NCBI GenBank assembly: GCA_030710605.1
Contig: CP092869.1
Span: forward strand, 10,405,263-10,469,262
Direction of reading: 5' to 3'
Source of the DNA: Cordylochernes scorpioides
Lineage: Eukaryota > Arthropoda > Arachnida > Pseudoscorpiones > Chernetidae
DNA length: 64,000 nucleotides
Made by a program: the position numbers and the translations under genes. Each line of letters opens with the position of its first letter. The first letter of the stretch is position 1. Under the pieces are notes generated by a model. The model ran no database searches, was not told the DNA's origin, and saw nothing but the letters and a program-made list of their open reading frames with translations. Positions 1-64,000 of this stretch are shown here, piece by piece.

Positions 1-696
1 AGAGCCCTAATACTGTATTGGATCATCTGCTTTTATATGTTACACTGAAGGGTGGTATATTAGAAAATAGATGTGTTATTATGAATTTGCGTTTTAAGTA
101 TATTTTCTCAAAATAAAATTACTACTTTAAATTAAATATATATTTTTATAAAAAGTAAGAGCCACACTTTTAATATAAAATTATCAACAGAGATTAGTTA
201 GAATTTATTAATGTCAACTTTTATATCTTCAGAAAAGTTAGTTTGGATTTTTTATTTCCATATTTTGTATCTTTCTATGGTAATCAATATTTTAAAATTA
301 ATCTTTCACTTTTCTTATCAACTTTCCAATCTGCGCTAAGAAAACAAATTTACAAAATCGACCTTACGATCACTGCCAAAATTTATAATAAAAAAAAATC
401 TCGCGCGAAATTAAAACCAAATCACATTTATTAACTTTGATATTAAAAAATCTATTTTTAGAAGCTGAAAGGAAACTTTGATTGAAATTGTCTTCTCGAC
501 TTTCATGAAGGTTTAATTAAAAGAATTTTAAAAATAATATTTATATTAGATTATATCAATTAAGTCTATTAATAAAGTATATATATTGCCACCAATATTA
601 TTAATTACTCAAAGTTTATTTTTTAATATCATTCAGTTTTTTACCTAGTGTTGATTACGTTGTTTACGTGATACTTTACGATTACTTATTGAAGGA
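1..696. other. AT-rich intergenic DNA, no gene seen
   Basis: No supported coding region. Short open frames here are low-complexity AT sequence. The first ~55 bases match, in inverted orientation, a stretch near 61373-61430 (shared words CCACCCTTCAGTGTAA and ATCCAATACAGTATTA), so the window begins inside a dispersed repeat. Confidence 0.6.
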
Positions 697-757
697 TATA
701 TGCCTTTTCACTACATAATGATTTAAGTATGAATTGCTCTATTTTCATGAATATTTA
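697..757 (+). repeat. Terminal fragment of fold-back family A
   Basis: Contains ATATATGCCTTTT followed by GAATTGCTCTATTTTC, the outer end of the fold-back family A seen complete near 60095-60330. Only the end remains. Confidence 0.5.
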
Positions 758-878
758 ATAATATGTTTTGTTTACTGCTTTCCAGGATGTGTTTTCAAAA
801 TTCTGGATTCATTTAACACTAGAGCTATAAATACAAGGTTATCCCATAAGTTCGTAAACACTTTCAAAAATTGAAATA

Positions 879-1056
879 CAGTTAAACCTGTCTATAGTGC
901 CCTCTTCTGGGACTCACCAAAATTGGGTACTATAGAGTGGGGGTGCTATAGACAGGTCACTTTTAATGTAAAATGTTTACATTATAATGTTTAAAATCGG
1001 GCGCTATAGAAGAGGAAGGCGATATTTAGAGGGGGCGCTATAGAGAGGTTTAACTG
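879..1056. mobile_element. pogo/Tigger-like MITE, copy 1
   Basis: 178-bp non-autonomous DNA transposon. Terminal inverted repeats begin CAGTTAAACCTGTCTATA and end TAGAGAGGTTTAACTG, and TA dinucleotides at 877-878 and 1057-1058 fit a TA target-site duplication. Ends starting CAGT with TA duplications are typical of pogo/Tigger elements. A second copy in the opposite orientation lies at 19034-19209. There is no coding capacity. Confidence 0.8.
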
Positions 1057-1211
1057 TACCAATATTATTCATCATAATATTATTCGCCGGCGCGTTATAT
1101 ATAATATCCTTGTATTATATATAAGTTAATTCTATTATGGATTATTATTTATTCGCAGTAATAATATAATTCGCCAAGTAATAAGAAAAACACAATCTTT
1201 TGGGATAAACT

Positions 1212-1516
1212 TTTTTTGCTTATCCCTAGTACACGTGATACAGGCCATGATAATCATGGTGGGTAGAAGTAGGCGACGGCTTTTACTGTAAGTTGCACCA
1301 CATGTCTACACATGTGAAAAGCAGTTCGACTTTTCACTTACAAATGTGCCAGAGCCCCGTTTGGTTACTTGCACTCGCTGGTGGGGTTGGACTTTTGCAA
1401 TAATCAGGGGCCGTTGGAGCATTTTTTTAAACATAAAAAAGTGCCCAATGCAGGAATCGAACCCGGGTCGTAGCGGTCGAAAACCAACGGTTTAGACCAT
1501 CCTTCCACCAACCCCC
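1212..1516 (-). mobile_element. tRNA-derived SINE (family V), full-length
   Basis: Read on the minus strand it starts with a tRNA-like head (GGGGTTGGTGGAAGGATGG, then a B-box-like GGGTTCGATTCC). A unique body with a TGATTATCATGG palindrome follows, and it ends in CTAGGGATAAGCAAA. Other copies are at 8246-8550 (+), 21900-22030 (+, tail), 34862-35155 (-), 43897-44098 (-, head lost) and 57738-57835 (+, head only). Pol III transcription from the internal A/B boxes is the expected mode for the class. Confidence 0.85.
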
Positions 1517-1851
1517 TATAACCTTATAATTGTGATAAATATCCAGCGTGAAATCAATTTTTAATATTTTATTTAAAATGATAAAGTTGCTGCAACAATG
1601 TTTGTTATCCGACTGTCAACTGAACTGAACACAATTTGAAGGACGTGGTATCATTTCATGGAGTAGGAGAAAAGACAATATTTTGTTAATAATCGTGAAA
1701 TATTATTTTAGCAGACATTTTTATTTATTTTTGACGAACAATTTTCCAACCACGTTTTTATTACAAAATGTGCTATCTTTAATTTATTTACAGTAAACGA
1801 CATTACCTTTATTTAGTTTAAGTTTATATTTACATATACCATCAAATGTCT

Positions 1852-2255
1852 CTACAAACCTAACTGCAATGATAAAATTTGTTGAACGAGAGGGCTTGGC
1901 TCATCAGTGGTGAACCCTCAACCTCTCGTTCAAAAACCTGGCTGAACGCCAACCTTTATCGAGGCATTACATTTTTGTATACACAAACTCAGCGCCGCAT
2001 AGCGTTATAATATCACAGTTGAAATAATTTAAAATACAGAGTAGGTGGGGGAAATTTGTGCATGAAAAAAATATTAACCACTTCCTTTGTATTTCAAATG
2101 ATATCAAATGTGATATTATAACACTATGCGGCACTAAGTTTGTGTATACAAAAATGTAATGCCTCGATAAAGGTTAGCGTTCAGCCAGCCGAAATATTGG
2201 AAAAATAAATATTTTATTGAATTCAATATATGCCTTTTTATTATCTAATATATAT
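1852..2255. repeat. Fold-back family A with an E2-type fragment
   Basis: Inverted arms pair 1939-2020 with 2110-2200: the words GAACGCCAACC and ATGCGGC..TAT recur inverted. The 1860-1938 part matches the E2 repeat family (TTGGCTCATCAG). The right arm at 2160-2202 holds the hammerhead-like unit of family A (TCGATAA core, GAAA retained). The right end is ATATATGCCTTTTTATT. Confidence 0.7.
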
Positions 2256-2803
2256 AAATCCGTGTATAGAAAGGTAAAAGGGTATTGGTTCTAAGAATTT
2301 AAATTTTGATTGACAAAAAAAATACAATTTTTTTGATGTCATGAAAAATCCAAAATGAAACACACGTTCCTATATTTAGTTAAGTTTTTCGTTCCTCGAT
2401 GAACTAGTAATATTTTATTTGATTGGCTAATGAAGTCAGCGCTAATTGAGGGTAACATGATATTAAAGAACCAATCAACGGGCAGAAAAAACGTACGCCA
2501 TTATAGAAGATACTAGCCGAATGGCTTCTTCCGGTTATTTTCCAGGCGTTTTGCAGCCAAATTTATATAGAACGCTCAATCAATTAACATAATTCCAAAT
2601 TCCTTGTAATTTACCTTTAAAGTAGCCCCGTGATGGTGAGAATCAATAATACAAAAGAAGTAATCGCCTAAAGAGGAAAGAATTTTGTATAATAATCATT
2701 TATTGCGCTAAGAAAAGTTCAAATTACGTAAATATTTACCTGTATGAAAAAACGAAAGAAAAAATAAAAGATAAAAAGATCAGGTGTTGAAATCAATATT
2801 AAA
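2256..2803. other. Unassigned AT-rich DNA
   Basis: No open frame of note. A CCAATCA word near 2470 and a TATATAGA word near 2568 could look like a minus/plus promoter or an old LTR, but no gene follows. Confidence 0.4.
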
Positions 2804-2999
2804 ATTGGCATATCCTGACCAGGAGCACATGTGCTTTACAGAAGGCAGAGCTCCATCTGGTGGAACAGAAATCAATGGTTGGCCAAATATCAGGGAACAG
2901 GCTAAATCAATGTTTAGTTGATTTCTGTTCTACCAGATGGCGCTCTGCCTTCTGTAAAGCACATGTGCTCCTGGTCAGGATATGCCAATTTTAATATTT
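2804..2999. repeat. Fold-back family B, near-perfect palindrome
   Basis: Two ~60-bp arms (2804-2863 and 2940-2999) are almost exact reverse complements, starting AATTGGCATATCCTGACC. They contain the CACATGTGC and GCAGAGC..CCATCTGG words shared by all family B copies (5587-5979, 23903-24060, 32660-32715, 37413-37490, 63950-64000). The central hammerhead-bearing segment of longer copies is deleted here. Confidence 0.85.
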
Positions 3000-3029
3000 A
3001 CCTGTATATAAATATTATCTTTCAGTTTC

Positions 3030-3085
3030 TTGGAAAGTTCCTGTCGAAGGACGTCAAAGTCCGAAAACTTGCCGAATTTACAGCT
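3030..3085 (+). ncRNA. Degenerate hammerhead-like unit, family G
   Basis: CTGTCGA is followed by AGGAC, a loop, GTCC and GAAAAC, so helix II is intact (GGAC/GTCC) but the core has A6 replaced by T. An AATAAAATAAA stretch follows. It resembles the units at 13915-13945, 37170-37200, 37226-37270, 38140-38170 and 41573-41605. Probably not catalytic. Confidence 0.35.
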
Positions 3086-3329
3086 TTAATAAAATAAACT
3101 CGTCGTTGTTAACTTTTGTTCCTTCTTCAAGAATCAATATCTTATCACTAAATAATAACTCTCCGCCATCAAAATATGCAAATTGGTTCGTATAAGTTAA
3201 TATGTATAGGATTTGAATAACCAATATATAAATATAGATCTTCAGATACCTATATATGAAGATATTACTGATTGATTATCAATAGTTTGGATGGAGAAGA
3301 GTTCCAAACATCCATTGAGACTTTCATTA

Positions 3330-3790
3330 ATAACTATATGTAGTAATGTAGTTTGCTATCCTGTAGAATGACTGTAGTGTGGCATGTTGGTTACAGTTGT
3401 GGTGGCCACAATGAGTGGGTTCAGGCGTATTTGGGATTACACAAAAGGACGAGGCATGATAGATGTCACCACGGAGATGGCGAGAGAGCAAGTGTAGCCG
3501 ACACCGGTCAGGACAGATCTGTCTAGAGGGGTCTGTCAATCCTCGTGTCTCAAAGCGGACTAATCTGTTTGAGTAAGAAAGAGGCACACCTGGGAACCCG
3601 ACATGTTTCTCGGACCTCTTTCCTCCTACAGGCGCCGGCTGTCACTCACTCGGAATTTTATTTGTTACCTTGGCAATTACATTACATATATACAACACAT
3701 GGAGACATAGATATATATTGGAATATATTACAACATATATATGTTATATAAAAATATTATTTTATTTTAAAATTATAATTTCATAGATTA
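3330..3790. repeat. Dispersed repeat H, LTR-like, copy 1
   Basis: GC-richer segment with words GTGGGTTCAGGCG and ATTACACAAAAGGACGAGGC that recur in diverged form at 15398-16280 and 21600-21780. Length and isolated occurrence suggest an LTR or a SINE-like repeat. Neither a TG..CA border nor a target duplication could be defined. Confidence 0.4.
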
Positions 3791-3807
3791 CACTATTCTG
3801 TTAAATA

Positions 3808-3900
3808 GACCGCCAGATGTCGCGCTTTCCCTATAAAAACTCATTGTTTTTGTTTCCTGATGGCCGGCTCAAACCTTTTGTACATAATGTAAATAAGTTT
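3808..3900 (+). repeat. Repeat fragment shared with the 54.6 kb region
   Basis: GACCGCCAGATGTCGCG..CTTTCCC..ATAAAAACTCA recurs at 54598-54640, where it precedes a 5S rRNA-like sequence. A following word, GGCCGGCTCAAA, recurs in similar form near 55057. Likely part of one dispersed element. Confidence 0.4.
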
Positions 3901-4845
3901 TTCATTTTTTAGATTCTTACGCCTTAAGCCAGGCATTATATTTCTCAAATTTTGTTTGTTTTATATTCTATTTGCTCTATTAAATCTATTTTTGATAACT
4001 AAATTTATTTATTTATTGCCACTACTGCATTTCACATGCTCATGGATTCCGGGATCAAGCAAATGACAATAAATCTTATTTAAAATCCTCTAAAATCAAC
4101 AACAAAATCTGAAGCAGGTAAATGATTATTCTTTGAGTGTGAAAGCTTGTAAAAATAGGAACTTACCCTCTATTATTAAATTTGTTTATTTTTCCTTGTC
4201 GTCTGTTTTGCACAAGTTGAATCTGGTTAGAACGATGTATGAAAATAAGATAATTCTTTTGTTGCCTTAAATACGAGGTAATTAACTCGTTTCTCTCTCT
4301 ATATCTCAAAATGTTTAAAGTTTAATAAATTAATTTTGTAAATCTGAGAGTTGTCTTCAAAAACGATCCAACAAAACCTTTATGTGATATAAATATGTAT
4401 ATGAGGAGATACGGTAGACCTTGCATCCAAATAACCCAAATGTGGAAAGTGTCAAAACCAGCAGACAGACAAGCCTTAGATCCCACAAGAAAATCCATCT
4501 GAATAAGAAAGAACCTTAGGAATGGATTACAGCGGAATATTCCAACTTGAGATTCTTGGATTACGTAAGAAAGTAATCAAATATATTCTAAGAAATCCTT
4601 TTATCTGAACAGAATCTTTCCAGAATTTCAATAAGAAGTCAAATTCATATTCTGAGATAATCCAGTGAAAGGCTCTATCTGCATAGCAAATCCTACTCGT
4701 AAGTCAAAGATACGAGAAAAACATTTATTCACTTATTTTATATTATATAATTCATTTTTATGATATATTTTATATTTTCTGAAAATAGAGAAATCCATAC
4801 TTAAATCATTAGATTGTAAAAAGGCATATATTATTTATTTCAGCA
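3901..4845. other. AT-rich DNA, nothing supported
   Basis: No frame, RNA or repeat signature that I can support. Confidence 0.5.
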
Positions 4846-4847
4846 CA

Positions 4848-5030
4848 CAAAACGCGATATCCCGGCTAAGGATAATTGCGTTGATTTACATTTTTTAAAC
4901 AGAAACAGTTATAAACATATTATACAAGAAAAGGTAATCAAAAATAAAAAGAGAAACAATAATATATATTAGGTACCTGAACCTTTCAGGTTAGAAAGAT
5001 AATCATAAATATACCTACAAAAATAGTTTT
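4848..5030 (-). pseudogene. Non-LTR retrotransposon 3' tail, copy 1
   Basis: Paralogous to 19235-19420 over about 175 bp. On the minus strand it ends with a hairpin: TATCCT (4874-4869) pairs GGGATA (4863-4858), followed by TCGCGTTTTG. The same hairpin ends other non-LTR tails in the window, at 34295-34310, 41240-41255, 42234-42249, 52073-52091 and 54114-54129. No ORF is preserved. Confidence 0.6.
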
Positions 5031-5031
5031 A

Positions 5032-5217
5032 AAAGGCATATATTGGATTGAATAAAAGATTTATTTGCCAATATTTCGGCTGGCTGAACGCCAACCTTTA
5101 TCGAGTAATTACATTTTTATATGAATGTAATGCCTCGATAAAGTTTGGCGTTCATACAGCCGAAATATTGGCAAATAAATCTTTTATTCAATCCAATATA
5201 TGCCTTTTTACTATCTA
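5032..5217. repeat. Fold-back family A, copy with short loop
   Basis: Left arm AAGGCATATATTGGATTG.. mirrors right arm ..AATCCAATATATGCCTTTT. The plus-strand right arm contains a hammerhead-like unit at 5131-5173: TGCC, TCGATAA, helix II partly broken, GAAA, TATT, GGCA. TGCC/GGCA is a perfect stem I. Confidence 0.8.
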
Positions 5218-5248
5218 GTATATATATAAATATATATATATATATATT

Positions 5249-5526
5249 AAAAATAAGGCCTATTTTGGATTTTAATACGATTATTTATTAATCCGATATT
5301 TCGATGGATCAATCTTCCATCTTTTACGAGGTGTTTTGCCGTGAAGCATGCAGCAGGTCGCGTGCCCCAGGTGAGCCACTAGACGTCTTCCAAGCCCATT
5401 GGGCGACAAACCATCTAACACATACATTCCAAACAGAAACATCGTAAAAGATGGAAGATTGATCCATCGAAATATCGTATTAATAAATAATCGTATTAAA
5501 ATCCAAAATAAGCCTTATTTTTAAAA
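5249..5526. repeat. Fold-back repeat family I
   Basis: Inverted arms 5249-5325 and 5441-5526 are reverse complements (ATTTTGGATTTTAATACGAT / ATCGTATTAAAATCCAAAAT). They enclose a unique centre with GCATGCAGCAGG. The inner arm GATGGAAGATTGATCCATCGAAAT looks like a decayed hammerhead helix II plus GAAA, but the CTGA core is gone. Confidence 0.7.
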
Positions 5527-5539
5527 TATAAATGTATTA

Positions 5540-5585
5540 TGGATTGCTCTATATTCAGAATATATATATATATATATATATATGT
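5540..5585. repeat. Family A end plus (TA)n microsatellite
   Basis: TATGGATTGCTCTATATTCAG is the outer terminus of family A. It is followed by about 12 TA dinucleotides. Confidence 0.6.
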
Positions 5586-5586
5586 A

Positions 5587-5979
5587 TTAAAAATAACGAA
5601 AGTATATCCTGACCAGGAGCTCATGTGATTTTTAGATGGCAGAGCGCCATCTAGTAGAACAGAAATCAACTAAACATTGATTTAACATGTTCCCTGATAT
5701 TTTACCAACCCATTTTCTTAATAAATCAATAAAAGCATAAGGAACGCGTTTCGTGCTGTTGGCGCTCGTCAGCGTGGAGCAGGCTGTATCACTGCGACCA
5801 AAAATCTTTTTGGTCCCAGAAACTTCTTGAGAAACCAGGAAATGGGTATTTAAGGCCAAACTAGCGTAAATACGCTTAACACGTGAAAGAATAATAGAAA
5901 AAAAAAAGGATCTGCACTCTGCCATCTAAAAAGCACATGTACTCTTAGTTAGGATATGCCTTCTTTATTTTTTAATATC
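5587..5979 (-). repeat. Fold-back family B, long copy with hammerhead
   Basis: Outer arms ATATCCTGACCAGGAGC / TTAGTTAGGATATGCC mirror each other. Inside, GCCATCTAGTAGAACAG is the family B box. The minus strand carries a hammerhead block (5733-5777) and an AATAAA-rich stretch downstream. The right arm has diverged more than the left. Confidence 0.75.
5733..5777 (-). ncRNA. Degenerate type I hammerhead, family B
   Basis: Minus strand: CCACG, CTGACGA, GCGC, CAACA, GCAC, GAAA, CGCGTT. The catalytic core is intact, and stem III ACGCGT is self-complementary. Helix II has one C-A mismatch, and the 3' half of stem I (CGTGG in the copy at 37296) is missing. This copy should be inactive. Confidence 0.6.
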
Positions 5980-6385
5980 AACACCTGACCTCATTATATT
6001 TTTTTCTATTATTTTTTCACATATATAATAGAGATTATATATATAATTCTCATATGGAATACATTTATTCCGGATTGAATTGATTTAATAAATATATATT
6101 TAAATTGAAGCTATAAATAGCCAATAATTTGCTTTTATTAAGCCAAAACGGAACCAGATTTTCGATTTTAAGACATTGCAACGAGCTGAAATGTTTATTT
6201 AAAAACAAATTCTCCGAATTGTTGGACGCTTGGCTCGAAGAATGTTCCATCCAACCTTTTGGAAATCTATCATTAACATCTTCATATATAGCTGAATATG
6301 TAATTCCTATATTGGCTATTAAAGATTCCTATATCAATTAGCTCAATACGAACTAATTTGCAGGTTTACTTAATTAGTTTATTTA
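5980..6385. other. AT-rich DNA, no supported gene
   Basis: Overlapping 60-70 codon frames lie on both strands, but nothing in them is recognisable. I do not call them. Confidence 0.4.
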
Positions 6386-6469
6386 TATAAAAAATAGATA
6401 CTTCGGTCAGTTGGAGTTTATATTAATAAAAAACTCCAACTGGCCGAAAAGTGTATATTTTTTATATAA
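6386..6469. repeat. Short fold-back, family F type
   Basis: ATACTTCGGTCAGTTGGAGT and ACTCCAACTGGCCGAA are inverted arms separated by a ~15-nt loop. The CTTCGGCCAG word also opens the longer family F copies at 16337-16515 and 62040-62215. Confidence 0.7.
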
Positions 6470-6473
6470 ATAC

Positions 6474-6540
6474 TAGAAGAATGACCCGGCTTCGCCCGAG
6501 AAATCCCCCGAGTGAAGTATCCTCCATACTGAAAGTACAT
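6474..6540 (+). repeat. Fragment of CCCGGCTTCGCCCG repeat
   Basis: ACTAGAAGAATGACCCGGCT then TCGCCCGAGAAA matches the 5' end of the repeats at 55296-55945 and 55946-56855. Confidence 0.6.
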
Positions 6541-6657
6541 CAATAATAAATAGTAGAAGTGCCATAGAATAGTAATACAGAAGAAACATTATTTTTTGCA
6601 ATCCATTTAGTTGTTTCAAAATTAATATAGTTTAAATAAATGAGTTTTAAAAATTGT

Positions 6658-6667
6658 AAAAAAAAAA
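6658..6667 (-). terminator. Pol III T-run terminator of tRNA-Gly
   Basis: Ten A on the plus strand give ten T on the minus strand immediately 3' of the tRNA. Confidence 0.8.
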
Positions 6668-6739
6668 TGCATCGGCCGGGAATCGAACCCGGGCCGCCCG
6701 CGTGGCAAGCGAGCATTCTCGCCATTGAACTACCGATGC
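6668..6739 (-). tRNA. tRNA-Gly (anticodon GCC)
   Basis: A complete cloverleaf on the minus strand. The 7-bp acceptor stem is GCATCGG/CCGATGC, the anticodon arm GCTCGC-TTGCCAC-GCGGG carries GCC in the loop, and the T arm is CCGGG-TTCGATT-CCCGG. The discriminator A is at 6668. A T-run on the minus strand (6667-6658) directly follows as a Pol III terminator. Compared with the usual animal tRNA-Gly(GCC) it has one extra D-loop base (AATGGCGA). Intact stems and the terminator argue for a real gene rather than a SINE head, since no SINE body follows. Confidence 0.9.
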
Positions 6740-6744
6740 CTATA

Positions 6745-7740
6745 AGAAATGGCCATATTTGGGTATTTATTCTATTCACAAAAGCAAACGGTGACAGAAT
6801 TAAGAATTGATTGATGACTCTGATACTTGTATATTTTAATGAGCCGGCCAGGCAGCCTCTATCTTTACGTTAATTAGTTTAGTTAACTGGTTTGGGACGT
6901 TCTATAAAAATGTGCCAGAAAAACATGAAAAAAAGCGGAACCAGTAAAGAACCATGGAGGAAGCAATGGTGCTGAGTTTCACGCCGTTTCTATGAGTTAG
7001 CCCACGCATTGGAGCGGTAGTCGGATTCTGAAGCATTCTCGTCTTGCCGCCGTACTCATCTCTCGATATTTCTGGCGCTGGGAGCTAGTTGTTCTTCATC
7101 AGTGTGCCCTACGCGTATCCTCCTCACTGCTCATTCTGTAGCCATGCGGAGGACATTGCTCTGTGACCGATCTTACATGCCCTGCCTTATCAAGCACCCG
7201 ATGTCAATTCTGTCTGTTTGTATCATCTGAGTCTCCAGAGACCTGTCTCTCGCACACCGTTATTGCTCTTGTATCTCCGCTAGCTCTCTCATCCGAAAGG
7301 TATTCACCATCATAAGGCGGACATCAGATCAACATTCTTGGATATTCGCGATGGGTTTAGTCGAGTACGTTATCACCTCTTCGGCGTAGTTAGCGATCTA
7401 AGTCTATTTCGTCGACTGGGAATTTCGCGGTGTCATTAACAATATTTCAGCGAACTCTGTACCAGTTGCAAAGTCTCCGTGTATATGTTCCATATATATA
7501 ATGAATTGAATCTTTTTTCTTTTCAACATGAGTTTGAAAATGCCTAATTTTAAAAAACATTTTTTTTTTTGTGATCCTTTAGGTAATACTAAAGGCTGTT
7601 CCAAGGGAAACAGTGGATCATGGACCCTTGCCTGACGTGAGAGGGTAGAAGTATTCTTAGCTTTGACAACTTTCCATCGATCCGACAGAAGAGAGAGACC
7701 CGTAAAAAGGAATATAACATAATATATAATATATATTGTT
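6745..7740. other. Moderate-GC unique DNA, function unknown
   Basis: 6840-7440 is clearly less AT-rich than its surroundings and begins with GAGCCGGCCAGGCAGCCTCT, a word that recurs near 16530, 57345 and 57840. No frame longer than about 130 codons and no protein family recognised. A 132-codon minus frame at 7404-7802 runs into a repeat and is probably spurious. Confidence 0.4.
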
Positions 7741-7915
7741 TTGAAAATAGAGAAATCCATATTTAATTCATTAGATAATAAAAAGGCATATACCTTTATC
7801 AAGGCATTACTTTCTTGAAAAATGTAATGCCTTGATAAAGGTTTGGCGTTCAGCCAACCGAAATATTGTCAGATAAATATTTTATTAAATCCAATATATG
7901 CCTTTTATTATCTAA
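7741..7915. repeat. Fold-back family A copy
   Basis: Begins with the family end GAAAATAGAGAAATCCATA and AAAAAGGCATATA, and ends AATATATGCCTTTTATTA. The hammerhead-like unit at 7828-7871 (+) keeps GAAA, and helix II (GGTTTGGC/GCCAACC) has one bulge. Stem I TGCC/GTCA has one mismatch. Confidence 0.75.
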
Positions 7916-8245
7916 TATAATATTTATAAAATACCATATCCTATTGTATATGTAAATTGAATTGAACCAATATAGCAAAAAGACAGTTCAGGCATCCAGG
8001 AATTCGACCTCCTAAGTCTCTTTAGTTAGTATCTCGAATAAAGATAAGGGTCCTTGTAATTTTTAGGGGATTCGTGAGTTAGGTGTAAGATGAGATGCTG
8101 TCACGCTGAATGACAACCTCATTTTTGCCTTGACTGTACCAGCACTGTTTTCTCTGGGCCTATAGCCTTCGTCGCCACTTTCAACCTTTGGCATGGTTAT
8201 TCACCTTTATCTCTGATGTTACATATATACATACATATCTCTAGA

Positions 8246-8550
8246 GGGGTTGATGGAAGGGTGGTCTAAGCCTTTGGTGTTCGACCGATATGACCCGTGA
8301 TCGAATCCCGCATTGGGCACTTTTTTTTAATAAAAAAAAATACTTCAATGGCCTCCTAATCTTGTGAAGTCCAACCCGACCAGCGAGTGAAAGTAATCAA
8401 ACAGGGCTCTGGCACATTTTCAAGTTCAAAGTCGAACTGCTTTTCATATGTGTAGACATATGGTGAACTTACAGTAAAAGCAATCGCTAACTACCCACTA
8501 TGATTATCATGGCCTGTACCATGTTTTCTAGTGATAATAAAAAATAGATC
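8246..8550 (+). mobile_element. tRNA-derived SINE (family V), plus strand
   Basis: The head GGGGTTGATGGAAGGGTGG carries a B-box-like GTGATCGAATCCC. It is followed by the common body (CAGCGAGTGAAAGTAATCAA, TGATTATCATGG) and an A-rich end. It belongs to the same family as 1212-1516. Confidence 0.85.
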
Positions 8551-8985
8551 TCTATAGTGTATACATAGGTTTCCAAGACATGAGTTATAAGAAAGACAGA
8601 TATTGCAACGCCACAGGCTTACGATATGTGCTGACGCCGAATAATTATAACACAATGAACTGACAGATGTTTTGAATTGATTAAGAAAGGAGATGGCGTT
8701 CTGGAAACGATTGAGTGAAGAAATAGAATGTGTTTGAACATCTTGTCCTACAGTCGGAATGGTCAAAGGTTTTACTGGAGGGATGTTTGGATGTAATATC
8801 TGGAGTATCAAAGGTCGAGATTGGAATCCGTGTACAATTTGAGTAGGAGACCCTATATCATCATCAAAAAACTATCCCTGGAAAGAAAACTCAGAATATC
8901 TACCAATATACGGGTAGAGTATAGCTAAATATTGTTATGTGTCAACAAGTAGCCGATGATGGTACACTGGGAGCAGTACAAATTA
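8551..8985. other. Unassigned DNA
   Basis: A 106-codon minus frame (8491-8811) overlaps the SINE tail. Its residues do not match any family I know, so it is not called as a gene. Confidence 0.35.
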
Positions 8986-9480
8986 TTTAATTTTTTTATT
9001 TTAATTAATTACTTATCAGAGAAACGGCACCACAGAGAGAACGGGGTTAAATTGTATTTGACCATTGACCACCGTTTCGCGGCAATGCGTTAAATACAAC
9101 GTGCCAGTTATCGTTTGACCTTTGTCCTATTTTTATTATTATTATTATTATTTTTATATTCTATCTTGACCGGCGAACGGAAGATGTCCTGTCACAGCTA
9201 TAACCCCTCCAACGGCCACACTGATGAGAACCGGACCCCAATGACCCTCTGAGACCGGACGACGAACCCAACACTGGAACGGGCCCCGGTGACCATAACC
9301 CACCAGGACAATGCACTGCTGTCTCTAAATAAAATGGGCATTACATCCTCACCTCAGTCTCATCAATATACTAACTGATATTTACTCAATTTTATTTCTG
9401 AATAAAAAAAATATACTTTAACGCGTCTGAGCGTCTTGTTAACCATATTCACCCCTAGACACCACCTACCCTTTTTTTTA
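8986..9480. repeat. GC-richer LTR-like segment
   Basis: Contains an (ATT)n microsatellite (about 9134-9155), a C-rich stretch with TGACCGG words, and an AATAAA (9328). The composition jump from the AT background suggests an old LTR, but no TG..CA ends or duplicated flanks were found. Confidence 0.35.
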
Positions 9481-10255
9481 ACAAACCAATTATGTTTGGA
9501 CATTTCGAAAACACCATCGTTTAATATAAACAAGAGCATCTCCAGCGTATAAGATCTATAGAAAAATAGAAGAAAAGCGAGTAAAACGAGAAGTCTTTAT
9601 ACTGTTTTTTTTTTAATGCATTTTTTATTTCAGATAGGCTGCTTGAAAAACATTTAGATTCTTGTATGCAAAAGATAGTAAATAAGTAAATTTCTTATCA
9701 AGTTCCCATTTTCCTAGAATATGTGAGAATTTCGCATGATTAACATCTTCTCAAGATACTGCTTACATAAGTACAGAATGACTTGAGTGTTTTAAAGTGA
9801 ATATTGTAGAACTTTCAGGAATTATTCTGAATAAGTCCACATTTTTCAAATTATTCTTTGGAACACGATTTCATTTTTGTTATTTCCAATAATCAAACTA
9901 ATAATAGTATAGCTGTTTAAAAAAAAACGGAAAGCTCGATGTCCCCTATTTGATCATAAAGAAAAGGAGAATTAATAAACGAATGAAAATATTCAAATTA
10001 TATATTTATACAATTTATAATTTCAAAACATTCTCTTATATAAATATATGTTTAATTTTGAAAATGTTTACAAAGATCAATAATGGTTGAATATTTGATG
10101 GCTATATTCACAAACGCGATATCAAAAAGACGCCTTATTTTGTTCGATATAGTTTTGAACATTTCTCATTTATTTATTGATGCTTTACATATGTTTTAAA
10201 GATCGAAGAGAATATATTGATTTCTTGAAATTTGATTGAATCTTAGTTCGATGTG
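9481..10255. other. AT-rich DNA, nothing supported
   Basis: No coding or RNA signal seen. Confidence 0.5.
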
Positions 10256-10280
10256 GTTTTTAATCAAGATGGTCCTCTAG

Positions 10281-10463
10281 TCACTTGTCAGCATCGTTCT
10301 CTGACTTGATGAATTTGCATTCCACATGGAGTATGGGGGAGGGACATTGATCTTCTGTATGAGATGGACAGGGGCCGCCTACATGGGGGTCACAGGGCCC
10401 CATCATATGCTCAGGGCAGTCTGGGGAGTTAGGGATGGCTATCTCAGTAGCTTTTTTACTCAT
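10281..10463 (-). CDS. Possible small Cys/His/Pro-rich ORF fragment
   Basis: A 60-codon minus-strand frame from an ATG at 10463. It has repeated GPC(D/P)PH- and CPSHTEDQCPS-like blocks, in a locally GC-rich island (10260-10520). The residue pattern is less random than other frames nearby. There is no known domain and no homologue in the window. It could be an exon or transposon remnant. Confidence 0.2.
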   Translation of the reverse strand: MSKKATEIAIPNSPDCPEHMMGPCDPHVGGPCPSHTEDQCPSPILHVECKFIKSENDADK

Positions 10464-10520
10464 CGTCCTGGCGAGCCATATGGGGGGTTGATCTCAATTG
10501 TTGATAGTCGGTAACACCAT

Positions 10521-10869
10521 GCCTTAGAAACTTGCGACACACTGGGAGGTCTCGGAACTAGGTCCCATGTCTACCAACCCTATAATCTAACGCGTTTTGT
10601 TTATACACACAATATGTTAGCGCATATTATGTAAGTTTTGTTAGCTTAACTATATATGCAAATTTTATTTGTTAATAACTGCCAGTTGGACAAATAAAAT
10701 CAGTGTGTTTGTAGTCAGTCTTCGAATCGGTCTAGTTCTTTAAGTCTGTGCTCCAATTAGCGTTAGGAGATTCACCTAGTTGAAGAGGTTTGATGTTGCT
10801 CATGTAGTCAGAAGGTTTTATAAAGAATCGAACGGCTCTAATTCAAGGGTAATAATCATCTGAAAAGGT
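10521..10869. other. Unassigned DNA
   Basis: No recognisable feature. Confidence 0.4.
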
Positions 10870-11700
10870 CTGGCCTATCTAAATACTACATATCGTCATT
10901 ATACTCCTGCCTAATGAGAGCCATCAGTATAAAGATCAGTATAAACCTGGCGGGTATATATCGGCATACTACGCTAGCAACATCTTAGGATGGAATGGCT
11001 ACCTAAGCTAGTATTGCTTGAACGCCTGCAGCTGAAGCTGCCCACCGCTAGCAACAGTAGTAATGCGGGCGTATTATGATCTGAAGGAAGCCTGTATACC
11101 GAGAAATCAATATACTCATCATACTACTGTCTAATGAGAGGCATTAGTATAAAGAGCAGTATAAACCCGGCCTATATCGGCATACTACGCTAGCGACATC
11201 TTAAGATGGAATGGCTACCTAAGCTAGAAGGAAGCCTGTATACCAAGAAATCAATACATTTATCATACTACTGGCTAAGGATAACACCATCAGTATATCG
11301 GCGTGTATCGGCATACTACGGTAGCAACAGTAGTAAGACAGCTATAGAGTATGTTCTGCAGGAGCCGCCGAGAAATCAATATTTCTGCCTAATCAATACT
11401 CGTATACTTCCTAATAATCGATACTACTGCCATCATACTACTGCCTAATGAGGGCCATCAGTATAGAGAGCAGTATAAACCTGGCGTGTATTGGCATACT
11501 ACGCTAGCAACAGTAGTAATGCGGCGTAGTATGATCTGAAGGAAGCCTGAGCACCGAATAATCAATACAATCATCATACTATTGGTTAAGAAGGAAGTCA
11601 TCAGTATAGAGAGTAGTATAAACCTAGCGTGTATTGGCATAATACGCTAGCAACAGTAGTAAGCGGGTATAGAGTATGCTCTGCAGGAACCACCGAGAAA
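10870..11700. repeat. Irregular tandem array, ~140-220 bp units
   Basis: At least five diverged units share CTAATGAGAGCCATCAGTAT, AGCAGTATAAAC, GGCATACTACGCTAGC and AACAGTAGTAA. Unit starts near 10910, 11130, 11273, 11441 and 11583 give spacings of about 220, 143, 168 and 142. The array has internal deletions and is interspersed with GAAGGAAGCCTG words. Open frames across it are by-products. Confidence 0.75.
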
Positions 11701-11902
11701 TCAATAGCGAGCCGAGGCCTGAGTCAAACAAAGCCAATTGAGTTCTGGAGATAAACAATTTTCCGAGAAGGGAAGGAAAGAAAGTAAGGCAATCACAGCA
11801 GCGCAATCTTATTATTTTCTATCCTGTCTATCTCTCCATTTAATTGTTCAAAATAACAACAAACTTTACTATATAGACAGTTAATACGCATAGAGATATA
11901 TT
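11701..11902. other. Unassigned DNA
   Basis: Short gap between the tandem array and the next fold-back. Nothing seen. Confidence 0.4.
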
Positions 11903-12127
11903 TTCGAAAATAGACAATCCATAAATAAATCTTCAATTAAAAAGGCATATATTGGATCAAAATATCATTTATTTTACCAATATTTCAGTTGGCTGAACGC
12001 CAACCTTTATCAAGGTATTATAATTAAATATGTTATAACACCTTGATAAAGGTTGGCGTTCAGCCAACTGAAATATTGGTAAAATAAATGATATTTTGAT
12101 CCAATATATGCCTTTTTAATTAAAAAT
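11903..12127. repeat. Fold-back family A, well-preserved copy
   Basis: Arms 11938-12012 and 12042-12124 are near-perfect inverted copies, and the left end carries GAAAATAGACAATCCATA. The plus-strand unit at 12040-12080 has ACC, TTGATAA, A, GGTTGGC, GTTCA, GCCAACT, GAAA, TATT, GGT. This is helix I, core, helix II and the catalytic GAAA of a hammerhead layout. Confidence 0.85.
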
Positions 12128-12185
12128 TATTGAGTTATATATAAATATCCAGTCTTAGTGTACGCTTTAAAACAGATTTATATCT

Positions 12186-12560
12186 TTATGAAAATTTGAA
12201 ACTATTATAGACGCGTAAGATTCTTTTTGAAATTAAACAATTTCTACTGCCCTTACTGCAATGGAAAAATTAAAGGGAGGGCCTGGCTCATTAGTGATGA
12301 ACCCTCCCAGCGGTTTCGCCAGTTTAATCTACCATACCGCTGTTATATTGCATTTTTCGATCTTCCTTTTATAGTGATACTGTTGCTAGACTCTTGTAAT
12401 GGGTATTTTAGATTAACTATGGACATAAGCTTTGAAGACAGTAGATTTTCATACAATTATAAATATTTGAAATTGTTTAATTTCAAAAAGAATCTTATAC
12501 GCTTCTAAAATAGTTTCTAATTTTCATGACAGATGGCGCGCTAGTGTATCGTAATATTTA
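12186..12560. repeat. Fold-back family E1
   Basis: Arms: AAATTTGAAACTATTATAGA.. (left) and ..TAAAATAGTTTCTAATTTT (right), both with TACTG / GACAGTAG words. Inside the left arm, minus-strand 12283-12322 is the 40-nt permuted hammerhead-like block (CTGGC/GCCAG outer helix; core here CTAATGA). The right flank has CAGATGGCGCGCTAG, the inverted GCCATCTG box. Confidence 0.75.
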
Positions 12561-13261
12561 TATCTTTATATTTGTACGAGTGGATATAAAAACATACTAA
12601 GAACATTCAATTAAATATAATTTCAGTTTTTTTATATAATACCACCAATACGAGAGATTACTTTTTCTTTCTTTCCATGAAGGTATTCGCACGCCTATTA
12701 AATACATACACCCACACACTTTTCATTCAGCCTAAGTGAGACAAAAGAGAAATAAGTGGAAATAGAAAAAGAACTCGACATGATTACATGGAAATTTTAC
12801 TGGGAGGAAATTATTCTATACATTTTTGACGTGGGAGGCGACCTTAAATTTTATAGATCTCCAAGATTAGTTACATAATACAGGAATAGGTTTAGTGTAT
12901 TATATACAAAGATCTGGGGCAATCTATAGAATTGCATAATAAAATTTGTGAAAATATGCAAATAACAGGACTGTCATCACCTTTACATGACCTTCAACTT
13001 ATTCTCAGAAAAACGTTTCATATATATTCTCGATAGAGCGATAAAAACAATCACTCTAATCTACAACATCTAGGAGCACTTCAACGGGATATAGCGAAAA
13101 CTTTAAATATCGCTTTTCGGAAAAATCTGGATTCTAATTTATTTTATCTCTATTTGATATTCGAGGGAAAACGGAGGCATACGTCGAATGAAATCGTGTA
13201 AAATGCTGAATCTTATAGATTTGAAAATCCACAAATTAATCAAACCTTTTATTTGAATCTT
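12561..13261. other. AT-rich DNA, nothing supported
   Basis: No gene or repeat recognised. Confidence 0.45.
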
Positions 13262-13700
13262 CAAGCAGGTGTTGTAGCTTTGTCAATGATCAAGCAGATG
13301 TTATGGCTTTGTCAACGATCAAGCAGGTGTTGTGGTTTTGTCAACGATTAAAAAAGTGTTGTGGCTTTGTCGTCGATCAAGCAATTGTTGTGGCTTTGTC
13401 AGAGGTCAAGCAGGTGTTGTGGCTCTGTCAACGATCAAGCAGGTGTTGTGGCTTTGTCAATGATCAAGCAGATGTTGTGGCTTTGTCAACGATCAAGCAG
13501 GTGTTATGGCTTTGTCAACGATCAAGCAGGTGTTGTGGTTTTGTCAACGATCAAAAAAGTGTTGTGGCTTTGTCGTCGATCAAGCAATTGTTGTGGCTTT
13601 ATCAGCGGTCAAGCAGGTGTTGTGGCTTTGTCAACGATCAAGCAGGTGTTGTCGCTCTGTCAACGATCAAGCAGGTGTTGTGGCTTTGTCAACGACCCGC
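13262..13700 (+). repeat. 29-bp minisatellite (about 15 copies)
   Basis: Units read AAGCAGGTGTTGTGGC then TTTGTCAACGATC, 29 bp, with C/T and A/G variants such as TCAATGATC and TCGTCGATC arranged in a partly repeating order. 29 is not divisible by 3, so each unit advances the frame and all three frames stay open. The resulting frames of up to 139 codons are not genes. The unit matches part of fold-back family C (GGTGTTGTGGCTTTGTCA). Confidence 0.9.
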
Positions 13701-13914
13701 TAGTTTTTATTTTATTTATTAATCAACCAAGCGCGATATTGAAATATTTGCCCCTAATATAGAGGAAACAAAACAACAAACAAATTAGAACAACGTTTAG
13801 ACAGGTTAGTTTGTAGAGATGGTCAATAGATGACGCTTTGGAGAGAGACAGTAGAGATGGTCATGCTAGTGTAACTAGTGTATAGTTGATAGGAAGTCAT
13901 ACATCTAGTTCTCC

Positions 13915-13950
13915 TGTTGAAAAGCATGTTGACCCGAAAGTTAGAGATAT
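13915..13950 (+). ncRNA. Degenerate hammerhead-like unit, family G
   Basis: TCTC, CTGTTGA, AAAGC, loop, GACCC, GAAAG, TTAGAGA: the outer TCTC/GAGA helix is retained, but the core has A6 to T and helix II is broken. Confidence 0.3.
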
Positions 13951-13997
13951 ATATAATTAGAAAAACCTGATCCTGGATTACTTGTTGATTATGTTAA

Positions 13998-14445
13998 ACT
14001 AGACGCGAATGGCCCGGGCAACGCCCGGGTTTTACCCGAGTGCGAATATATTTTAAAAACGTTGTCTTGGGTGGTCGCTATAGACAGGGTGGTCTGTATA
14101 GACAGGTGTATGTATCACACAGCTGATAACAGGGTTGCCTAAAGTGACCGCTATAGACAGGGTGGTCTGTATAGACAGGTGAATGTAACACACTGATGAT
14201 AACAGGGTTGCCTAAAGTGACCGCTATAGACAGGGTGGCCTGTATAGACAGGTGGATGTAACACACTGTTGATAACAGGGTTGTCTAGAATGGCCGCTAT
14301 AGACAGGTGTATGTATCACACAGCTGATAACAGGGTTGTCTAGAGGGGGGCAGGGAGGACACGTGTTCGCCGGCAGCCAATGGGCGCGCATTCTATCCGT
14401 GAGCTTCAGACAGAATAAGGCAATTATATATATAGATAGTGTAAC
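13998..14445 (+). repeat. CCCGG-type repeat carrying an internal array
   Basis: Opens ACTAGACGCGAATGGCCCGG then GTTTTACCCGAG and closes ATATATATAGATAG, like the repeats at 55.3-56.9 kb. Between them, 14070-14345 is a tandem array of ~80-bp units (CGCTATAGACAGG, GGTCTGTATAGACAGGTG, GATAACAGGGTTG), about 3.5 copies. Confidence 0.7.
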
Positions 14446-15397
14446 AATGTAAATATATTTTTAAAACATTTAAAAACACCTTCTGGAGATTTAGCAACCC
14501 ACTGCAGAAGCTGAGAACTATTTCAGAAAAGAAAAATACAGAAATAGAACTCTATAATTTCTACAGATCAATTGTAAATAGATTCATACACAAAAGAGGT
14601 AGTGAGGACAGTTTTAGAACAGATGTGTAAATAAATCCCTTTTCAAACAAAGGCTCATAGGCACATGGGGAAAGGAAGAAAAGAATTGCGGTGTTATTTT
14701 GTTGTTGTATGGCGAATTCATGGGCCCTAATAAAAGCCTTTTTATTGTTGTAAATTAATTTATATTTAATCCTATTTATTTTCCAAATAAATAATCAACA
14801 CGTAGCCAGCTTTATCCTTGAAGTCCCTATGTCTATCAATATATTTGAGTTATCCTCAGGAAGGAATTGGAATCACAAGGGCCAAGCTACAGAAATGTGC
14901 AGCGATCTCACGGTTGAGTGGTCTAACAGAGGATTAGAGGAGATCTAGAGTTCTACGGGTTATTAAACTTTATGACCACATTACTGCTTTGTGTGTCTTT
15001 AGCGTCTAGAATGGAGCACAGTTAATCATCTCTGATAAGTCAATTAATATCTACCAATCTATTTACCAATACCTTTCTCTTATGACGTCCATTTTTATCG
15101 AGAGGAAACCAATTTCTTGGGCAATTAGGCAAATGTAAACTTTAAAAATATTAAACATTAGAAAAATGGCATCTCTTGTTCGTACAAGAATAAGTTTCTT
15201 ATGGCTTGTGACGTCGGTAGTTTCCCTTTTTCTATTTCTATTAGTTAATATTTGTTCCGATAGGTGGTGAATACTATCATCAACTTTCAGTTTCACAATT
15301 AGAATATTCATTTTTCTAAATGCAACTATCTCTGATAATCCTATTCAATTTCGATTTAATATTTTCCATTGAAGTATAATATATATATATGTCGTAC
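14446..15397. other. Unassigned DNA
   Basis: No gene recognised. An 82-codon minus frame (15063-15311) is not supported. Confidence 0.4.
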
Positions 15398-16285
15398 AAC
15401 AGCAACAGCAGTCATAGGGCCAAGTGGTTTCAGGCGTCTATGGGTAACACAAATAACGAAGCAGGTTAGACAGCACCTGAGAGAGGCCAGTGGGCGAAGA
15501 CGCGGCAAGATCCAGGAAGGGTGTCTGACCTATAAGAGCGTATAAAATATCTGTTGTCCGGCGGTGGTGTCGTAAAACTCATTAACGACTTATGGAAGTT
15601 CCCCAGAAGAAAATGAAGTAATATTTACGAAACTGGACCTCGCCTTGCCTAGCGTGAGGCTGACTCTCAATAAATTTATTGTCATATTTGTGATTACATG
15701 ATGAACAAGCAAGCGCACCGAAGTCTATAAACATTTTGCATGTTGCATTGAAATCAAGTGTATATAGACATACCACAAGTACCATAAGTGTATATTACCA
15801 CATATGTATCATGCCACAAGCAACAGCATTCATGAGGCCCAGTGGTTTCAGGGTTCTAGGGTTCTACATAAAGGTCGAGGCAGGTTGGATGATACCTAAG
15901 AGAGGCCAAAGAATAACGACACGGACAAAGTCCAGGAGGGAATGTGAGAATGTGATGTGGATCGTCCAGCGGTCAGTCGTTAGCTCGAAACTTGTAGATG
16001 ATCCTCGGGAAGGATTCACATGACAATCTAAGAAATTTCCATTGTCTGATGTAATCTCGATAATGGTAACTTACGGGAGCTCCATCTATGCTTCCTTCCT
16101 GTGGTGAATCTGTATAAGCATGGCGGTCTTAATAAAGCTGTTCGTGTGGAAATGGTTTCTTACTAATTGGATCTCTCCTTTCCTGAGTCCCTAGCAGACT
16201 GCTTTTTAATTTTTTTTTTCTGTCAGATTTAAGATTACATGATCGTCAAGAGCTGATGCGTTGAATTATATATACATGTAGTACT
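15398..16285. repeat. Repeat H, two adjacent diverged copies
   Basis: 15398-15795 and 15800-16285 share CAACAGCA, GGCCAAGTGGTTTCAGG and GGTCGAGGCAGGTT-type words, GAGAGGCC and, near their ends, ATTACATGAT. Each contains AATAAA/ATAAAG words and could be an LTR. No internal retrotransposon region lies between them, so they are tandem or independently inserted LTR-like copies. Confidence 0.45.
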
Positions 16286-16336
16286 GTGTGTAGTACTTTT
16301 TATATTTATTATACATATAAGAGAGTAGATATCTAT

Positions 16337-16520
16337 TTCTTGAAAATAAAGATACTTCGGCCAGTAAATCGTTTTATTACCTCGACGTTTCGACAAACGT
16401 TTTTTAACGCCTTGCCAAATGTTTTAATTTTTTTTGCTCCTGACGAGGACAAAAGCTTTTTGTCGAAACGTCGAGGTAATAAAAAGATTTACTGACTGAA
16501 GTATCTTTATTTTCAATAAA
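16337..16520. repeat. Fold-back family F
   Basis: AAAGATACTTCGGCCAGTAA and TTACTGACTGAAGTATCTTT are inverted ends. The inner arms CTCGACGTTTCGACAAA / TTTGTCGAAACGTCGAG enclose the loop. A hammerhead-like unit occupies the right arm (16437-16476). The downstream word ATGAATGCCGGCCAGGCAGC recurs elsewhere. Confidence 0.75.
16437..16476 (+). ncRNA. Hammerhead-like motif, family F
   Basis: CTC, CTGACGA, G, a 7-bp helix II (GACAAAA/TTTTTGTC with GC-T loop), GAAA, CGTC, GAG. The catalytic core is complete and the site after GTC is permitted. Stem I pairs only 3 bp, and there is one extra G between core and helix II. AATAAAAAG follows. Confidence 0.5.
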
Positions 16521-16904
16521 TATGAATGCCGGCCAGGCAGCTTCTATCTTTAAGAGAAGAAATCTAGTATATATTTGCATTTATATTACTACATATATAT
16601 ATTCTTTTCAACTTAAATAATATCAAAATGAATAATTTCAATTAGTCTCTAATTGCTGTCGTTATTTTTGATACTATTCTAGCAATCCACGTTTTACTAT
16701 ATTTGTATTTAATTGTATCTCAACTTATGGGTGTGAGTGTTTTTAAAAATATTTATTTTTAAAACCCGTCAATGATTTCTTTGTATTCTAATATTGGTAA
16801 ATTTCTTTTTGTGTTTTTATTTTTATTTTTCATGCTGTCCTATATTAAATATTTATTAATATATTAAGGTATTATAAAAAGCACTTGCAATAAGTTTCAT
16901 TTAT

Positions 16905-16965
16905 TCTAGATTATAACTGGAAAGCTTTCGAGACCCAATCTCTTCTTCATCAGATCAATATTTAA
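16905..16965 (-). ncRNA. Hammerhead-like motif, unclassified
   Basis: Minus strand: CTGATGA, AGAA, GAGA, TTGGG, TCTC, GAAAGCTT. Core and helix II are present, with four extra bases between them. Stem I is weak. It lies next to family C repeat DNA. Confidence 0.3.
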
Positions 16966-17069
16966 ATTTGAAATGCTCAAGTGATGGCAGGTTACCAATT
17001 CAACTTGTACCATTCAATTTTGGGTGTCAATTTCTTTGTGGAAATTTTTCCGGGAGGATGTTAATCTAT

Positions 17070-17550
17070 AAAAGCAAATGTCGCCTCACCGGTCAAAATA
17101 AACTGAAAACTAGACGCCATCTATTCACTGTCGACACAAACTAGCGGCCTCGGTGTTTTGTGCTTGTTATTAAAGTTTAAAAAACATTTAAACTTTATAT
17201 ATTTTATTCAATGAAGATCAAAATTAAATAACAATCACAATTAATTATATATCTCAACTATATAACATTAAGCCATCTATTTACAGTTTTGTTTTTGTCA
17301 CCGGTCTAATATTTTTATTTTCACAGACTAAATTATGAGATTAATTTATAAATGAAATATTATTCAAAACAAATAAACAACTCTATACATCACTCGGGTC
17401 GGTGACAAAGTCACAACACCATCTTTAGCAAACAGAGATGCGTCTACTTAGAGACCCTGGTTTTGGGTTAATTTCTCTCGTCAGTCTAGGGCTGTTATCC
17501 AATTGTCATCTAGTTTTGACGTATATTTTGACGTTAGAGGTGACATGTGT
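17070..17550. repeat. Fold-back family C, decayed copy
   Basis: Ends TGTCGCCTCACCGGTCAAAA / ATTTTGACGTTAGAGGTGAC. The left part contains ACGCCATCTATTCACTGTCG and ACTAGCGGCCTCGG. The minus-strand hammerhead block at about 17447-17490 has core CTGACGA, but GAAA has become AAAA and helix II is unpaired. Confidence 0.7.
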
Positions 17551-18440
17551 TTTTATAGAATTTCTCTTTTGTATTGCTTAAATTTATTTTATAAATATAT
17601 GTTATATTCAATTTAATTTTTTATAATATATGAATATATTTTTTTTAATTTGACCAAAAAACAAAAAGCTTTTTGATTATTATTTTATTCTGTTGTAAAT
17701 AGATTTGTTTTTTCTTTTGTGTTGGTTAAATGCGTTTTTTTAATAAACTCATTTGCCAAAAAAATAATATTATATAGTTGAATTGGTTAAAAATAAAATA
17801 AGCATATTTGCTAATAATTGATATTTCATTCTTTTTTTTTTTTGTAAGTAAAATTTGCATTCGACAATCTAAAACATTTACTTAATAATTTATTACCTTT
17901 TTTATTCTCTCCACTCAGAATATAAGATATATATTTCAACTAAATGTGGAATAATTTAAATTTGGAAATTAGAGGGTTCAATAAATTGCTTTTTTTAATG
18001 ATTTCAATAACCTTTTTTAGTTTTAATATTAAATAACGTTTTCATTATTATTATATATATTATTTTTTGCGTTGTAAAATATTGAAGGCTATTTTAATTT
18101 TCAATATTTTATAATAATATTCATGCAATTTTATTATCGCATTTTTTAGGAATTTATTAATAAAGTTTTTAAAAAGAATATTTAATATATTTATATATAT
18201 ATAAAAAAAATGTTTGTGTGTGCTCTATATTCTAAATTAATCGTAAAAAAAAGAAAAGATTCAAAGGTTTCTAGTAAAAAAGACGGAAGTTCCCCAACAA
18301 ATCTCTTAATACCGGTTGTTCTAGTGAATTCTTCCAGGTAGTTAGCTGGGGAAAGGAAGCATTTTCCTAAAGTAGCACATTTCCATAAATCTGCCTGGAA
18401 ATTCAGTTCCAGACGAATTTTCAACAGTTACAGAAGATAC
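17551..18440. other. Very AT-rich DNA
   Basis: Long runs of A/T. A 77-codon minus frame (18191-18424) has no recognisable family and is not called. Confidence 0.45.
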
Positions 18441-18444
18441 CATG

Positions 18445-18650
18445 GAATGATATTACCTCTGTTTATATATTTTACACAAATAAATTTACTGGCAATGCGT
18501 TTCTTTTAAATACCATCAAATATTATCGCTACAGACCTTACTGCAATGATATGAGTTATTGAATGAGAGAGCTTGGCTCATCAGTAGTGAACCCTCTCAG
18601 CGGTTACGCCAAATTAATCTCTAGACCGCTCTACTATTGTATTGGATATG
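18445..18650 (-). repeat. Repeat family E2, copy 1
   Basis: Matches 45702-45865 and 58718-58880 (TTTACTGGCAATGCGTTTCT; TATTGAATGAGAG). The minus strand 18573-18612 is the 40-nt permuted hammerhead-like block with outer helix TTGGC/GCCAA. GAAA is mutated to GTAA here. Confidence 0.75.
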
Positions 18651-19033
18651 TTAGGAGCTAAGACTTTCCTATTCTACCATCGAGCAAAGTAATCACCAAC
18701 ACCTCTAAGGAATTAATACTTTTTCAATTTCCTTTCTTAACTTAACTAATTTACATCATTTCAAAACCAAATATATACATGCAAAGTAGTCCGGTCATCT
18801 GGTCAAAAATATAAATATATAAATCTATGAAAAACAACTTATAAAAAAGCTAACAATATATTCTTATTATAAACTGGGGTTTATTTAGAATTGGTTTACC
18901 AAAGTCAAACGTTTATATTCCCTTTATTATCTCAGAATAAATTAACAATAAAACGAAAGATATTAAAAATACAATAAAAATTCAAAATAATTTTAAAATT
19001 TTACAGTTTTTGTATATTATATAATATAATGTA
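18651..19033. other. AT-rich DNA
   Basis: Nothing recognised. Confidence 0.45.
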
Positions 19034-19209
19034 CAGTTAAACCTGTCTATAGCGCCCCCTCTAAATAGCGCCTCCCTCTCTATAGTACCGGATTTTAAAC
19101 ACATAGTACGATGCGATTTACATTAAAAGTGAGCTGTCTATAGCACCCTTCTCTATAGCACCCTATTCTGGTGAGTCCCAAGAAGGGGCGCTATAGACAG
19201 GTTTAACTG
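19034..19209. mobile_element. pogo/Tigger-like MITE, copy 2
   Basis: 176 bp, CAGTTAAACCTGTCTATAGC to ATAGACAGGTTTAACTG, flanked by TA at 19032-19033 and 19210-19211. Opposite orientation to the copy at 879-1056. Confidence 0.85.
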
Positions 19210-19234
19210 TACTTTATTTCATTTTTATTTTTAA

Positions 19235-19420
19235 ACAAAACGCGATATCCTGGCTAGGGATAAGTGCGTCGATTTACATTTTTAAACAGAGAAACAGTTA
19301 TAAACATATTATACAAACATTAAATATATAAAAGAGAAATAATAAGATATATTAGGAATCTGATCCTTCTATGTAGGAAAGATAATCATAAATATATTTA
19401 CAAAAATATATAATAAATGT
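19235..19420 (-). pseudogene. Non-LTR retrotransposon 3' tail, copy 2
   Basis: Diverged duplicate of 4848-5030 without coding sequence. The terminal hairpin on the minus strand is TATCCC (19262-19257) with GGATA (19250-19246), then TCGCGTTTTG. Confidence 0.6.
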
Positions 19421-19504
19421 ATTAACACAATAATATTCAAGAAATAAATAAAATTATATAACTTATTTTTGAAAAAAAAAAGTAAATTGATTAAATTTAC
19501 AGTT

Positions 19505-19920
19505 TTATTATTATACGGTATCACTATAAAAGGAAGTTCCAAAAATGCAATATAACAGCGGTATGGTAGATTAAACTGGCGAAACCGCTGGGAGGGTTCA
19601 CCACTGATGACCCAGGCCCTCTTAATATTTTATCAATGCAGTAAGGACAGTAGAAATTGTTTAATTTCAAAAAGAATCTTACGCGTTTAAAATAAAGAAA
19701 AAGGCATCTCCTTATCGTGCAACTGAAATTTGTTGATGGCTTGCGCCATCTATCGGAATAAATATCAACTATTCTTTTATTCCTATAGATGGCGCAAGCC
19801 ATTAGCAACTTTCAGTTGCACAATAAGGAGATGCCTTTTTCTTAATTTATGCACCTTATCCCAGTACAATATTACATTTGTACTATTTTTTCACGCGTTT
19901 AAAATAGTTTCGAATTTATT
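19505..19920. repeat. Fold-back family E1 split by a family D insertion
   Basis: E1 sequence 19505-19694 continues at 19893-19920. The permuted hammerhead-like block is at 19576-19615 (+). The interruption 19695-19892 is flanked by a 14-bp direct repeat ACGCGTTTAAAATA (19681-19694 and 19893-19906), a clear target-site duplication. Confidence 0.85.
19695..19892. mobile_element. Fold-back family D, complete insertion
   Basis: A ~140-bp palindrome (AAAAAGGCATCTCCTTATCG .. GGAGATGCCTTTTTC) plus a ~50-bp unpaired tail. The arms contain GCTTGCGCCATCTATCGG. The 14-bp duplicated target shows the whole segment moved as one unit. It has no coding capacity. Confidence 0.85.
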
Positions 19921-20077
19921 TATTTACTCTTAGCGTGCGTTATACAGTACGAGTTGTGGTCTTTACGCTCGGAGGTTACACTGTACAGCTGAAGTAAATA
20001 AATAAAATAGAAAATATATAAATAAATAGAAGTTTCTTGAAATGAAAATTCAAATGATTCAACTTTATATATATTCA

Positions 20078-20470
20078 TGGAAGCAATGGTCGCCTCTCCC
20101 GTCAAAATAAACGTCAGAATCTGACGCCATCTATTGACCGTCGCCGCAACTAGCGGCATCGGGTCGGTGACAAAGCCACAACACCAAGTTTGGCAAACTG
20201 AAAAGCGTCCACCTAGAGACCATGGTTTCGGGCTAATGGCCCTCGTCAGTCTAAGGCGGACTTTATTCCATGAGATCCACACGGGATCTAATGGAATCCT
20301 CACAATCTACCAAAGAGGTGTTTTGCTGGCAATGTGGCTGGGCCAAATCTATTGGGAAAACATAGATGGAAAATTTGCCGGGCGATGGCGTCAGATTTTG
20401 ACGGGAGAGGCGACCATTGCTTCCATTGATTAATTTCCTCCCGGCAAATTTTCTATCTATATATATTGTA
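20078..20470. repeat. Fold-back family C with intact hammerhead
   Basis: Outer arms GAAGCAATGGTCGCCTCTCC / GGAGAGGCGACCATTGCTTC. The left side has GACGCCATCTATTGACCGTC and the GGTGACAAAGCCACAACACC word. The hammerhead is at 20212-20255 on the minus strand. Confidence 0.85.
20212..20255 (-). ncRNA. Canonical type I hammerhead ribozyme, family C
   Basis: Minus strand, 5' to 3': CTTAGA (stem I), CTGACGA, GGGC-CATTA-GCCC (helix II, perfect), GAAA, CCATGGTC, TCTAGG (stem I). Stem I has 5 Watson-Crick pairs and one G-T wobble. Stem III ACCATGGT is fully self-complementary, so a dimer can form an 8-bp helix. Cleavage is predicted after GTC, between 20218 and 20217. The core matches the hammerhead consensus CUGANGA..GAAA..NUH. 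Role inferred: self-processing of a repeat-derived RNA. Confidence 0.85.
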
Positions 20471-20480
20471 GAACATTTAA

Positions 20481-20672
20481 AAAATATCCCGCATGTGTTT
20501 TTTTTTCAAACGAAAAAAATCGAAATTTTTATTTTGAAGAGAAATAACGACTATTTCTAACCTTAAGAATGAAGTATGAAAGGATGAATTGTGAAGAGTA
20601 ATGATAAACGGAAAAATAAAGGTGTCCAGGGATATCCATCCATAAGCCGCAATATAATGTATTATAAATTAT
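20481..20672 (-). mobile_element. tRNA-derived SINE family S, 3' part
   Basis: Contains CACATGCGGGATA (inverted), GAAATAACGACTATTTC, GAAAGGATGAATTGTGAAGA and GGTGTCCAGGGAT, as in the full copy at 37496-37729. The tRNA-like head is missing. Confidence 0.7.
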
Positions 20673-20940
20673 ATATATTATAACATAGAGTGTCGGGAGG
20701 ATAGATTTCATGTACCTACATTACCATGTACCTATGAGAGCAATAGCCCGATAACATGGTATACAAGTTCACTTAATTGTTTGAATTTACCAAAACCCTT
20801 ATTGTCGCTTGTCTTCATTCATATGAATAAGTGCATTTTGTGAGAAGTCAATGGACAAAAAGCATTGTCTTAATGTAATTTTAAACGCAAAAGGTGTCTT
20901 TTTCTAACACATCTTTCTATCACAAAATGACAATATATTA
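20673..20940. other. Unassigned DNA
   Basis: Nothing recognised. Confidence 0.4.
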
Positions 20941-20954
20941 ATATATATATATTA

Positions 20955-21042
20955 TTTGAAAAGGCATATATTGGATCAAAATATCAATTATTTATGGATT
21001 GCTCTATTTAGGTAAAATAAATGATATTTTGATCCAATATAA
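20955..21042. repeat. Truncated family A fold-back
   Basis: AAAAGGCATATATTGGATC then GGTAAAATAAATGATATTTTG. The central hammerhead part is deleted, and the right arm is joined directly to E1 sequence at about 21042. Confidence 0.7.
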
Positions 21043-21190
21043 GGGCGAAACCGCTGGGAGGGTTCACCACTAATGAGCCAGGCCCTCCCTTTAATTTTTC
21101 CATTGCAGTAAGGACAGTAGAAATTGTTTTATTTTAAAAAGAATATTACGCCTCTAAAATAGTTTTGTAATTTGATAACAGATGGCGCGC
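21043..21190 (+). repeat. Family E1 partial copy
   Basis: Starts abruptly in the permuted hammerhead-like block (GGGCGAAACCGC..CTAATGAGCCAG, 21043-21082) and runs to CAGATGGCGCGCTAGTGC. It shares most bases with 21413-21545. Confidence 0.7.
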
Positions 21191-21289
21191 TAGTGCATCG
21201 TAACATAATTGTTCAAATAAAAGACACAATTTGATATTTGCGGAAGAGCGATTGCTCGAAGCATATTATATATTTATAATTATATTTAA

Positions 21290-21580
21290 TTCTGCTGTCC
21301 TAAAAGCTTATGTCCATAGTTTTTCTAAAATACCCATTCCAAGAGTCTTAAAACAGTCAACTATAAAAGGAAGTTCCAAAAATGCAATATAACAGCGGTA
21401 TGGTAGATTAAACTGGCGAAACCGCTGTGAGGGTTCACCACTGATGAGCCAGGCCCTCCCTTTAATTTTTCCATTGCAGTAAGGACAGTAGAAATTGTTT
21501 TATTTTAAAAAGAATATTACGCCTCTAAAATAGTTTTGTAATTTAATTAAAGATTTATTTATGGATTGCTCTATTTTCAA
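21290..21580 (+). repeat. Family E1 second copy plus family A terminus
   Basis: The 40-nt block 21413-21452 is perfect: CTGGC, GAAA, CCGCTGTGAGGGTTCACCA, CTGATGA, GCCAG. It ends in ATGGATTGCTCTATTTTC, the family A outer end. Confidence 0.75.
21413..21452 (+). ncRNA. Permuted hammerhead-like 40-nt block (reference copy)
   Basis: GAAA precedes CTGATGA, so helix II (CTGGC/GCCAG, 5 bp) is the open outer helix. ACC can pair GGT as stem III, with GTT as the would-be cleavage triplet. Only five bases (CACCA) separate it from CTGATGA, so stem I is absent. The block is exactly 40 nt in seven other E1/E2 copies, and helix II covaries between E1 and E2. Whether it cleaves is unknown. Confidence 0.5.
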
Positions 21581-21599
21581 AAATATTAATATATGTGGT

Positions 21600-21796
21600 G
21601 ATCTGTTAATCAGTTGTTTGTGGTGTGGCAAGTGGTAAGGAATTACACAGGTAGCGGGATCCGAGAGTGAAAATCGTGAGGAATAGATCAGAGAGGAAAG
21701 AGAAGGTTCACCCTGGGAACAACCGGTGTGGAGACCATCTCGGTGAGAAATGTCTCCCATCAAATCCAGGTTTTTTAAAAACTCTTTTGATTAGAA
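21600..21796. repeat. Repeat H, partial copy at gap edge
   Basis: GTGGTGTGGCAAGTGG, GGAATTACACAGGTAGCGG and GAACAACCGG resemble repeat H. It runs into the assembly gap. Confidence 0.35.
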
Positions 21797-21896
21797 NNNN
21801 NNNNNNNNNNNNNNNNNNNNNNNNNNNNNNNNNNNNNNNNNNNNNNNNNNNNNNNNNNNNNNNNNNNNNNNNNNNNNNNNNNNNNNNNNNNNNNNN
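21797..21896. other. Assembly gap, 100 N
   Basis: Exactly 100 N, a conventional placeholder length, so the true distance is unknown. Open frames crossing it are meaningless. Confidence 0.99.
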
Positions 21897-21899
21897 TAA

Positions 21900-22030
21900 A
21901 GTATTCCCCAGGGGTAAGGGCTTTTCGAATGTGTATACATGTAGTGCACTTACAGTAAAAGCAGTCGCTAAATACCCACCATGATTATCATGGCCTGTAC
22001 CACGTGTACTAGGGATAAGCAAAAAAAAAA
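21900..22030 (+). mobile_element. SINE family V, 3' tail
   Basis: CTTACAGTAAAAGCAGTCGC, TGATTATCATGG, CTAGGGATAAGC and an A-run. The 5' part lies in or beyond the gap. Confidence 0.75.
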
Positions 22031-22178
22031 GGAGATGCTATGTAGATTTCCCGAATTTTTTTTAGAAGGCTGGACATATGGCCACCCAGGGAGATGTTCG
22101 GACCAGGCTATTTTCTCTTCCCTTATACTTCTACACAGACCATCTTTATTTGAATATTTCTAATTATTATGACATATA

Positions 22179-22961
22179 CAGTAGGGCATCCTTTTAGCGG
22201 ATACCTCTCTATAAAGGACAGTTTTCATTTGTAAAATTACCATTTTTACTTTTTAGCAACTCTCCGGTAAGAGGACACCTCTCTCTAAAGGACACTTTGG
22301 CTATGCAATTAGATGTCCTTTACAGGGAGGTTCTACTGTATTTAGCAACTCTCCGGTAAGAGGACACCTCTCCCTAAAGGACACTTTGGCTATGCAATTA
22401 GATGTCCTTTACAGGGAGGTTCTAGTGTATTTAGCAACTCTCCGGTAAGAGGACACCTCTCCCTAAAGGACACTTTGGCTATGCAATTAGATGTCCTTTA
22501 CAGGGAGGTTCTACTGTATTTAGCAACTCTCCGGTAAGAGGACACCTCTCCCTAAAGGACACTTTGGCTATGCAATTAGATGTCCTTTACAGGGAGGTTC
22601 TAGTGTATTTAGCAACTCTCCGGTAAGAGGACACCTCTCCCTAAAGGACACTTTGGCTATGCAATTAGATGTCCTTTACAGGGAGGTTCTACTGTATTTA
22701 GCAACTCTCTGGTAAGAGGACACCTCTCCCTAAAGGACACTTTGGCTCTGCAATTAGATGTCCTTTACAGGGAGGTTCTAGTGTATTTAGCAACTCTCTG
22801 GTAAGAGGACACCTCTCCCTAAAGGACACTTTGGCTATGCAATTAGGTGTCCTTTACAGGCAAATTCTACTGTATTTAGCAACTATTCAGTAAGAGGACA
22901 CCTCTCCCTAAAGGATAGTTTGGCTATGCAAATAGGTGTCCTTTACAGGGAGGTTCTACTG
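22179..22961. mobile_element. pogo-like MITE expanded to an 89-bp tandem array
   Basis: The ends CAGTAGGGCATCCTTTTAGC and CAGGGAGGTTCTACTG are CAGT-type inverted termini flanked by TA (22177-22178, 22962-22963). Inside, 89-bp units repeat about eight times (AACTCTCCGGTAAGAGG, GGACACTTTGGCTATGC). Junction words alternate TTCTACTG and TTCTAGTG through the first seven units, giving a 178-bp higher-order period. It has no coding capacity. Confidence 0.85.
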
Positions 22962-22964
22962 TAT

Positions 22965-23505
22965 ATATTATATATATTAGAAATACCTATTTATATTTCA
23001 AAATGCATATAATTCACTCAATTTTAATCGATTTATGTCTAGACGCTCTGTCATTGAGCTCACGATTAAAAACCATTGTGTGTATTCTATCAAATAGGCC
23101 CATATAAAATATTGGCAAAAAAGAGGTGGATAAAAAGAAGGTTGATTTGAATATCATTTATTATTTTCGTCACACATCCATCAATAATCTATAATTCAAT
23201 CCTATCGATTTATCAGTGAGGGAATAAATTGATTATGCGGTAATAGAGAAGTGGGTGAGTGTATCCTGGCAATATCTATTACACCCATCGTCTTTCTTAT
23301 TCAGATTCTGAAATGGAAGTGATTTATTAATCGTTTTCTCTACACTGGCTTTTATCAACCTTTCCCAGCTTTCACATAGGTATTGTTATAACAAAAACCT
23401 TTACTAGGTATTAGAGAACTACTATATAAGGTCTAAGAATCATATTCTTATCTGTACTTGAAATATTGATGCAAATAATATTATAATTGAGTTAAATAAA
23501 TTTAA
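22965..23505. other. AT-rich DNA
   Basis: Nothing recognised. Confidence 0.45.
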
Positions 23506-23529
23506 AATATTTGCAGAGTTTCTTTATTA

Positions 23530-23585
23530 AGGTATCGGGAGGCAAGCTTTCGCGTGGTCGCGCTTCATCAGGCCACTGGCTCCGC
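23530..23585 (-). ncRNA. Hammerhead-like motif, AGCT stem III type
   Basis: Minus strand: GTGGC, CTGATGA, A, GCG..CGC helix II, GAAA, GCTT, GCCTC. The core is complete. Stem I GTGGC/GCCTC has one mismatch, and stem III AGCT is self-complementary with no loop, so only a dimer could fold. TTAATAAAGA lies downstream. Confidence 0.45.
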
Positions 23586-23902
23586 AAAGGCTTGCAACAG
23601 ATACAATAGAGATTCAGAGAAATACATTTAAAAAAAATCAAAAATATAAATAGTGGCAGTTGTAGAGGGTACAGTTTCATTGGGGGTTGGCATCATCTGC
23701 GTTGAATATGCTGGAACTGTTGGGGTAGATCAATTCTTCTGTTTATGCTATTATTGTCTTTGGAGATTCTAGAATGAATCTATTGTATTTGTAGAATATG
23801 TTATGGAAGTGACATGTGACATATTGTAGGTTGAATTGATGACCTGTAGAATATTCGTGCTGGAATATTAAGGATTTGTTTTCTTGGTCTCTAATATTAC
23901 GG
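23586..23902. other. Unassigned DNA
   Basis: A locally balanced composition region beside the hammerhead-like motif. No gene recognised. Confidence 0.35.
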
Positions 23903-24060
23903 CTATAAAGAAAGCATATCCTGACCAGGAGTATATGCGCTTTTTATATGGCAGAGCGCCATCTAGTGGAACAGAATTCAACTATATGGCGCTCTGCCAT
24001 CTAAAAAGCACATGTGCTCCTGGTCAGGATATGCTTCCTTTATTTTTAATAAAGACTTAT
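23903..24060. repeat. Fold-back family B, short palindrome
   Basis: AAGCATATCCTGACCAGGAG / CTCCTGGTCAGGATATGCTT with AGAGCGCCATCTAGTGG in the arm. The centre is deleted as in 2804-2999. Confidence 0.85.
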
Positions 24061-24300
24061 TATTAAGACCCACTTATTATTATTTTTCTATAGTTTTTTT
24101 TTTATCTATGTAATACAAGTTACTGAGACCAAATCCAAATAAGAAATAGTGTGTGGCGTTTCTTTCTATTGTAGACCTCGAAATACGTGGTGTCGCTGGA
24201 GACCCGCTGGTGATTCTCCACCAAACTCTGCAACGGTGGTAGAGGTGCCATATTCATTGTACATAGCATGATGCATATATACTTAGTCTAGCAATAAATA
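24061..24300. other. Unassigned DNA
   Basis: No gene recognised. Confidence 0.4.
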
Positions 24301-24302
24301 TT

Positions 24303-25560
24303 GTTACAAAACCAAATCAGTGATAAAAATTTTAAGTTGACCGCGTGAAGTATTCAAAATACAGTAGTTGTTATTCGAATATCTCGTGCATACGTGTTTA
24401 GAAAAAAAATCGGAATATATTTGTTTTTTGATAATGGATTGGGGTGTTAAAGAAACCGTATAGCTGTAATAGCCTTACACAATGTAGGCCAAAGTCCTTC
24501 ATCCATTTTTAAACTTTTACAAAATTTGACTATTACGCGTCAATTTGTTTATCGAACCATTGAAAGGTTCAACAAGGCTGGCACTATTAATGACCTTGAA
24601 ATATCTGGTCGACCGCGCGTGCAACGAACGCAAGCATCTATAAAAGCCATTCGCGAAAGAATTCGTCGAAATCCATGCCGCAAACAAAAGATCTTAGCAA
24701 AGCAGATGAATTTAGCTCCAAGAACCGTTTCCAGGATAATCAACGAAGACCTTGGACTGAGAGCTTTCAAACGATGCACAGGTCATTTGATAACCCCTGC
24801 TCTTAGAGATATTAGAAGGTTTAGATCAAAAATGTTGTTGGCGCGGCATGATGGTCGGTGGCATGAGAGAATCCTTTTCACAGACGAGAAACCTTTCACT
24901 GTCGAGGAAAAGATTAATCGTCAGAATGATAGGATATATACTCGTAGCTCTCTAGAAGCTTCTTTGAAAGTCACCATCCTTCTTCTGTCATGGTTTGGTG
25001 GGAAGTTAGCTACCAAGGTGTAACAGATCTCCATTTCTGTGCCAAAGGGGTAAAAACTACAGCTAAAAACTATCAAGAAGATATTTTGGAACAAATAGTA
25101 AAGCCTCTGAATACAAAAATGTTTAATGGAGAACATTGGATATTTCAACAAGGTTCAGCTCCTGCTCACAAAGCTAAGTCAACTCAACAATGGTTGGAGA
25201 CGAATGTTCCAGAGTTCATAAAGGCCAATGAATGGCCCTCTGGAAGCCCTGATTTAAACCCCTTGATTACAGTTTGTGGGCATATTTAGAGGAGAAGGTG
25301 TGCTATAAAAGATACCACAATTTGGATCAATTGAAATCAGCATTGGTGAGAGCAATGAGAGAAATACCCTTAGAAAAGGTGCGTGCCGTCATAGATCAGT
25401 GGCCCGAACGTTTGAGATCCTGTGTCAAAAATAAGGAAGGACATTTTGAATGATTGTATATATTTAAAATCTAAGTCCTATTGGCTAATACAATATGTAT
25501 TTATATTTCATTAGTTTTTGTTCTTAATCATTTAATTTATAAATTGTTTGTAACAAAATT
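24303..25560 (+). mobile_element. Tc1/mariner-class transposon, maT-like (DD37D), dead
   Basis: The transposase remnant 24440-25453 is surrounded by AT-rich flanks. TTGTTACAAAAC near 24303 and GTTTGTAACAAA near 25548 could be short inverted termini, which is uncertain. The element lies directly upstream of the truncated Gypsy LTR. Confidence 0.55.
24440..25453 (+). pseudogene. maT-like DD37D transposase, frameshifted
   Basis: Frame 1 (24526-25023) holds two helix-turn-helix regions (FVYRTIERFNKAG, APRTVSRIINEDLG) and the first catalytic Asp in ILFTDEKPF. Coding continues in another frame from 24990 (GEHWIFQQGSAPAHK) and shifts again near 25262 just before the LDYSLWAYLE block, ending KEGHFE at 25453. 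Second-to-third acidic spacing is 37 residues, the DD37D signature. The second Asp is replaced by Gly (QQGSAPAH). Two frameshifts plus a lost catalytic residue make it inactive. Confidence 0.8.
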
Positions 25561-25583
25561 TATGGCTAAACTGTATATATATA

Positions 25584-25853
25584 TGCAATATAATTCCCAC
25601 ACTACTTGTAAAAAGTCAACACATTTTATTTTAATATCCATATATTTTAATATCTATAATCAAAGAGTAAATAGTCAATGCTTGTATATAATTTTTTGAC
25701 CAACGACCCGAGGGGTAAGAGGAGAACAAAGGAGTTGGAAAATAAACAAAGGGAAAATGGCTGCGTTTCTTTTTGTCGCGTCTATTATTTCTTATATACA
25801 AATTTAGAGTTTTAAATTTATAATTATTTTCAAAGATATACCTTAATACGACA
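25584..25853 (+). repeat. Gypsy 5' LTR (possibly 5'-truncated)
   Basis: Begins TGCAATATAATTCCCACAC and ends near TTAATACGACA. It matches 31424-31709 closely, lacking a ~16-bp ATTTTAATATCCAT-type repeat unit present in the 3' copy. Confidence 0.8.
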
Positions 25854-25949
25854 GTATTTAGCCGACACAGGATATAATAACCGGTACGTTTTTTCTTTTT
25901 TAAAACTTTATTGGATTTAGCCTTTAGCCTACAACCATTCGCCACAAAA

Positions 25950-26647
25950 ATGCCAAAAAGGAAGTCAGATACCGACAATCATTTTGCTGACAGAAACGAT
26001 AATATGGAATTTAAATTAATGAAAGAACAAATTAATTTACTAACACAAATTATACAACACAACAGACGATCTCAAATAAAAATTATATAAGTAAATTCTC
26101 TGGCCTCAATCAAGATAAAAATATTCTCTTTCGTAACATTGAGGATGCAACGAACGACGAACGAGACAGAAAAAATTTAGTTATTCTAAATTTAGAAGAC
26201 GAAGCTAAAAATATATTTTATCGATTGGGCTTAGAACAAGAGACATATTTAAATATCAAACAGAAACTGTCCACAATCTATATATCAAAGAAGAAGACAA
26301 CGTTGGAAGAATTGTTCACTCGCCAATTGGAAAAGCCAGAAAAAAATAACGATTATTACCATTTTAAGGTTGTGGGTGCATTAGAGAACTCACTTCCAAA
26401 CAAGCAGATTGTTGAAGCACTTACGGCAGGTGTAACGTATGATTTGAAGAAAATGATATACACCAGGAACCCACAGACGCCTGAAGAATGGTTGGACTAT
26501 GTGAACACCATCCAGCGTGACCTTGACCGTTGCCGACCTGGAAGTGGACGTTTTGCCTTTCGCAACTACGCGGATACCACGCTGCCGAGCGGACATCAAC
26601 CCAGATCACAAGGATGTGATCCCTCATCAAGGAAAGAACCAGCATAA
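25950..26647 (+). pseudogene. Gypsy gag remnant
   Basis: The ATG at 25950 opens a 46-codon lysine/asparagine-rich frame ending at 26090. Coding then continues in another frame (26093-26647), with a stretch NDYYHFKVVGALENSLP and NPQTPEEWLDYVNTIQRDL that resembles a Gypsy capsid C-terminal region. There is no CCHC zinc knuckle. It ends where the protease frame begins (overlap from 26517). Confidence 0.6.
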
Positions 26648-29600
26648 TGTAAGACTATTCTTTAATTTATCTATTTTCACCTTCAATGTTAAATTTCTTG
26701 TGGATACTGGCTCTACCATTAACCTAATATCTTTTGATTATTTGCATAAAATTTTGCCATCAGATATATTTCGAAATATAACTAAATATTCAGTTAATAA
26801 GCATTCTAGAATTAATACATTGAGTGGATCAATCCAACCTATATTTTATGTTATTTTACCAGTCAGTTTTTTTAAAAGAAAAGTTAGCTTAAAATTTTAT
26901 ATATTTCAGCTACCATATGAAATTGCACTAATAGGATTATATACTCTAAAAAAATTAAAAACTAGAATTGACTTCAATAGAAATGTAGTGAGTCAACAAG
27001 GCACAAATATTCCTGCTACTTTTTTTTATTTTGAAACAGATTTGGCTTATGTAAATGATGCATACAATGTGATAAATCCAGATAGGAAATATAATATAAA
27101 CCAACACCTTCATATTGTTAATACACAAATCTTAGATAATCACTGTGCACCTTCAGGAAGTAATCCACTCTATGTTAATCATTTACAACAGACATTTTAC
27201 ACTCAATCAAGCATTCCAGGGGAAAATAAGTTAACCAGTGATTTAATTGATAAGTATCATAAGATAAACAACTTATTAGACCTTAAGTTAATTAGGTTAT
27301 TGAAATAATTTGCTGAAATATTTCCTACAGACCCATTTAAAGTTCCTACCCTACATATCCAACCTGTACAGATTAAACCAAATACAGATAGAGTAATCAG
27401 GTTGCGACCGTATAGAATTCCATTTACATATAGGAAAGAAATAGATATACAAATCAATGAGATGTTAAAAAATAATATAATAGAACCGGCCATAGGTGAA
27501 TATGCTTCACCCATTACTCTAGTAAAAAAGAAAAATGGAACATTTAGAATGTGTGTGGATTTCCGAAAATTAAATGAACACATTCCAGTTGATCCCCAAC
27601 CTATACCATTAATAGAATCAGTGATAGAAAAACTGTCGAAAGCTAAGTATTTTTCCAGCCTTGATTTGAGCAACGCTTATTGGACAGTTCCTATCCATCC
27701 GGATTCTCGACCTTATTTAGCCTTCACCACCCACGCAGGAGTGTACATGTTTAAAAGATTACCTTTCGGGCTACGAAGCTCACCACAGATCTTCGAGAGA
27801 GCTATTGGACAAATACTTAGAAAATATAACTTCCAATTTCTAGAACACTACTATGATGATTTTATATTTTTTCTGATAGTTTTGAAGAATACTTAGAACA
27901 TCTTCGTTTATTCTTCCAACTATACAGGGCAGAAAATATCCGCCTCAACCTTAACAAATGTCAATTATGTAAGACCTCCATTAGCTTCCTAGGATACGAA
28001 ATCACACAGGGCACTTATAAACCTCACCTAACTAACACTCAGGTAATAGGAACCATCCAACCTCCGACTAATGTTAAAACTTTACAGTCATTTTTAGGTG
28101 TCGTAAATGTATATCATAAATTCATTCCCCATTATGCACAGCTTAGATCGCCTTTAAATATACTTCTAAAAAAGAATATTCCTTTTAAGTGGACTCTTGA
28201 ATGTCAGAAGGCATTTGAAGATTTGAAAAGCAGCCTAACTGCATCACCAGTTTTACATATCTTTAAAGAAGATTTACCCTGCTTCTTATATTGTGACGCG
28301 AGTACATTAGGGATATCCGGAATTCTAAAGCAAAAGGATGAAAATGGAGAAGAACATCCTGTACAATATTTCTCTCGTTCTCTACGCAAGTATGAACAGA
28401 ACTATTCCATCTCGGAGCTGGAGTGTTTAGCTATCATTGAGTCTATCGAATACTTCAGGGTGTACCTGCTTGGTAGACATTTCACCATTTATTCTGATCA
28501 CCAAGCTCTGGTCTATTTGAAAAATATTAAAAATCCGTCAGGTAGGTTATTTAGATGGTCCTTGAGACTCAGCCCATACACTTTTGACATACACTATCTG
28601 AAAGGTAAAAAACAACTCGAGGCAGACTTGCTATCAAGACAACCATTTTGCGGATTTCTAGAGGCTCAACAATTGGAGGGACACCAGCATCTGGTACCTG
28701 AGAAATATCAATCACTCATCAATACTGATGGACTTGCGATTATTATTAAAAAGGGCGTACCCAGAGTAGTCATACCTGATACACTAAGAAATAAGTTACT
28801 CCAGAAAGCACACGAATGGTATAACCATCCAGGAATCACACAACTCACTAGGTTAATCACTAGTCAGTATTATTGGGATGGTATGACCAAAGATATAAAT
28901 AACTATGTTTGTAAATGCAAAATTTGCCAAATAGTAAAACCTCCGAAAGGACCCACATATGGAGAAATGGGTACCTTACCACTCGCGAAGGAACCTTATG
29001 AACTTATGTCGATGGACACAGTAGCCGGATTTAATAAGTATGGTGGTAACCGAGCTTATTTACATGTAATATGTGATCACATGAGTCGATACTGTTGGAC
29101 TTTTCCTAGTAAATCTACCTCTACCCTGACCTATATTCAAATCCTAAAAAGGTAATTTCAGGAAGGTATTCCTAAAAACCTACTGACAGACCGAGCTCCC
29201 GCATTTACATCCGCTCAATTTAGAAGGTTTTTAATCTCACAAGGTATAAAACCCTTGTATACCACAGCAAATCACCCACAGTCAAATGGTCTGAGCGAGA
29301 GATTGAATGCAACCATAACAGGGAAACTAAAGATACTCCATTTAGAACACCCCAAACAGACATGGACCAAACAGATAGAAAGGGTCTCCAGAATCTACAA
29401 TCTAACTCCACATACAGTGACGGGATTTCCTCTCATCTATTTATTAAAAGGGATAGTCCCTAACAATTTAAACAACCATGTTCAGACATTTCCCGAACTC
29501 TCAGAAGCAAGAAGAATAGCATTACAAAAGACCCAAGCAAGGCATAAGGCCGAAAAACTAATGTACGATCAAAAACATAAAAAGATTGATTTTGTACCAG

Positions 29601-30526
29601 GGGATCTAGTATTGGTGAAAGTTTATAGACATCCGAATACTCCAAAGTTGGAACCTAACTATACAGGCCCATATGAGATCTTGGAAATACTATCACCTCA
29701 GGTAGTGCGCATTAATAGACCAAATAGACCTTTGAAGTTACAGACAGAAATTATAAATATAGAAAAACTTCGTAGATATGTAGAAAATATTCCCCATATC
29801 ACACCTCCTACGGAACTTTCCGACTCTCCTCCTAGACAGAACTATTTTCTATTTCCATATAGGCACTTAACTACAGATATCTTGGGTGATCCGGGTTCCT
29901 CCAGACCAAGGACATGGTTTCAACCGTTTAACCATTTGGACAACAGTATTTTCACGGATGAAAAAATTTATAAGCCTGATTTTCCAATAACATCCAAACC
30001 AACTTTTTCATCAATAGTGAAGCCCACTAAATCCAGTACATTGGTCTTAGACCCTAAAATCAATCCATTCGATAATATGGTGGAAAGTAATTTGGATACT
30101 ACCAAAGAAAAATTACACAGTAAACTTAATCCAAATGCCGATGTCTTTATACCAACAACCTTGGCGACCAAAGAATTTTCACATTATTTAAATAAAGACT
30201 CGTTAATAAATAATGTTATCACACTGTGTACATTTTTGTATAAAACTGTTATATTTAGAATTAAAAAATTCCCATTGTTTTTAATTACCACAATAATATT
30301 TTGGATTCTTTATACTCATTTAGCATCTTGTATATACCTTCTTCCTTTATTGTTTTATATCTTGCCTCTACCCATACAAACAAACCTACATATCTCTTAT
30401 AAAATGTTTTTGATAAAATGGACCGTTAGAATAGTGGAATATATAAATTTGTATATAAATGTAATGTTGGACTATATGAGGCGATATGATAATTTTAATC
30501 AAGCTATAAACTCAAATGATATATGA
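26517..30526 (+). pseudogene. Gypsy pol remnant (PR-RT-RNase H-IN plus C-terminal extension)
   Basis: Protease: FLVDTGSTINLIS (about 26691). RT: KKKNGTFRMCVDFRKLN, LPFGLRSSPQIFERA and catalytic YYDD (27849-27860). RNase H: FLYCDAS, SELECLAI, IYSDHQAL. Integrase: His/Cys finger HEWYNHPG..CKCKICQ, then MSMDT, LLTDRAPAF and HPQSNGLSERLN as D, D, E. After integrase a ~200-residue tail ends with hydrophobic runs (FPLFLITTIIFWILYTHL and IYLLPLLFYILPLP), giving two possible membrane segments. Breaks: stops at 27306 and 29153, frameshift near 27868. Confidence 0.9.
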
Positions 30527-31423
30527 CCTTGAAGACTTGAATATATTACTTTAAAATGTGAACATAAAAACACTTGATGCGTGTGTGGGTTTAAATAGCC
30601 TATAAATATCTTTAGCCACCTTACAATATGCAGAGGCTAGCGCTTATCGTTAGTCGGGTATAACAACCCCGCATACCTCCATTCGTTTTGTCTGGTGTAG
30701 GACAGACAAGATGTAAAGGCCTACAGATTTAGGACAATAGTAATAAGTTAATTTACGAATAGCAATACGATAGAACAACTATAGGATTAGTATAAGCGTT
30801 TTTATAAGATAAACTATCGAGGGTTAAAAGAAAAAAGAAAATTTTGGATTTTTAAACACATCATCCTCTAAGATATGGTATAACCCCATCGGTTAGTTTC
30901 GAAAATTGATGTTCGGTAAAACCTATCCTAAGATGAGCACTTAAAAATGTTAGTTCGAATTAGAGATCATCCTTTAAAAAAAAAAAAAAAAGAAGAAAAT
31001 TTTGACTGTAGTGCTTTGACCTATGTACTTCCATTGAGTGAGTCGTAAACTCCATGTACGAGTATATCATAGGAAAAAGTACACAGACAACGTTACCCAG
31101 ACTTCCAGGTTGGAACATAGGTCTAGCCAACTTGTGGCCAACGATAGGAAGAATAGGGATCGTAGGATGAAGAAAGATATGAACATTTTCAAAGTGAGCA
31201 ATCTTGGCCGAGAGATCTACCATCCGTAGTCTTAGCTTTTTAACCACGCACTGTTCGAATCCTATCGACTTATTAGAGAATAAAGATGTAATAAATAACA
31301 GTTTAAAATATCAATAGTATATCATAACCTCGTTAGGATATTTTCAATTCAGAGAAAATTAAATTTTTTTATCTAGACTGTGCAGCTACGAATTTCATCT
31401 TGCGCACACCCACACAGGTTCAC

Positions 31424-31709
31424 TGCAATATAATTCCCACACTACTTGTGTAAATAGTCAACACATTTTATTTTAATATCCATATATTTTAATATCCATA
31501 TATTTTAATATCTATAATCAAAGAGTAAATAGTCAATGCTTGTATATAATTTTTTGACCAACGACCCGAGGGGTAAGAGGAGAACAAAGGAGTTGGAAAA
31601 TAAACAAAGGGAAAATGGCTGCGTTTCTTTTTGTCGCGTCTATTATTTCTTATATACAAATTTAGAGTTTTAAATTTATAATTATTCAAAGATATACCTT
31701 AATACGATA
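31424..31709 (+). repeat. Gypsy 3' LTR
   Basis: TGCAATATAATTCCCACAC to TTAATACGATA, matching the 5' LTR. Flanks are (TA)n, so a target duplication cannot be read unambiguously. Confidence 0.75.
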
Positions 31710-32234
31710 TATATATAATTATCTTTTATAAATAGAACAGACTGTGCACCTTTGTATGTATTGACAAGATGTCAATAAAATTATTTTAATTGTCAAATTC
31801 TCTTTGGATTAGGTCTTATTACCTCATGTTTATAATCTATAATCCAAATTGTGTTTTATTATTATGAAATGAAGGCGTTATAATTTATTTTATTTTTATA
31901 TTTATGAATATATTGTCACGTTTGTGAATTTTATAATTAAATTTTTTTTTCAATGAATTTTGTATATTAATTTAAAAAGTAATTTTTGTTATCATCATCA
32001 CATACACAATGTATTTTTTTTTATATAAACAAACGATAATAAACAACAACAACGACAATGTAATTTGCATCTTCATTATTATAAAACAACAAATAAATTA
32101 ACAATATAAAAATATATTTTTTTACATTACAACATTTTAACATTTAACACAAAAACGTTACAATATATTATTTTTTTTAAATGCAGAAATAGAGGTAAAA
32201 ATAATAAAATTCGGTTAAAAGCAAAATGTCCCGG
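31710..32234. other. Very AT-rich DNA
   Basis: Nothing recognised. Confidence 0.5.
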
Positions 32235-32640
32235 CATTTCTCAGTTTATACCCGCCTACACAGAATGATGAGAAACCCGATATTGGGCTAACTTACGTTA
32301 TCATGAACAAAGAGAGAGGGAAGGCTGGCCATATAGAAGAATCGTTCAGGTATGATCCTCTCTCTCCGAGTCGTGCGACCCCTGTTCCGGAAGGTATTCG
32401 CCTCCTGCGAAGTGCCCCTAGATCTTCAGGCCTGGCTCTTCGGGGTCGACCTCCATCCCGAGGCAGTAAAGTTAACCAGTGTGGCGAAGGCTACCATCTA
32501 CAAGTACCATCTTGGTATTGAGGTAGGTAACACCAGCTATTTCATCGACCTGCCAATTCTGGGAAAGAACTCTCGCAGTCCATCGGTGGCGGAGTCTTTC
32601 CCGCGATGGGCGCCACCAATGACGACACATTTTATATATT
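32235..32640 (+). pseudogene. GC-rich coding-like fragment, family unknown
   Basis: A ~400-bp island of balanced composition with two overlapping frames (32303-32521; 32352-32660). The second has DLQAWLFGVDLHPEAVKL and TIYKYHLGIEVGNTSYFID, which look protein-like. I do not recognise the family. Probably a fragment of a transposon ORF, ending at repeat family B sequence. Confidence 0.3.
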
Positions 32641-32659
32641 TTTACATATATATATGTTA

Positions 32660-32960
32660 AAAATAAATAAGGCATTTCCTGACCACGAGCACATGTGCTT
32701 TTTAGATGACATTGTTTATCTTTTATTTTTTTCTATTGTTTTTTCATATGTATATGTATAAATTTTATATTTTACAATTAATTATATATATTTATATCCT
32801 TATATTTATAAATTCAGTCTTATTTATTCAATTATGTATTTAACCTTATATAATCTTATATGAAAATTCGAAACTCTTATAGACGTGTAAGATTCTTTTT
32901 GAAAATACACAATTTCTACTTGTCCTTACCGCAATGAAAAAATTAATGCCTTGATGATTC
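32660..32960 (+). repeat. Fragments of fold-back families B and E1
   Basis: 32670-32712 matches the B end (TTCCTGACCACGAGCACATG). 32866-32955 matches the E1 arm (GAAACTCTTATAGACGTGTA). AT-rich DNA lies between. Confidence 0.6.
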
Positions 32961-33009
32961 TTATTCCCAACTGCAGAAATTATATAAGGGATAATGTAAT
33001 GTCATTATT

Positions 33010-33250
33010 GATATTGTGGAATAATGGAGATCCACCTCGGGACGTCGGCCAGACAGCTCGGGTGACTGTAAACAAACAAGCCCCAGTTGCGCCATCCGGC
33101 AATAAAGGAAGAGAGCACGGCCTGATCTGGTGGCTAGTTGGGTGTTTTCTTCTGTCCTCTTAACATGTTTTAAATAAAGTTAGTTTGAAGGAGACTTTTA
33201 CCCTCTCCTTTCTGATATTTAGTGATCTGATTTAAATCCTTGCAACAGCC
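33010..33250 (+). repeat. LTR-like fragment
   Basis: TGTGGAATAATGGAGATCC to CTTGCAACA, with AATAAA at about 33174. Composition and a TG..CA layout suggest a solo LTR. No matching flanking duplication, so borders are uncertain. Confidence 0.3.
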
Positions 33251-33859
33251 CACAAAAGAATCATCACTGCGAATTCTTCTACCGAATTTCGCATAAGTGT
33301 TTTGTGAAACGATTACCGACATTTCTTCACAGATATATTTTAAATATATCTCTTCAATCGAGTACAGACTGAAATATTTATATTTTCATATTTTGATTGA
33401 GAAATATACCGCAATGTAGAAATCTTCTTTGAAGCATTTTGTTTGTAAATCTCCGAATATTTTTCGTATTACTTTCTACATAGAAGAACTGCTTAGCTTC
33501 ATACATTTCTGCAATAGGAGAATATGTATGAAGCTGAACAGTTCTTATGAAGAAGGTGATAGAAAGGAGATTGGAGATATACAACCCCTTCAACAATTCT
33601 GCAATAGGAGATTCTTGAAAACTTCACAAATAAGCAAATGAAGGTTTAGAATGAATGAATTTTCTTTTATATTCTAGTTCTTCTTCAATCGCTAATATTG
33701 AAGAAAATAAATCTTCATGAGGCATTAACATTCATCTCTTTTTCGCACATACATCAATTATTAATAAAAGTATTTTTCAATGATGGAGATATAATAGAGA
33801 ATTAAGACAATGATAATAATCATATTCACTATAGAATAAAAAACAAAAGAATTTCAGTT
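33251..33859. other. AT-rich DNA with a short inverted repeat
   Basis: GAAGAACTGCTTAGCTTCAT (33483) and ATGAAGCTGAACAGTTCTT (33530) can pair, forming a ~40-bp hairpin. No gene. Confidence 0.4.
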
Positions 33860-34345
33860 TTTTAAAAAGAATTAAAGCGATGGAAGATTCAAGTTGTTTT
33901 TTTTTTTAACATAAGGAACAAATCTCGATGCATCTTTTACTGGAATGTCCTGTTTTTCAGGACTATAAAATCGAAAATGATTTAATAGTAACAGATCCTA
34001 GAATTTTTATTTCCAGTAAAGAAATTTATATTAAATTTATTACCTTTTGTAGATATATTTTGAATTATATAGTGACAAATATATTTTAAGAGAGAAACTG
34101 ATAATTTATATCATGTTGATTGTACAAATTGTCAGACACTTCTTTATTTTGTGAAATGTTCACTGTTCTCGTTATATTTGTGTCTCTTTCTCATTGTTAA
34201 CATCATATGACTATCCTATTCACGGCCTAAAATTATTGTAAATATATGTATATGTATAGACAAATGTAAAGACATACATGTATGACAGCGTAAGTGTCTC
34301 TAGGGGGACATAGCACTTTAAATTGATATAAATAAATAAGTCGGA
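33860..34345 (+). pseudogene. Non-LTR retrotransposon 3' end (ORF2 C-terminus and tail)
   Basis: Encodes a broken Cys-rich C-terminal motif (MHLLLECPVFQDYK at about 33930), typical after the RNase H region of I/R1/Jockey-like elements. The 3' tail carries a hairpin TGTCTC/GGGACA (34295-34310) followed by TAGCACTTTA. Confidence 0.65.
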
Positions 34346-34861
34346 GAAAAGAGTTATTTTTTTATTAAAATAAATTGTGCTTCTTCTATAATAGAGATTT
34401 ATAAATATAAAGATTCTCAAACAAAATTATTTATACACCATTATAATGCAGAAATAATCTTAATTTATCTCCCTAACCTATTTCCATATTTTGTGGAGCA
34501 CCTTTCAAGAAAACTTCAAAATTCCATCAATCACATTAATTTGCATAGCTTGATGAGCATCTAATTTATATATATATATGTCGTCCCCACATCATCCATT
34601 TACATTAGGTTTTAGACAGTTATTTAGATAATTAATTCTAATATTTGAATATTTAATAACCGCAAATATATTTATTCTCTTTTATATAATTTTTGTTTAT
34701 CCCTAGAACACGTGGTACGTTTTCATCCAACGAGGTACGCATTAGACAAAGAGAGAAATGTCTCATATTCTCACAGATAAACACTTATCTGCACACATGT
34801 CTAATTTTCAATTATCATATATTATTTTTTCAAAAACATGTCTAATTATTATTTTTGCATA
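34346..34861. other. AT-rich DNA with a SINE-V scrap
   Basis: 34696-34718 repeats TATCCCTAGAACACGTGGTA from the SINE V end. Otherwise nothing. Confidence 0.4.
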
Positions 34862-35155
34862 TACATAGTACACATGGTACAGGCCATGATAATCATGGTG
34901 GGGAGAAGTAGACGATTGCTTTTACTGTAAGTGCATCACATGTCTACATATGTGAAAAGCAGTTCGACTTTGCACTTATAAATGTGTCAGAGCCCCGTTT
35001 AATTACTTGCACTCGCTGGTGGGGTTGGACTTTTGCTAGAATCGGGTGTTATTGGGGCATTTTCTTAAATTATAAAAATGTGTCCAATGCGGGAATCGAA
35101 CCCGGGTCGTAGCGGTCAAAAACCAACGGTTTAGACCATCCATCCACCGACCCCT
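34862..35155 (-). mobile_element. SINE family V, minus strand, full-length
   Basis: The head (inverted) has GTTCGATTCCCGCATTGG, and the body contains the TGATTATCATGG palindrome. The 3' end is at about 34862. Confidence 0.85.
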
Positions 35156-35540
35156 ACTCTCTTTTATTCTAAAATTTAATATTTAATGTGAGTATAATAC
35201 ATTAAGGTAGAGATGAATATTTAATGAAATTTCTACCAATAGCATCAAAAGGGCAAATTCAAGATACCAATATTTTATAAATATATAATTTATTTAGCTT
35301 ATGCTAGCGTGGGTGAATCTGACATCTATGTAAGAATGATAAATGTGTAAAACCTTTCATTTTTTTCAGGTTTTTACATGCTGTATGGAAAACAAATAAA
35401 TTGAGGAAAATATTACATAGATAGTTTGTACTGTAGTCAGATAAATAAACGTAGTGTCGCATTTGATTGGCTTTTCTTGATTTATCAAGAAAGGGTATTA
35501 GGGCCCATATTCTGTATTAATTAAATTCAACGATTAATTG
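35156..35540. other. Unassigned DNA
   Basis: No gene recognised. Confidence 0.4.
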
Positions 35541-35544
35541 ATAT

Positions 35545-35830
35545 TGTCGCGGAGTAAAATAAAGCAAAGGTAAATTTGGGAATAATTAATTTATTATAAA
35601 GGTGGGTATTTACCTTTTAGTTCTCCAATAAAATTATATACAAGAGGTATTTATAGGGAGAACAACTTATCCCAAGGTAATAATAATGAGAGTGGTCAGC
35701 CACCGTCCGGTTTTCCTTATTTGCCGATAAGATTCCGAGAATCCCTCACACCTGTCCCCCCGGAGTCCAGTGATGATTGACAGGTGTCCCATGGAGCTTC
35801 TTGTGACCGGAGTTGCATAGCTACTTGACA
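35545..35830 (-). repeat. Solo LTR
   Basis: 286 bp, TGTC..GACA borders on both strands, flanked by a 4-bp duplication ATAT (35541-35544, 35831-35834). On the minus strand it has a TATA-like CTATAAATACC (about 35656) and AT-rich poly(A)-like words further on. The length and duplication fit a Gypsy-type LTR left after LTR-LTR recombination. It differs in sequence from the two LTR elements in this window. Confidence 0.75.
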
Positions 35831-35834
35831 ATAT

Positions 35835-36290
35835 TGATGTATATAGACTTAGAGTTACGCAGACGTATAAAAATAATTAAATTGTGTATATATTTATTTA
35901 TTGGGTTTTGACTAAGACTAGAGTAAACAGATTCTGTCGAGAGATATGTAAATTTTGATTGTTTAATTTTTGGATTATATTTGTTTTGTTAAATTGCTTT
36001 TATGTAAATATTTTTAAAGAAGGTAAATAAACTTATTTTTTTATAATTTCTGATAATTTTTATTTTGCTTAAAATAAATGTGTTTATACTATTTTTTTTT
36101 CTAATAATAAATTATTTAATAAACAAAATAACAAATATATATTCCGACAGATGGCACAGAACATCAGTAACTTGTAGTTTCACGATTAGAGGAACCTTTT
36201 TACATTATAAATTGAGGCTTGGAATATATTAATTAAAATCTATAAAACGACTATTTCTTTTCAAAATGAAACTAATGCATCATATTTATA
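35835..36290. other. AT-rich DNA with a family D fragment
   Basis: 36145-36205 resembles the family D arm (inverted: GTGCCATCTGTCGGAATAT). Otherwise nothing. Confidence 0.4.
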
Positions 36291-36462
36291 CAGTCGAACT
36301 TGGATAATTCGAACCCCAAGGGACCATAAAAAAATTCGAATTATCCAAAAATTCGAATTAAAAACGAAAATTATATATATAGGAAATTCTAGGGACCAAG
36401 ATAAATATTCGAATTAAAGAGGTTTTCGAATTAAAGAAGTTCGAATTATCCAAGTTCTACTG
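36291..36462. mobile_element. pogo/Tigger-like MITE, second family
   Basis: 172 bp. Ends CAGTCGAACTTGGATAATTC / GAATTATCCAAGTTCTACTG with TA at 36289-36290 and 36463-36464. Internal sequence is a palindrome-like run of TTCGAATTA words. Confidence 0.85.
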
Positions 36463-36519
36463 TATTATGTTTAAATTATATTTAGAAATTCTCTGTTTGC
36501 GAAAAAGCAATGCTTAGGC

Positions 36520-36660
36520 CATGGTATTATATGGATTTCAACTTTCCTCAAAGCCTAGGTATATAGAGCTATATGGTAGACTAACTTGGCGAAGAACTCT
36601 GAAGGGGTTCAAAACTGATGAGCCAGGCCTTAGTACGATGATATCTCATTATTATCTCCA
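36520..36660 (+). repeat. E-type repeat with a 41-nt permuted hammerhead-like block
   Basis: 36586-36626: TTGGC, GAAG, an inner segment ending GGTTCAAAA, CTGATGA, GCCAG. The outer helix keeps four pairs plus a T-G wobble. GAAA is mutated to GAAG. Confidence 0.55.
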
Positions 36661-37160
36661 CTCAACTCAGAACACATCATTCAATGTATCGGGCATTGCC
36701 GAACAGACATCTACACCGACCCAACTGTGGTCATTGAGGCGATAAAGAGGCCTTCTGGATCTGGTCTAGTCTTGAAGTCCAGACCTGGGACAAGAAAAAA
36801 TATCTCCACTCAACAATCATATCAGAGTATCAAGCCTGTAGAGTTTGAGATGAGATGTCTGCTGGGAATGAGTAGAGCTCATCAAAGAAGAATTGATATC
36901 CATAATGATTCTCTGGATATTTATTGAATAAAGACAGACTTTTAGCAAGAGGCTTTGTATTGATGGATCAAATAGAAAATACGCAAACGCTAAATAGCTG
37001 ATATATATTTTTGATAGCTTTTTTATGTAAGTCTTCAGAGCAACATTCAATGACACGATCAAGAAAGGCCTTCCTTCATTGTTTTATACCATGTAATAAA
37101 ATAAACGTTCAACCCCAAACATATAATTTTAAAAATTCAATAAAGAAACCAGGGTCAAGT
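36661..37160 (+). other. Coding-like fragment of unknown family
   Basis: Overlapping frames 36521-36745 and 36727-36927 include HQRRIDIHNDSLDIY. A compositional rise suggests former coding DNA, but I cannot assign it. Confidence 0.25.
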
Positions 37161-37164
37161 TTAT

Positions 37165-37276
37165 TGTACAATTTAATTGCTATAGCTTTCGGACTACATG
37201 TCCTTTAACAGGAACAATTAGTTTTTATAATCCTAGTTGCTCCTTTTGAAAGGCATGTTAGCCCGAAAGCTATAGA
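37165..37276. repeat. Fold-back of family G hammerhead-like units
   Basis: Two inverted units: minus 37170-37214 (CTGTTAA, AGGAC, ATGTA, GTCC, GAAAGCTATAG) and plus 37226-37272 (TTTTGAA, AGGC, ATGTTA, GCCC, GAAAGCTATAG). Helix II pairs in the first. Both carry the AGCTATAG word after GAAA. Confidence 0.45.
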
Positions 37277-37289
37277 AATACAGGTTACA

Positions 37290-37490
37290 GCCTTCTCCAC
37301 GCTGACGAGCGCCAACAGCGCGAAACGCGTTCGTGGATGGCTTTTCTTGATTTATTAAGATATTGGGTTGGTCAAATATCACGGAGAAAGCTAAATATAC
37401 GTTTAGTTCATTTTTTCTCCACTAGATGGCGCTCTGCCATCTAAAATGAACATGTGCTGGTGGTCAGGAGATGCCTTTTTTATTTTTAGA
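37290..37490 (+). repeat. Family B half-element with intact hammerhead
   Basis: Order: hammerhead (37296-37337), TTGATTTATTAAGA, a spacer, TTTAGTTCATTTTTTC, CACTAGATGGCGCTCTGCC, CACATGTGC-like, TGGTCAGGAGATGCC. This is the same order as the minus-strand half of 5587-5979, so it defines the monomer unit of family B. Confidence 0.85.
37296..37337 (+). ncRNA. Canonical type I hammerhead ribozyme, family B
   Basis: TCCACG (stem I), CTGACGA (37302-37308), GCGC-CAACA-GCGC helix II (37309-37321, perfect), GAAA (37322-37325), CGCGTT, CGTGGA (stem I). Stem I is six Watson-Crick pairs. Stem III is ACGCGT (37325-37330), self-complementary: 2 bp plus a 2-nt loop as a monomer, or 6 bp as a dimer. Cleavage is predicted after GTT at 37331. 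Every core position matches the consensus. This minimal stem III form is known from Penelope-like elements and animal retrozymes. Confidence 0.88.
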
Positions 37491-37495
37491 AATAG

Positions 37496-37729
37496 GATTG
37501 TAGAACGACATTTGAAAATTATCCGGAATGTGTTTCTTTTGAATGAAAAATCGAAAGTTTTATTTTAAGGAGAAATAACGATTATTCCCAATCTTAGAGA
37601 TGAAGTATGAAAGGATGAATTGTGAAGAGTAATGATAATCGGAAAAATAAAAGTGTCCAGAGATGGGAATCGAACTCACAATGTTCCGCTTACCGGGCAG
37701 ATGTCATGTCCACTAGGCTACCCTGGATA
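37496..37729 (-). mobile_element. tRNA-derived SINE family S, full-length
   Basis: The tRNA-like head (37657-37729, minus) has GGTAGCCTAGTGGACATGA and B-box-like GAGTTCGATTCCC. The body has AATTCATCCTTTCATACTTC and ends near AATGTCGTTCTACAAT. Other copies: 20481-20672, 37790-37990, 45064-45437, 57915-58142, 58142-58317. Confidence 0.85.
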
Positions 37730-37789
37730 TATTTCTCCGTTCGTAAATATTTTATAAAGTAATTTATAATACAACATAATGCGGCTTAT

Positions 37790-37990
37790 GATTGTAGAAC
37801 GATATTTGAAATTACCCCGCATGTGTTTCTTTGGAATGAAAAATCGAGATTTTTATTTTAAGGAGAAATAACAATTATTTCTAACCTTAAGGATGAAGTA
37901 TGAAAGGATGAATTGTGATCCTTCACAATTTTCAAAATAAATACATGCGGGATAATTTCAAATGTCGTTCTACAATCATAAGCCGCATTA
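37790..37990. mobile_element. SINE family S, two truncated inverted copies
   Basis: 37790-37920 reads as a minus copy and 37930-37990 as the plus-strand 3' end (ATGCGGGATAATTTCAAATG), joined at GATCCTTCACAATTTTC. Confidence 0.7.
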
Positions 37991-38303
37991 TATTGTATTA
38001 GAAAGAGAATTGTTTGTAAGAAAATATAAAAGTTAACGACAAACGTGTTTCTTTATTGAGAAGTCTTAAACTTGACAAAGAGAGCTTCCAGATAATAACG
38101 TCCTCAACAAGCTGTAATACATATACAAACTTGTATTTAGCCTGTTAAAGGACATTATTGTTCGAACGCTCGTTAAACTTATTGCCTTCCAATAAAATAC
38201 TCATCGTCAATGGTTTTTATATATTTTTTATAAATGATATTCAGTGAGATTCCTCTTATTTTAAATAAAATTTTGCACGAAAACCTTAGACCTAGATACC
38301 TTA
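37991..38303. other. Unassigned DNA with a family G remnant
   Basis: 38138-38175 has CTGTTAAAGGAC and GTTCGAACGCTCG, a broken hammerhead-like unit. Otherwise nothing. Confidence 0.35.
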
Positions 38304-38546
38304 TTGATTTTATTTGGAAATTATCTTGTCATGGAAACACTACAAATTAATGACAATATATCTAGATGGTACAAGAACCTACAGGACAACTGTCCTGGTG
38401 TGGAACTAACACCTACCCACATATTCTCATGTCCAGCAATGGCCGCAGCCTTGCAGAAAATTGACATGGACCCAGAACAGCAGCTTTACACACCCAAGAT
38501 AGTGGACATTGCGACTGCTGTGATAGAGATGTATGGAAACATCTGA
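38304..38546 (+). pseudogene. Non-LTR retrotransposon ORF2 C-terminal fragment
   Basis: 80 codons ending KIVDIATAVIEMYGNI. The block LTPTHIFSCPAMAAALQ is the Cys/His C-terminal motif found in arthropod Jockey/R1-like elements. It is truncated at the 5' side. The last ~25 codons and 3' UTR form the unit of the array that follows. A related copy without array is at 60815-61045 (-). Confidence 0.65.
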
Positions 38547-39290
38547 GGCTCTTCATTGGACACAAAAACAACAGAAAATTGGCATGTATACAGAACAGCA
38601 GCTTTACACACCCATGATAGAGGACATTACGACTGCTGTGATGGAAATGTATGGAGACATCTGAGGTTCTTCATTGGACACAACAACAACAGAAAATTGA
38701 CATGGACCCAGAGCAGCAGATTTACACACCCAAGATAGAGAATATTGCGACTGCTGTGATAGAGATGTATGGAAACATCTGAGGCTCTTCATTGGACACA
38801 AAAACAACAGAAAATTGGCATGTATACAGAACAGCAGCTTTACACACCCAAGATAGTGGACATTGCGACTGCTGTGATAGAGATGTATGGAAACATCTGA
38901 GGCTCTTCATTGGACACAAAAACAACAGAAAATTGGCATGTATACAGAACAGCAGCTTTACACACCCATGATAGAGAATATTGCGACTGCTGTGATAGAG
39001 ATGTATGGAAACATCTGAGGCTCTTCATTGGACACAAAAACAACAGAAAATTGGCATGTATACAGAACAGCAGCTTTACACACCCAAGATAGAGGACATT
39101 ACGACTGCTGTGATAGAAATGTATGGAGACATCTGAGGCTCTTCATTGGACACGACAACAACAGTAAAATGACATGGATACAAAACAGCAGCTTTACACA
39201 CCCATGATAGAGGACATTACGACTGCTGTGATAGAAATGTATGGAGACATATCTTCATTGGACACGACAACAACAACCTTGTCATAATAA
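38460..39290 (+). repeat. 118-bp tandem array from a non-LTR ORF end
   Basis: Seven units of 118 bp: CATCTGAGGCTCTTCATTGG, CAGCAGCTTTACACACCC, ATTGCGACTGCTGTGATAGA. The first unit is in frame with the ORF2 fragment and the rest follow its stop. Units differ in a few positions (AGGACATTACGAC against GTGGACATTGCGAC). The antisense 67-codon frames spaced by 118 bp are by-products. Confidence 0.9.
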
Positions 39291-39465
39291 GTATTTGATT
39301 CCTCTACAAATCTAAATATCTTGTGACTCTTTACCCGTCAGTAAATTACGAAAAAGGTATTTTGAAAGGCACACCTCCTCAGCTTTATCTCACTGGACAA
39401 AATGATACATACCAAAGGTCGTTTTCATAATATAAATAATCTATTTTAAAAAACATATATAAAAT
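39291..39465. other. Unassigned DNA
   Basis: No feature. Confidence 0.4.
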
Positions 39466-39740
39466 ATGAAAAATAAATCTCCTTATCGTGAAACTGAGAT
39501 TTTCTGATGGCTTGCCCTATCTATCGGAATAAATTTCAACTATTCTCGTTGATTTTAAATTATTCCAGAATTGGCCAAATACCCATTCTTGATTAATCAA
39601 GAAAAGCTAACCACGGACGCGTTTCGAGCTGTTGGCCCTCATCAACGTGGTGCAAGCTGTACCTCAACGATAAAAAAAACAGGACATTCAGGCATCCTGT
39701 AAAATCATCAAACGGGTAGTTAAGGTCTGAATTGCGTGAG
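39466..39740. repeat. Family D-type repeat with a decayed hammerhead
   Basis: AATCTCCTTATCGTGAAACTG and ATCTATCGGAATAAATTTCA match family D. The minus strand 39611-39650 carries the hammerhead block of family B type, so B and D share a module. Confidence 0.65.
39611..39650 (-). ncRNA. Type I hammerhead with C3 to T change
   Basis: Minus strand: CCACG, TTGATGA, GGGC-CAACA-GCTC, GAAA, CGCGTC, CGTGG. Stem I is five perfect pairs and helix II has one G-T wobble. GAAA and the GTC site are intact. Only core position 3 differs (T for C), creating a possible U3-G8 wobble. Confidence 0.65.
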
Positions 39741-40126
39741 AGCGCGACAATAAAATAATTTTATTATTATACTTTTATATGAACTAATATATTATTTTCG
39801 AAAAAATTACAAAAAATTGTTATTTTCAAGGAAATCTCCATCAATTCTTTCAACTGTAGTATAATAAAATATTCAATTTTCTCTAAAGCGGACAAAACAA
39901 ACTATCCTGGTTTGAAGAGGATCCTTTGGTCACGCACAGAAACTTGAATTGGAAATATCCTGGAGTAACTAGGGATTTTACATTTCCTTATATCTGGTAT
40001 GTCCTCTATAATACATTTATCTCAGAACTTGGATGCACATGCGATGGAAACGGAATTTGTAAACTTAATATATTGATACAATTAATTATTTTATTGAACA
40101 TAATATTGTATCAAATAAAGTAAAGC
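39741..40126. other. AT-rich DNA
   Basis: A 65-codon frame (39926-40123) is unsupported. Confidence 0.4.
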
Positions 40127-40512
40127 ACGAAGGAAGATGAGTTTCCTGTTAATAAACGCTAGCGAGTTTTCGGGCCACACGCCCTTCTACTGGCAAAAAA
40201 ACTAAGAAATTCAAAGAGATACAAGCTTATTTATACTATGGTAAGCAATATTTTAGCATATTTACGTTTTTTCTTATAGACGGAGAAACAAAATACAAAT
40301 ATGATTACAATTAAGATATGCAAATATAGGGAAAAAGACAATGAGGTAAATTCTAAATCTGACACATTAGGGAAGACTGGAATATCACTGTGAAAGGAAG
40401 ACAGAATAAACAGATTAAACACATCAGGACAGGAATACTTTATAAATATCTGGTATGTCTATTTTTCTATTAAAACTGCTTATTAAAAAGAAACTCATCT
40501 TCCTTCGTGCCT
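40127..40512. repeat. Large fold-back, family J
   Basis: GCACGAAGGAAGATGAGTTT (40127) and AAACTCATCTTCCTTCGTGC (40489-40510) are perfect inverted ends, 386 bp apart. On the minus strand 40146-40195 the sequence GTAGAAGGGC..GGCCCGAAAAC resembles a hammerhead helix II plus GAAA with a decayed core. Confidence 0.75.
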
Positions 40513-40880
40513 CACTATATTTGATTATCTAAACAGGAAGAGTTCTATGGCTTATAATATTGTATAGAACACTATGACGATACTTCGTTTGAATTTATAT
40601 TCAATTACAATAATTAGATTTTCTTCAATTTGAGAATTTTTATTCATCTTATATGTAACATATACTTATATATACTATCCCATAGATGTAGGCACTCTTC
40701 TATATATACCACAATAGTTCACGAATTTATTAAATTTAATTTGAAGTCTCGAGATATCATTCAACCAGCACATATCATCCACCATGCATGTATATTTTCA
40801 AAAAATTGTTTTTCACACACAAATAGTGTAATATATTTTCTCTGTCAATATCATAAGTATTTAAAATATATAAATAATAA
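40513..40880. other. AT-rich DNA
   Basis: Nothing supported. A 92-codon frame (40630-40908) has no recognisable family and ends in repeat A sequence. Confidence 0.4.
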
Positions 40881-40884
40881 TTTT

Positions 40885-41295
40885 GAAAATAGAGCAATCC
40901 ATAAATGATACTCAATTTGTTACAAACCACGGAAATTTCAAAAGTTTTTTAAATAGAATAAAGGCAGTGGAGGATTCAAGTTGCTTTTGTGGTATGGAGT
41001 AACAAACCTCAAGACATCTACTGATCGATTGCCCAACATTTCAAGATTATAGAATGAAGAATGAACTAGTTGTTTATGAATTAAACGATTTGATTTCCGA
41101 TAAAAAATCATATCTAAAGTTCAATTCATTTTGTAAATACATTCTAAAATTTCTACAAAATCTGGATCTCTAATGTTTTTATTCGTTGAATAATGTAAAT
41201 AACTTATGTAAATAAACTTTTCTCCTTGTTTGGCGCAAGTATCCCTTGCGGGATATAGCGCTTTGGAAATAAAATAATTGTAATTGTAATTGTAA
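40885..41295 (+). pseudogene. Non-LTR retrotransposon 3' end, copy with (TAATTG)n tail
   Basis: 40885-40910 is a family A end (GAAAATAGAGCAATCCATAA). Then GAGGATTCAAGTTGCTTTTG and a CCTCAAGACATCTACTGATC stretch encode RHLLIDCPTFQDY-like residues in a broken frame. Tail hairpin TATCCC-TTGC-GGGATA (41240-41255), then TAGCGCTTTGG, and a GTAATTGTAATT simple tail (41276-41300) as expected for a TPRT element. Confidence 0.7.
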
Positions 41296-41520
41296 TTATA
41301 AATAAATATTTAATTAAAAAGACATATATTGGATCAAAATATCATTTATTTTACTAATATTTCAGTTGGCTGAACGCCAACCTTATCAAGGTGTTATAAC
41401 AGGTTGACACACTTTAAAATGTTATAACACCTTGATAAAGGTTGGCGTTCAGCCAACTGAAATATTGGTAAAATAAATGATATTTTGATCCAATATATGT
41501 CTTTTTAATTAAAAAGTAAA
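41296..41520. repeat. Fold-back family A, near-perfect
   Basis: Arms 41313-41395 and 41425-41515. Hammerhead-like unit at 41429-41469 (+): ACC, TTGATAA, A, GGTTGGC, GTTCA, GCCAACT, GAAA, TATT, GGT. The left arm has a 1-bp deletion (CCAACCTTATCAAGG). Confidence 0.85.
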
Positions 41521-41564
41521 TAATAATGTATATATAAAAATATTATTTATTATTAATTTGTTAA

Positions 41565-41610
41565 CGTGATACTCCTGTTGAAGGACTGACAAGTCTGAAA
41601 GTTTGACAAT
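41565..41610 (+). ncRNA. Degenerate hammerhead-like unit, family G
   Basis: CTGTTGA, AGGACT..AAGTCT, GAAAG, TTTGACAATAAAATG. Helix II pairs (GACT/AGTC). Core A6 is T. Confidence 0.35.
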
Positions 41611-41754
41611 AAAATGTTGCACAAGAAACTTAGCTCTGGAAACTTTATTTATTTTATAACTTTATTTCTATATTGTATTGATGTATGATACACGATTTTG
41701 CGTTTTATAACCAAATATTATAATATTATTATTTCAAGTGTAATCATAACTAAT

Positions 41755-41990
41755 GGCCTCGGGTCGGTGACAAAGCCACAACACCAGCTTTGGCAAACTG
41801 AGAAACGTACACCTAGAGACCATGGTTTCGGGTTAATGGCCTTCATCAGTCTAGGGCGGACTTTATTCCATTTGTCACCGGCCTGAGAATGCTAGTTTGC
41901 GGCGACGGTCAATAGATGGCGTCTAGTTTTGACGTGTATTTTGACGGGAAAAGCGACCTTTGTCCAATATCTTCCAGGAAAAATCTCCAT
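41755..41990. repeat. Family C half-element
   Basis: CGGGTCGGTGACAAAGCCAC, the hammerhead (41812-41855, -), GCGGCGACGGTCAATAGATG and TATTTTGACGGGAAAAGCGA. The left outer arm is missing, so it is a monomer-like copy. Confidence 0.8.
41812..41855 (-). ncRNA. Type I hammerhead, family C, helix II weakened
   Basis: Minus: CCTAGA, CTGATGA, AGGC-CATTA-ACCC, GAAA, CCATGGTC, TCTAGG. Stem I is six perfect pairs and the core is complete. Compared with 20212-20255, two G to A changes leave only two pairs in helix II. Confidence 0.7.
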
Positions 41991-42059
41991 ATATATATAT
42001 ATTAAAGCAGATTATTCATTATTCTATGAAAATATATTTTAATTTCGATATTTGTATTT

Positions 42060-42290
42060 TGATATATTGTAAAATTTCTCATTACTTCTCTGATATTTTA
42101 TTAATTTTAATTTGGTTTTACATCAAATAAATTGCCATGTAATTCTGAGGTTTGTCTTTCCTAATTTTCTATGTTACAATATTTTTAATTTTTTATTCTT
42201 TCTATCTTGTTTTTATTTTTCATTGGGTGTCAATGTCTTCAGCGGGACATCGCGCTTTGTTGTTATAGCTGAATGAAGTTACATATATAA
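42060..42290 (+). pseudogene. Non-LTR retrotransposon 3' tail
   Basis: AT-rich tail ending in the hairpin TGTC..GACA (42234-42249), then TCGCGCTTTG. Same terminal layout as other tails in the window. No ORF left. Confidence 0.5.
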
Positions 42291-43450
42291 TAAATTCCGC
42301 CAATGCTGGACCCAAACCCGGATGTAAAAGGTGGAAGGGGAGAAGTAAACAAGCTCGTTAAAATGCCAGGGTTCAGTTGGCTGGCTGATAGTACATTGTA
42401 AGGGCTCCTATCCTTGTGATACAGGATAATTAGCAGCGTCTGTTCTCCATGTTAGGAGCGGCTTCACAAGGTGTCTGTTCCTCATGTTAGAGGCGGCCAT
42501 TTAATACAAGGTCAAAGTCCAAGTTACACCTCTCTGTAGGTGACCTCGGGGAAATGCACACACACACAAAAGCCTTTATTACGACACACAGGTCTTACAG
42601 AGGATTCTCCTTGGGGTTACAAGACGGAGAAACCTATGAAAGTGGGAAATAAAAATGGAGAAAGATTATATACATATGGTAAATATATACAGATTATAAG
42701 AAAAAATTAAAATATATATATATAAGAAAGAAAAAAAGAAATTTGGAAATGACCTCGGGGAAATGCTGGATAAAACCAGCGCTTTAAACGTAACTGGCAT
42801 ATAACTTATATGGAGTCGTGCATAACAGAAATTGTATTGGAAAGGATAAAGGATCCCTGTACAGAGAACCAAGAAGAGTTCTTGAACTTCTTTATGAGCA
42901 CGACCTCCAAGATCTTGTCTATTTGAGACTAATAAAAGGATAAGTAAAAAAATATAATATTTGTGTTCATGGATAGATAACAGATATGACACAATATCCT
43001 CACTTATAGTGAGAAGCTCTACTGGACATCTCGACAGTACTGAGATGTGGGGAAGCCCAATTCCCAGGCGTCCATCAATTTCCAGGAAGTCGGAAAGGTT
43101 TTAAATTAAATTTGGCGTTCAACGGAACAAAATGGAGTTTATGAAATCTTTATGTCAATCTAATTTTACTGGGAAAAGTCTTAAAATTTTAAGTATGTTT
43201 TTGTCTACGAATTTCCTAGAAAACTAATTTACTTGTCTTCTCAATGATTGGTAATATTTTATTGAATAATTTACATCTAATTCTATAGAACGTAATAGGA
43301 AATTATTCTTGGAATGGCCATGAATTTAGAAGAATTTTAGCAATCTCTCTTTTAATTTTAGTATACATTTTTTTATATTAAGAAAATTTAAAATTTATTC
43401 TAAAATTAATTTGATTTTATAATCACACAGAAATTTTATATATATTTCAA
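42291..43450. other. Unassigned DNA
   Basis: 42300-42610 is GC-richer, with two near-repeats of TCTGTTC.CATGTTAG (42439, 42475), possibly part of an LTR. A (CA)n run at 42558. No gene recognised. 42660-43450 is AT-rich. A 108-codon minus frame (42666-42992) is not supported. Confidence 0.35.
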
Positions 43451-43454
43451 TATT

Positions 43455-43690
43455 ATAAAAATTGGAAACTATTATAGACGCGTATGATTCTTTTGAATAT
43501 TAACAGAATTCTACTGCCTTTTCCGCAATGGAAAAATTAATGGAAGGGCCTGGCTTATCAGTGGTGAACCCTCCAATTAATTTTTACATTGCAGTAAAGG
43601 CAGTTGAAATTGTTTAATTTTTAAAATAATTATACGCGTCTATAATAGTTTCGAATTTTGATAACAGATTAGAACGCTATTGCATCAAAA
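43455..43690. repeat. Fold-back family E1, deleted copy
   Basis: GAAACTATTATAGACGCGTA / ACGCGTCTATAATAGTTTC arms. The 40-nt block is partly deleted (GGCTTATCAGTGGTGAACCC retained). Confidence 0.75.
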
Positions 43691-43896
43691 TATCTTAATA
43701 ATGTTTTAAGTTATAATATAAGAGAAAGATATTTGGATCGATATTACAACTAGCAATACGTAACCTCATTGAATTTATTTAGCCACAGAATAAAGTTATG
43801 CATTGATAATTTTTTTTTACAATATTTCAATTCGTTTGTCTATTACTGAATTGTAATATATTCATTAATAATTTCGTACTAATATATATTTTTTGC

Positions 43897-44098
43897 TTAT
43901 CCCTAGTACACGGGGTACAGGCCATGATAATCATGGTGGGTAGTTAGCGACTGCTTTTACTGTAAGCGAACCACATGTCTACACATGTGAAAAGCAGTTC
44001 GACTTTGCACTTACAAATGTGCCAGAGCCCCGTTTGGTTACTTACACTCGCTGGTGGGGTTGGACCTTTGCAAGAATCGGGGGCCATTGGAGCATTCG
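43897..44098 (-). mobile_element. SINE family V, tRNA head missing
   Basis: GCTTATCCCTAGTACACGG to GGGGGCCATTGGAGCATT. It ends ~140 bp upstream of the elongin C-like ATG. Confidence 0.8.
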
Positions 44099-44238
44099 TA
44101 CTAATAAAATTAATGTTACAAGTTAGTTTTCTCGCTTTAGCGTTACACCTTAACAGGTATTACGTCTTATTAAAAGAATTTGACGCAAAAGAGTTAATTA
44201 AATGTCTTTGGATTTAAACCTCAACTAAACCAACAATT

Positions 44239-44634
44239 ATGGGCCAACATTCGTCTCCTCTTTTCTTGACCCTCTCCCAAGATAGCGAGAAGGAAATGGT
44301 GGAGTCTGAATCGTTCTACGGAGGCTGTGATGGGCCAGAAGCTCCCTACATCAAACTGGTCTCTTCAGATGGCCATGAGTTCGTCGTTAGAAGAGATAAC
44401 GCTCTGATTTCCAGTACCTTGAAGGCAATGTTCAGCGGCCCTCAACCAATCGCACCGAAGGAAACAAATGAAGTGATCTTCCGAGATATCAGCTCACATG
44501 TCCTCCAGAAAGTCTGCCAGTACTTCTACTATAAGAAACAGTATTCCAATAGTTCATCTGAGATTCCTGAATTTGCGATTCCACCAGAGATTTCGCTTGA
44601 TTTACTCTTAGCGGCGAATTTTCTGGATTGCTGA
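44239..44634 (+). CDS. ELOC: Elongin C-like protein (intronless)
   Basis: 131 codons, uninterrupted. From residue 26 it aligns with elongin C to the last residue ([39 protein letters not shown], terminal ANFLDC), that is the whole BTB/POZ-like Skp1 fold. In animals elongin C pairs with elongin B and binds BC-box proteins in elongin and in Cullin-2/5 ubiquitin ligases. Animal family members are about 112 residues. The extra N-terminal ~19 residues disappear if the Met at 44296 is used. Both ATGs have a purine at -3 and G at +4. Several normally near-invariant residues differ, so it may be a diverged paralogue or a retrocopy that stayed open. Confidence 0.85.
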
Positions 44635-45063
44635 TTTACATCTATCCGAACATAATTACTCAAATATCTTCAAATTGTTTCTATGTTCTTAGAACATGTT
44701 GATGAATCATATGAACATTTATTCTCAAAATCTTATACCTAAATATCATTGATAAAATACGAAATGATCTATATAGTTGACTAAAATATTGATTTTTACA
44801 TAGAAGAAGTGGAGAAAAATTAAAATAAAAAAAAATGAAAAAGGCTCATTTTTCATCATAAATATACACAACAAACATAATAAATAGTTTTCGTCTATAT
44901 TTCTATAATTTATTAAAATTAAAAATATATTTTAAACGCTGAGGTTTTTATTATTTCTAAAAACGTATTGTTCAGATATGTATATATTGTTTTTATATAT
45001 AAACGCATTTGTACTATTTTTTTGCACACATATATATTTCCAATCCCTAAATACTTTTATTTT
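44635..45063. other. 3' flank of the elongin C-like gene, AT-rich
   Basis: An A-rich run (AAATTAAAATAAAAAAAAAT at about 44818) lies ~180 bp past the stop. It could be a poly(A) signal region or an old retrocopy tail. No direct repeat defining a retrocopy was found. Confidence 0.4.
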
Positions 45064-45437
45064 TTTCCGTTTACCATTACTCTTCACAATTCATCCTTTC
45101 ATACCTCATCTCTTAGGTTAGAAATAATCGTTATTTCTTCTTAAAAATAAATTTCGATTTTTTTCGTTTAAAAGAAACACATGCCGGTTCAAAATCACAT
45201 TAATAGGTACCGCACAACAAGAGCAACCTAGTTCATGATAATTGAAACAATGAAAAATATGTGAAGGTTATTCACATATTAAACAAAATGTTAACGCAGG
45301 ATTCAATCTCGGTTCATGACTGTCGGGAATCGAGGGTGTTACCCACTCGTCCACCGACTTTTTTTTTTTTATACACATGCGGGATAATTTTCAAATGTCG
45401 TTTTACAATCATAAGCCACATTATATTGGATTATATA
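45064..45437 (+). mobile_element. SINE family S interrupted by another SINE
   Basis: S sequence 45064-45184 continues at 45381-45437. The interruption 45185-45372 is flanked by ACACATGC (45177-45184 and 45373-45380). Confidence 0.8.
45185..45372 (-). mobile_element. tRNA-derived SINE (family T) nested in SINE S
   Basis: Minus-strand head GTCGGTGGACGAGTGGGTAA with B-box-like GAGATTGAATCC (45290-45358), flanked by an 8-bp ACACATGC duplication. It was therefore inserted after the S element. The T-run at 45359-45372 lies at its head-proximal border on the plus strand. Confidence 0.7.
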
Positions 45438-45701
45438 TATTTGTATTTAATATACTTGTATTACATATATACGCTGAATAACTGTTAAAATATTACTTCA
45501 GTCTCGAATATTTGCTTAAAGACGTGAAATTGCAATAGAATCCAGACCCCTTCTTTGCTTACCGAAATAAACGCAACACATGCTGAAACTGACTTTTCCT
45601 GAGCAACGATAGAAATTCCAGAGTGAGATTAATATTATACTTTATGATATTAGTAAATTTAATTTAATTGCCATCTATCGTTAATATTTTACACAAATAA
45701 A

Positions 45702-45865
45702 TTTACTGGCAATGCGTTTCTTTTAAATATCATCAAATATTATCTCTACAGACCATACTGCAATGATATGAGTTATTGAATGAGAGGGCTTGGCTCATCA
45801 GTAGTGAACCCTCTCAGCGGCTTCGCCAAATTAATCTCTAGACCGCTCTACTATTGTATTGGATT
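45702..45865 (-). repeat. Repeat family E2, copy 2
   Basis: TTTACTGGCAATGCGTTTCT to TCTAGACCGCTCTACTATTG. Permuted block 45790-45829 (-): TTGGC, GAAG, ..GGGTTCACTA, CTGATGA, GCCAA. Confidence 0.75.
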
Positions 45866-45923
45866 GGTTTGGAGTATACCCTGTATTTTCTATAATATAC
45901 TATGTAATATAGTAATAAAATAC

Positions 45924-46435
45924 TGAAGCGATGCAGCAAAGAAGTAGAAAAGAAGACGTGGGAAAGCCAAGAGAAGAGGTATGCAGGGGCTCCTTCAGGG
46001 AAGCGTGGATTGACAAATTCCAGAGGTGGGGGTGGCAGACAAGCAGTCCGGCTGGCGCCGCCGTGGGGAAGGGATCAGCCGAGTCAGCTGGCCGGCCTGC
46101 CGGGGATTGGTGTGTGCCGAGAAAACATGGCAGTCTGGGGGAAGAAGTCTGTCTGGTGAAAACGGGACCTGCAGCAGGGAGAAGGGCGGTGACGACAGAC
46201 GCGGCAAGCTGGCTGGAGGAGGTGGGCTCCGGGACTGTGTGGATTAACAAGTGGAGTACGAGGAGGAACCTACCTGGAGCGGCATTGAAGGCAAGTCCAT
46301 CTACTGTATAGTTACTTATCTACTCTTTAAAGCTCTTATAATAAATATACCGCACTAAGCTGTATCCTAAAGAATCCACATTGTCTTCTCAGAAACCTTG
46401 TACGCAAACATCGACGGCTGAGAAGAGTCGTAACA
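45924..46435 (+). repeat. 5' LTR of the young LTR element
   Basis: TGAAGCGATGCAGC to AGAGTCGTAACA. AATAAATA poly(A)-like word near 46340. Apparent frames of up to 126 codons are shared by both LTRs and are not genes. Confidence 0.9.
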
Positions 46436-46437
46436 TT

Positions 46438-46456
46438 TGGTGTCAGAAGTGGGATA
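46438..46456 (+). promoter_or_regulatory. Primer-binding site, tRNA-Leu(CAA)
   Basis: TGGTGTCAGAAGTGGGAT is complementary to the 3' end (with CCA) of animal tRNA-Leu(CAA), two bases after the LTR. Confidence 0.75.
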
Positions 46457-46510
46457 CAGCTTAGTTAATGTTAATTGAAGATTTTATTTTGCGCTAATTT
46501 AAAAAGAAAA

Positions 46511-47347
46511 ATGGAAAAACTAACCGACCTCGAAATTGAAAAATTCACAAAATTGCTCAGTCTGATAAGCCAGAAAGTAGATGAGCTCGGAGAAAACTTG
46601 GATACTCGATTGAGCCGACTCGAGCATATTCGGAATGTCAAACGTTCTGCCACACCCATGTCTTGCGAAGTTCAGTCCAATGTGCTACCGCCAGAAAATC
46701 CGGATGGCTTTTCAAAAACAATCATAGCAACCAATAGCCCACGTATTCAATGTCTGAGGGGACAAAAGACGATCCCAGGTGATGAAGATCCCGACAAGAC
46801 CATCACAACAAAGATCATCACGTCAGGAGACGTTGTAAGTGAACTGTCAGAATCTACGCTAGAAGATTATCCCGTGATCCAGAAGTCCGAAGAGTGTCGA
46901 CAGCAGGAAATGATCCAGACTGGTCGTGTAGCGGAGGAGGGTGAGCTGATCGCCTCCGACAACGGCTGTGGCACGAGTGTTTTGTATGAAATCAAGCGGA
47001 CGGAAGGAGAATGCCCTCAAGGTGATATACAGAGCGAAAATACAACCCCTGGGATTCTTTCTGAAATACTCCATGAGAACAGCAACGATCTTGGCGAGCT
47101 GCAGTGCGACAGCGTGGCTGACTTCAGCGACAGTGTCAGACTGTCAGGGACTACAGCGGCGATCCAACTGGATGGGACGGAGCTGGATGCTCCGTGGAAG
47201 TGCGACAAGGCTAGATGGTCGAAGCACCCTGAAGTTGGAGCCGGCAACCCGACTGAACGGAATAGAGCATTGGACGCTCTGTGGAAGTCCGACGACAATG
47301 TCTGTGACGCGGAAGTCGCGCGCAAATGTGTCAGCGCCGTTGTCTGA
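46511..47347 (+). CDS. Internal ORF 1 of the LTR element, gag position
   Basis: Frame opens at 46475. The ATG at 46511 (MEKLTDLEIEKFTKLLSLIS) is the likelier start. The first ~50 residues form a heptad-like amphipathic helix, followed by acidic low-complexity sequence. No capsid, zinc-knuckle or enzyme motif recognised. It ends at 47347 and reading continues in another frame. By position it is a gag-like or accessory protein. Confidence 0.5.
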   Translation: MEKLTDLEIEKFTKLLSLISQKVDELGENLDTRLSRLEHIRNVKRSATPMSCEVQSNVLPPENPDGFSKTIIATNSPRIQCLRGQKTIPGDEDPDKTITTKIITSGDVVSELSESTLEDYPVIQKSEECRQQEMIQTGRVAEEGELIASDNGCGTSVLYEIKRTEGECPQGDIQSENTTPGILSEILHENSNDLGELQCDSVADFSDSVRLSGTTAAIQLDGTELDAPWKCDKARWSKHPEVGAGNPTERNRALDALWKSDDNVCDAEVARKCVSAVV

Positions 47348-48080
47348 AATGCAAGCTGAAAAGATGTGCCAAGAATGTGTACCATTCATCTTCGTTCCTT
47401 CGCCCGACAAGGTGCAGATCAAGCAGCCACCGCCTAGGAAAAGTTCTACCGACCTTGAGACTGCCACGGGATCCGACACCTCCAGAAGGTTTAAGAAATT
47501 CACAGCCCTGTGCGTGGTCGGCACTAAGGAGCCCAAGTTTGAAGGGTTAGGAAAAAGAGAGCCTCTAGAGCAAGAGAATGGGAAACCTAAAAAAGAAAAG
47601 GGAGGACACGAAATGGACAGCGTGGATCAGGTGGACGAATCCACTGTAAAGATCGGCGATCTACAGCCCCGTCGTGGAAGGAAGCGGCGAAAGCGCAATA
47701 CAAACGATCACAACCCTTTGTACATTGCGGCTACAGAGTGTTCACAAGGAGAATTCAAAATATCAGATGAAAGCATCGTAGGCAGTGAAATATGGCCTCC
47801 ATCGTGTGGAGAACCACCGCCCTGTGCTAGACAGCGAGACCAATCAATGGCGTCGGCACTGATTGAGAGTGGAAAGAAAGCCCGAGTTGAGATGTGGTTC
47901 TGCAAACAAGGGCTGGTGTTAACCCTGCCGCTACGCTTCCGGGAGGCGGACGACCCTCATGTGGCCAGAGACGTCAGGGAGATCAAAGGGCCGCCGATCA
48001 GCGCCTCTGGTGAAAGCAGCCTTTTCGGGACGAAAAGGATTGAGAAGGGGGCAGTGAAGCGATGCAGCAAAGAAGTAGAA
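47340..48080 (+). CDS. Internal ORF 2 of the LTR element (frame shifted)
   Basis: Open in the frame containing FVPSPDKVQIKQPPPRK, a basic block RRGRKRRKRNTND that could act as a nuclear localisation or nucleic-acid-binding segment, and ends inside the 3' LTR. It may be the remainder of a single gag-like protein after a frameshift. The nominal frame runs 46968-48290, but the part before ~47340 overlaps ORF 1. Confidence 0.4.
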
Positions 48081-48566
48081 AAGAAGACGTGGGAAAGCCA
48101 AGAGAAGAGGTATGCAGGGGCTCCTTCAGGGAAGCGTGGATTGACAAATTCCAGAGGAGGGGGTGGCAGACAGGCAGTCCGGCTGGCGCCGCCGTGGGGA
48201 AGGGATCAGCCGAGTCAGCTGGCCGGCCTGCCGGGGATTGGTGTGTGCCGAGAAAACATGGCAGTCTGGGGGAAGAAGTCTGTCTGGTGAAAACGGGACC
48301 TGCAGCAGGGAGAAGGGCGGTGACGACAGACGCGGCAAGTTGGCTGGAGGAGGTGGGCTCCGGGACTGTGTGGATTAACAAGTGGAGTACGAGGAGGAAC
48401 CTACCTGGAGCGGCATTGAAGGCAAGTCCATCTACTGTATAGTTACTTATCTACTCTTTAAAACTTTTATAATAAATATACCGCACTAAGCTGTATCCTA
48501 AAGAATCCACATTGTCTTCTCAGAAACCTTGTACGCAAACATCGACGGCTGAGAAGAGTCGTAACA
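48055..48566 (+). repeat. 3' LTR of the young LTR element
   Basis: 512 bp, differing from the 5' LTR at about five positions (for example GGAGGGGG against GGTGGGGG). Confidence 0.9.
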
Positions 48567-48570
48567 ATAC

Positions 48571-49450
48571 TATATAAAATATTTGATATTTTGTCTAATT
48601 TCTCAATATATGTCTATATTCCTTCTATATATTATGTAAATATAAATAGAAAGTAATGAAGAGAGAGTAAGAAAAACATAATAAGTAGATGAAGGGTGTT
48701 ATATTATTGTTTTTGAGGTGAATATAATCTGAATGTATCAATTAAATATTTGACAGAAATGTTTAACAACAGAACCAAGCTTAGAAATCGGCTTCTACAG
48801 ATCATACACTTGGCGAAGAAACTGAGGTAACGAACCAGATATTATTCAATAGAAAAAAAAGGTAATCTTAAAATTTAAAAATGTTATTTTTCCTTATTAT
48901 AATTTTAAAAATGTTATCAAAGATATTTTATGAATTTTAATATTTTAACGTTTTTTAATTGAGTATATATTTGAGTTAAAAAGCTATCCATCATTTAAGA
49001 TTATATAAAAGGGCGTACCTGTTTCTGTGAAGAAATAAAATCTCAAAATATTTTGAGAGATTGCTCCCTCTTTATCAATTTATTGTAAACACCAATATAC
49101 ACCAATAGCTCTCTTTGCGTCATTTCGTTTTGCGTTTTTTTCGAAGTTGCGTCGCTGCTTAATTTTTACTGATTTTCACTGTGCGTCGTTAGAATTTCGA
49201 AGTTGCGTTGTTTTGGATTCGAATCTTTAATTTTTTTTTTATTTTTTTTCTCTAAAATATGGCAAAACCTTTGTTTTTGATTGCGCCTTCACATATTTTC
49301 ACTTTGCGTCGTTTAAATTTGCGTCGTGTTTTTTGGAACCTAACCTCAACGCAAAGCGACGTATGGGTGTAATGTGTATGTATAGTTTTTTTTTTGGAAA
49401 ATATAAATACACTGTAAAAATAATTAAAGCCACTATATAAACAGAAATAT
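48571..49450. other. AT-rich DNA with GCGTCGTT-rich stretch
   Basis: 49100-49370 contains scattered TTGCGTCG / CTGTGCGTCG words, possibly an old repeat with an inverted end AACGCAAAGCGACG. No gene. Confidence 0.4.
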
Positions 49451-49451
49451 A

Positions 49452-50774
49452 CGAGGTGTGTTCAAAAAGTATCGCGACTTTTGTGTTTTTTCAAAAATTA
49501 TTTATCTATTCATTAATACCTATTTTGTCCCCTTCAAAGTAATCCCCATGAGATATTATACACTTGTGCCAACGGTTTTTTCCAATCTTCGAAGCACTTC
49601 AAAAAATATTTTTTAAAATATTTTTCAGTTCCTCCTTCGATGCAGTCTTTATCTCGTCAAGCGTAGCGTAACGTCGTCCTTGCATGGGCCTCTTCAGTTT
49701 AGGGAACAAGTAAAAGTAACAGGGGGCCAGATCTGGGGAATACGGTGGCTTCGCGGCATCATTAGTGTGTTGTTTTTAGCCAAAAGGTCGCGCACAAGCA
49801 ACGATGTGTGAGCAGGGGCGTTATCGTGGTGCAAAAGCGAATTTTTGTTCTTCCACAAATCCGGGCGTTTCTGGCGGATTCCTCGCGCAAATTGCGCATA
49901 ACTTGCAGGTAATATTCCTTATTGGCCGCTCTACTCTGTGGCAAGAACTCATGATGCACCACGCCCCTGCAATCGAAGAAAACTGTCAGCAAAACTTTCA
50001 CATTCGACCGAACTTGGCGCGCTTTTTTCGGTCTTGATTCGTGCGGCAGCTTCCATTGAGATGATTGAGCTTTGGTTTCCACGTCATAACCATAAACCCA
50101 CGCTTCGTCACCAGTTATGACCCTCTGGAGCAAATTTGGGTCGTCGCGGACAGAGTCCAACATCTCATTAGCAATGTTCATGCGATGCTGTTTTTGGTCG
50201 CAATTGAGCAATTTTGGTACGAATTTCGCGGCAACCCGTCTCATGCCCAAATCATTGATAAAAATCGAATGGCACGAGCCAATCGATATGTTTAGGTTCT
50301 CAGCAATCTCTCTAACGGTGATTCGACGATTGGCCAATATCAGTTTCTCCACTTCATTAATTTTTTCGTCTGTTGTTGAAGTGCTCGGGCGTCCGGCACG
50401 CTCTTCGTCGTTCACATCTTCTCGGCCTTCTGAGAACATTTTGTACCACCGATAAACGTTGCTTCGGTCCAAGGTAGCTTCTCCGTATGCCACAGTCAAC
50501 ATTCGGAATGCATCAGCGCACTTAATTTCGTTTTTCACACAAAATTTGATACAGGTTCTTTGATCCATTTTTTTTAATAGGTAAAAATCGAAGACGATCC
50601 AAAACACCTGCAAGCAAAGCAGCTGTCAACAATTAAGTGAACATTTAAAATGGCCGAGCTTTTCGGCATAAGTGAGAGACATGAGTACCAACATAAAGCC
50701 ACAAAAAGATCGAAATTCGAATATACGTAACCCGCGAAAATTCAAAAGTCGCGATACTTTTTGAACACACCTCG
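49452..50774 (-). mobile_element. Full-length mariner element (DD34D)
   Basis: 1323 bp. Inverted termini begin CGAGGTGTGTTCAAAAAGTA at each end, flanked by TA (49450-49451, 50775-50776). Typical mariner size. Carries one transposase gene on the minus strand with disabling changes. Confidence 0.95.
49480..50566 (-). pseudogene. Mariner transposase, frameshifted
   Basis: The N-terminal HTH region starts MDQRTCIKFCVKNEIKC (ATG at 50566). The linker GRPSTSTTDE and second HTH are intact, the first Asp is in VITGDEAWVYGYD, and WKLPHESRPKKARQ is present. A frameshift near 49890 (after NLREE) displaces the second-Asp motif (HHDNAPAHT in another frame). The third catalytic position reads CYFYLF where mariners have CDFYLF, so Asp is lost. 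It cannot be catalytically active. Confidence 0.9.
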
Positions 50775-50835
50775 TAGATACATCAATGTATATGTGAAGC
50801 TGAGTTTGTTGTTGACCCACACATTAATAGGTTAT

Positions 50836-50945
50836 AATACTTTGATAAAGGTTGGCGTTAAGCCAACTGAAATATTGGTAAGATAAATTATATTTTGATC
50901 CAATATATATACCCAATATATATATATATATATTTGATCCAATAT
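50836..50945 (+). repeat. Family A half-element
   Basis: Single arm only. Unit 50838-50880: TACT, TTGATAA, A, GGTTGGC, GTTAA, GCCAACT, GAAA, TATT, GGTA. Followed by ATATTTTGATCCAATATAT and (TA)n. Confidence 0.75.
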
Positions 50946-50989
50946 ACACCTTAAATTATGTGATCCAATGGTGTAATAGAAATTAATTA

Positions 50990-52130
50990 ACGATCAGTAC
51001 AGAGAAAACTAATATGCTATACCTACATAACAGACAAAAAATACCTATTAAGGTTAATAACAATATAATAATGCCGGTCAAGCAAGTAAAAATTCTGGGA
51101 ATGAAATTTTCTAATCATAAATGGAAAAACAAAGTTAACTTTACACCGCATGTTAATGATATTTTGTGTAAGGCAGGACGTATGAAAAATATATTATGTT
51201 CACTAAGTGGCAATATGTGGGGTTTAGATACTCAAAAGAGGTTAACTTAATTTAAAACAATCATTAGGCCTGTACTTTCATACGGTTCGGAAATTTGGTT
51301 TAAATATTTAAACAATCGTTGTAAACAAAAACTGGACTCCATGCAGTACCAGATCATTTTATGGGCAGTTAGAGCATACAAAACCACTTCATCAAACTGT
51401 GTGCATAGCTTGGCAAATATTCCACTCCTAACAGACTATATAGAATCCAGAATAATCAAATTTGATCTAGCTCAACTGTCCATTGAAGATCTAATTACTT
51501 ACGAACCCCATGCTCCAGTATAGTCAAATCATTCTTACACGCAAAAATGAATGAAATTTTTGAGAATACTAATGAAATTTTCAGAAGCTTTTTCGTATTT
51601 GGAATTCCAAGATTTTTCTGTCCAAATTTTTATATTATCCAATTCATTACAGATCATGGCAATTTTGGGAAATTTTTGACTACTATCGGCGCGGTGAAGG
51701 AACCAGGATGCTTCTGCGGAGGTGAAATTCAAGACGCGAGACATCTACTTCTGGAGTGCCCAATTTTCCGGGATTTTAGAGAAAATAGATTTGGTCGTAT
51801 TGGACAGCTTGATGAATTTGTAGACAAAAAAGAAAAGTATAAAAATTTGATCAATTTTGTAAATACATATACAACTTTCTCTTGAAATGGAAAAAAGAGA
51901 AGGAATCTTAGAAAAAAAAAAAAAGAACTGCGATGCTTTCTCTATGTGTTTTGCTTTGTTGTTTGTTTTTCTCTTTGGACAATTTTCTTTAGGTAATTTA
52001 TGTAAAATAATGAATTTAAAAGGATTGTATATAGCCGAATTACTGTAATGCAGTGAAATGTATTGACGCAAATATCCCTGAGTTTGGGATATCGCGTTTC
52101 ATGATGTTAATAAAGTTTAATAATCCAATA
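50990..52130 (+). pseudogene. Non-LTR retrotransposon (RT C-terminus to 3' end)
   Basis: 5'-truncated. Frame 51014-51523 has VKILGMKFSNHKW, LFKTIIRPVLSYGSEIWF-like residues (stop at 51248-51250) and LDSMQYQIILWAVRAY, the RT thumb region. 51547-51885 in another frame has CFCGGEIQDARHLLLECPIF, the Cys/His C-terminal motif. Tail hairpin TATCCC/GGGATA (52073-52091), then TCGCGTTTCATG and a TAATAAAGTTTAATA tail. Likely Jockey/I-like. Confidence 0.8.
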
Positions 52131-52570
52131 TATGTCTTTTTAATTAAAATTAAATGTATATTTTGATAGGAAGAGAATTTATAAAAAGGTATTTAAGAAC
52201 TTGCAATTTTGCCAATACTTTGTCAGTAATCACAATTTCAAAATTGCTTGGTATTTAAGAATAAAATACTAATTATAGGGTGTTTTCTGTATGCATATGG
52301 TGGAAAACCAAAAAAATAATGGGTTATTTATGGCTGTATTTAAAGAATTTGCTCTAAGGCATAGATAAAATGAAGATTTTGAAAAGATAAAAATTATTAA
52401 AGGGATGAATACAAATTCTCACTTCTAGTGATAAGAAGTATTCTGTATTAAAAAAGAAGGAGATAACGAATGAATTGATCACCGGAGGATTCCTTTATTG
52501 AACGGTATCCAACCTCATATTAAAGGTTAAGATAGCACCACAACAACACTGACTAACAAAGACGTATGTA
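52131..52570. other. AT-rich DNA
   Basis: Nothing supported. Confidence 0.4.
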
Positions 52571-53029
52571 CAGTTGACTCTCAATCACTTGAAACTCAAG
52601 GAACCAGAGAAAATTTCAATTTATCAAGAGTTCAAAATAACACGAGTTTAAACAACCAAGAGGTAGGGATTGGAAAAAATCAAGTAAACAATTTTGGTAG
52701 TTTCGGAATATACATACTATGTTGATAGAAAATTAAACAAGTGACATACCGCAAGTGTTTTTAAATTAAGAAATTCATTGGGAACTTCGGGTCTTGCCCT
52801 TTCACAAACAAGAGTTTGATTTCAAAATTCGTTATTTATTATTTTAAAGATTCGTACAATTATTCACAAATGTTCATTAGTGGCAAGATAATATTCCTTT
52901 AAACTTCAAATTACCGAGGGAACTAATTGAAAATGATTTATTTCAATAAATCGAGTATTTTTCAAGTGAAACATTTCAAATTAACGAGAGATTCAAATTA
53001 ACGAGTTTCAAATTATCGAGAGTCGACTT
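52571..53029. mobile_element. pogo/Tigger-like MITE, third family
   Basis: 459 bp. CAGTTGACTCTCAATCACTT and AATTATCGAGAGTCGACTT ends with TA on both sides. The last base differs from a perfect CAGT inverse. Internal subrepeats TTCAAATTA(A/C)CGAG occur near the right end. Confidence 0.75.
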
Positions 53030-53494
53030 TATATATACAATGTAACAAAATAGAGTAACAGGTCATTGGTCAATAACATAATTATATTATTGTCTTATTT
53101 AGAAATCTGAGAGAATTGTCATTTCAACACCCTTGTGAAAAGATAAAGTAGAATAAAATAGATTAATTTTATTTTATTCATCTTGAGAAAAGAAAGTTCA
53201 ATAAAAAGTACAAGGAAATAATATAACTAATGACTAGAATTTTTAATAATGTTTTAAAAAATATATATATGGCTAAATTATAGCAATTCTTAATAAATTC
53301 TTCTGATAAGAGGTTTCTATATCTTTTAAATATAAACGAGTTCATTTTTTATTTATTCTGTATATTTTTATGAATTATCCTAGGTAAGATTCCTCTAGCA
53401 CAGTTCATAGAAATATTAGAGATTGGGATTGACAACAATTTTTACTTTTAAGGTTAAAGGGTTATTTTTACATAGAAAGTTTTATTTTCAATAA
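53030..53494. other. AT-rich DNA
   Basis: Nothing supported. Confidence 0.45.
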
Positions 53495-53625
53495 AAAAGA
53501 CATATATTGGATTAAAATATAATTTATTTTACCAATATTTCAGTTGACTGAACGCCAACCTTTATCAAGGGGTTATAACATATTAACATTGATATATTAA
53601 TATGTTATAACACCTTGATTTGCAG
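53495..53625. repeat. Family A fold-back, right arm truncated
   Basis: AAAGACATATATTGGATTAA and TTGACTGAACGCCAACC (left arm), short TATGTTATAACACCTTGATT remnant of the right arm, then an unrelated junction. Confidence 0.7.
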
Positions 53626-53829
53626 TTTGATTGTTGAGGTTTGTTTTTGTTGTTGATAAGATTGTGATATTTTGGATAAATAATGTTATTATTAGGTTGC
53701 CGGATTTACTAGACATACATGGACTTGCTCCGGTAAATATTGATTTTTATTTAAATATTTTATTTAAAAGTTTATTTTATTTATATATTCAAGTTTGAAA
53801 ATATAATATTACATTAAGTGCAGTATTCT

Positions 53830-54150
53830 TTCTCTCGTTTCTTTTCTCTCTTTCTCATTGTTAACATCCTATGACTATCCTATTCACGGCCTAAAAGTAT
53901 TGTATATATATATGTGTATTGAAAATAGAGCAATCCATAAATAAATATTTAATTAAAAAGGCATATATTGGATCAAATTATCATTTATTTTACCAATATT
54001 TCATTTGGCTGAACGCCAACCTTTATCAAGATGTTATAACATATTTAATGTGTGTCTATTTTTTTTCTATATGTATAGACAAATGTAAAGACATACATGT
54101 ATGACAGCGCAAGTGTCCCTAGGGGGACATAGCACTTTAAATTGAAATTT
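53830..54150 (+). pseudogene. Non-LTR 3' tail interrupted by a family A arm
   Basis: CTCATTGTTAACATCCTATG and ATTCACGGCCTAAAAGTATT match 34165-34250. A family A arm (about 53915-54065) is inserted, after which GACAAATGTAAAGACATACA and the hairpin TGTCCC/GGGACA (54114-54129) resume. Confidence 0.75.
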
Positions 54151-54597
54151 TAAAAAATGATGTTAGCAATATTTTTCATTAAATTTGAGGTTTTATTATA
54201 GAATAAAATATCGTCTACCTATTCAAAAAATAATAGGGAGTTATTTTTTCTTAATGTAGGATTCATGTAAAAGTAAGATATCAAGAAAAGAGCTAGAGGA
54301 AGTTCCCATAGGAATGCCATTTATTTGTAGATAGTGTTTGTTTTTCAAAAGTTATATAAATGGAACTTTAAAATGTTTTGTGAAGATTTTTTGCTCTTAT
54401 TGGCAATACCTTTTATGATTTTATGGTAGTTATTCAGTAAAGGGATTTTATATTCTTGATCTGTTAGATGTTCAACAAATAATTTTGGTATTATATAAAT
54501 AATATATATGTAAATATATATATATTATATAGATATGTATAGTTTTATTTAATTTTGAATTATACTAGTACATTCTAAAACAAACTACTCTGTAAAG
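54151..54597. other. AT-rich DNA
   Basis: Nothing supported. Confidence 0.45.
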
Positions 54598-54740
54598 TCG
54601 ACCGCCAGATGTCGCGGCTTTCCCCATATAAACTCACTGGCGGACCTTGTGCATGAATCACCGAAGTTAAGCAATGCCGGGCCCGGTCAGTATTCGGGAG
54701 GGTGACCACCTGGGAACACCGGGTGCTGTAGGCTATTACC
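54598..54740 (+). pseudogene. 5S rRNA-derived sequence
   Basis: ATCACCGAAGTTAAGCAATG, CCGGGCCCGGTCAGTATTCG, GGGTGACCACCTGGGAAC and GGGTGCTGTAGGCT are the 3' ~80 nt of 5S rRNA, including the A-box/IE/C-box internal promoter region, followed by a T-run. The first ~40 nt of 5S are replaced by GCGGACCTTGTGCATG. A 5S pseudogene or the head of a 5S-derived SINE. Flanked by the sequence shared with 3808-3900. Confidence 0.8.
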
Positions 54741-54863
54741 TTTTTTTCATTCTGGTTAGCAACCCCGGAAAAAAAGATATTTCCGTTACTTGTGCATGAA
54801 CTTGTAATTGTATTATAACACTAATGTACCCTTCCAATTAATATTTTCATAACCTTTCTTTAA

Positions 54864-55118
54864 CTATCTGCTCATTACAGTATCTAATACATATCTGTAT
54901 ATATCCGGGATCACCTCTTGACTTACCAGATCCACAACTGAATCTTCTTCAGATGGAAATGTCCCCAGATAGACTTGAGCGGGCGATGTACCCGGTATTA
55001 GTGTAACCCGTTCAAATTTGAACGTATATTGATGTTGTTGTTGTTGTTTCCCGTTGGCCGGTTCAAATTTTTCTGTAGATGTGTTAATACGTAATATTTT
55101 ACTTTGTTTATTTTTCAC
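54864..55118 (-). CDS. Unrecognised small ORF
   Basis: 84 codons with a Gln/His tract (GKQQQQHQYTF) and an ordered-looking C-terminal half (TSPAQVYLGTFPSEEDSVV). No family recognised. It may be a fragment of the retroelement that contributed the adjacent 5S-like DNA. Confidence 0.25.
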   Translation of the reverse strand: MKNKQSKILRINTSTEKFEPANGKQQQQHQYTFKFERVTLIPGTSPAQVYLGTFPSEEDSVVDLVSQEVIPDIYRYVLDTVMSR

Positions 55119-55119
55119 G

Positions 55120-55295
55120 CCTTATGATGATTATTTTAATCATCACAATTGAAGAAAATTGTAATTTTAAACTGTTTTATTATTTTTCCAAGACTGTATA
55201 GCAATACCATAATACTTATGTATTCCAAAATCAAGAAAATTCTCAATAATTCTCAATATAAAATCTCAAGCAAAAAATATCTATCTAAGCAATAT
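55120..55295. other. AT-rich DNA
   Basis: Nothing supported. Confidence 0.4.
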
Positions 55296-55945
55296 ATATT
55301 ACTATCGGACGTACCCGGCTTCGCCCGAGGTTTTACCCGAGTAAAGGTTTTTCTAACGAACATTTGTTAAAACAATTCTCTATAAACTTATAAAAAAAAA
55401 GATATATTTTGATAATTTGAAACTCGTATATTTGAATCTCTCGATAAAGTGAACATTTTTTCCCGGTCCCTGTGTGCCGTGTCATCCTGAATTTTGTCTT
55501 TCCTAATTTTCTACATTACAAAATCATCGTTTTATCTAGTGAACATATTTTCCCGGTCCCTTGAAAAATACTCGATAAGTTAAATAAAATCATGGTCGTT
55601 TATGGAAGATGGACGTAGTTCCCGGAGGTCACCCGCCCCCCGCGCGCCAGGACCTCTTGATCCCTCTGATTGGTCGGTGGGAACTTGGACTGTCCAACCA
55701 ACTGGCCGGCGGCCGGACGGGGGGCAGACCTAAGCCTAAGCAAGGTGGCGCTGCTTGCGATTTAAAGCTACAAATCTGCAAATAACTCTAAGGATATTAA
55801 AGATATTCAAGAAATTATTTTTCGTAAACCTTTCCGGAGATACACCTAATAATATCCCAAAATTTCACGGCGATTGGATGTATGGTTTTTGAATCCATAG
55901 AGGACACACAGACACACACACAGACATTCAATTTTATATATATAG
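55296..55945 (+). repeat. CCCGG-type dispersed repeat, copy 1
   Basis: Starts GTACCCGGCTTCGCCCGAGG and TTTTACCCGAGTAAAGG. Contains TCCCGGTCCCT and CGTGTCATCCTGAATTTTG, a GC-rich insert (55600-55745), then GGTTTTTGAATCCATAGAGG, (CA)n and TATATATATAGA. The (ACAG)n plus TATATA end is common to short non-LTR/SINE-like families in invertebrates. Class not certain. Confidence 0.75.
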
Positions 55946-56855
55946 ACTAGCGGATGTGCCCGGCTTCGCCCGGGTTTTACCCGAGTAAAGGTTTGTATAA
56001 CGAACATTTGTTAAAACAATTCTCTATAAACATATAAAAAAAAGAAAGATATATTTTGATGATTTGAAACTCGTAAATTTGAATCTCTCGATAAAGTGAT
56101 CATTCTTTCCCGGTCCCTTGTGCCGTGTCATCCTGAATTTTGTATTTCCTAATTTTCTATATTACAAAATAATCGTTTTATCTAGTGAACATATTTTCCC
56201 GGTCCCTTGAAAAATACTCGATAAGTTGAATAAAATCATGGTCGTGAATCTCTCGATAAGGTGATCATTTTTTCCCGGTCCCTGTGTGCCGTGTCATCCC
56301 GAATTTTGTATTTCCTCGATAAAGTGAACATGTTTTTACCGTTCCCTGTGAGCCGTGTCATCCTGAATTTTGTCTTTCCTAATTCTATACATTACAAAAT
56401 CATCGACACGGGATATCATTTAATGTTGTCTAAAGGGGGTTAAGAGAGCAGTCTCTTTCAAATGAAAAATGCTTTAATTAAGCAGATGTTTAAAGTATAA
56501 TATATGAGAGAGGCAATCTTACAGGTTGTCGACGCTGTAAAATCCCCAGAGAGAGTGTTTTTGTAGCATCATGCTGTGACTCACACGATGTCCCAAGGTC
56601 ATCAGGAGCAGCAAACTAAGCCTATCTCCGTCTCAATGGTAGGGCTGCTTGCGAGTTAAATATACAAATCTGCAAATAACTCTAAGGATATTCAAGATAT
56701 TCAAGAAATTTTTTTTCGTAAACCTTTCCGGGAATACACCTCATAATATCCCAAAATTTCACGGCGATTGGATGTATGGTTTTTGAATCCATAGAGGACA
56801 CACACACACACAGACAGACAGACAGACATTCATTTTTATATATATATATAGATAA
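55946..56855 (+). repeat. CCCGG-type dispersed repeat, copy 2 (tandem)
   Basis: Follows copy 1 directly (ACTAGCGGATGTGCCCGGCT). Same internal landmarks, with a local triplication of the TCCCGGTCCC..GTGTCATCC block (56100-56400). Ends (CAGA)n and TATATATATATAGAT. Confidence 0.8.
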
Positions 56856-56959
56856 CAATATATAACATAAAATTCTCATGTATCAAAAAAAAGCAAAACT
56901 AATAATTCTATCCTCAAACTATCGATTCCTTTCTCTGAAATTTATTATAACTTATATAT

Positions 56960-57115
56960 TTATATATTTAGATAATAGAAAGTCATATAGTGGATTGAAT
57001 AATATATTTATTTGTCAATATTTCGGTTGGCTGGATTTATTTAATACAATATATGCCTTTTTTTTATATAATGACTTAAATATAGATTGCTCTATATTTA
57101 GAAAAAAATATATTT
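56960..57115. repeat. Family A variant, deleted centre
   Basis: GAAAGTCATATAGTGGATTG, AATATTTCGGTTGGCTG, then AATACAATATATGCCTTTTT and ATAGATTGCTCTATATTTAG. Confidence 0.65.
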
Positions 57116-57735
57116 ATGTAAATATATAATACACACGTATTGACATGCAGGGCATACAAAAATAATTCTAATACCAAAAGATTTACCTATCTTTGAGTTC
57201 AAAATGAGAATAAAGGTATATTGACGGATTCCTCTCACCATTTGATATAATATATACTATATTTTACTAAACTATACAATAGGTATAATACTATAGGTAT
57301 TTTATAATAATAATGTAATAAAAGTATTTTTCACATAAATATGAATGCCAGCCAGGCAACATCTATCTTCAGGATAATAAAAGTAGGTTTTTGTTTAAAA
57401 CAATATTCGTTAGGCAAGTATTGACTCGGGAAGAATTCTATCGAAGCCTAGTTATTCATTAAGTCTAGTATTGATATCAAATATACGGAATCACGCTATC
57501 CATACAACAGACTATGCTACATCAAACTCCCCACAATAGGTACTGGCTACCTCCAAATTGGCCTACCACAATAAACCGTTATAGCAGGGAATATTTATAG
57601 CTCATTTCCGTTCAGCAATAAGCAAATAAATGGTCATTGCATCCTCAATAAATATCCTTCTATGGCCATCGCCGTCTACACCCTTATTAGCTGCTATAGC
57701 ACTTTGCCCCTTTTGTTCAGCTTTATAGTAAAACT
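57116..57735. other. Unassigned DNA
   Basis: 57345-57375 has ATGAATGCCAGCCAGGCAAC, the word following family F copies. No gene. Confidence 0.4.
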
Positions 57736-57737
57736 GG

Positions 57738-57835
57738 GGGTCGGTGGAAGGATGGTCTAAACCATTGGTTTTCGACCGCTACAACCCGGGATTGAATCCC
57801 GCATTGGCCACTTTTTCTAATATAAAAAATAGCTC
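57738..57835 (+). mobile_element. SINE family V, tRNA-like head only
   Basis: GGGGGTCGGTGGAAGGATGG, GGTCTAAACCATTGG, B-box-like GGGATTGAATCCC, then a T-run and truncation. Confidence 0.75.
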
Positions 57836-57914
57836 CATGAATGCCGGCCATGTAGCCTCTCTCTTCACGATATAAGTAGTAATTATGTAAATTTATTTTG
57901 TTATTTATAATACA

Positions 57915-58317
57915 ATATAATGCGGCTTATGATTGTAGAACGACATTTGAAAATTATCCCGCATGTGTTTCTTTTTAAACAAAATATCGAAATTTATTTT
58001 AAGGAAAAATAACGACTATTTTCATCCTTAGGGATGAAGTATGAAAGGATGAATTGTGAAGAGTAATAATAAATGGAAAAATAAAGTTTCCAGGGATGGG
58101 AATCGAACCCAAAGTGTTCCGCTTACCGGGCAGATGCCATGTCCCATTCCCATCCCTGGACACTTTATTTTTCCGTTTATCATTACACTTCACAAATCAT
58201 CCTTTCATACTTCATCCCTAAGGTTAGAAATAATCGTTATTTCTCCTTAAAAATAAATTTCGATTTTTCGTTTAAAAATAAAAACACATGCGGGATAATT
58301 TTCAAATGTCGTATATG
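57915..58317. mobile_element. SINE family S inverted dimer
   Basis: Minus copy 57915-58142 and plus copy 58142-58317 meet at GTCCCATTCCCATCCCTGG, within the tRNA-like head. The two copies form a ~170-bp-arm palindrome. Confidence 0.8.
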
Positions 58318-58715
58318 CATATTTTGTTATTGTACATTTCCCAGCATATTAAAAGAAATACAATCGGACGTTGTTACGAGTCCATCAAAATATTGCCAAA
58401 TTTGAACATCTTCCCATCTCAGAGAAAAATCTCGTTGATTAACTCCAAAAGCCTCACTGAACCATTAAATAGGTATAAGTGATAAACGGTGTGCTCAAAG
58501 TACAGCAGGAACTTGATCAACCCGAGCTGGTGACTCGATAGAATTTCCTCATTGAAGGAAATTATTGAAATTCACTTCATCTATCGCCATCACGGGTTTT
58601 ACAAGAACCACTTCGGTCTTATAAAAAACTTTGAAGAGTGCAATAATAAATATAACACTACACACTCTATATCAAACCCTTTCTATAACTAATAAATCAT
58701 TTTATATAAATTTAA
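58318..58715. other. Unassigned DNA
   Basis: No gene recognised. Confidence 0.4.
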
Positions 58716-58717
58716 TT

Positions 58718-58962
58718 GCCATCTATCGTTGAAATTTGTAACATATAAATTTACAGGCAATGTTTTTCTTTCAAATAATATTATCAAATATTATCTCTAC
58801 AGACCTTACTGCAATGAATATTGAATCAATGAGGGGCTTGGCTCATCAGTAGTGAACCCTCTCAGCGGTTTCGCCAATACAATAGTAAAGCGGTCTAGAG
58901 ATTAATTTGGCGAAACCGCTGAGAGGGTTCACTACTGATAAGCCAAGCCTTCTCATTCATTC
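58718..58962. repeat. Fold-back of family E2
   Basis: Two E2 copies face each other around AATACAATAGTAAAGC. Permuted hammerhead-like blocks lie at 58838-58877 (-) and 58907-58946 (+), both with TTGGC/GCCAA. The left flank has TTGCCATCTATCG. Confidence 0.8.
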
Positions 58963-59370
58963 AATAATCATTGCAGTAAGGTCTGTAGAGATAATATTTG
59001 ATGATATTATTGAAAATAAACACATTGCCACTCATTCAATAACTTATATCATTGCAGTAAGGTCTGTAGAGATAATATTTGATGATATTATTGAAAATAA
59101 ACACATTGCCACTCATTCAATAACTTATATCATTGCAGTAAGGTCTGTAGAGATAATATTTGATGATATTATTGAAAATAAACACATTGCCACTCATTCA
59201 ATAACCTATATCATTGCAATAAGGTCTGTAGAGATAATATTTTATGATATTATTGAAAAGAAACACATTGCCACTCATTCAATAACCTATATCATTGCAG
59301 TAAGGTCTGTAGAGATAATATTTGATGATATTATTGAAAAGAAACACATTCCCAGTAAATTTATATGTTA
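58963..59370 (+). repeat. 81-bp tandem array (five units) of E2 sequence
   Basis: Units contain ATCATTGCAGTAAGGTCTGT, AGAGATAATATTTGATGATA and AACACATTGCCACTCATTC. 81 is a multiple of 3, so one frame (58907-59398) stays open with a 27-residue repeat. This is a by-product of the period rather than evidence for a protein. Confidence 0.9.
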
Positions 59371-59444
59371 CAAATTTCAAATAAATTTATATATTTAAAT
59401 TGAAAACGATAATATATCTATAACCTACATATATATTTGTTTAA

Positions 59445-59550
59445 AAAACTACAAGCTTTCAATTGATAATTGCTCTTCAACGGGCTTAATCGATATTTTA
59501 ACTAAGCCCGCTGAAGAGCGATTATCACTTGAAAGCAAGCATTTCAAAAT
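59445..59550. repeat. Short fold-back with decayed hammerhead-like arms
   Basis: AAGCTTTCAATTGATAATTG / CGATTATCACTTGAAAGC arms. The right arm reads GCCCG, CTGAAGA, GCG.., GAAAGC. A core-like CTGAAGA and GAAA are present, but helix II does not pair. Confidence 0.5.
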
Positions 59551-59759
59551 GAAACAAACTCAAGTGAGAAAATATATATTTTTTTACTTTTTAAACGTTT
59601 TTCACAATTAGGTATTGAATCACAAATATTTTCACTTTAAAATTGAAATCTAAAACCTTTTTATAAACAATATAATTTGTCCACTTTAAAATTGAAATCG
59701 ACATCTCTAACAAAACTCATTATAACGAAAAAATTCGATAACAAACACAATATATAAAG
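59551..59759. other. AT-rich DNA
   Basis: Nothing supported. Confidence 0.4.
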
Positions 59760-59990
59760 AGACAAAGGTCGCCTCTCCCGTCAAAACCAGATGCCATCTA
59801 TTGACCGTCGCCGCAAACTAGCGACCTCAGGTCGGTGACAAAGCCACAACACCAGCTTTGTCATCGACCCGAGGCCGCTAGTTTGCGGCGACGGTCAATA
59901 GATGGCTGTGGTTTTGACGTCTATTTTGACGGGAGAGGTCACCCTAGTCTCTTTAGATCAATATCCTCCTGGCAAAATTCCATCTATAAA
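59760..59990. repeat. Fold-back family C, hammerhead deleted
   Basis: AAAGGTCGCCTCTCCCGTCA / TTTTGACGGGAGAGGTCACC arms with ATGCCATCTATTGACCGTCG and its inverse. The centre retains GGTGACAAAGCCACAACACC but jumps from CAGCTTTG straight to TCATCGACCCGAGG, so the ribozyme is missing. Confidence 0.8.
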
Positions 59991-60094
59991 CACAATATTT
60001 GCACATTAAATTTGAAAAAAAAAACCAACCTTTCTACGCATATTCTAGTATAACAACTTTTGTTTGTTCAAGTTATAAATTTAAATATATAAAT

Positions 60095-60330
60095 CTATAA
60101 TTAAAAAGGCATATATTAATTCAAAAAATCATTTATTATGCCAATATTTCAGTTGGCTGAACGCCAACCTTTATCAAAGGTATGCCATATAAATGTCGGA
60201 CTTTAATATGTTATAATATCTTGATAAAGGTTGGCGTTCAGCCAACTGAAATATTGATAAAATAAATGATATTTTGATCCAATATATGCATTTTTAATTA
60301 AAGATTTATATATGGATTGCTCTATTTTCA
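60095..60330. repeat. Fold-back family A with both ends
   Basis: Left arm 60100-60180, right arm 60210-60302, outer end ATGGATTGCTCTATTTTC at about 60312. Hammerhead-like unit 60217-60259 (+): TATC, TTGATAA, A, GGTTGGC, GTTCA, GCCAACT, GAAA, TATT, GATA. Stem I is fully paired. Confidence 0.85.
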
Positions 60331-60814
60331 AAAGAAATATACATCTATATAAAATATTTTTCTTTATACCGAAGGCCTCTATCTTTAAAAAAAAAAGCGT
60401 TATGTGACATCAAATTTTAAAATCTATATATCAGAGGTATCTTACTAAAATGATCCCAATTTTTTCAATTTCATTAGAGAGAATTTTTTTTTACTGTGTA
60501 TAAAGTTAGGTCAAAAATAAACATTTTATATCAATTTTAATGAAAATTTATAATCTCCCTCCTTTCTTTATATAAAATGGTAATAATTCTAAGAGTATGT
60601 ATATAAAAGAGAATTCATACAAGGGTAGTTTCCCTGCAAGTACATAATTGGGAAAATTCCAAGGATAAAGATATTTCTATTAATATGAAATCCTATTGTA
60701 TAAGTACAACGGTGTCATGCGGCGTTGTGAGATCAATATTGCGGAAGGAATTGTTCGGTGTTGCACAACTCCATTTTAATAGAGTCACGTGATGACGTAT
60801 GTGTAAATAAGTTG
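60331..60814. other. AT-rich DNA
   Basis: 60700-60800 is GC-richer (GGCGTTGTGAGATC) but carries no recognisable feature. Confidence 0.4.
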
Positions 60815-61045
60815 TTGTCGTGTCCAATGAAGAGCCTCAGATGTCTCCATACATCTCTATCACAGCAGTCGTTCTCTATTTATAGTATGTGAAGCTGCTG
60901 TTCTGGGTCCATGTCAATTTCTGCTAGGCTGCGGTTATTGCTGGGCATGATAATATGTGGGTAGATGTTAGTTCCACACCAGGACAGTTGTCCTGTAAGT
61001 TCTTGTGCCATTTATGTAATGTCATTCATTTATAGTGTTTCCTTT
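60815..61045 (-). pseudogene. Non-LTR ORF2 C-terminal fragment, minus strand
   Basis: Inverse of 38365-38570 (shared CCACACCAGGACAGTTGTCC, CAATGAAGAGCCTCAGATG). Single unit, no tandem expansion, frame broken. Confidence 0.7.
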
Positions 61046-61716
61046 TGAGTCTTGTTATTGCCTTTGCAATTCTTCTCTCAGAGTTTATTTCGTATATTTG
61101 ATCATTTCTTCTCTCCTTTTGCTAAAGCATCAACATCACATGTGAATAAGTGATAAAATGGAATGAGAAAACCACAGATGTCGAGTGCTAATGTACTTCA
61201 TTTCATTTCCTATATATAAACGGCGTGTTATTGATTTGTATTAATTTATGTCTAACTGGTCTTGTACTTATTATTTACGGAAGGGCATTACTCGATTAAA
61301 CAATTTGAATGTAATTCTACTGCCCTAAAAGCTAATGTCCCCAGTTTGCCTGAATACTATTTCTAAGATTCCACCCTTCAGTGTAAGCATATGTAAGCGG
61401 AATCATCCAATACAGTATTAGAGGTCTAAGAAGAGTTCTGGTAGATTAAATTAGCGAAACCGCTTATGCCGTTAAAATTTACAATTAGAAGGTAAACTTG
61501 TTAAATCTCTTAAAGCTAAATTTTTCCGAAAAACTTATTTTCAATATGATTTATAAATACAAACTTCAAATAAAATTTACTCTCTGTGTTGTGTACAAAT
61601 AAAAATAAATAAAATTAATGATTAGGCTGTGACAAATAAACAGGAAATTCCGTGGTTCGAACATACTCAATGTATGTAATAATAAGGTAAAATATATAAT
61701 TTTCACGTCGCTCTGT
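61046..61716. other. Unassigned DNA with E1 and window-start repeat scraps
   Basis: 61306-61400 matches the E1 middle region (CCTAAAAGCTAATGTCC) and 61373-61430 the inverse of 1-55. TTAGCGAAACCGCTTATG at 61452 is an E1 remnant. Confidence 0.45.
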
Positions 61717-62030
61717 TGTGTCAAGGATGGTCAAATAGGCACGCGGTAAGGATCTCTGTTGGACAATTCTTTATTTACCTTCGTGTATTATGGAGAACAA
61801 GTAAAATACATCATCCAACAGCTCAACAACAGGGAGTAAGACTTCACCCTTGGTGAGATGGCTTCTTACCCTGATTGGTCCGTCCACCCCCCTGCCCACA
61901 GGTGGTGGATGTTTAGCCTCGTTTGAACGCCACGTAGCAATAATGTTGCAAGTATATAAACCAAGGAGATTCTTTGCACCATTTTTCGTTTTTCTTGAAG
62001 TTATAGGTTGCCTGGCCAGCATCCACATTT
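61717..62030 (-). repeat. LTR- or promoter-like segment
   Basis: On the minus strand: CCAATCAGGG (about 61880), TATATAC words, a TGTGGATGCTGGCC start and an AATAAAGAATTG poly(A)-like word near 61772. The order of elements fits an LTR. No flanking duplication was found. An 85-codon minus frame (61771-62028) has no recognisable family. Confidence 0.35.
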
Positions 62031-62039
62031 CTTAAATAA

Positions 62040-62220
62040 GTAACACTTCGGCCAGAAAAAGTTTTATTTTCTCAAAGTTTCGACAAAAATCTTTTATCCA
62101 TGTTAGGTATAATAACAATTATCTTGCCAAAAGCTTTATTTTTGTTTTTATTGATAATAACAAAATATTTTCGTCGGGACGTTGATAAAATAAAACTTTT
62201 TTCTGGCCAAATAAGAAACA
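62040..62220. repeat. Fold-back family F, diverged
   Basis: ACACTTCGGCCAGAAAAAGT / ACTTTTTTCTGGCCAAAT arms, inner TTTCGACAAAAATCTTTT and TTTTCGTCGGGACGTTG. The hammerhead core is decayed. Confidence 0.65.
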
Positions 62221-63855
62221 CTTATTTGATAAATACTTTTCGTTTAAAAAAATACATCGGTGCAATCCGAGCTTTATGATTTTAATTACATCTATGACAT
62301 TTTGATTATATAATATGGTTCAATTTGAAATAGAGACTTTATATACAAAGAGAAAGCTTAGAATAGACGAATATATACATGAATAAATAGTCGGGAAGAT
62401 ATACGAATGAATATATTTACATATCCTGGGTAAATTATGGCAGAAACTTCCATCTATCAATGCGCCATCTCTCCGTGAAATAACCACATTAAATTTGAAT
62501 CTCCATCTTGAATTTCCAAGCCATCTTAAAATTACCCTGTGCTTCGCCTCATAAAACTCTGCCGTGACTCTTCCATTGGAACTGTGTGAGTGGTCATCTT
62601 CAATCTACTGCAGTCAGGAATAAATAATCCTAAATAACTATTTAAATTTTTGTGAGATATATATCAAACTTTATTTATCTTTCAATACCGACAGCATTGT
62701 CTATCTCTAAATACAGAGAACTAATCTCTAAAGAAACATTCTCTTCAAATATAGTTTGGTCAACATTTATTTGAAATTTGAGACCATTCTATATATCATT
62801 CTCTTTGCACAAATATAATTCTTATATTTTTAGGTGTATACAGCAAGAGTAAATATTTAACAAGAAATTATTTTATTGAACTCTGGTAACAATTAACACA
62901 CACACCATAGGAAAAAAACCTATTACGTGACTTGCTAACAATGCGTTTGCATCTAGTTATATCCAAATTATAAAGGTAAAAACTTATGGAAAACAATTAA
63001 TGGAGGAAAACGAGTCTTATGCATATAAATACACAGCAGAATATTTTTAAGAATACTATGTTTTATGTCTAATAAATATATAGATTTTTTTAATCTAGAA
63101 AATCATCAAATTGTCCACCGAAATTTGGAAAAGCGAATAATTTTAACCTAAAATATGTTTCAATATGTATATTTATAAGGTTTATGAGTGAATGAAATTA
63201 TCTATTAATAAAAAAGGCTTAGTGTCGTCGTAAAAAATAATTCCCCAGAAAAATAAGACGTTCATCTCAAACAGCAACAAGTAAAGAATTCATCATAAGA
63301 AAACCCAAACCGAAAAATTACCCAAGTCCTAGGTCAAAGTCAAACAAAAATAATTAGAGAATTTTTTTTTCTGTGATCCTGAGGGAACAGAAGATAATGT
63401 GGCCAAAGAATTATGGCATCATTTAAAGATTCTCGTCGGAGATATACACTCGTCTGGTCCGAATAAATGATCGCTTGGGGAGATTATTATTGAAGCAGAA
63501 GAAATTTTTCTCCGATTTCTGTCCGATATTCTTACGTGAAGGTAGGTTAGCCATTTGTTGGGATTTTTATTGACTTTATTGATATTTTTTTTTCTCATAG
63601 AATATTTTATATGATTGAATTTTTTTTATATTAAGCTAATGTAATATCTGGAGCACAAGCTATATTTATTTTGGAATATAAATATATATTTTATGGAATA
63701 ATAAAAAAGAAATACAAAAACGAACAATAGATTATGATATGAAAGTAAATTTAAAATTATTTTTTAAAAGTGCTCTCTTAAATTATCAAATTTGAATATT
63801 TAAAATGTCAATTTATATTTGCAAATGGCAATAGAATATACGCATTATACAGAAA
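62221..63855. other. AT-rich DNA, no gene supported
   Basis: 63380-63560 is slightly less AT-rich and ends GTGAAGGTAGG, a possible splice donor context. No exon can be argued from sequence alone. Confidence 0.4.
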
Positions 63856-63857
63856 TT

Positions 63858-63910
63858 TTAGCCTATATATATATATCACACAAACAAATATATATATATA
63901 TATATATATG
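63858..63910. repeat. (TA)n microsatellites
   Basis: Two AT-dinucleotide runs separated by CACACAAACAAA. Confidence 0.8.
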
Positions 63911-63944
63911 AAAAAACAATAGAAATAAATAAAAGAAGTGGGTC

Positions 63945-64000
63945 AGGTGTTGATATTAAAAATAAGGAAGGCATATCCTGACCAGGAGCGCATGTGCTCA
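63945..64000 (+). repeat. Family B end, cut by the window edge
   Basis: AAAAATAAGGAAGGCATATC and TGACCAGGAGCGCATGTGCT open another family B copy that continues beyond the window. Confidence 0.75.

Follow-up and report, generated by a model that had tools for sequence, protein, structure and literature searches.

Does the motif at 12040..12080 of this stretch of DNA, which has TTGATAA where hammerhead ribozymes have CTGATGA, represent a hammerhead with a changed core pair, and what kind of element carries it? The stretch analysed here (the window) comprises 64,000 nucleotides of contig CP092869.1 of the pseudoscorpion Cordylochernes scorpioides and belongs to a 2.62-Gb genome of 24 contigs. 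Most comparisons refer to a 268-kb sample (268,332 bases) consisting of the window and loci L001-L028, which were chosen around the motif, here called family A.

The family A motif in the window

The layout of family A is stem I, core, one extra A, helix II, GAAA, UAU, U17 and stem I. The motif and its relatives (families B, C and E) occupy the following places in the window; the scores are from R2, a model built on ten members of the clade.

12037..12083, plus strand: family A motif; matches the relaxed descriptor; R2 71.5 bits, an identical sequence being an R2 training row
12040-12042/12078-12080, plus strand: stem I of this motif
12043-12049, plus strand: its core U3 to A9; the extra A is 12050
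12051-12069, plus strand: its helix II including the loop; G12-A15.1 is 12070-12073
12076 and 12077, plus strand: its U16.1 and U17; predicted cut 12077/12078
11973..12019, minus strand: second copy of the motif, in the opposite arm of this element, TACC/GGTA; R2 74.5 bits; matches the relaxed descriptor
11928..12128, both strands: family A palindromic element, one self-complementary unit; arms 93.5% identical, motifs facing outward
about 11900-11928, minus strand: tail of this element, outside its left end
41295..41527, both strands: family A palindromic element; motifs 41350-41395 (minus) and 41426-41472 (plus)
60085..60332, both strands: family A palindromic element, 3' tail at right; motifs 60137-60183 (minus) and 60215-60261 (plus, TATC/GATA)
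50836..50882, plus strand: single family A arm, TACT/GGTA with a U-G wobble
53528..53574, minus strand: family A motif copy, R2 match
53989..54035, minus strand: family A motif copy, CATC/GGTA, R2 match
5031..5208, both strands: family B palindrome; motifs 5064-5110 (minus) and 5129-5175 (plus)
5129-5175, plus strand: family B motif, TCGATAA, TGCC/GGCA, helix II broken
2158..2204, plus strand: family B motif, TCGATAA, R2 match
7826..7873, plus strand: family B-like motif, TTGATAA, TGCC/GTCA, stem I mismatched
5289..5335, minus strand: family C motif, TCGTAAA, helix II GATGG/CCATC, GAAATATC; R2 training row
5438..5483, plus strand: family C motif in the partner arm of 5289..5335; R2 38.0 bits
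49041..49084, minus strand: family E motif, TTGATAA, helix II with GCAA loop, GAAA changed to AAAA; R2 E 0.035

A sequence check placed motifs at all five sites reported in the initial annotation. As pieces of 55-56 nt, four of them fold as proposed there, with helix II GGTTGGC/GCCAACT (basal pair G-U) and a stem I of 3-4 bp; the fifth, 5131-5173, has TCGATAA and a disrupted helix II, and adopts a different fold. The covariation of stem I claimed for these sites is two-sided at two of the five (TGCC/GGCA and TATC/GATA), whereas TACT/GGTA is a one-sided U-G wobble and ACC/GGT (12040, 41429) is the majority state of the family, found in 44 of 71 copies. The motif also departs from the hammerhead at more than positions 3 and 8, to which the differences had been confined: an extra A lies between A9 and helix II, and the monomer (GAAA-UAU-U-GGU) lacks helix III. 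The initial annotation covers neither the missing helix nor the extra base, and it mentions neither the palindromic mobile element nor the link to PLEs described below.

Composition of the core and covariation of the stems

An arm profile yielded 92 arms with 73 readable motifs, 71 of which were kept; these copies were picked by pattern, with at most two changes in the core and at most one in GAAATAT, and further-decayed copies were missed. The core pair is U3-A8 in 70 of the 71 copies, A3-A8 in one and C3-G8 in none. Family A thus lacks the C3-G8 of the general hammerhead core, but the other conserved positions agree in at least 65 of 71 copies. Helix II does not follow A9 directly, the extra A being present in 70 copies and absent from one. 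UAU is found in all 71 and H17 is U in 69 and C in 2, so that A15.1, U16.1 and a residue other than G at H17 are all in place; A15.1 and U16.1 are partners in the dimer only. A self-complementary AUAU takes the place of helix III in every copy.

Five families make up the U3-A8 clade, and their helix II comes in four kinds: GGTTGGC paired with GCCAACT or GCCAGCC in families A and B, GATGG/CCATC in family C, GAGAGGC/GCCCCTC with one mismatch in family D, and GAGGGA/TCTCTC with a GCAA loop in family E. Family E was found by R2, in L021, L036 and L013 and at 49041-49084 of the window (E 2.8e-4 to 0.043). This family is palindromic in L036 and L013, has a tail starting ATGGATCGCC in L036 and L021, and shows by eye only two pairs in stem I.

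Over 41 rows, 87.2% of the cells pair and 6 of 11 pairs vary on both sides, in 15 cells that are not separate events (8 of them reflect the change from A-U to G-C seen in the family B type, which probably arose once); none of 500 shuffles reached this. Ten family-level rows gave a similar result, with 90.0% of cells pairing, 6 of 11 pairs two-sided in 10 cells, and again 0 of 500 shuffles. The best stem I pair occurs in three types (A-U, G-C and U-A). Helices I and II therefore both covary, stem I weakly in family E, and on this larger sample the claim that the stems are kept by covariation stands. A hammerhead-type fold is supported, as is the interpretation of U3-A8 as a compensated swap.

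Abundance

The 39-mer CCTTGATAAAGG...ATATTGG occurs with up to 3 mismatches in at least 51,440 places genome-wide (25,788 + 25,652), and its exact TTGATAA form in at least 11,017 (5,485 + 5,532), these counts being lower bounds by the search tool's own statement. The same pattern read backwards, a control, gave 0 places genome-wide with up to 3 mismatches. The exact 39-mer with CTGATGA likewise occurs in 0 places in the genome, which argues against the possibility, raised in the initial annotation, that TTGATAA copies of this subfamily are simply decayed from a CTGATGA parent. The relaxed descriptor matched 70 times in 268 kb, compared with 5, 9, 7, 5 and 15 times in five order-2 Markov controls. 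The family A motif is real and above chance. The sample as a whole is unusually rich in foldback elements, with L001-L028 picked around family A: 106 self-complementary matches longer than 70 bp were found, of which 33 overlap arms of families A or B and 73 lie outside them.

Anatomy of the element and mode of insertion

Family A is a short and very abundant element with the motif near the outer end of each mirror-image arm. The sample contains 28 paired elements, whose centres range from nothing to 146 bp, and 25 more arms that are single. Neighbouring arms of the A clade less than 400 bp apart are arranged minus/plus in 31 cases, plus/minus in 2, plus/plus in 2 and minus/minus in 1. Copies with both ends carry the tail ATTTATTTATGGATTGCTCTATTTTCAAAA beyond one outer end, with the other end near TTTTTAATTAAA; the family A tail begins ATGGATTGCTCT... 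The two flanks share a string of at least 7 bases in 22 of 31 elements compared with 217 of 888 mismatched pairs (mean 8.7 vs 5.8). The 31 include some copies of a single larger repeat, and in one case the shared string is an AT run. Examples of such duplications are ACATTTCTTTAT at L011 and ACATTATTGACT at L019.

Long inverted arms, small size and many copies are also what one would expect of a MITE, in which case the arms would be the terminal inverted repeats of a DNA transposon and their likeness to a hammerhead a matter of chance. We consider this very improbable. Variable duplications and a one-sided tail are unlike a cut-and-paste transposon and like the Penelope of Adineta vaga, the centre is variable as well, and the same anatomy recurs in two elements of this genome that encode RT and GIY-YIG. 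Head-to-head arms, a one-sided tail and a variable target duplication together correspond to PLE-type insertion, and because its anatomy matches that of those two palindromic PLEs, family A is constructed like a PLE minus its gene.

Palindromic PLEs of the same genome

A GIY-YIG search of the genome gave at least 146 matches (150 of 17,015 candidates were scored), several of them minus/plus neighbours. The palindromic PLE L041 has two 2,402-bp arms that are 100% identical, each with an outward ORF, and the arms of L042 are about 2,455 bp long and 98.9% identical; one ORF in each element contains Pfam RVT_1 and GIY-YIG. Both insertions are apparently recent, with the two arms as from one RNA source. 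Every outer end is matched by R1, a model built on 16 canonical minimal hammerheads (53.1 and 53.1 bits in L041, 40.8 and 29.5 bits in L042), and the core is CTGACGA in three of the four, the left one of L042 being TTGACGA. A tail of about 35 nt starting ATGAATGCCGG is present at the right end only in both elements. By eye, L041 is flanked by a 9 to 12 bp duplication, (GAT)TCAGGTAAT, which is uncertain because the target itself is a tandem repeat.

A PLE combining family A ends with an ORF was not found among 12 GIY-YIG loci and 2 PLE regions (of the at least 146 matches). The family A tail was present in L029 and L039 only among the GIY-YIG loci, in L039 as part of a family A palindrome and in L029 in what looks by eye like a separate insertion. 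R1 matched four of the 12 loci (L030, L032, L033, L039), in some cases in neighbouring elements, and the other eight had no match at E up to 1.

An ATG occurs in the tail of L041/L042 as well as in those of families A and E, and each tail can be read as the start of a short peptide: MNAGQAASIFT in L041/L042, and MDCSIFK and MDRLLTQ, read by hand, in families A and E. They look as if they were the start of a PLE ORF, an arrangement described for other PLEs in PMC3846280.

We propose that the PLE reverse transcriptase copies the element by priming at both cut target strands. The two cDNAs, their 3' ends outward, would join at their truncated 5' ends and so give rise to head-to-head arms. Two-strand priming of this kind would explain the variable centres, the outward motifs and the one-sided tail. 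An enzyme from Anolis extends both target strands, according to PMC11167929, while the Adineta authors favour self-priming on an antisense template (PMC3846280). The data presented here do not decide between the two.

Canonical hammerheads in the same sequences

A descriptor of the canonical core (C[TC]G[AT]NGA) matched 27 places in 268 kb, compared with 2, 2, 0, 3 and 0 in five Markov controls. Seven of these are full type I motifs, all without the extra base, 15 are minimal and 5 are odd or doubtful. In the minimal forms a single extra base follows A9, and A15.1 is separated from U16.1 by two bases; 13 of the 15 contain the self-complementary ACGU or AGCU. Altogether, the extra base after A9 is present in 18 of the 27. 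Two comparators lie in the window.

16432..16480, plus strand: canonical minimal hammerhead in a palindrome, in order CTC, CTGACGA, g, GACAAAA..TTTTGTC, GAAA, CGTC, GAG
23536..23579, minus strand: canonical-core minimal motif, in order CTGATGA, a, helix II, GAAA, GCTT; inverted arm not found

At E < 0.01, R1 matched 46 places in 268,332 bases, a total that includes the 16 rows on which it was trained; 27 are in inverted arms (one of them with doubtful arms, 4 kb apart) and all 27 face outward, and the other 19 have no arm. Over the same 268,332 bases none of the R1 matches at E up to 10 is a family A copy, and at the family A sites the Rfam hammerhead families gave no match at the gathering cut-off or at E up to 10. 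With its filters off and applied to 81 bases, R1 gave as its best match the family A motif (12037..12083), in the right register, at 7.4 bits; family D scored 10.7 bits.

Several other structured sequences were noted. The full type I cores are at 37302 (plus) and 20249 (minus) of the window, L009 2984, L010 213 and 4231, L019 6672 and L022 1388; these motifs have a 6-bp stem I and self-complementary stretches in helix III (CGCG in four, CCATGG in two, CATG in one), and one of them is matched by Rfam HH9 at window 37286-37351 with 28 bits (cut-off 52). A type I-like motif at 39645 (minus) of the window, TTGATGA (U3-G8) with GGGCCAACAGCTC and CGCGTC, is probably a decayed copy of this full type I family. 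Another palindromic family, CTGGC-GAAA-...-CTGATGA-GCCAG or near forms, resembles permuted hammerhead halves with helix II open; by eye it lacks U16.1 and shows neither helix III nor helix I clearly (L027 8591-8871, L014 87-374, window 20900-21600, 43453-43664 and 58756-59029). A 5S rRNA match is located at 54611-54734 (plus) of the window (41.3 bits, Rfam cut-off 38).

Taken together, the anatomy, the copy number, the outward orientation and a layout in common with the canonical minimal hammerheads on co-resident PLEs, along with the covariation of the stems between families and the lack of a C3-G8 family A motif both among the copies read and as an exact match in the genome, lead us to the following interpretation, to which we assign a probability of about 0.72. 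Family A is a non-autonomous palindromic retroelement with two head-to-head arms of PLE pLTR type, and the motif represents that lineage's minimal pLTR hammerhead with U3-A8 as its core pair.

Alternatively, the stems could have another role, as a structured site for the PLE RT or as an RNA/DNA priming hairpin, and the likeness to a hammerhead could be convergent. The motif site as single-stranded DNA keeps the helix II hairpin only, and an element that is palindromic anyway would be compatible with such a role. On the other hand, the registers, the extra base, the A-XY-U arrangement and H17 of family A all match the canonical-core motifs found in the same kind of element, and both face outward. 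An alternative hairpin, ACCTT-GATA-AAGGT, has within CCTT-GATA-AAGG one two-sided pair, a result reached by 125 of 500 shuffles and weaker than that of the hammerhead stems. We find a convergent likeness improbable.

Folding and cleavage

If family A is a pLTR hammerhead, the motif would, at least in the source copies of the lineage, have cut pLTR RNA after U17 (or C17). Two motifs in tandem or on RNAs that meet would pair through AUAU, a helix III common to both, and each would cut, perhaps with help from the PLE protein.

Computed folds, whose energies ignore tertiary contacts and protein, are less favourable. The AUAU-joined dimer hammerhead, at -21.8 kcal/mol, falls short of the stability of a pair of monomer hairpins (2 x -14.3), and in the 12040 site folded as 96 nt helix II persists while a downstream hairpin displaces stem I. 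Each of five full-length palindromic transcripts folds as a single hairpin (-134 to -213 kcal/mol) in which the motif is buried. A helix III formed by ATATTGG...CCAATAT also folds (96 nt); it leaves no partner for stem I and was dropped by eye. Cleavage of present-day family A RNA, putative as judged from sequence, appears rather unlikely.

It is possible, at somewhat less than even odds, that the motif is a dead relic, descended from a PLE hammerhead and no longer cutting owing to U3-A8, the missing helix III and its buried position, and that it has been kept by hitch-hiking in, or folding for, the copying by the PLE enzyme. The long hairpins formed by whole transcripts and the lack of family A copies among the matches of the canonical model R1 are consistent with this, and inner stem I is broken in 19 of 71 copies, as expected of neutral decay. 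According to PMC11167929, the hammerhead of an Anolis PLE (PAc HHR) cut only with protein, and hammerhead mutants left insertion in vitro unaffected. The evidence against a relic is that G5, A6, A9, GAAA, U16.1 and H17 are present in nearly every copy, across families in which helix II has been replaced and still pairs, since a motif without a role would not need such conservation of the core; this applies to copies chosen by core pattern (at most two and at most one changes), so that further-decayed ones are missed.

Relation to known systems

The U3-A8 swap and the minimal form were each known before, and it is the lineage with the swap fixed that looks new. The suggestion in the initial annotation of an undescribed natural variant does not hold, as Perreault et al. 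2011 (PMC3088659) already report that C3-G8 covaries to U3-A8 in several natural hammerheads and state that U3-A8 ribozymes had been proven active in vitro. Their likeness to family A is this natural change of C3-G8 to U3-A8; the difference is that they describe "several examples", whereas family A has it as a fixed state in a lineage without helix III and with more than 10^4 exact copies.

PLE hammerheads lacking helix III are on record in PMC6155905 and PMC7761336, and action as dimers through the palindrome is attributed to Lunse 2017 by PMC6466107. As described by citing papers, the PLE minimal type I hammerheads (Cervera and de la Pena 2014; Lunse, Weinberg and Breaker 2017) resemble families A-E in having only a self-complementary stretch for helix III and no loop-loop contacts, in their location in PLE pLTRs and in being thought to act as dimers. 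Families A-E differ from them in having U3-A8 in place of C3-G8, and may also differ in the extra base after A9, which 18 of the 27 canonical-core matches in this genome have as well. A literature search gave no account of a U3-A8-fixed lineage or of the extra base, a weak result as the two main papers on PLE hammerheads were outside its coverage.

With respect to the element, the closest likeness is to the Adineta vaga Penelope pairs, for which PMC3846280 describes head-to-head palindromes and pLTRs in inverted orientation, one of which carries a 31-bp tail, with duplications of 8-10 bp; family A has the head-to-head arms, the tail at one end and the duplications in common with them but is non-autonomous and far higher in copy number. 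The word hammerhead is absent from the main text of PMC3846280. Metazoan retrozymes, as outlined in PMC7229834, are likewise small non-autonomous elements with type I hammerheads, but they are tandem repeats with canonical hammerheads whereas family A is inverted and minimal. PLEs/Terminons are named as likely mobilisers of retrozymes in PMC7761336.

These results lead us to speculate, tentatively and as an unlikely outcome overall, that a long-lived lineage of PLE pLTR ribozymes has adopted U3-A8 for good, acting as AUAU dimers or with a PLE protein, and has reached tens of thousands of copies, diversifying into five or more families with four helix II types between them. G8 is a catalytic residue of the hammerhead, and A8 fixed without helix III or loop contacts would therefore be either a surprising working minimum or a ribozyme dying in a widespread element. 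The canonical minimal hammerheads on palindromic PLEs of the same genome provide built-in controls, and a palindromic PLE with identical 2.4-kb arms bears on how PLEs insert. If the notion of a long-lived lineage is true, the natural mutations of the U3-A8 lineage would form a record of a hammerhead whose core pair has changed.
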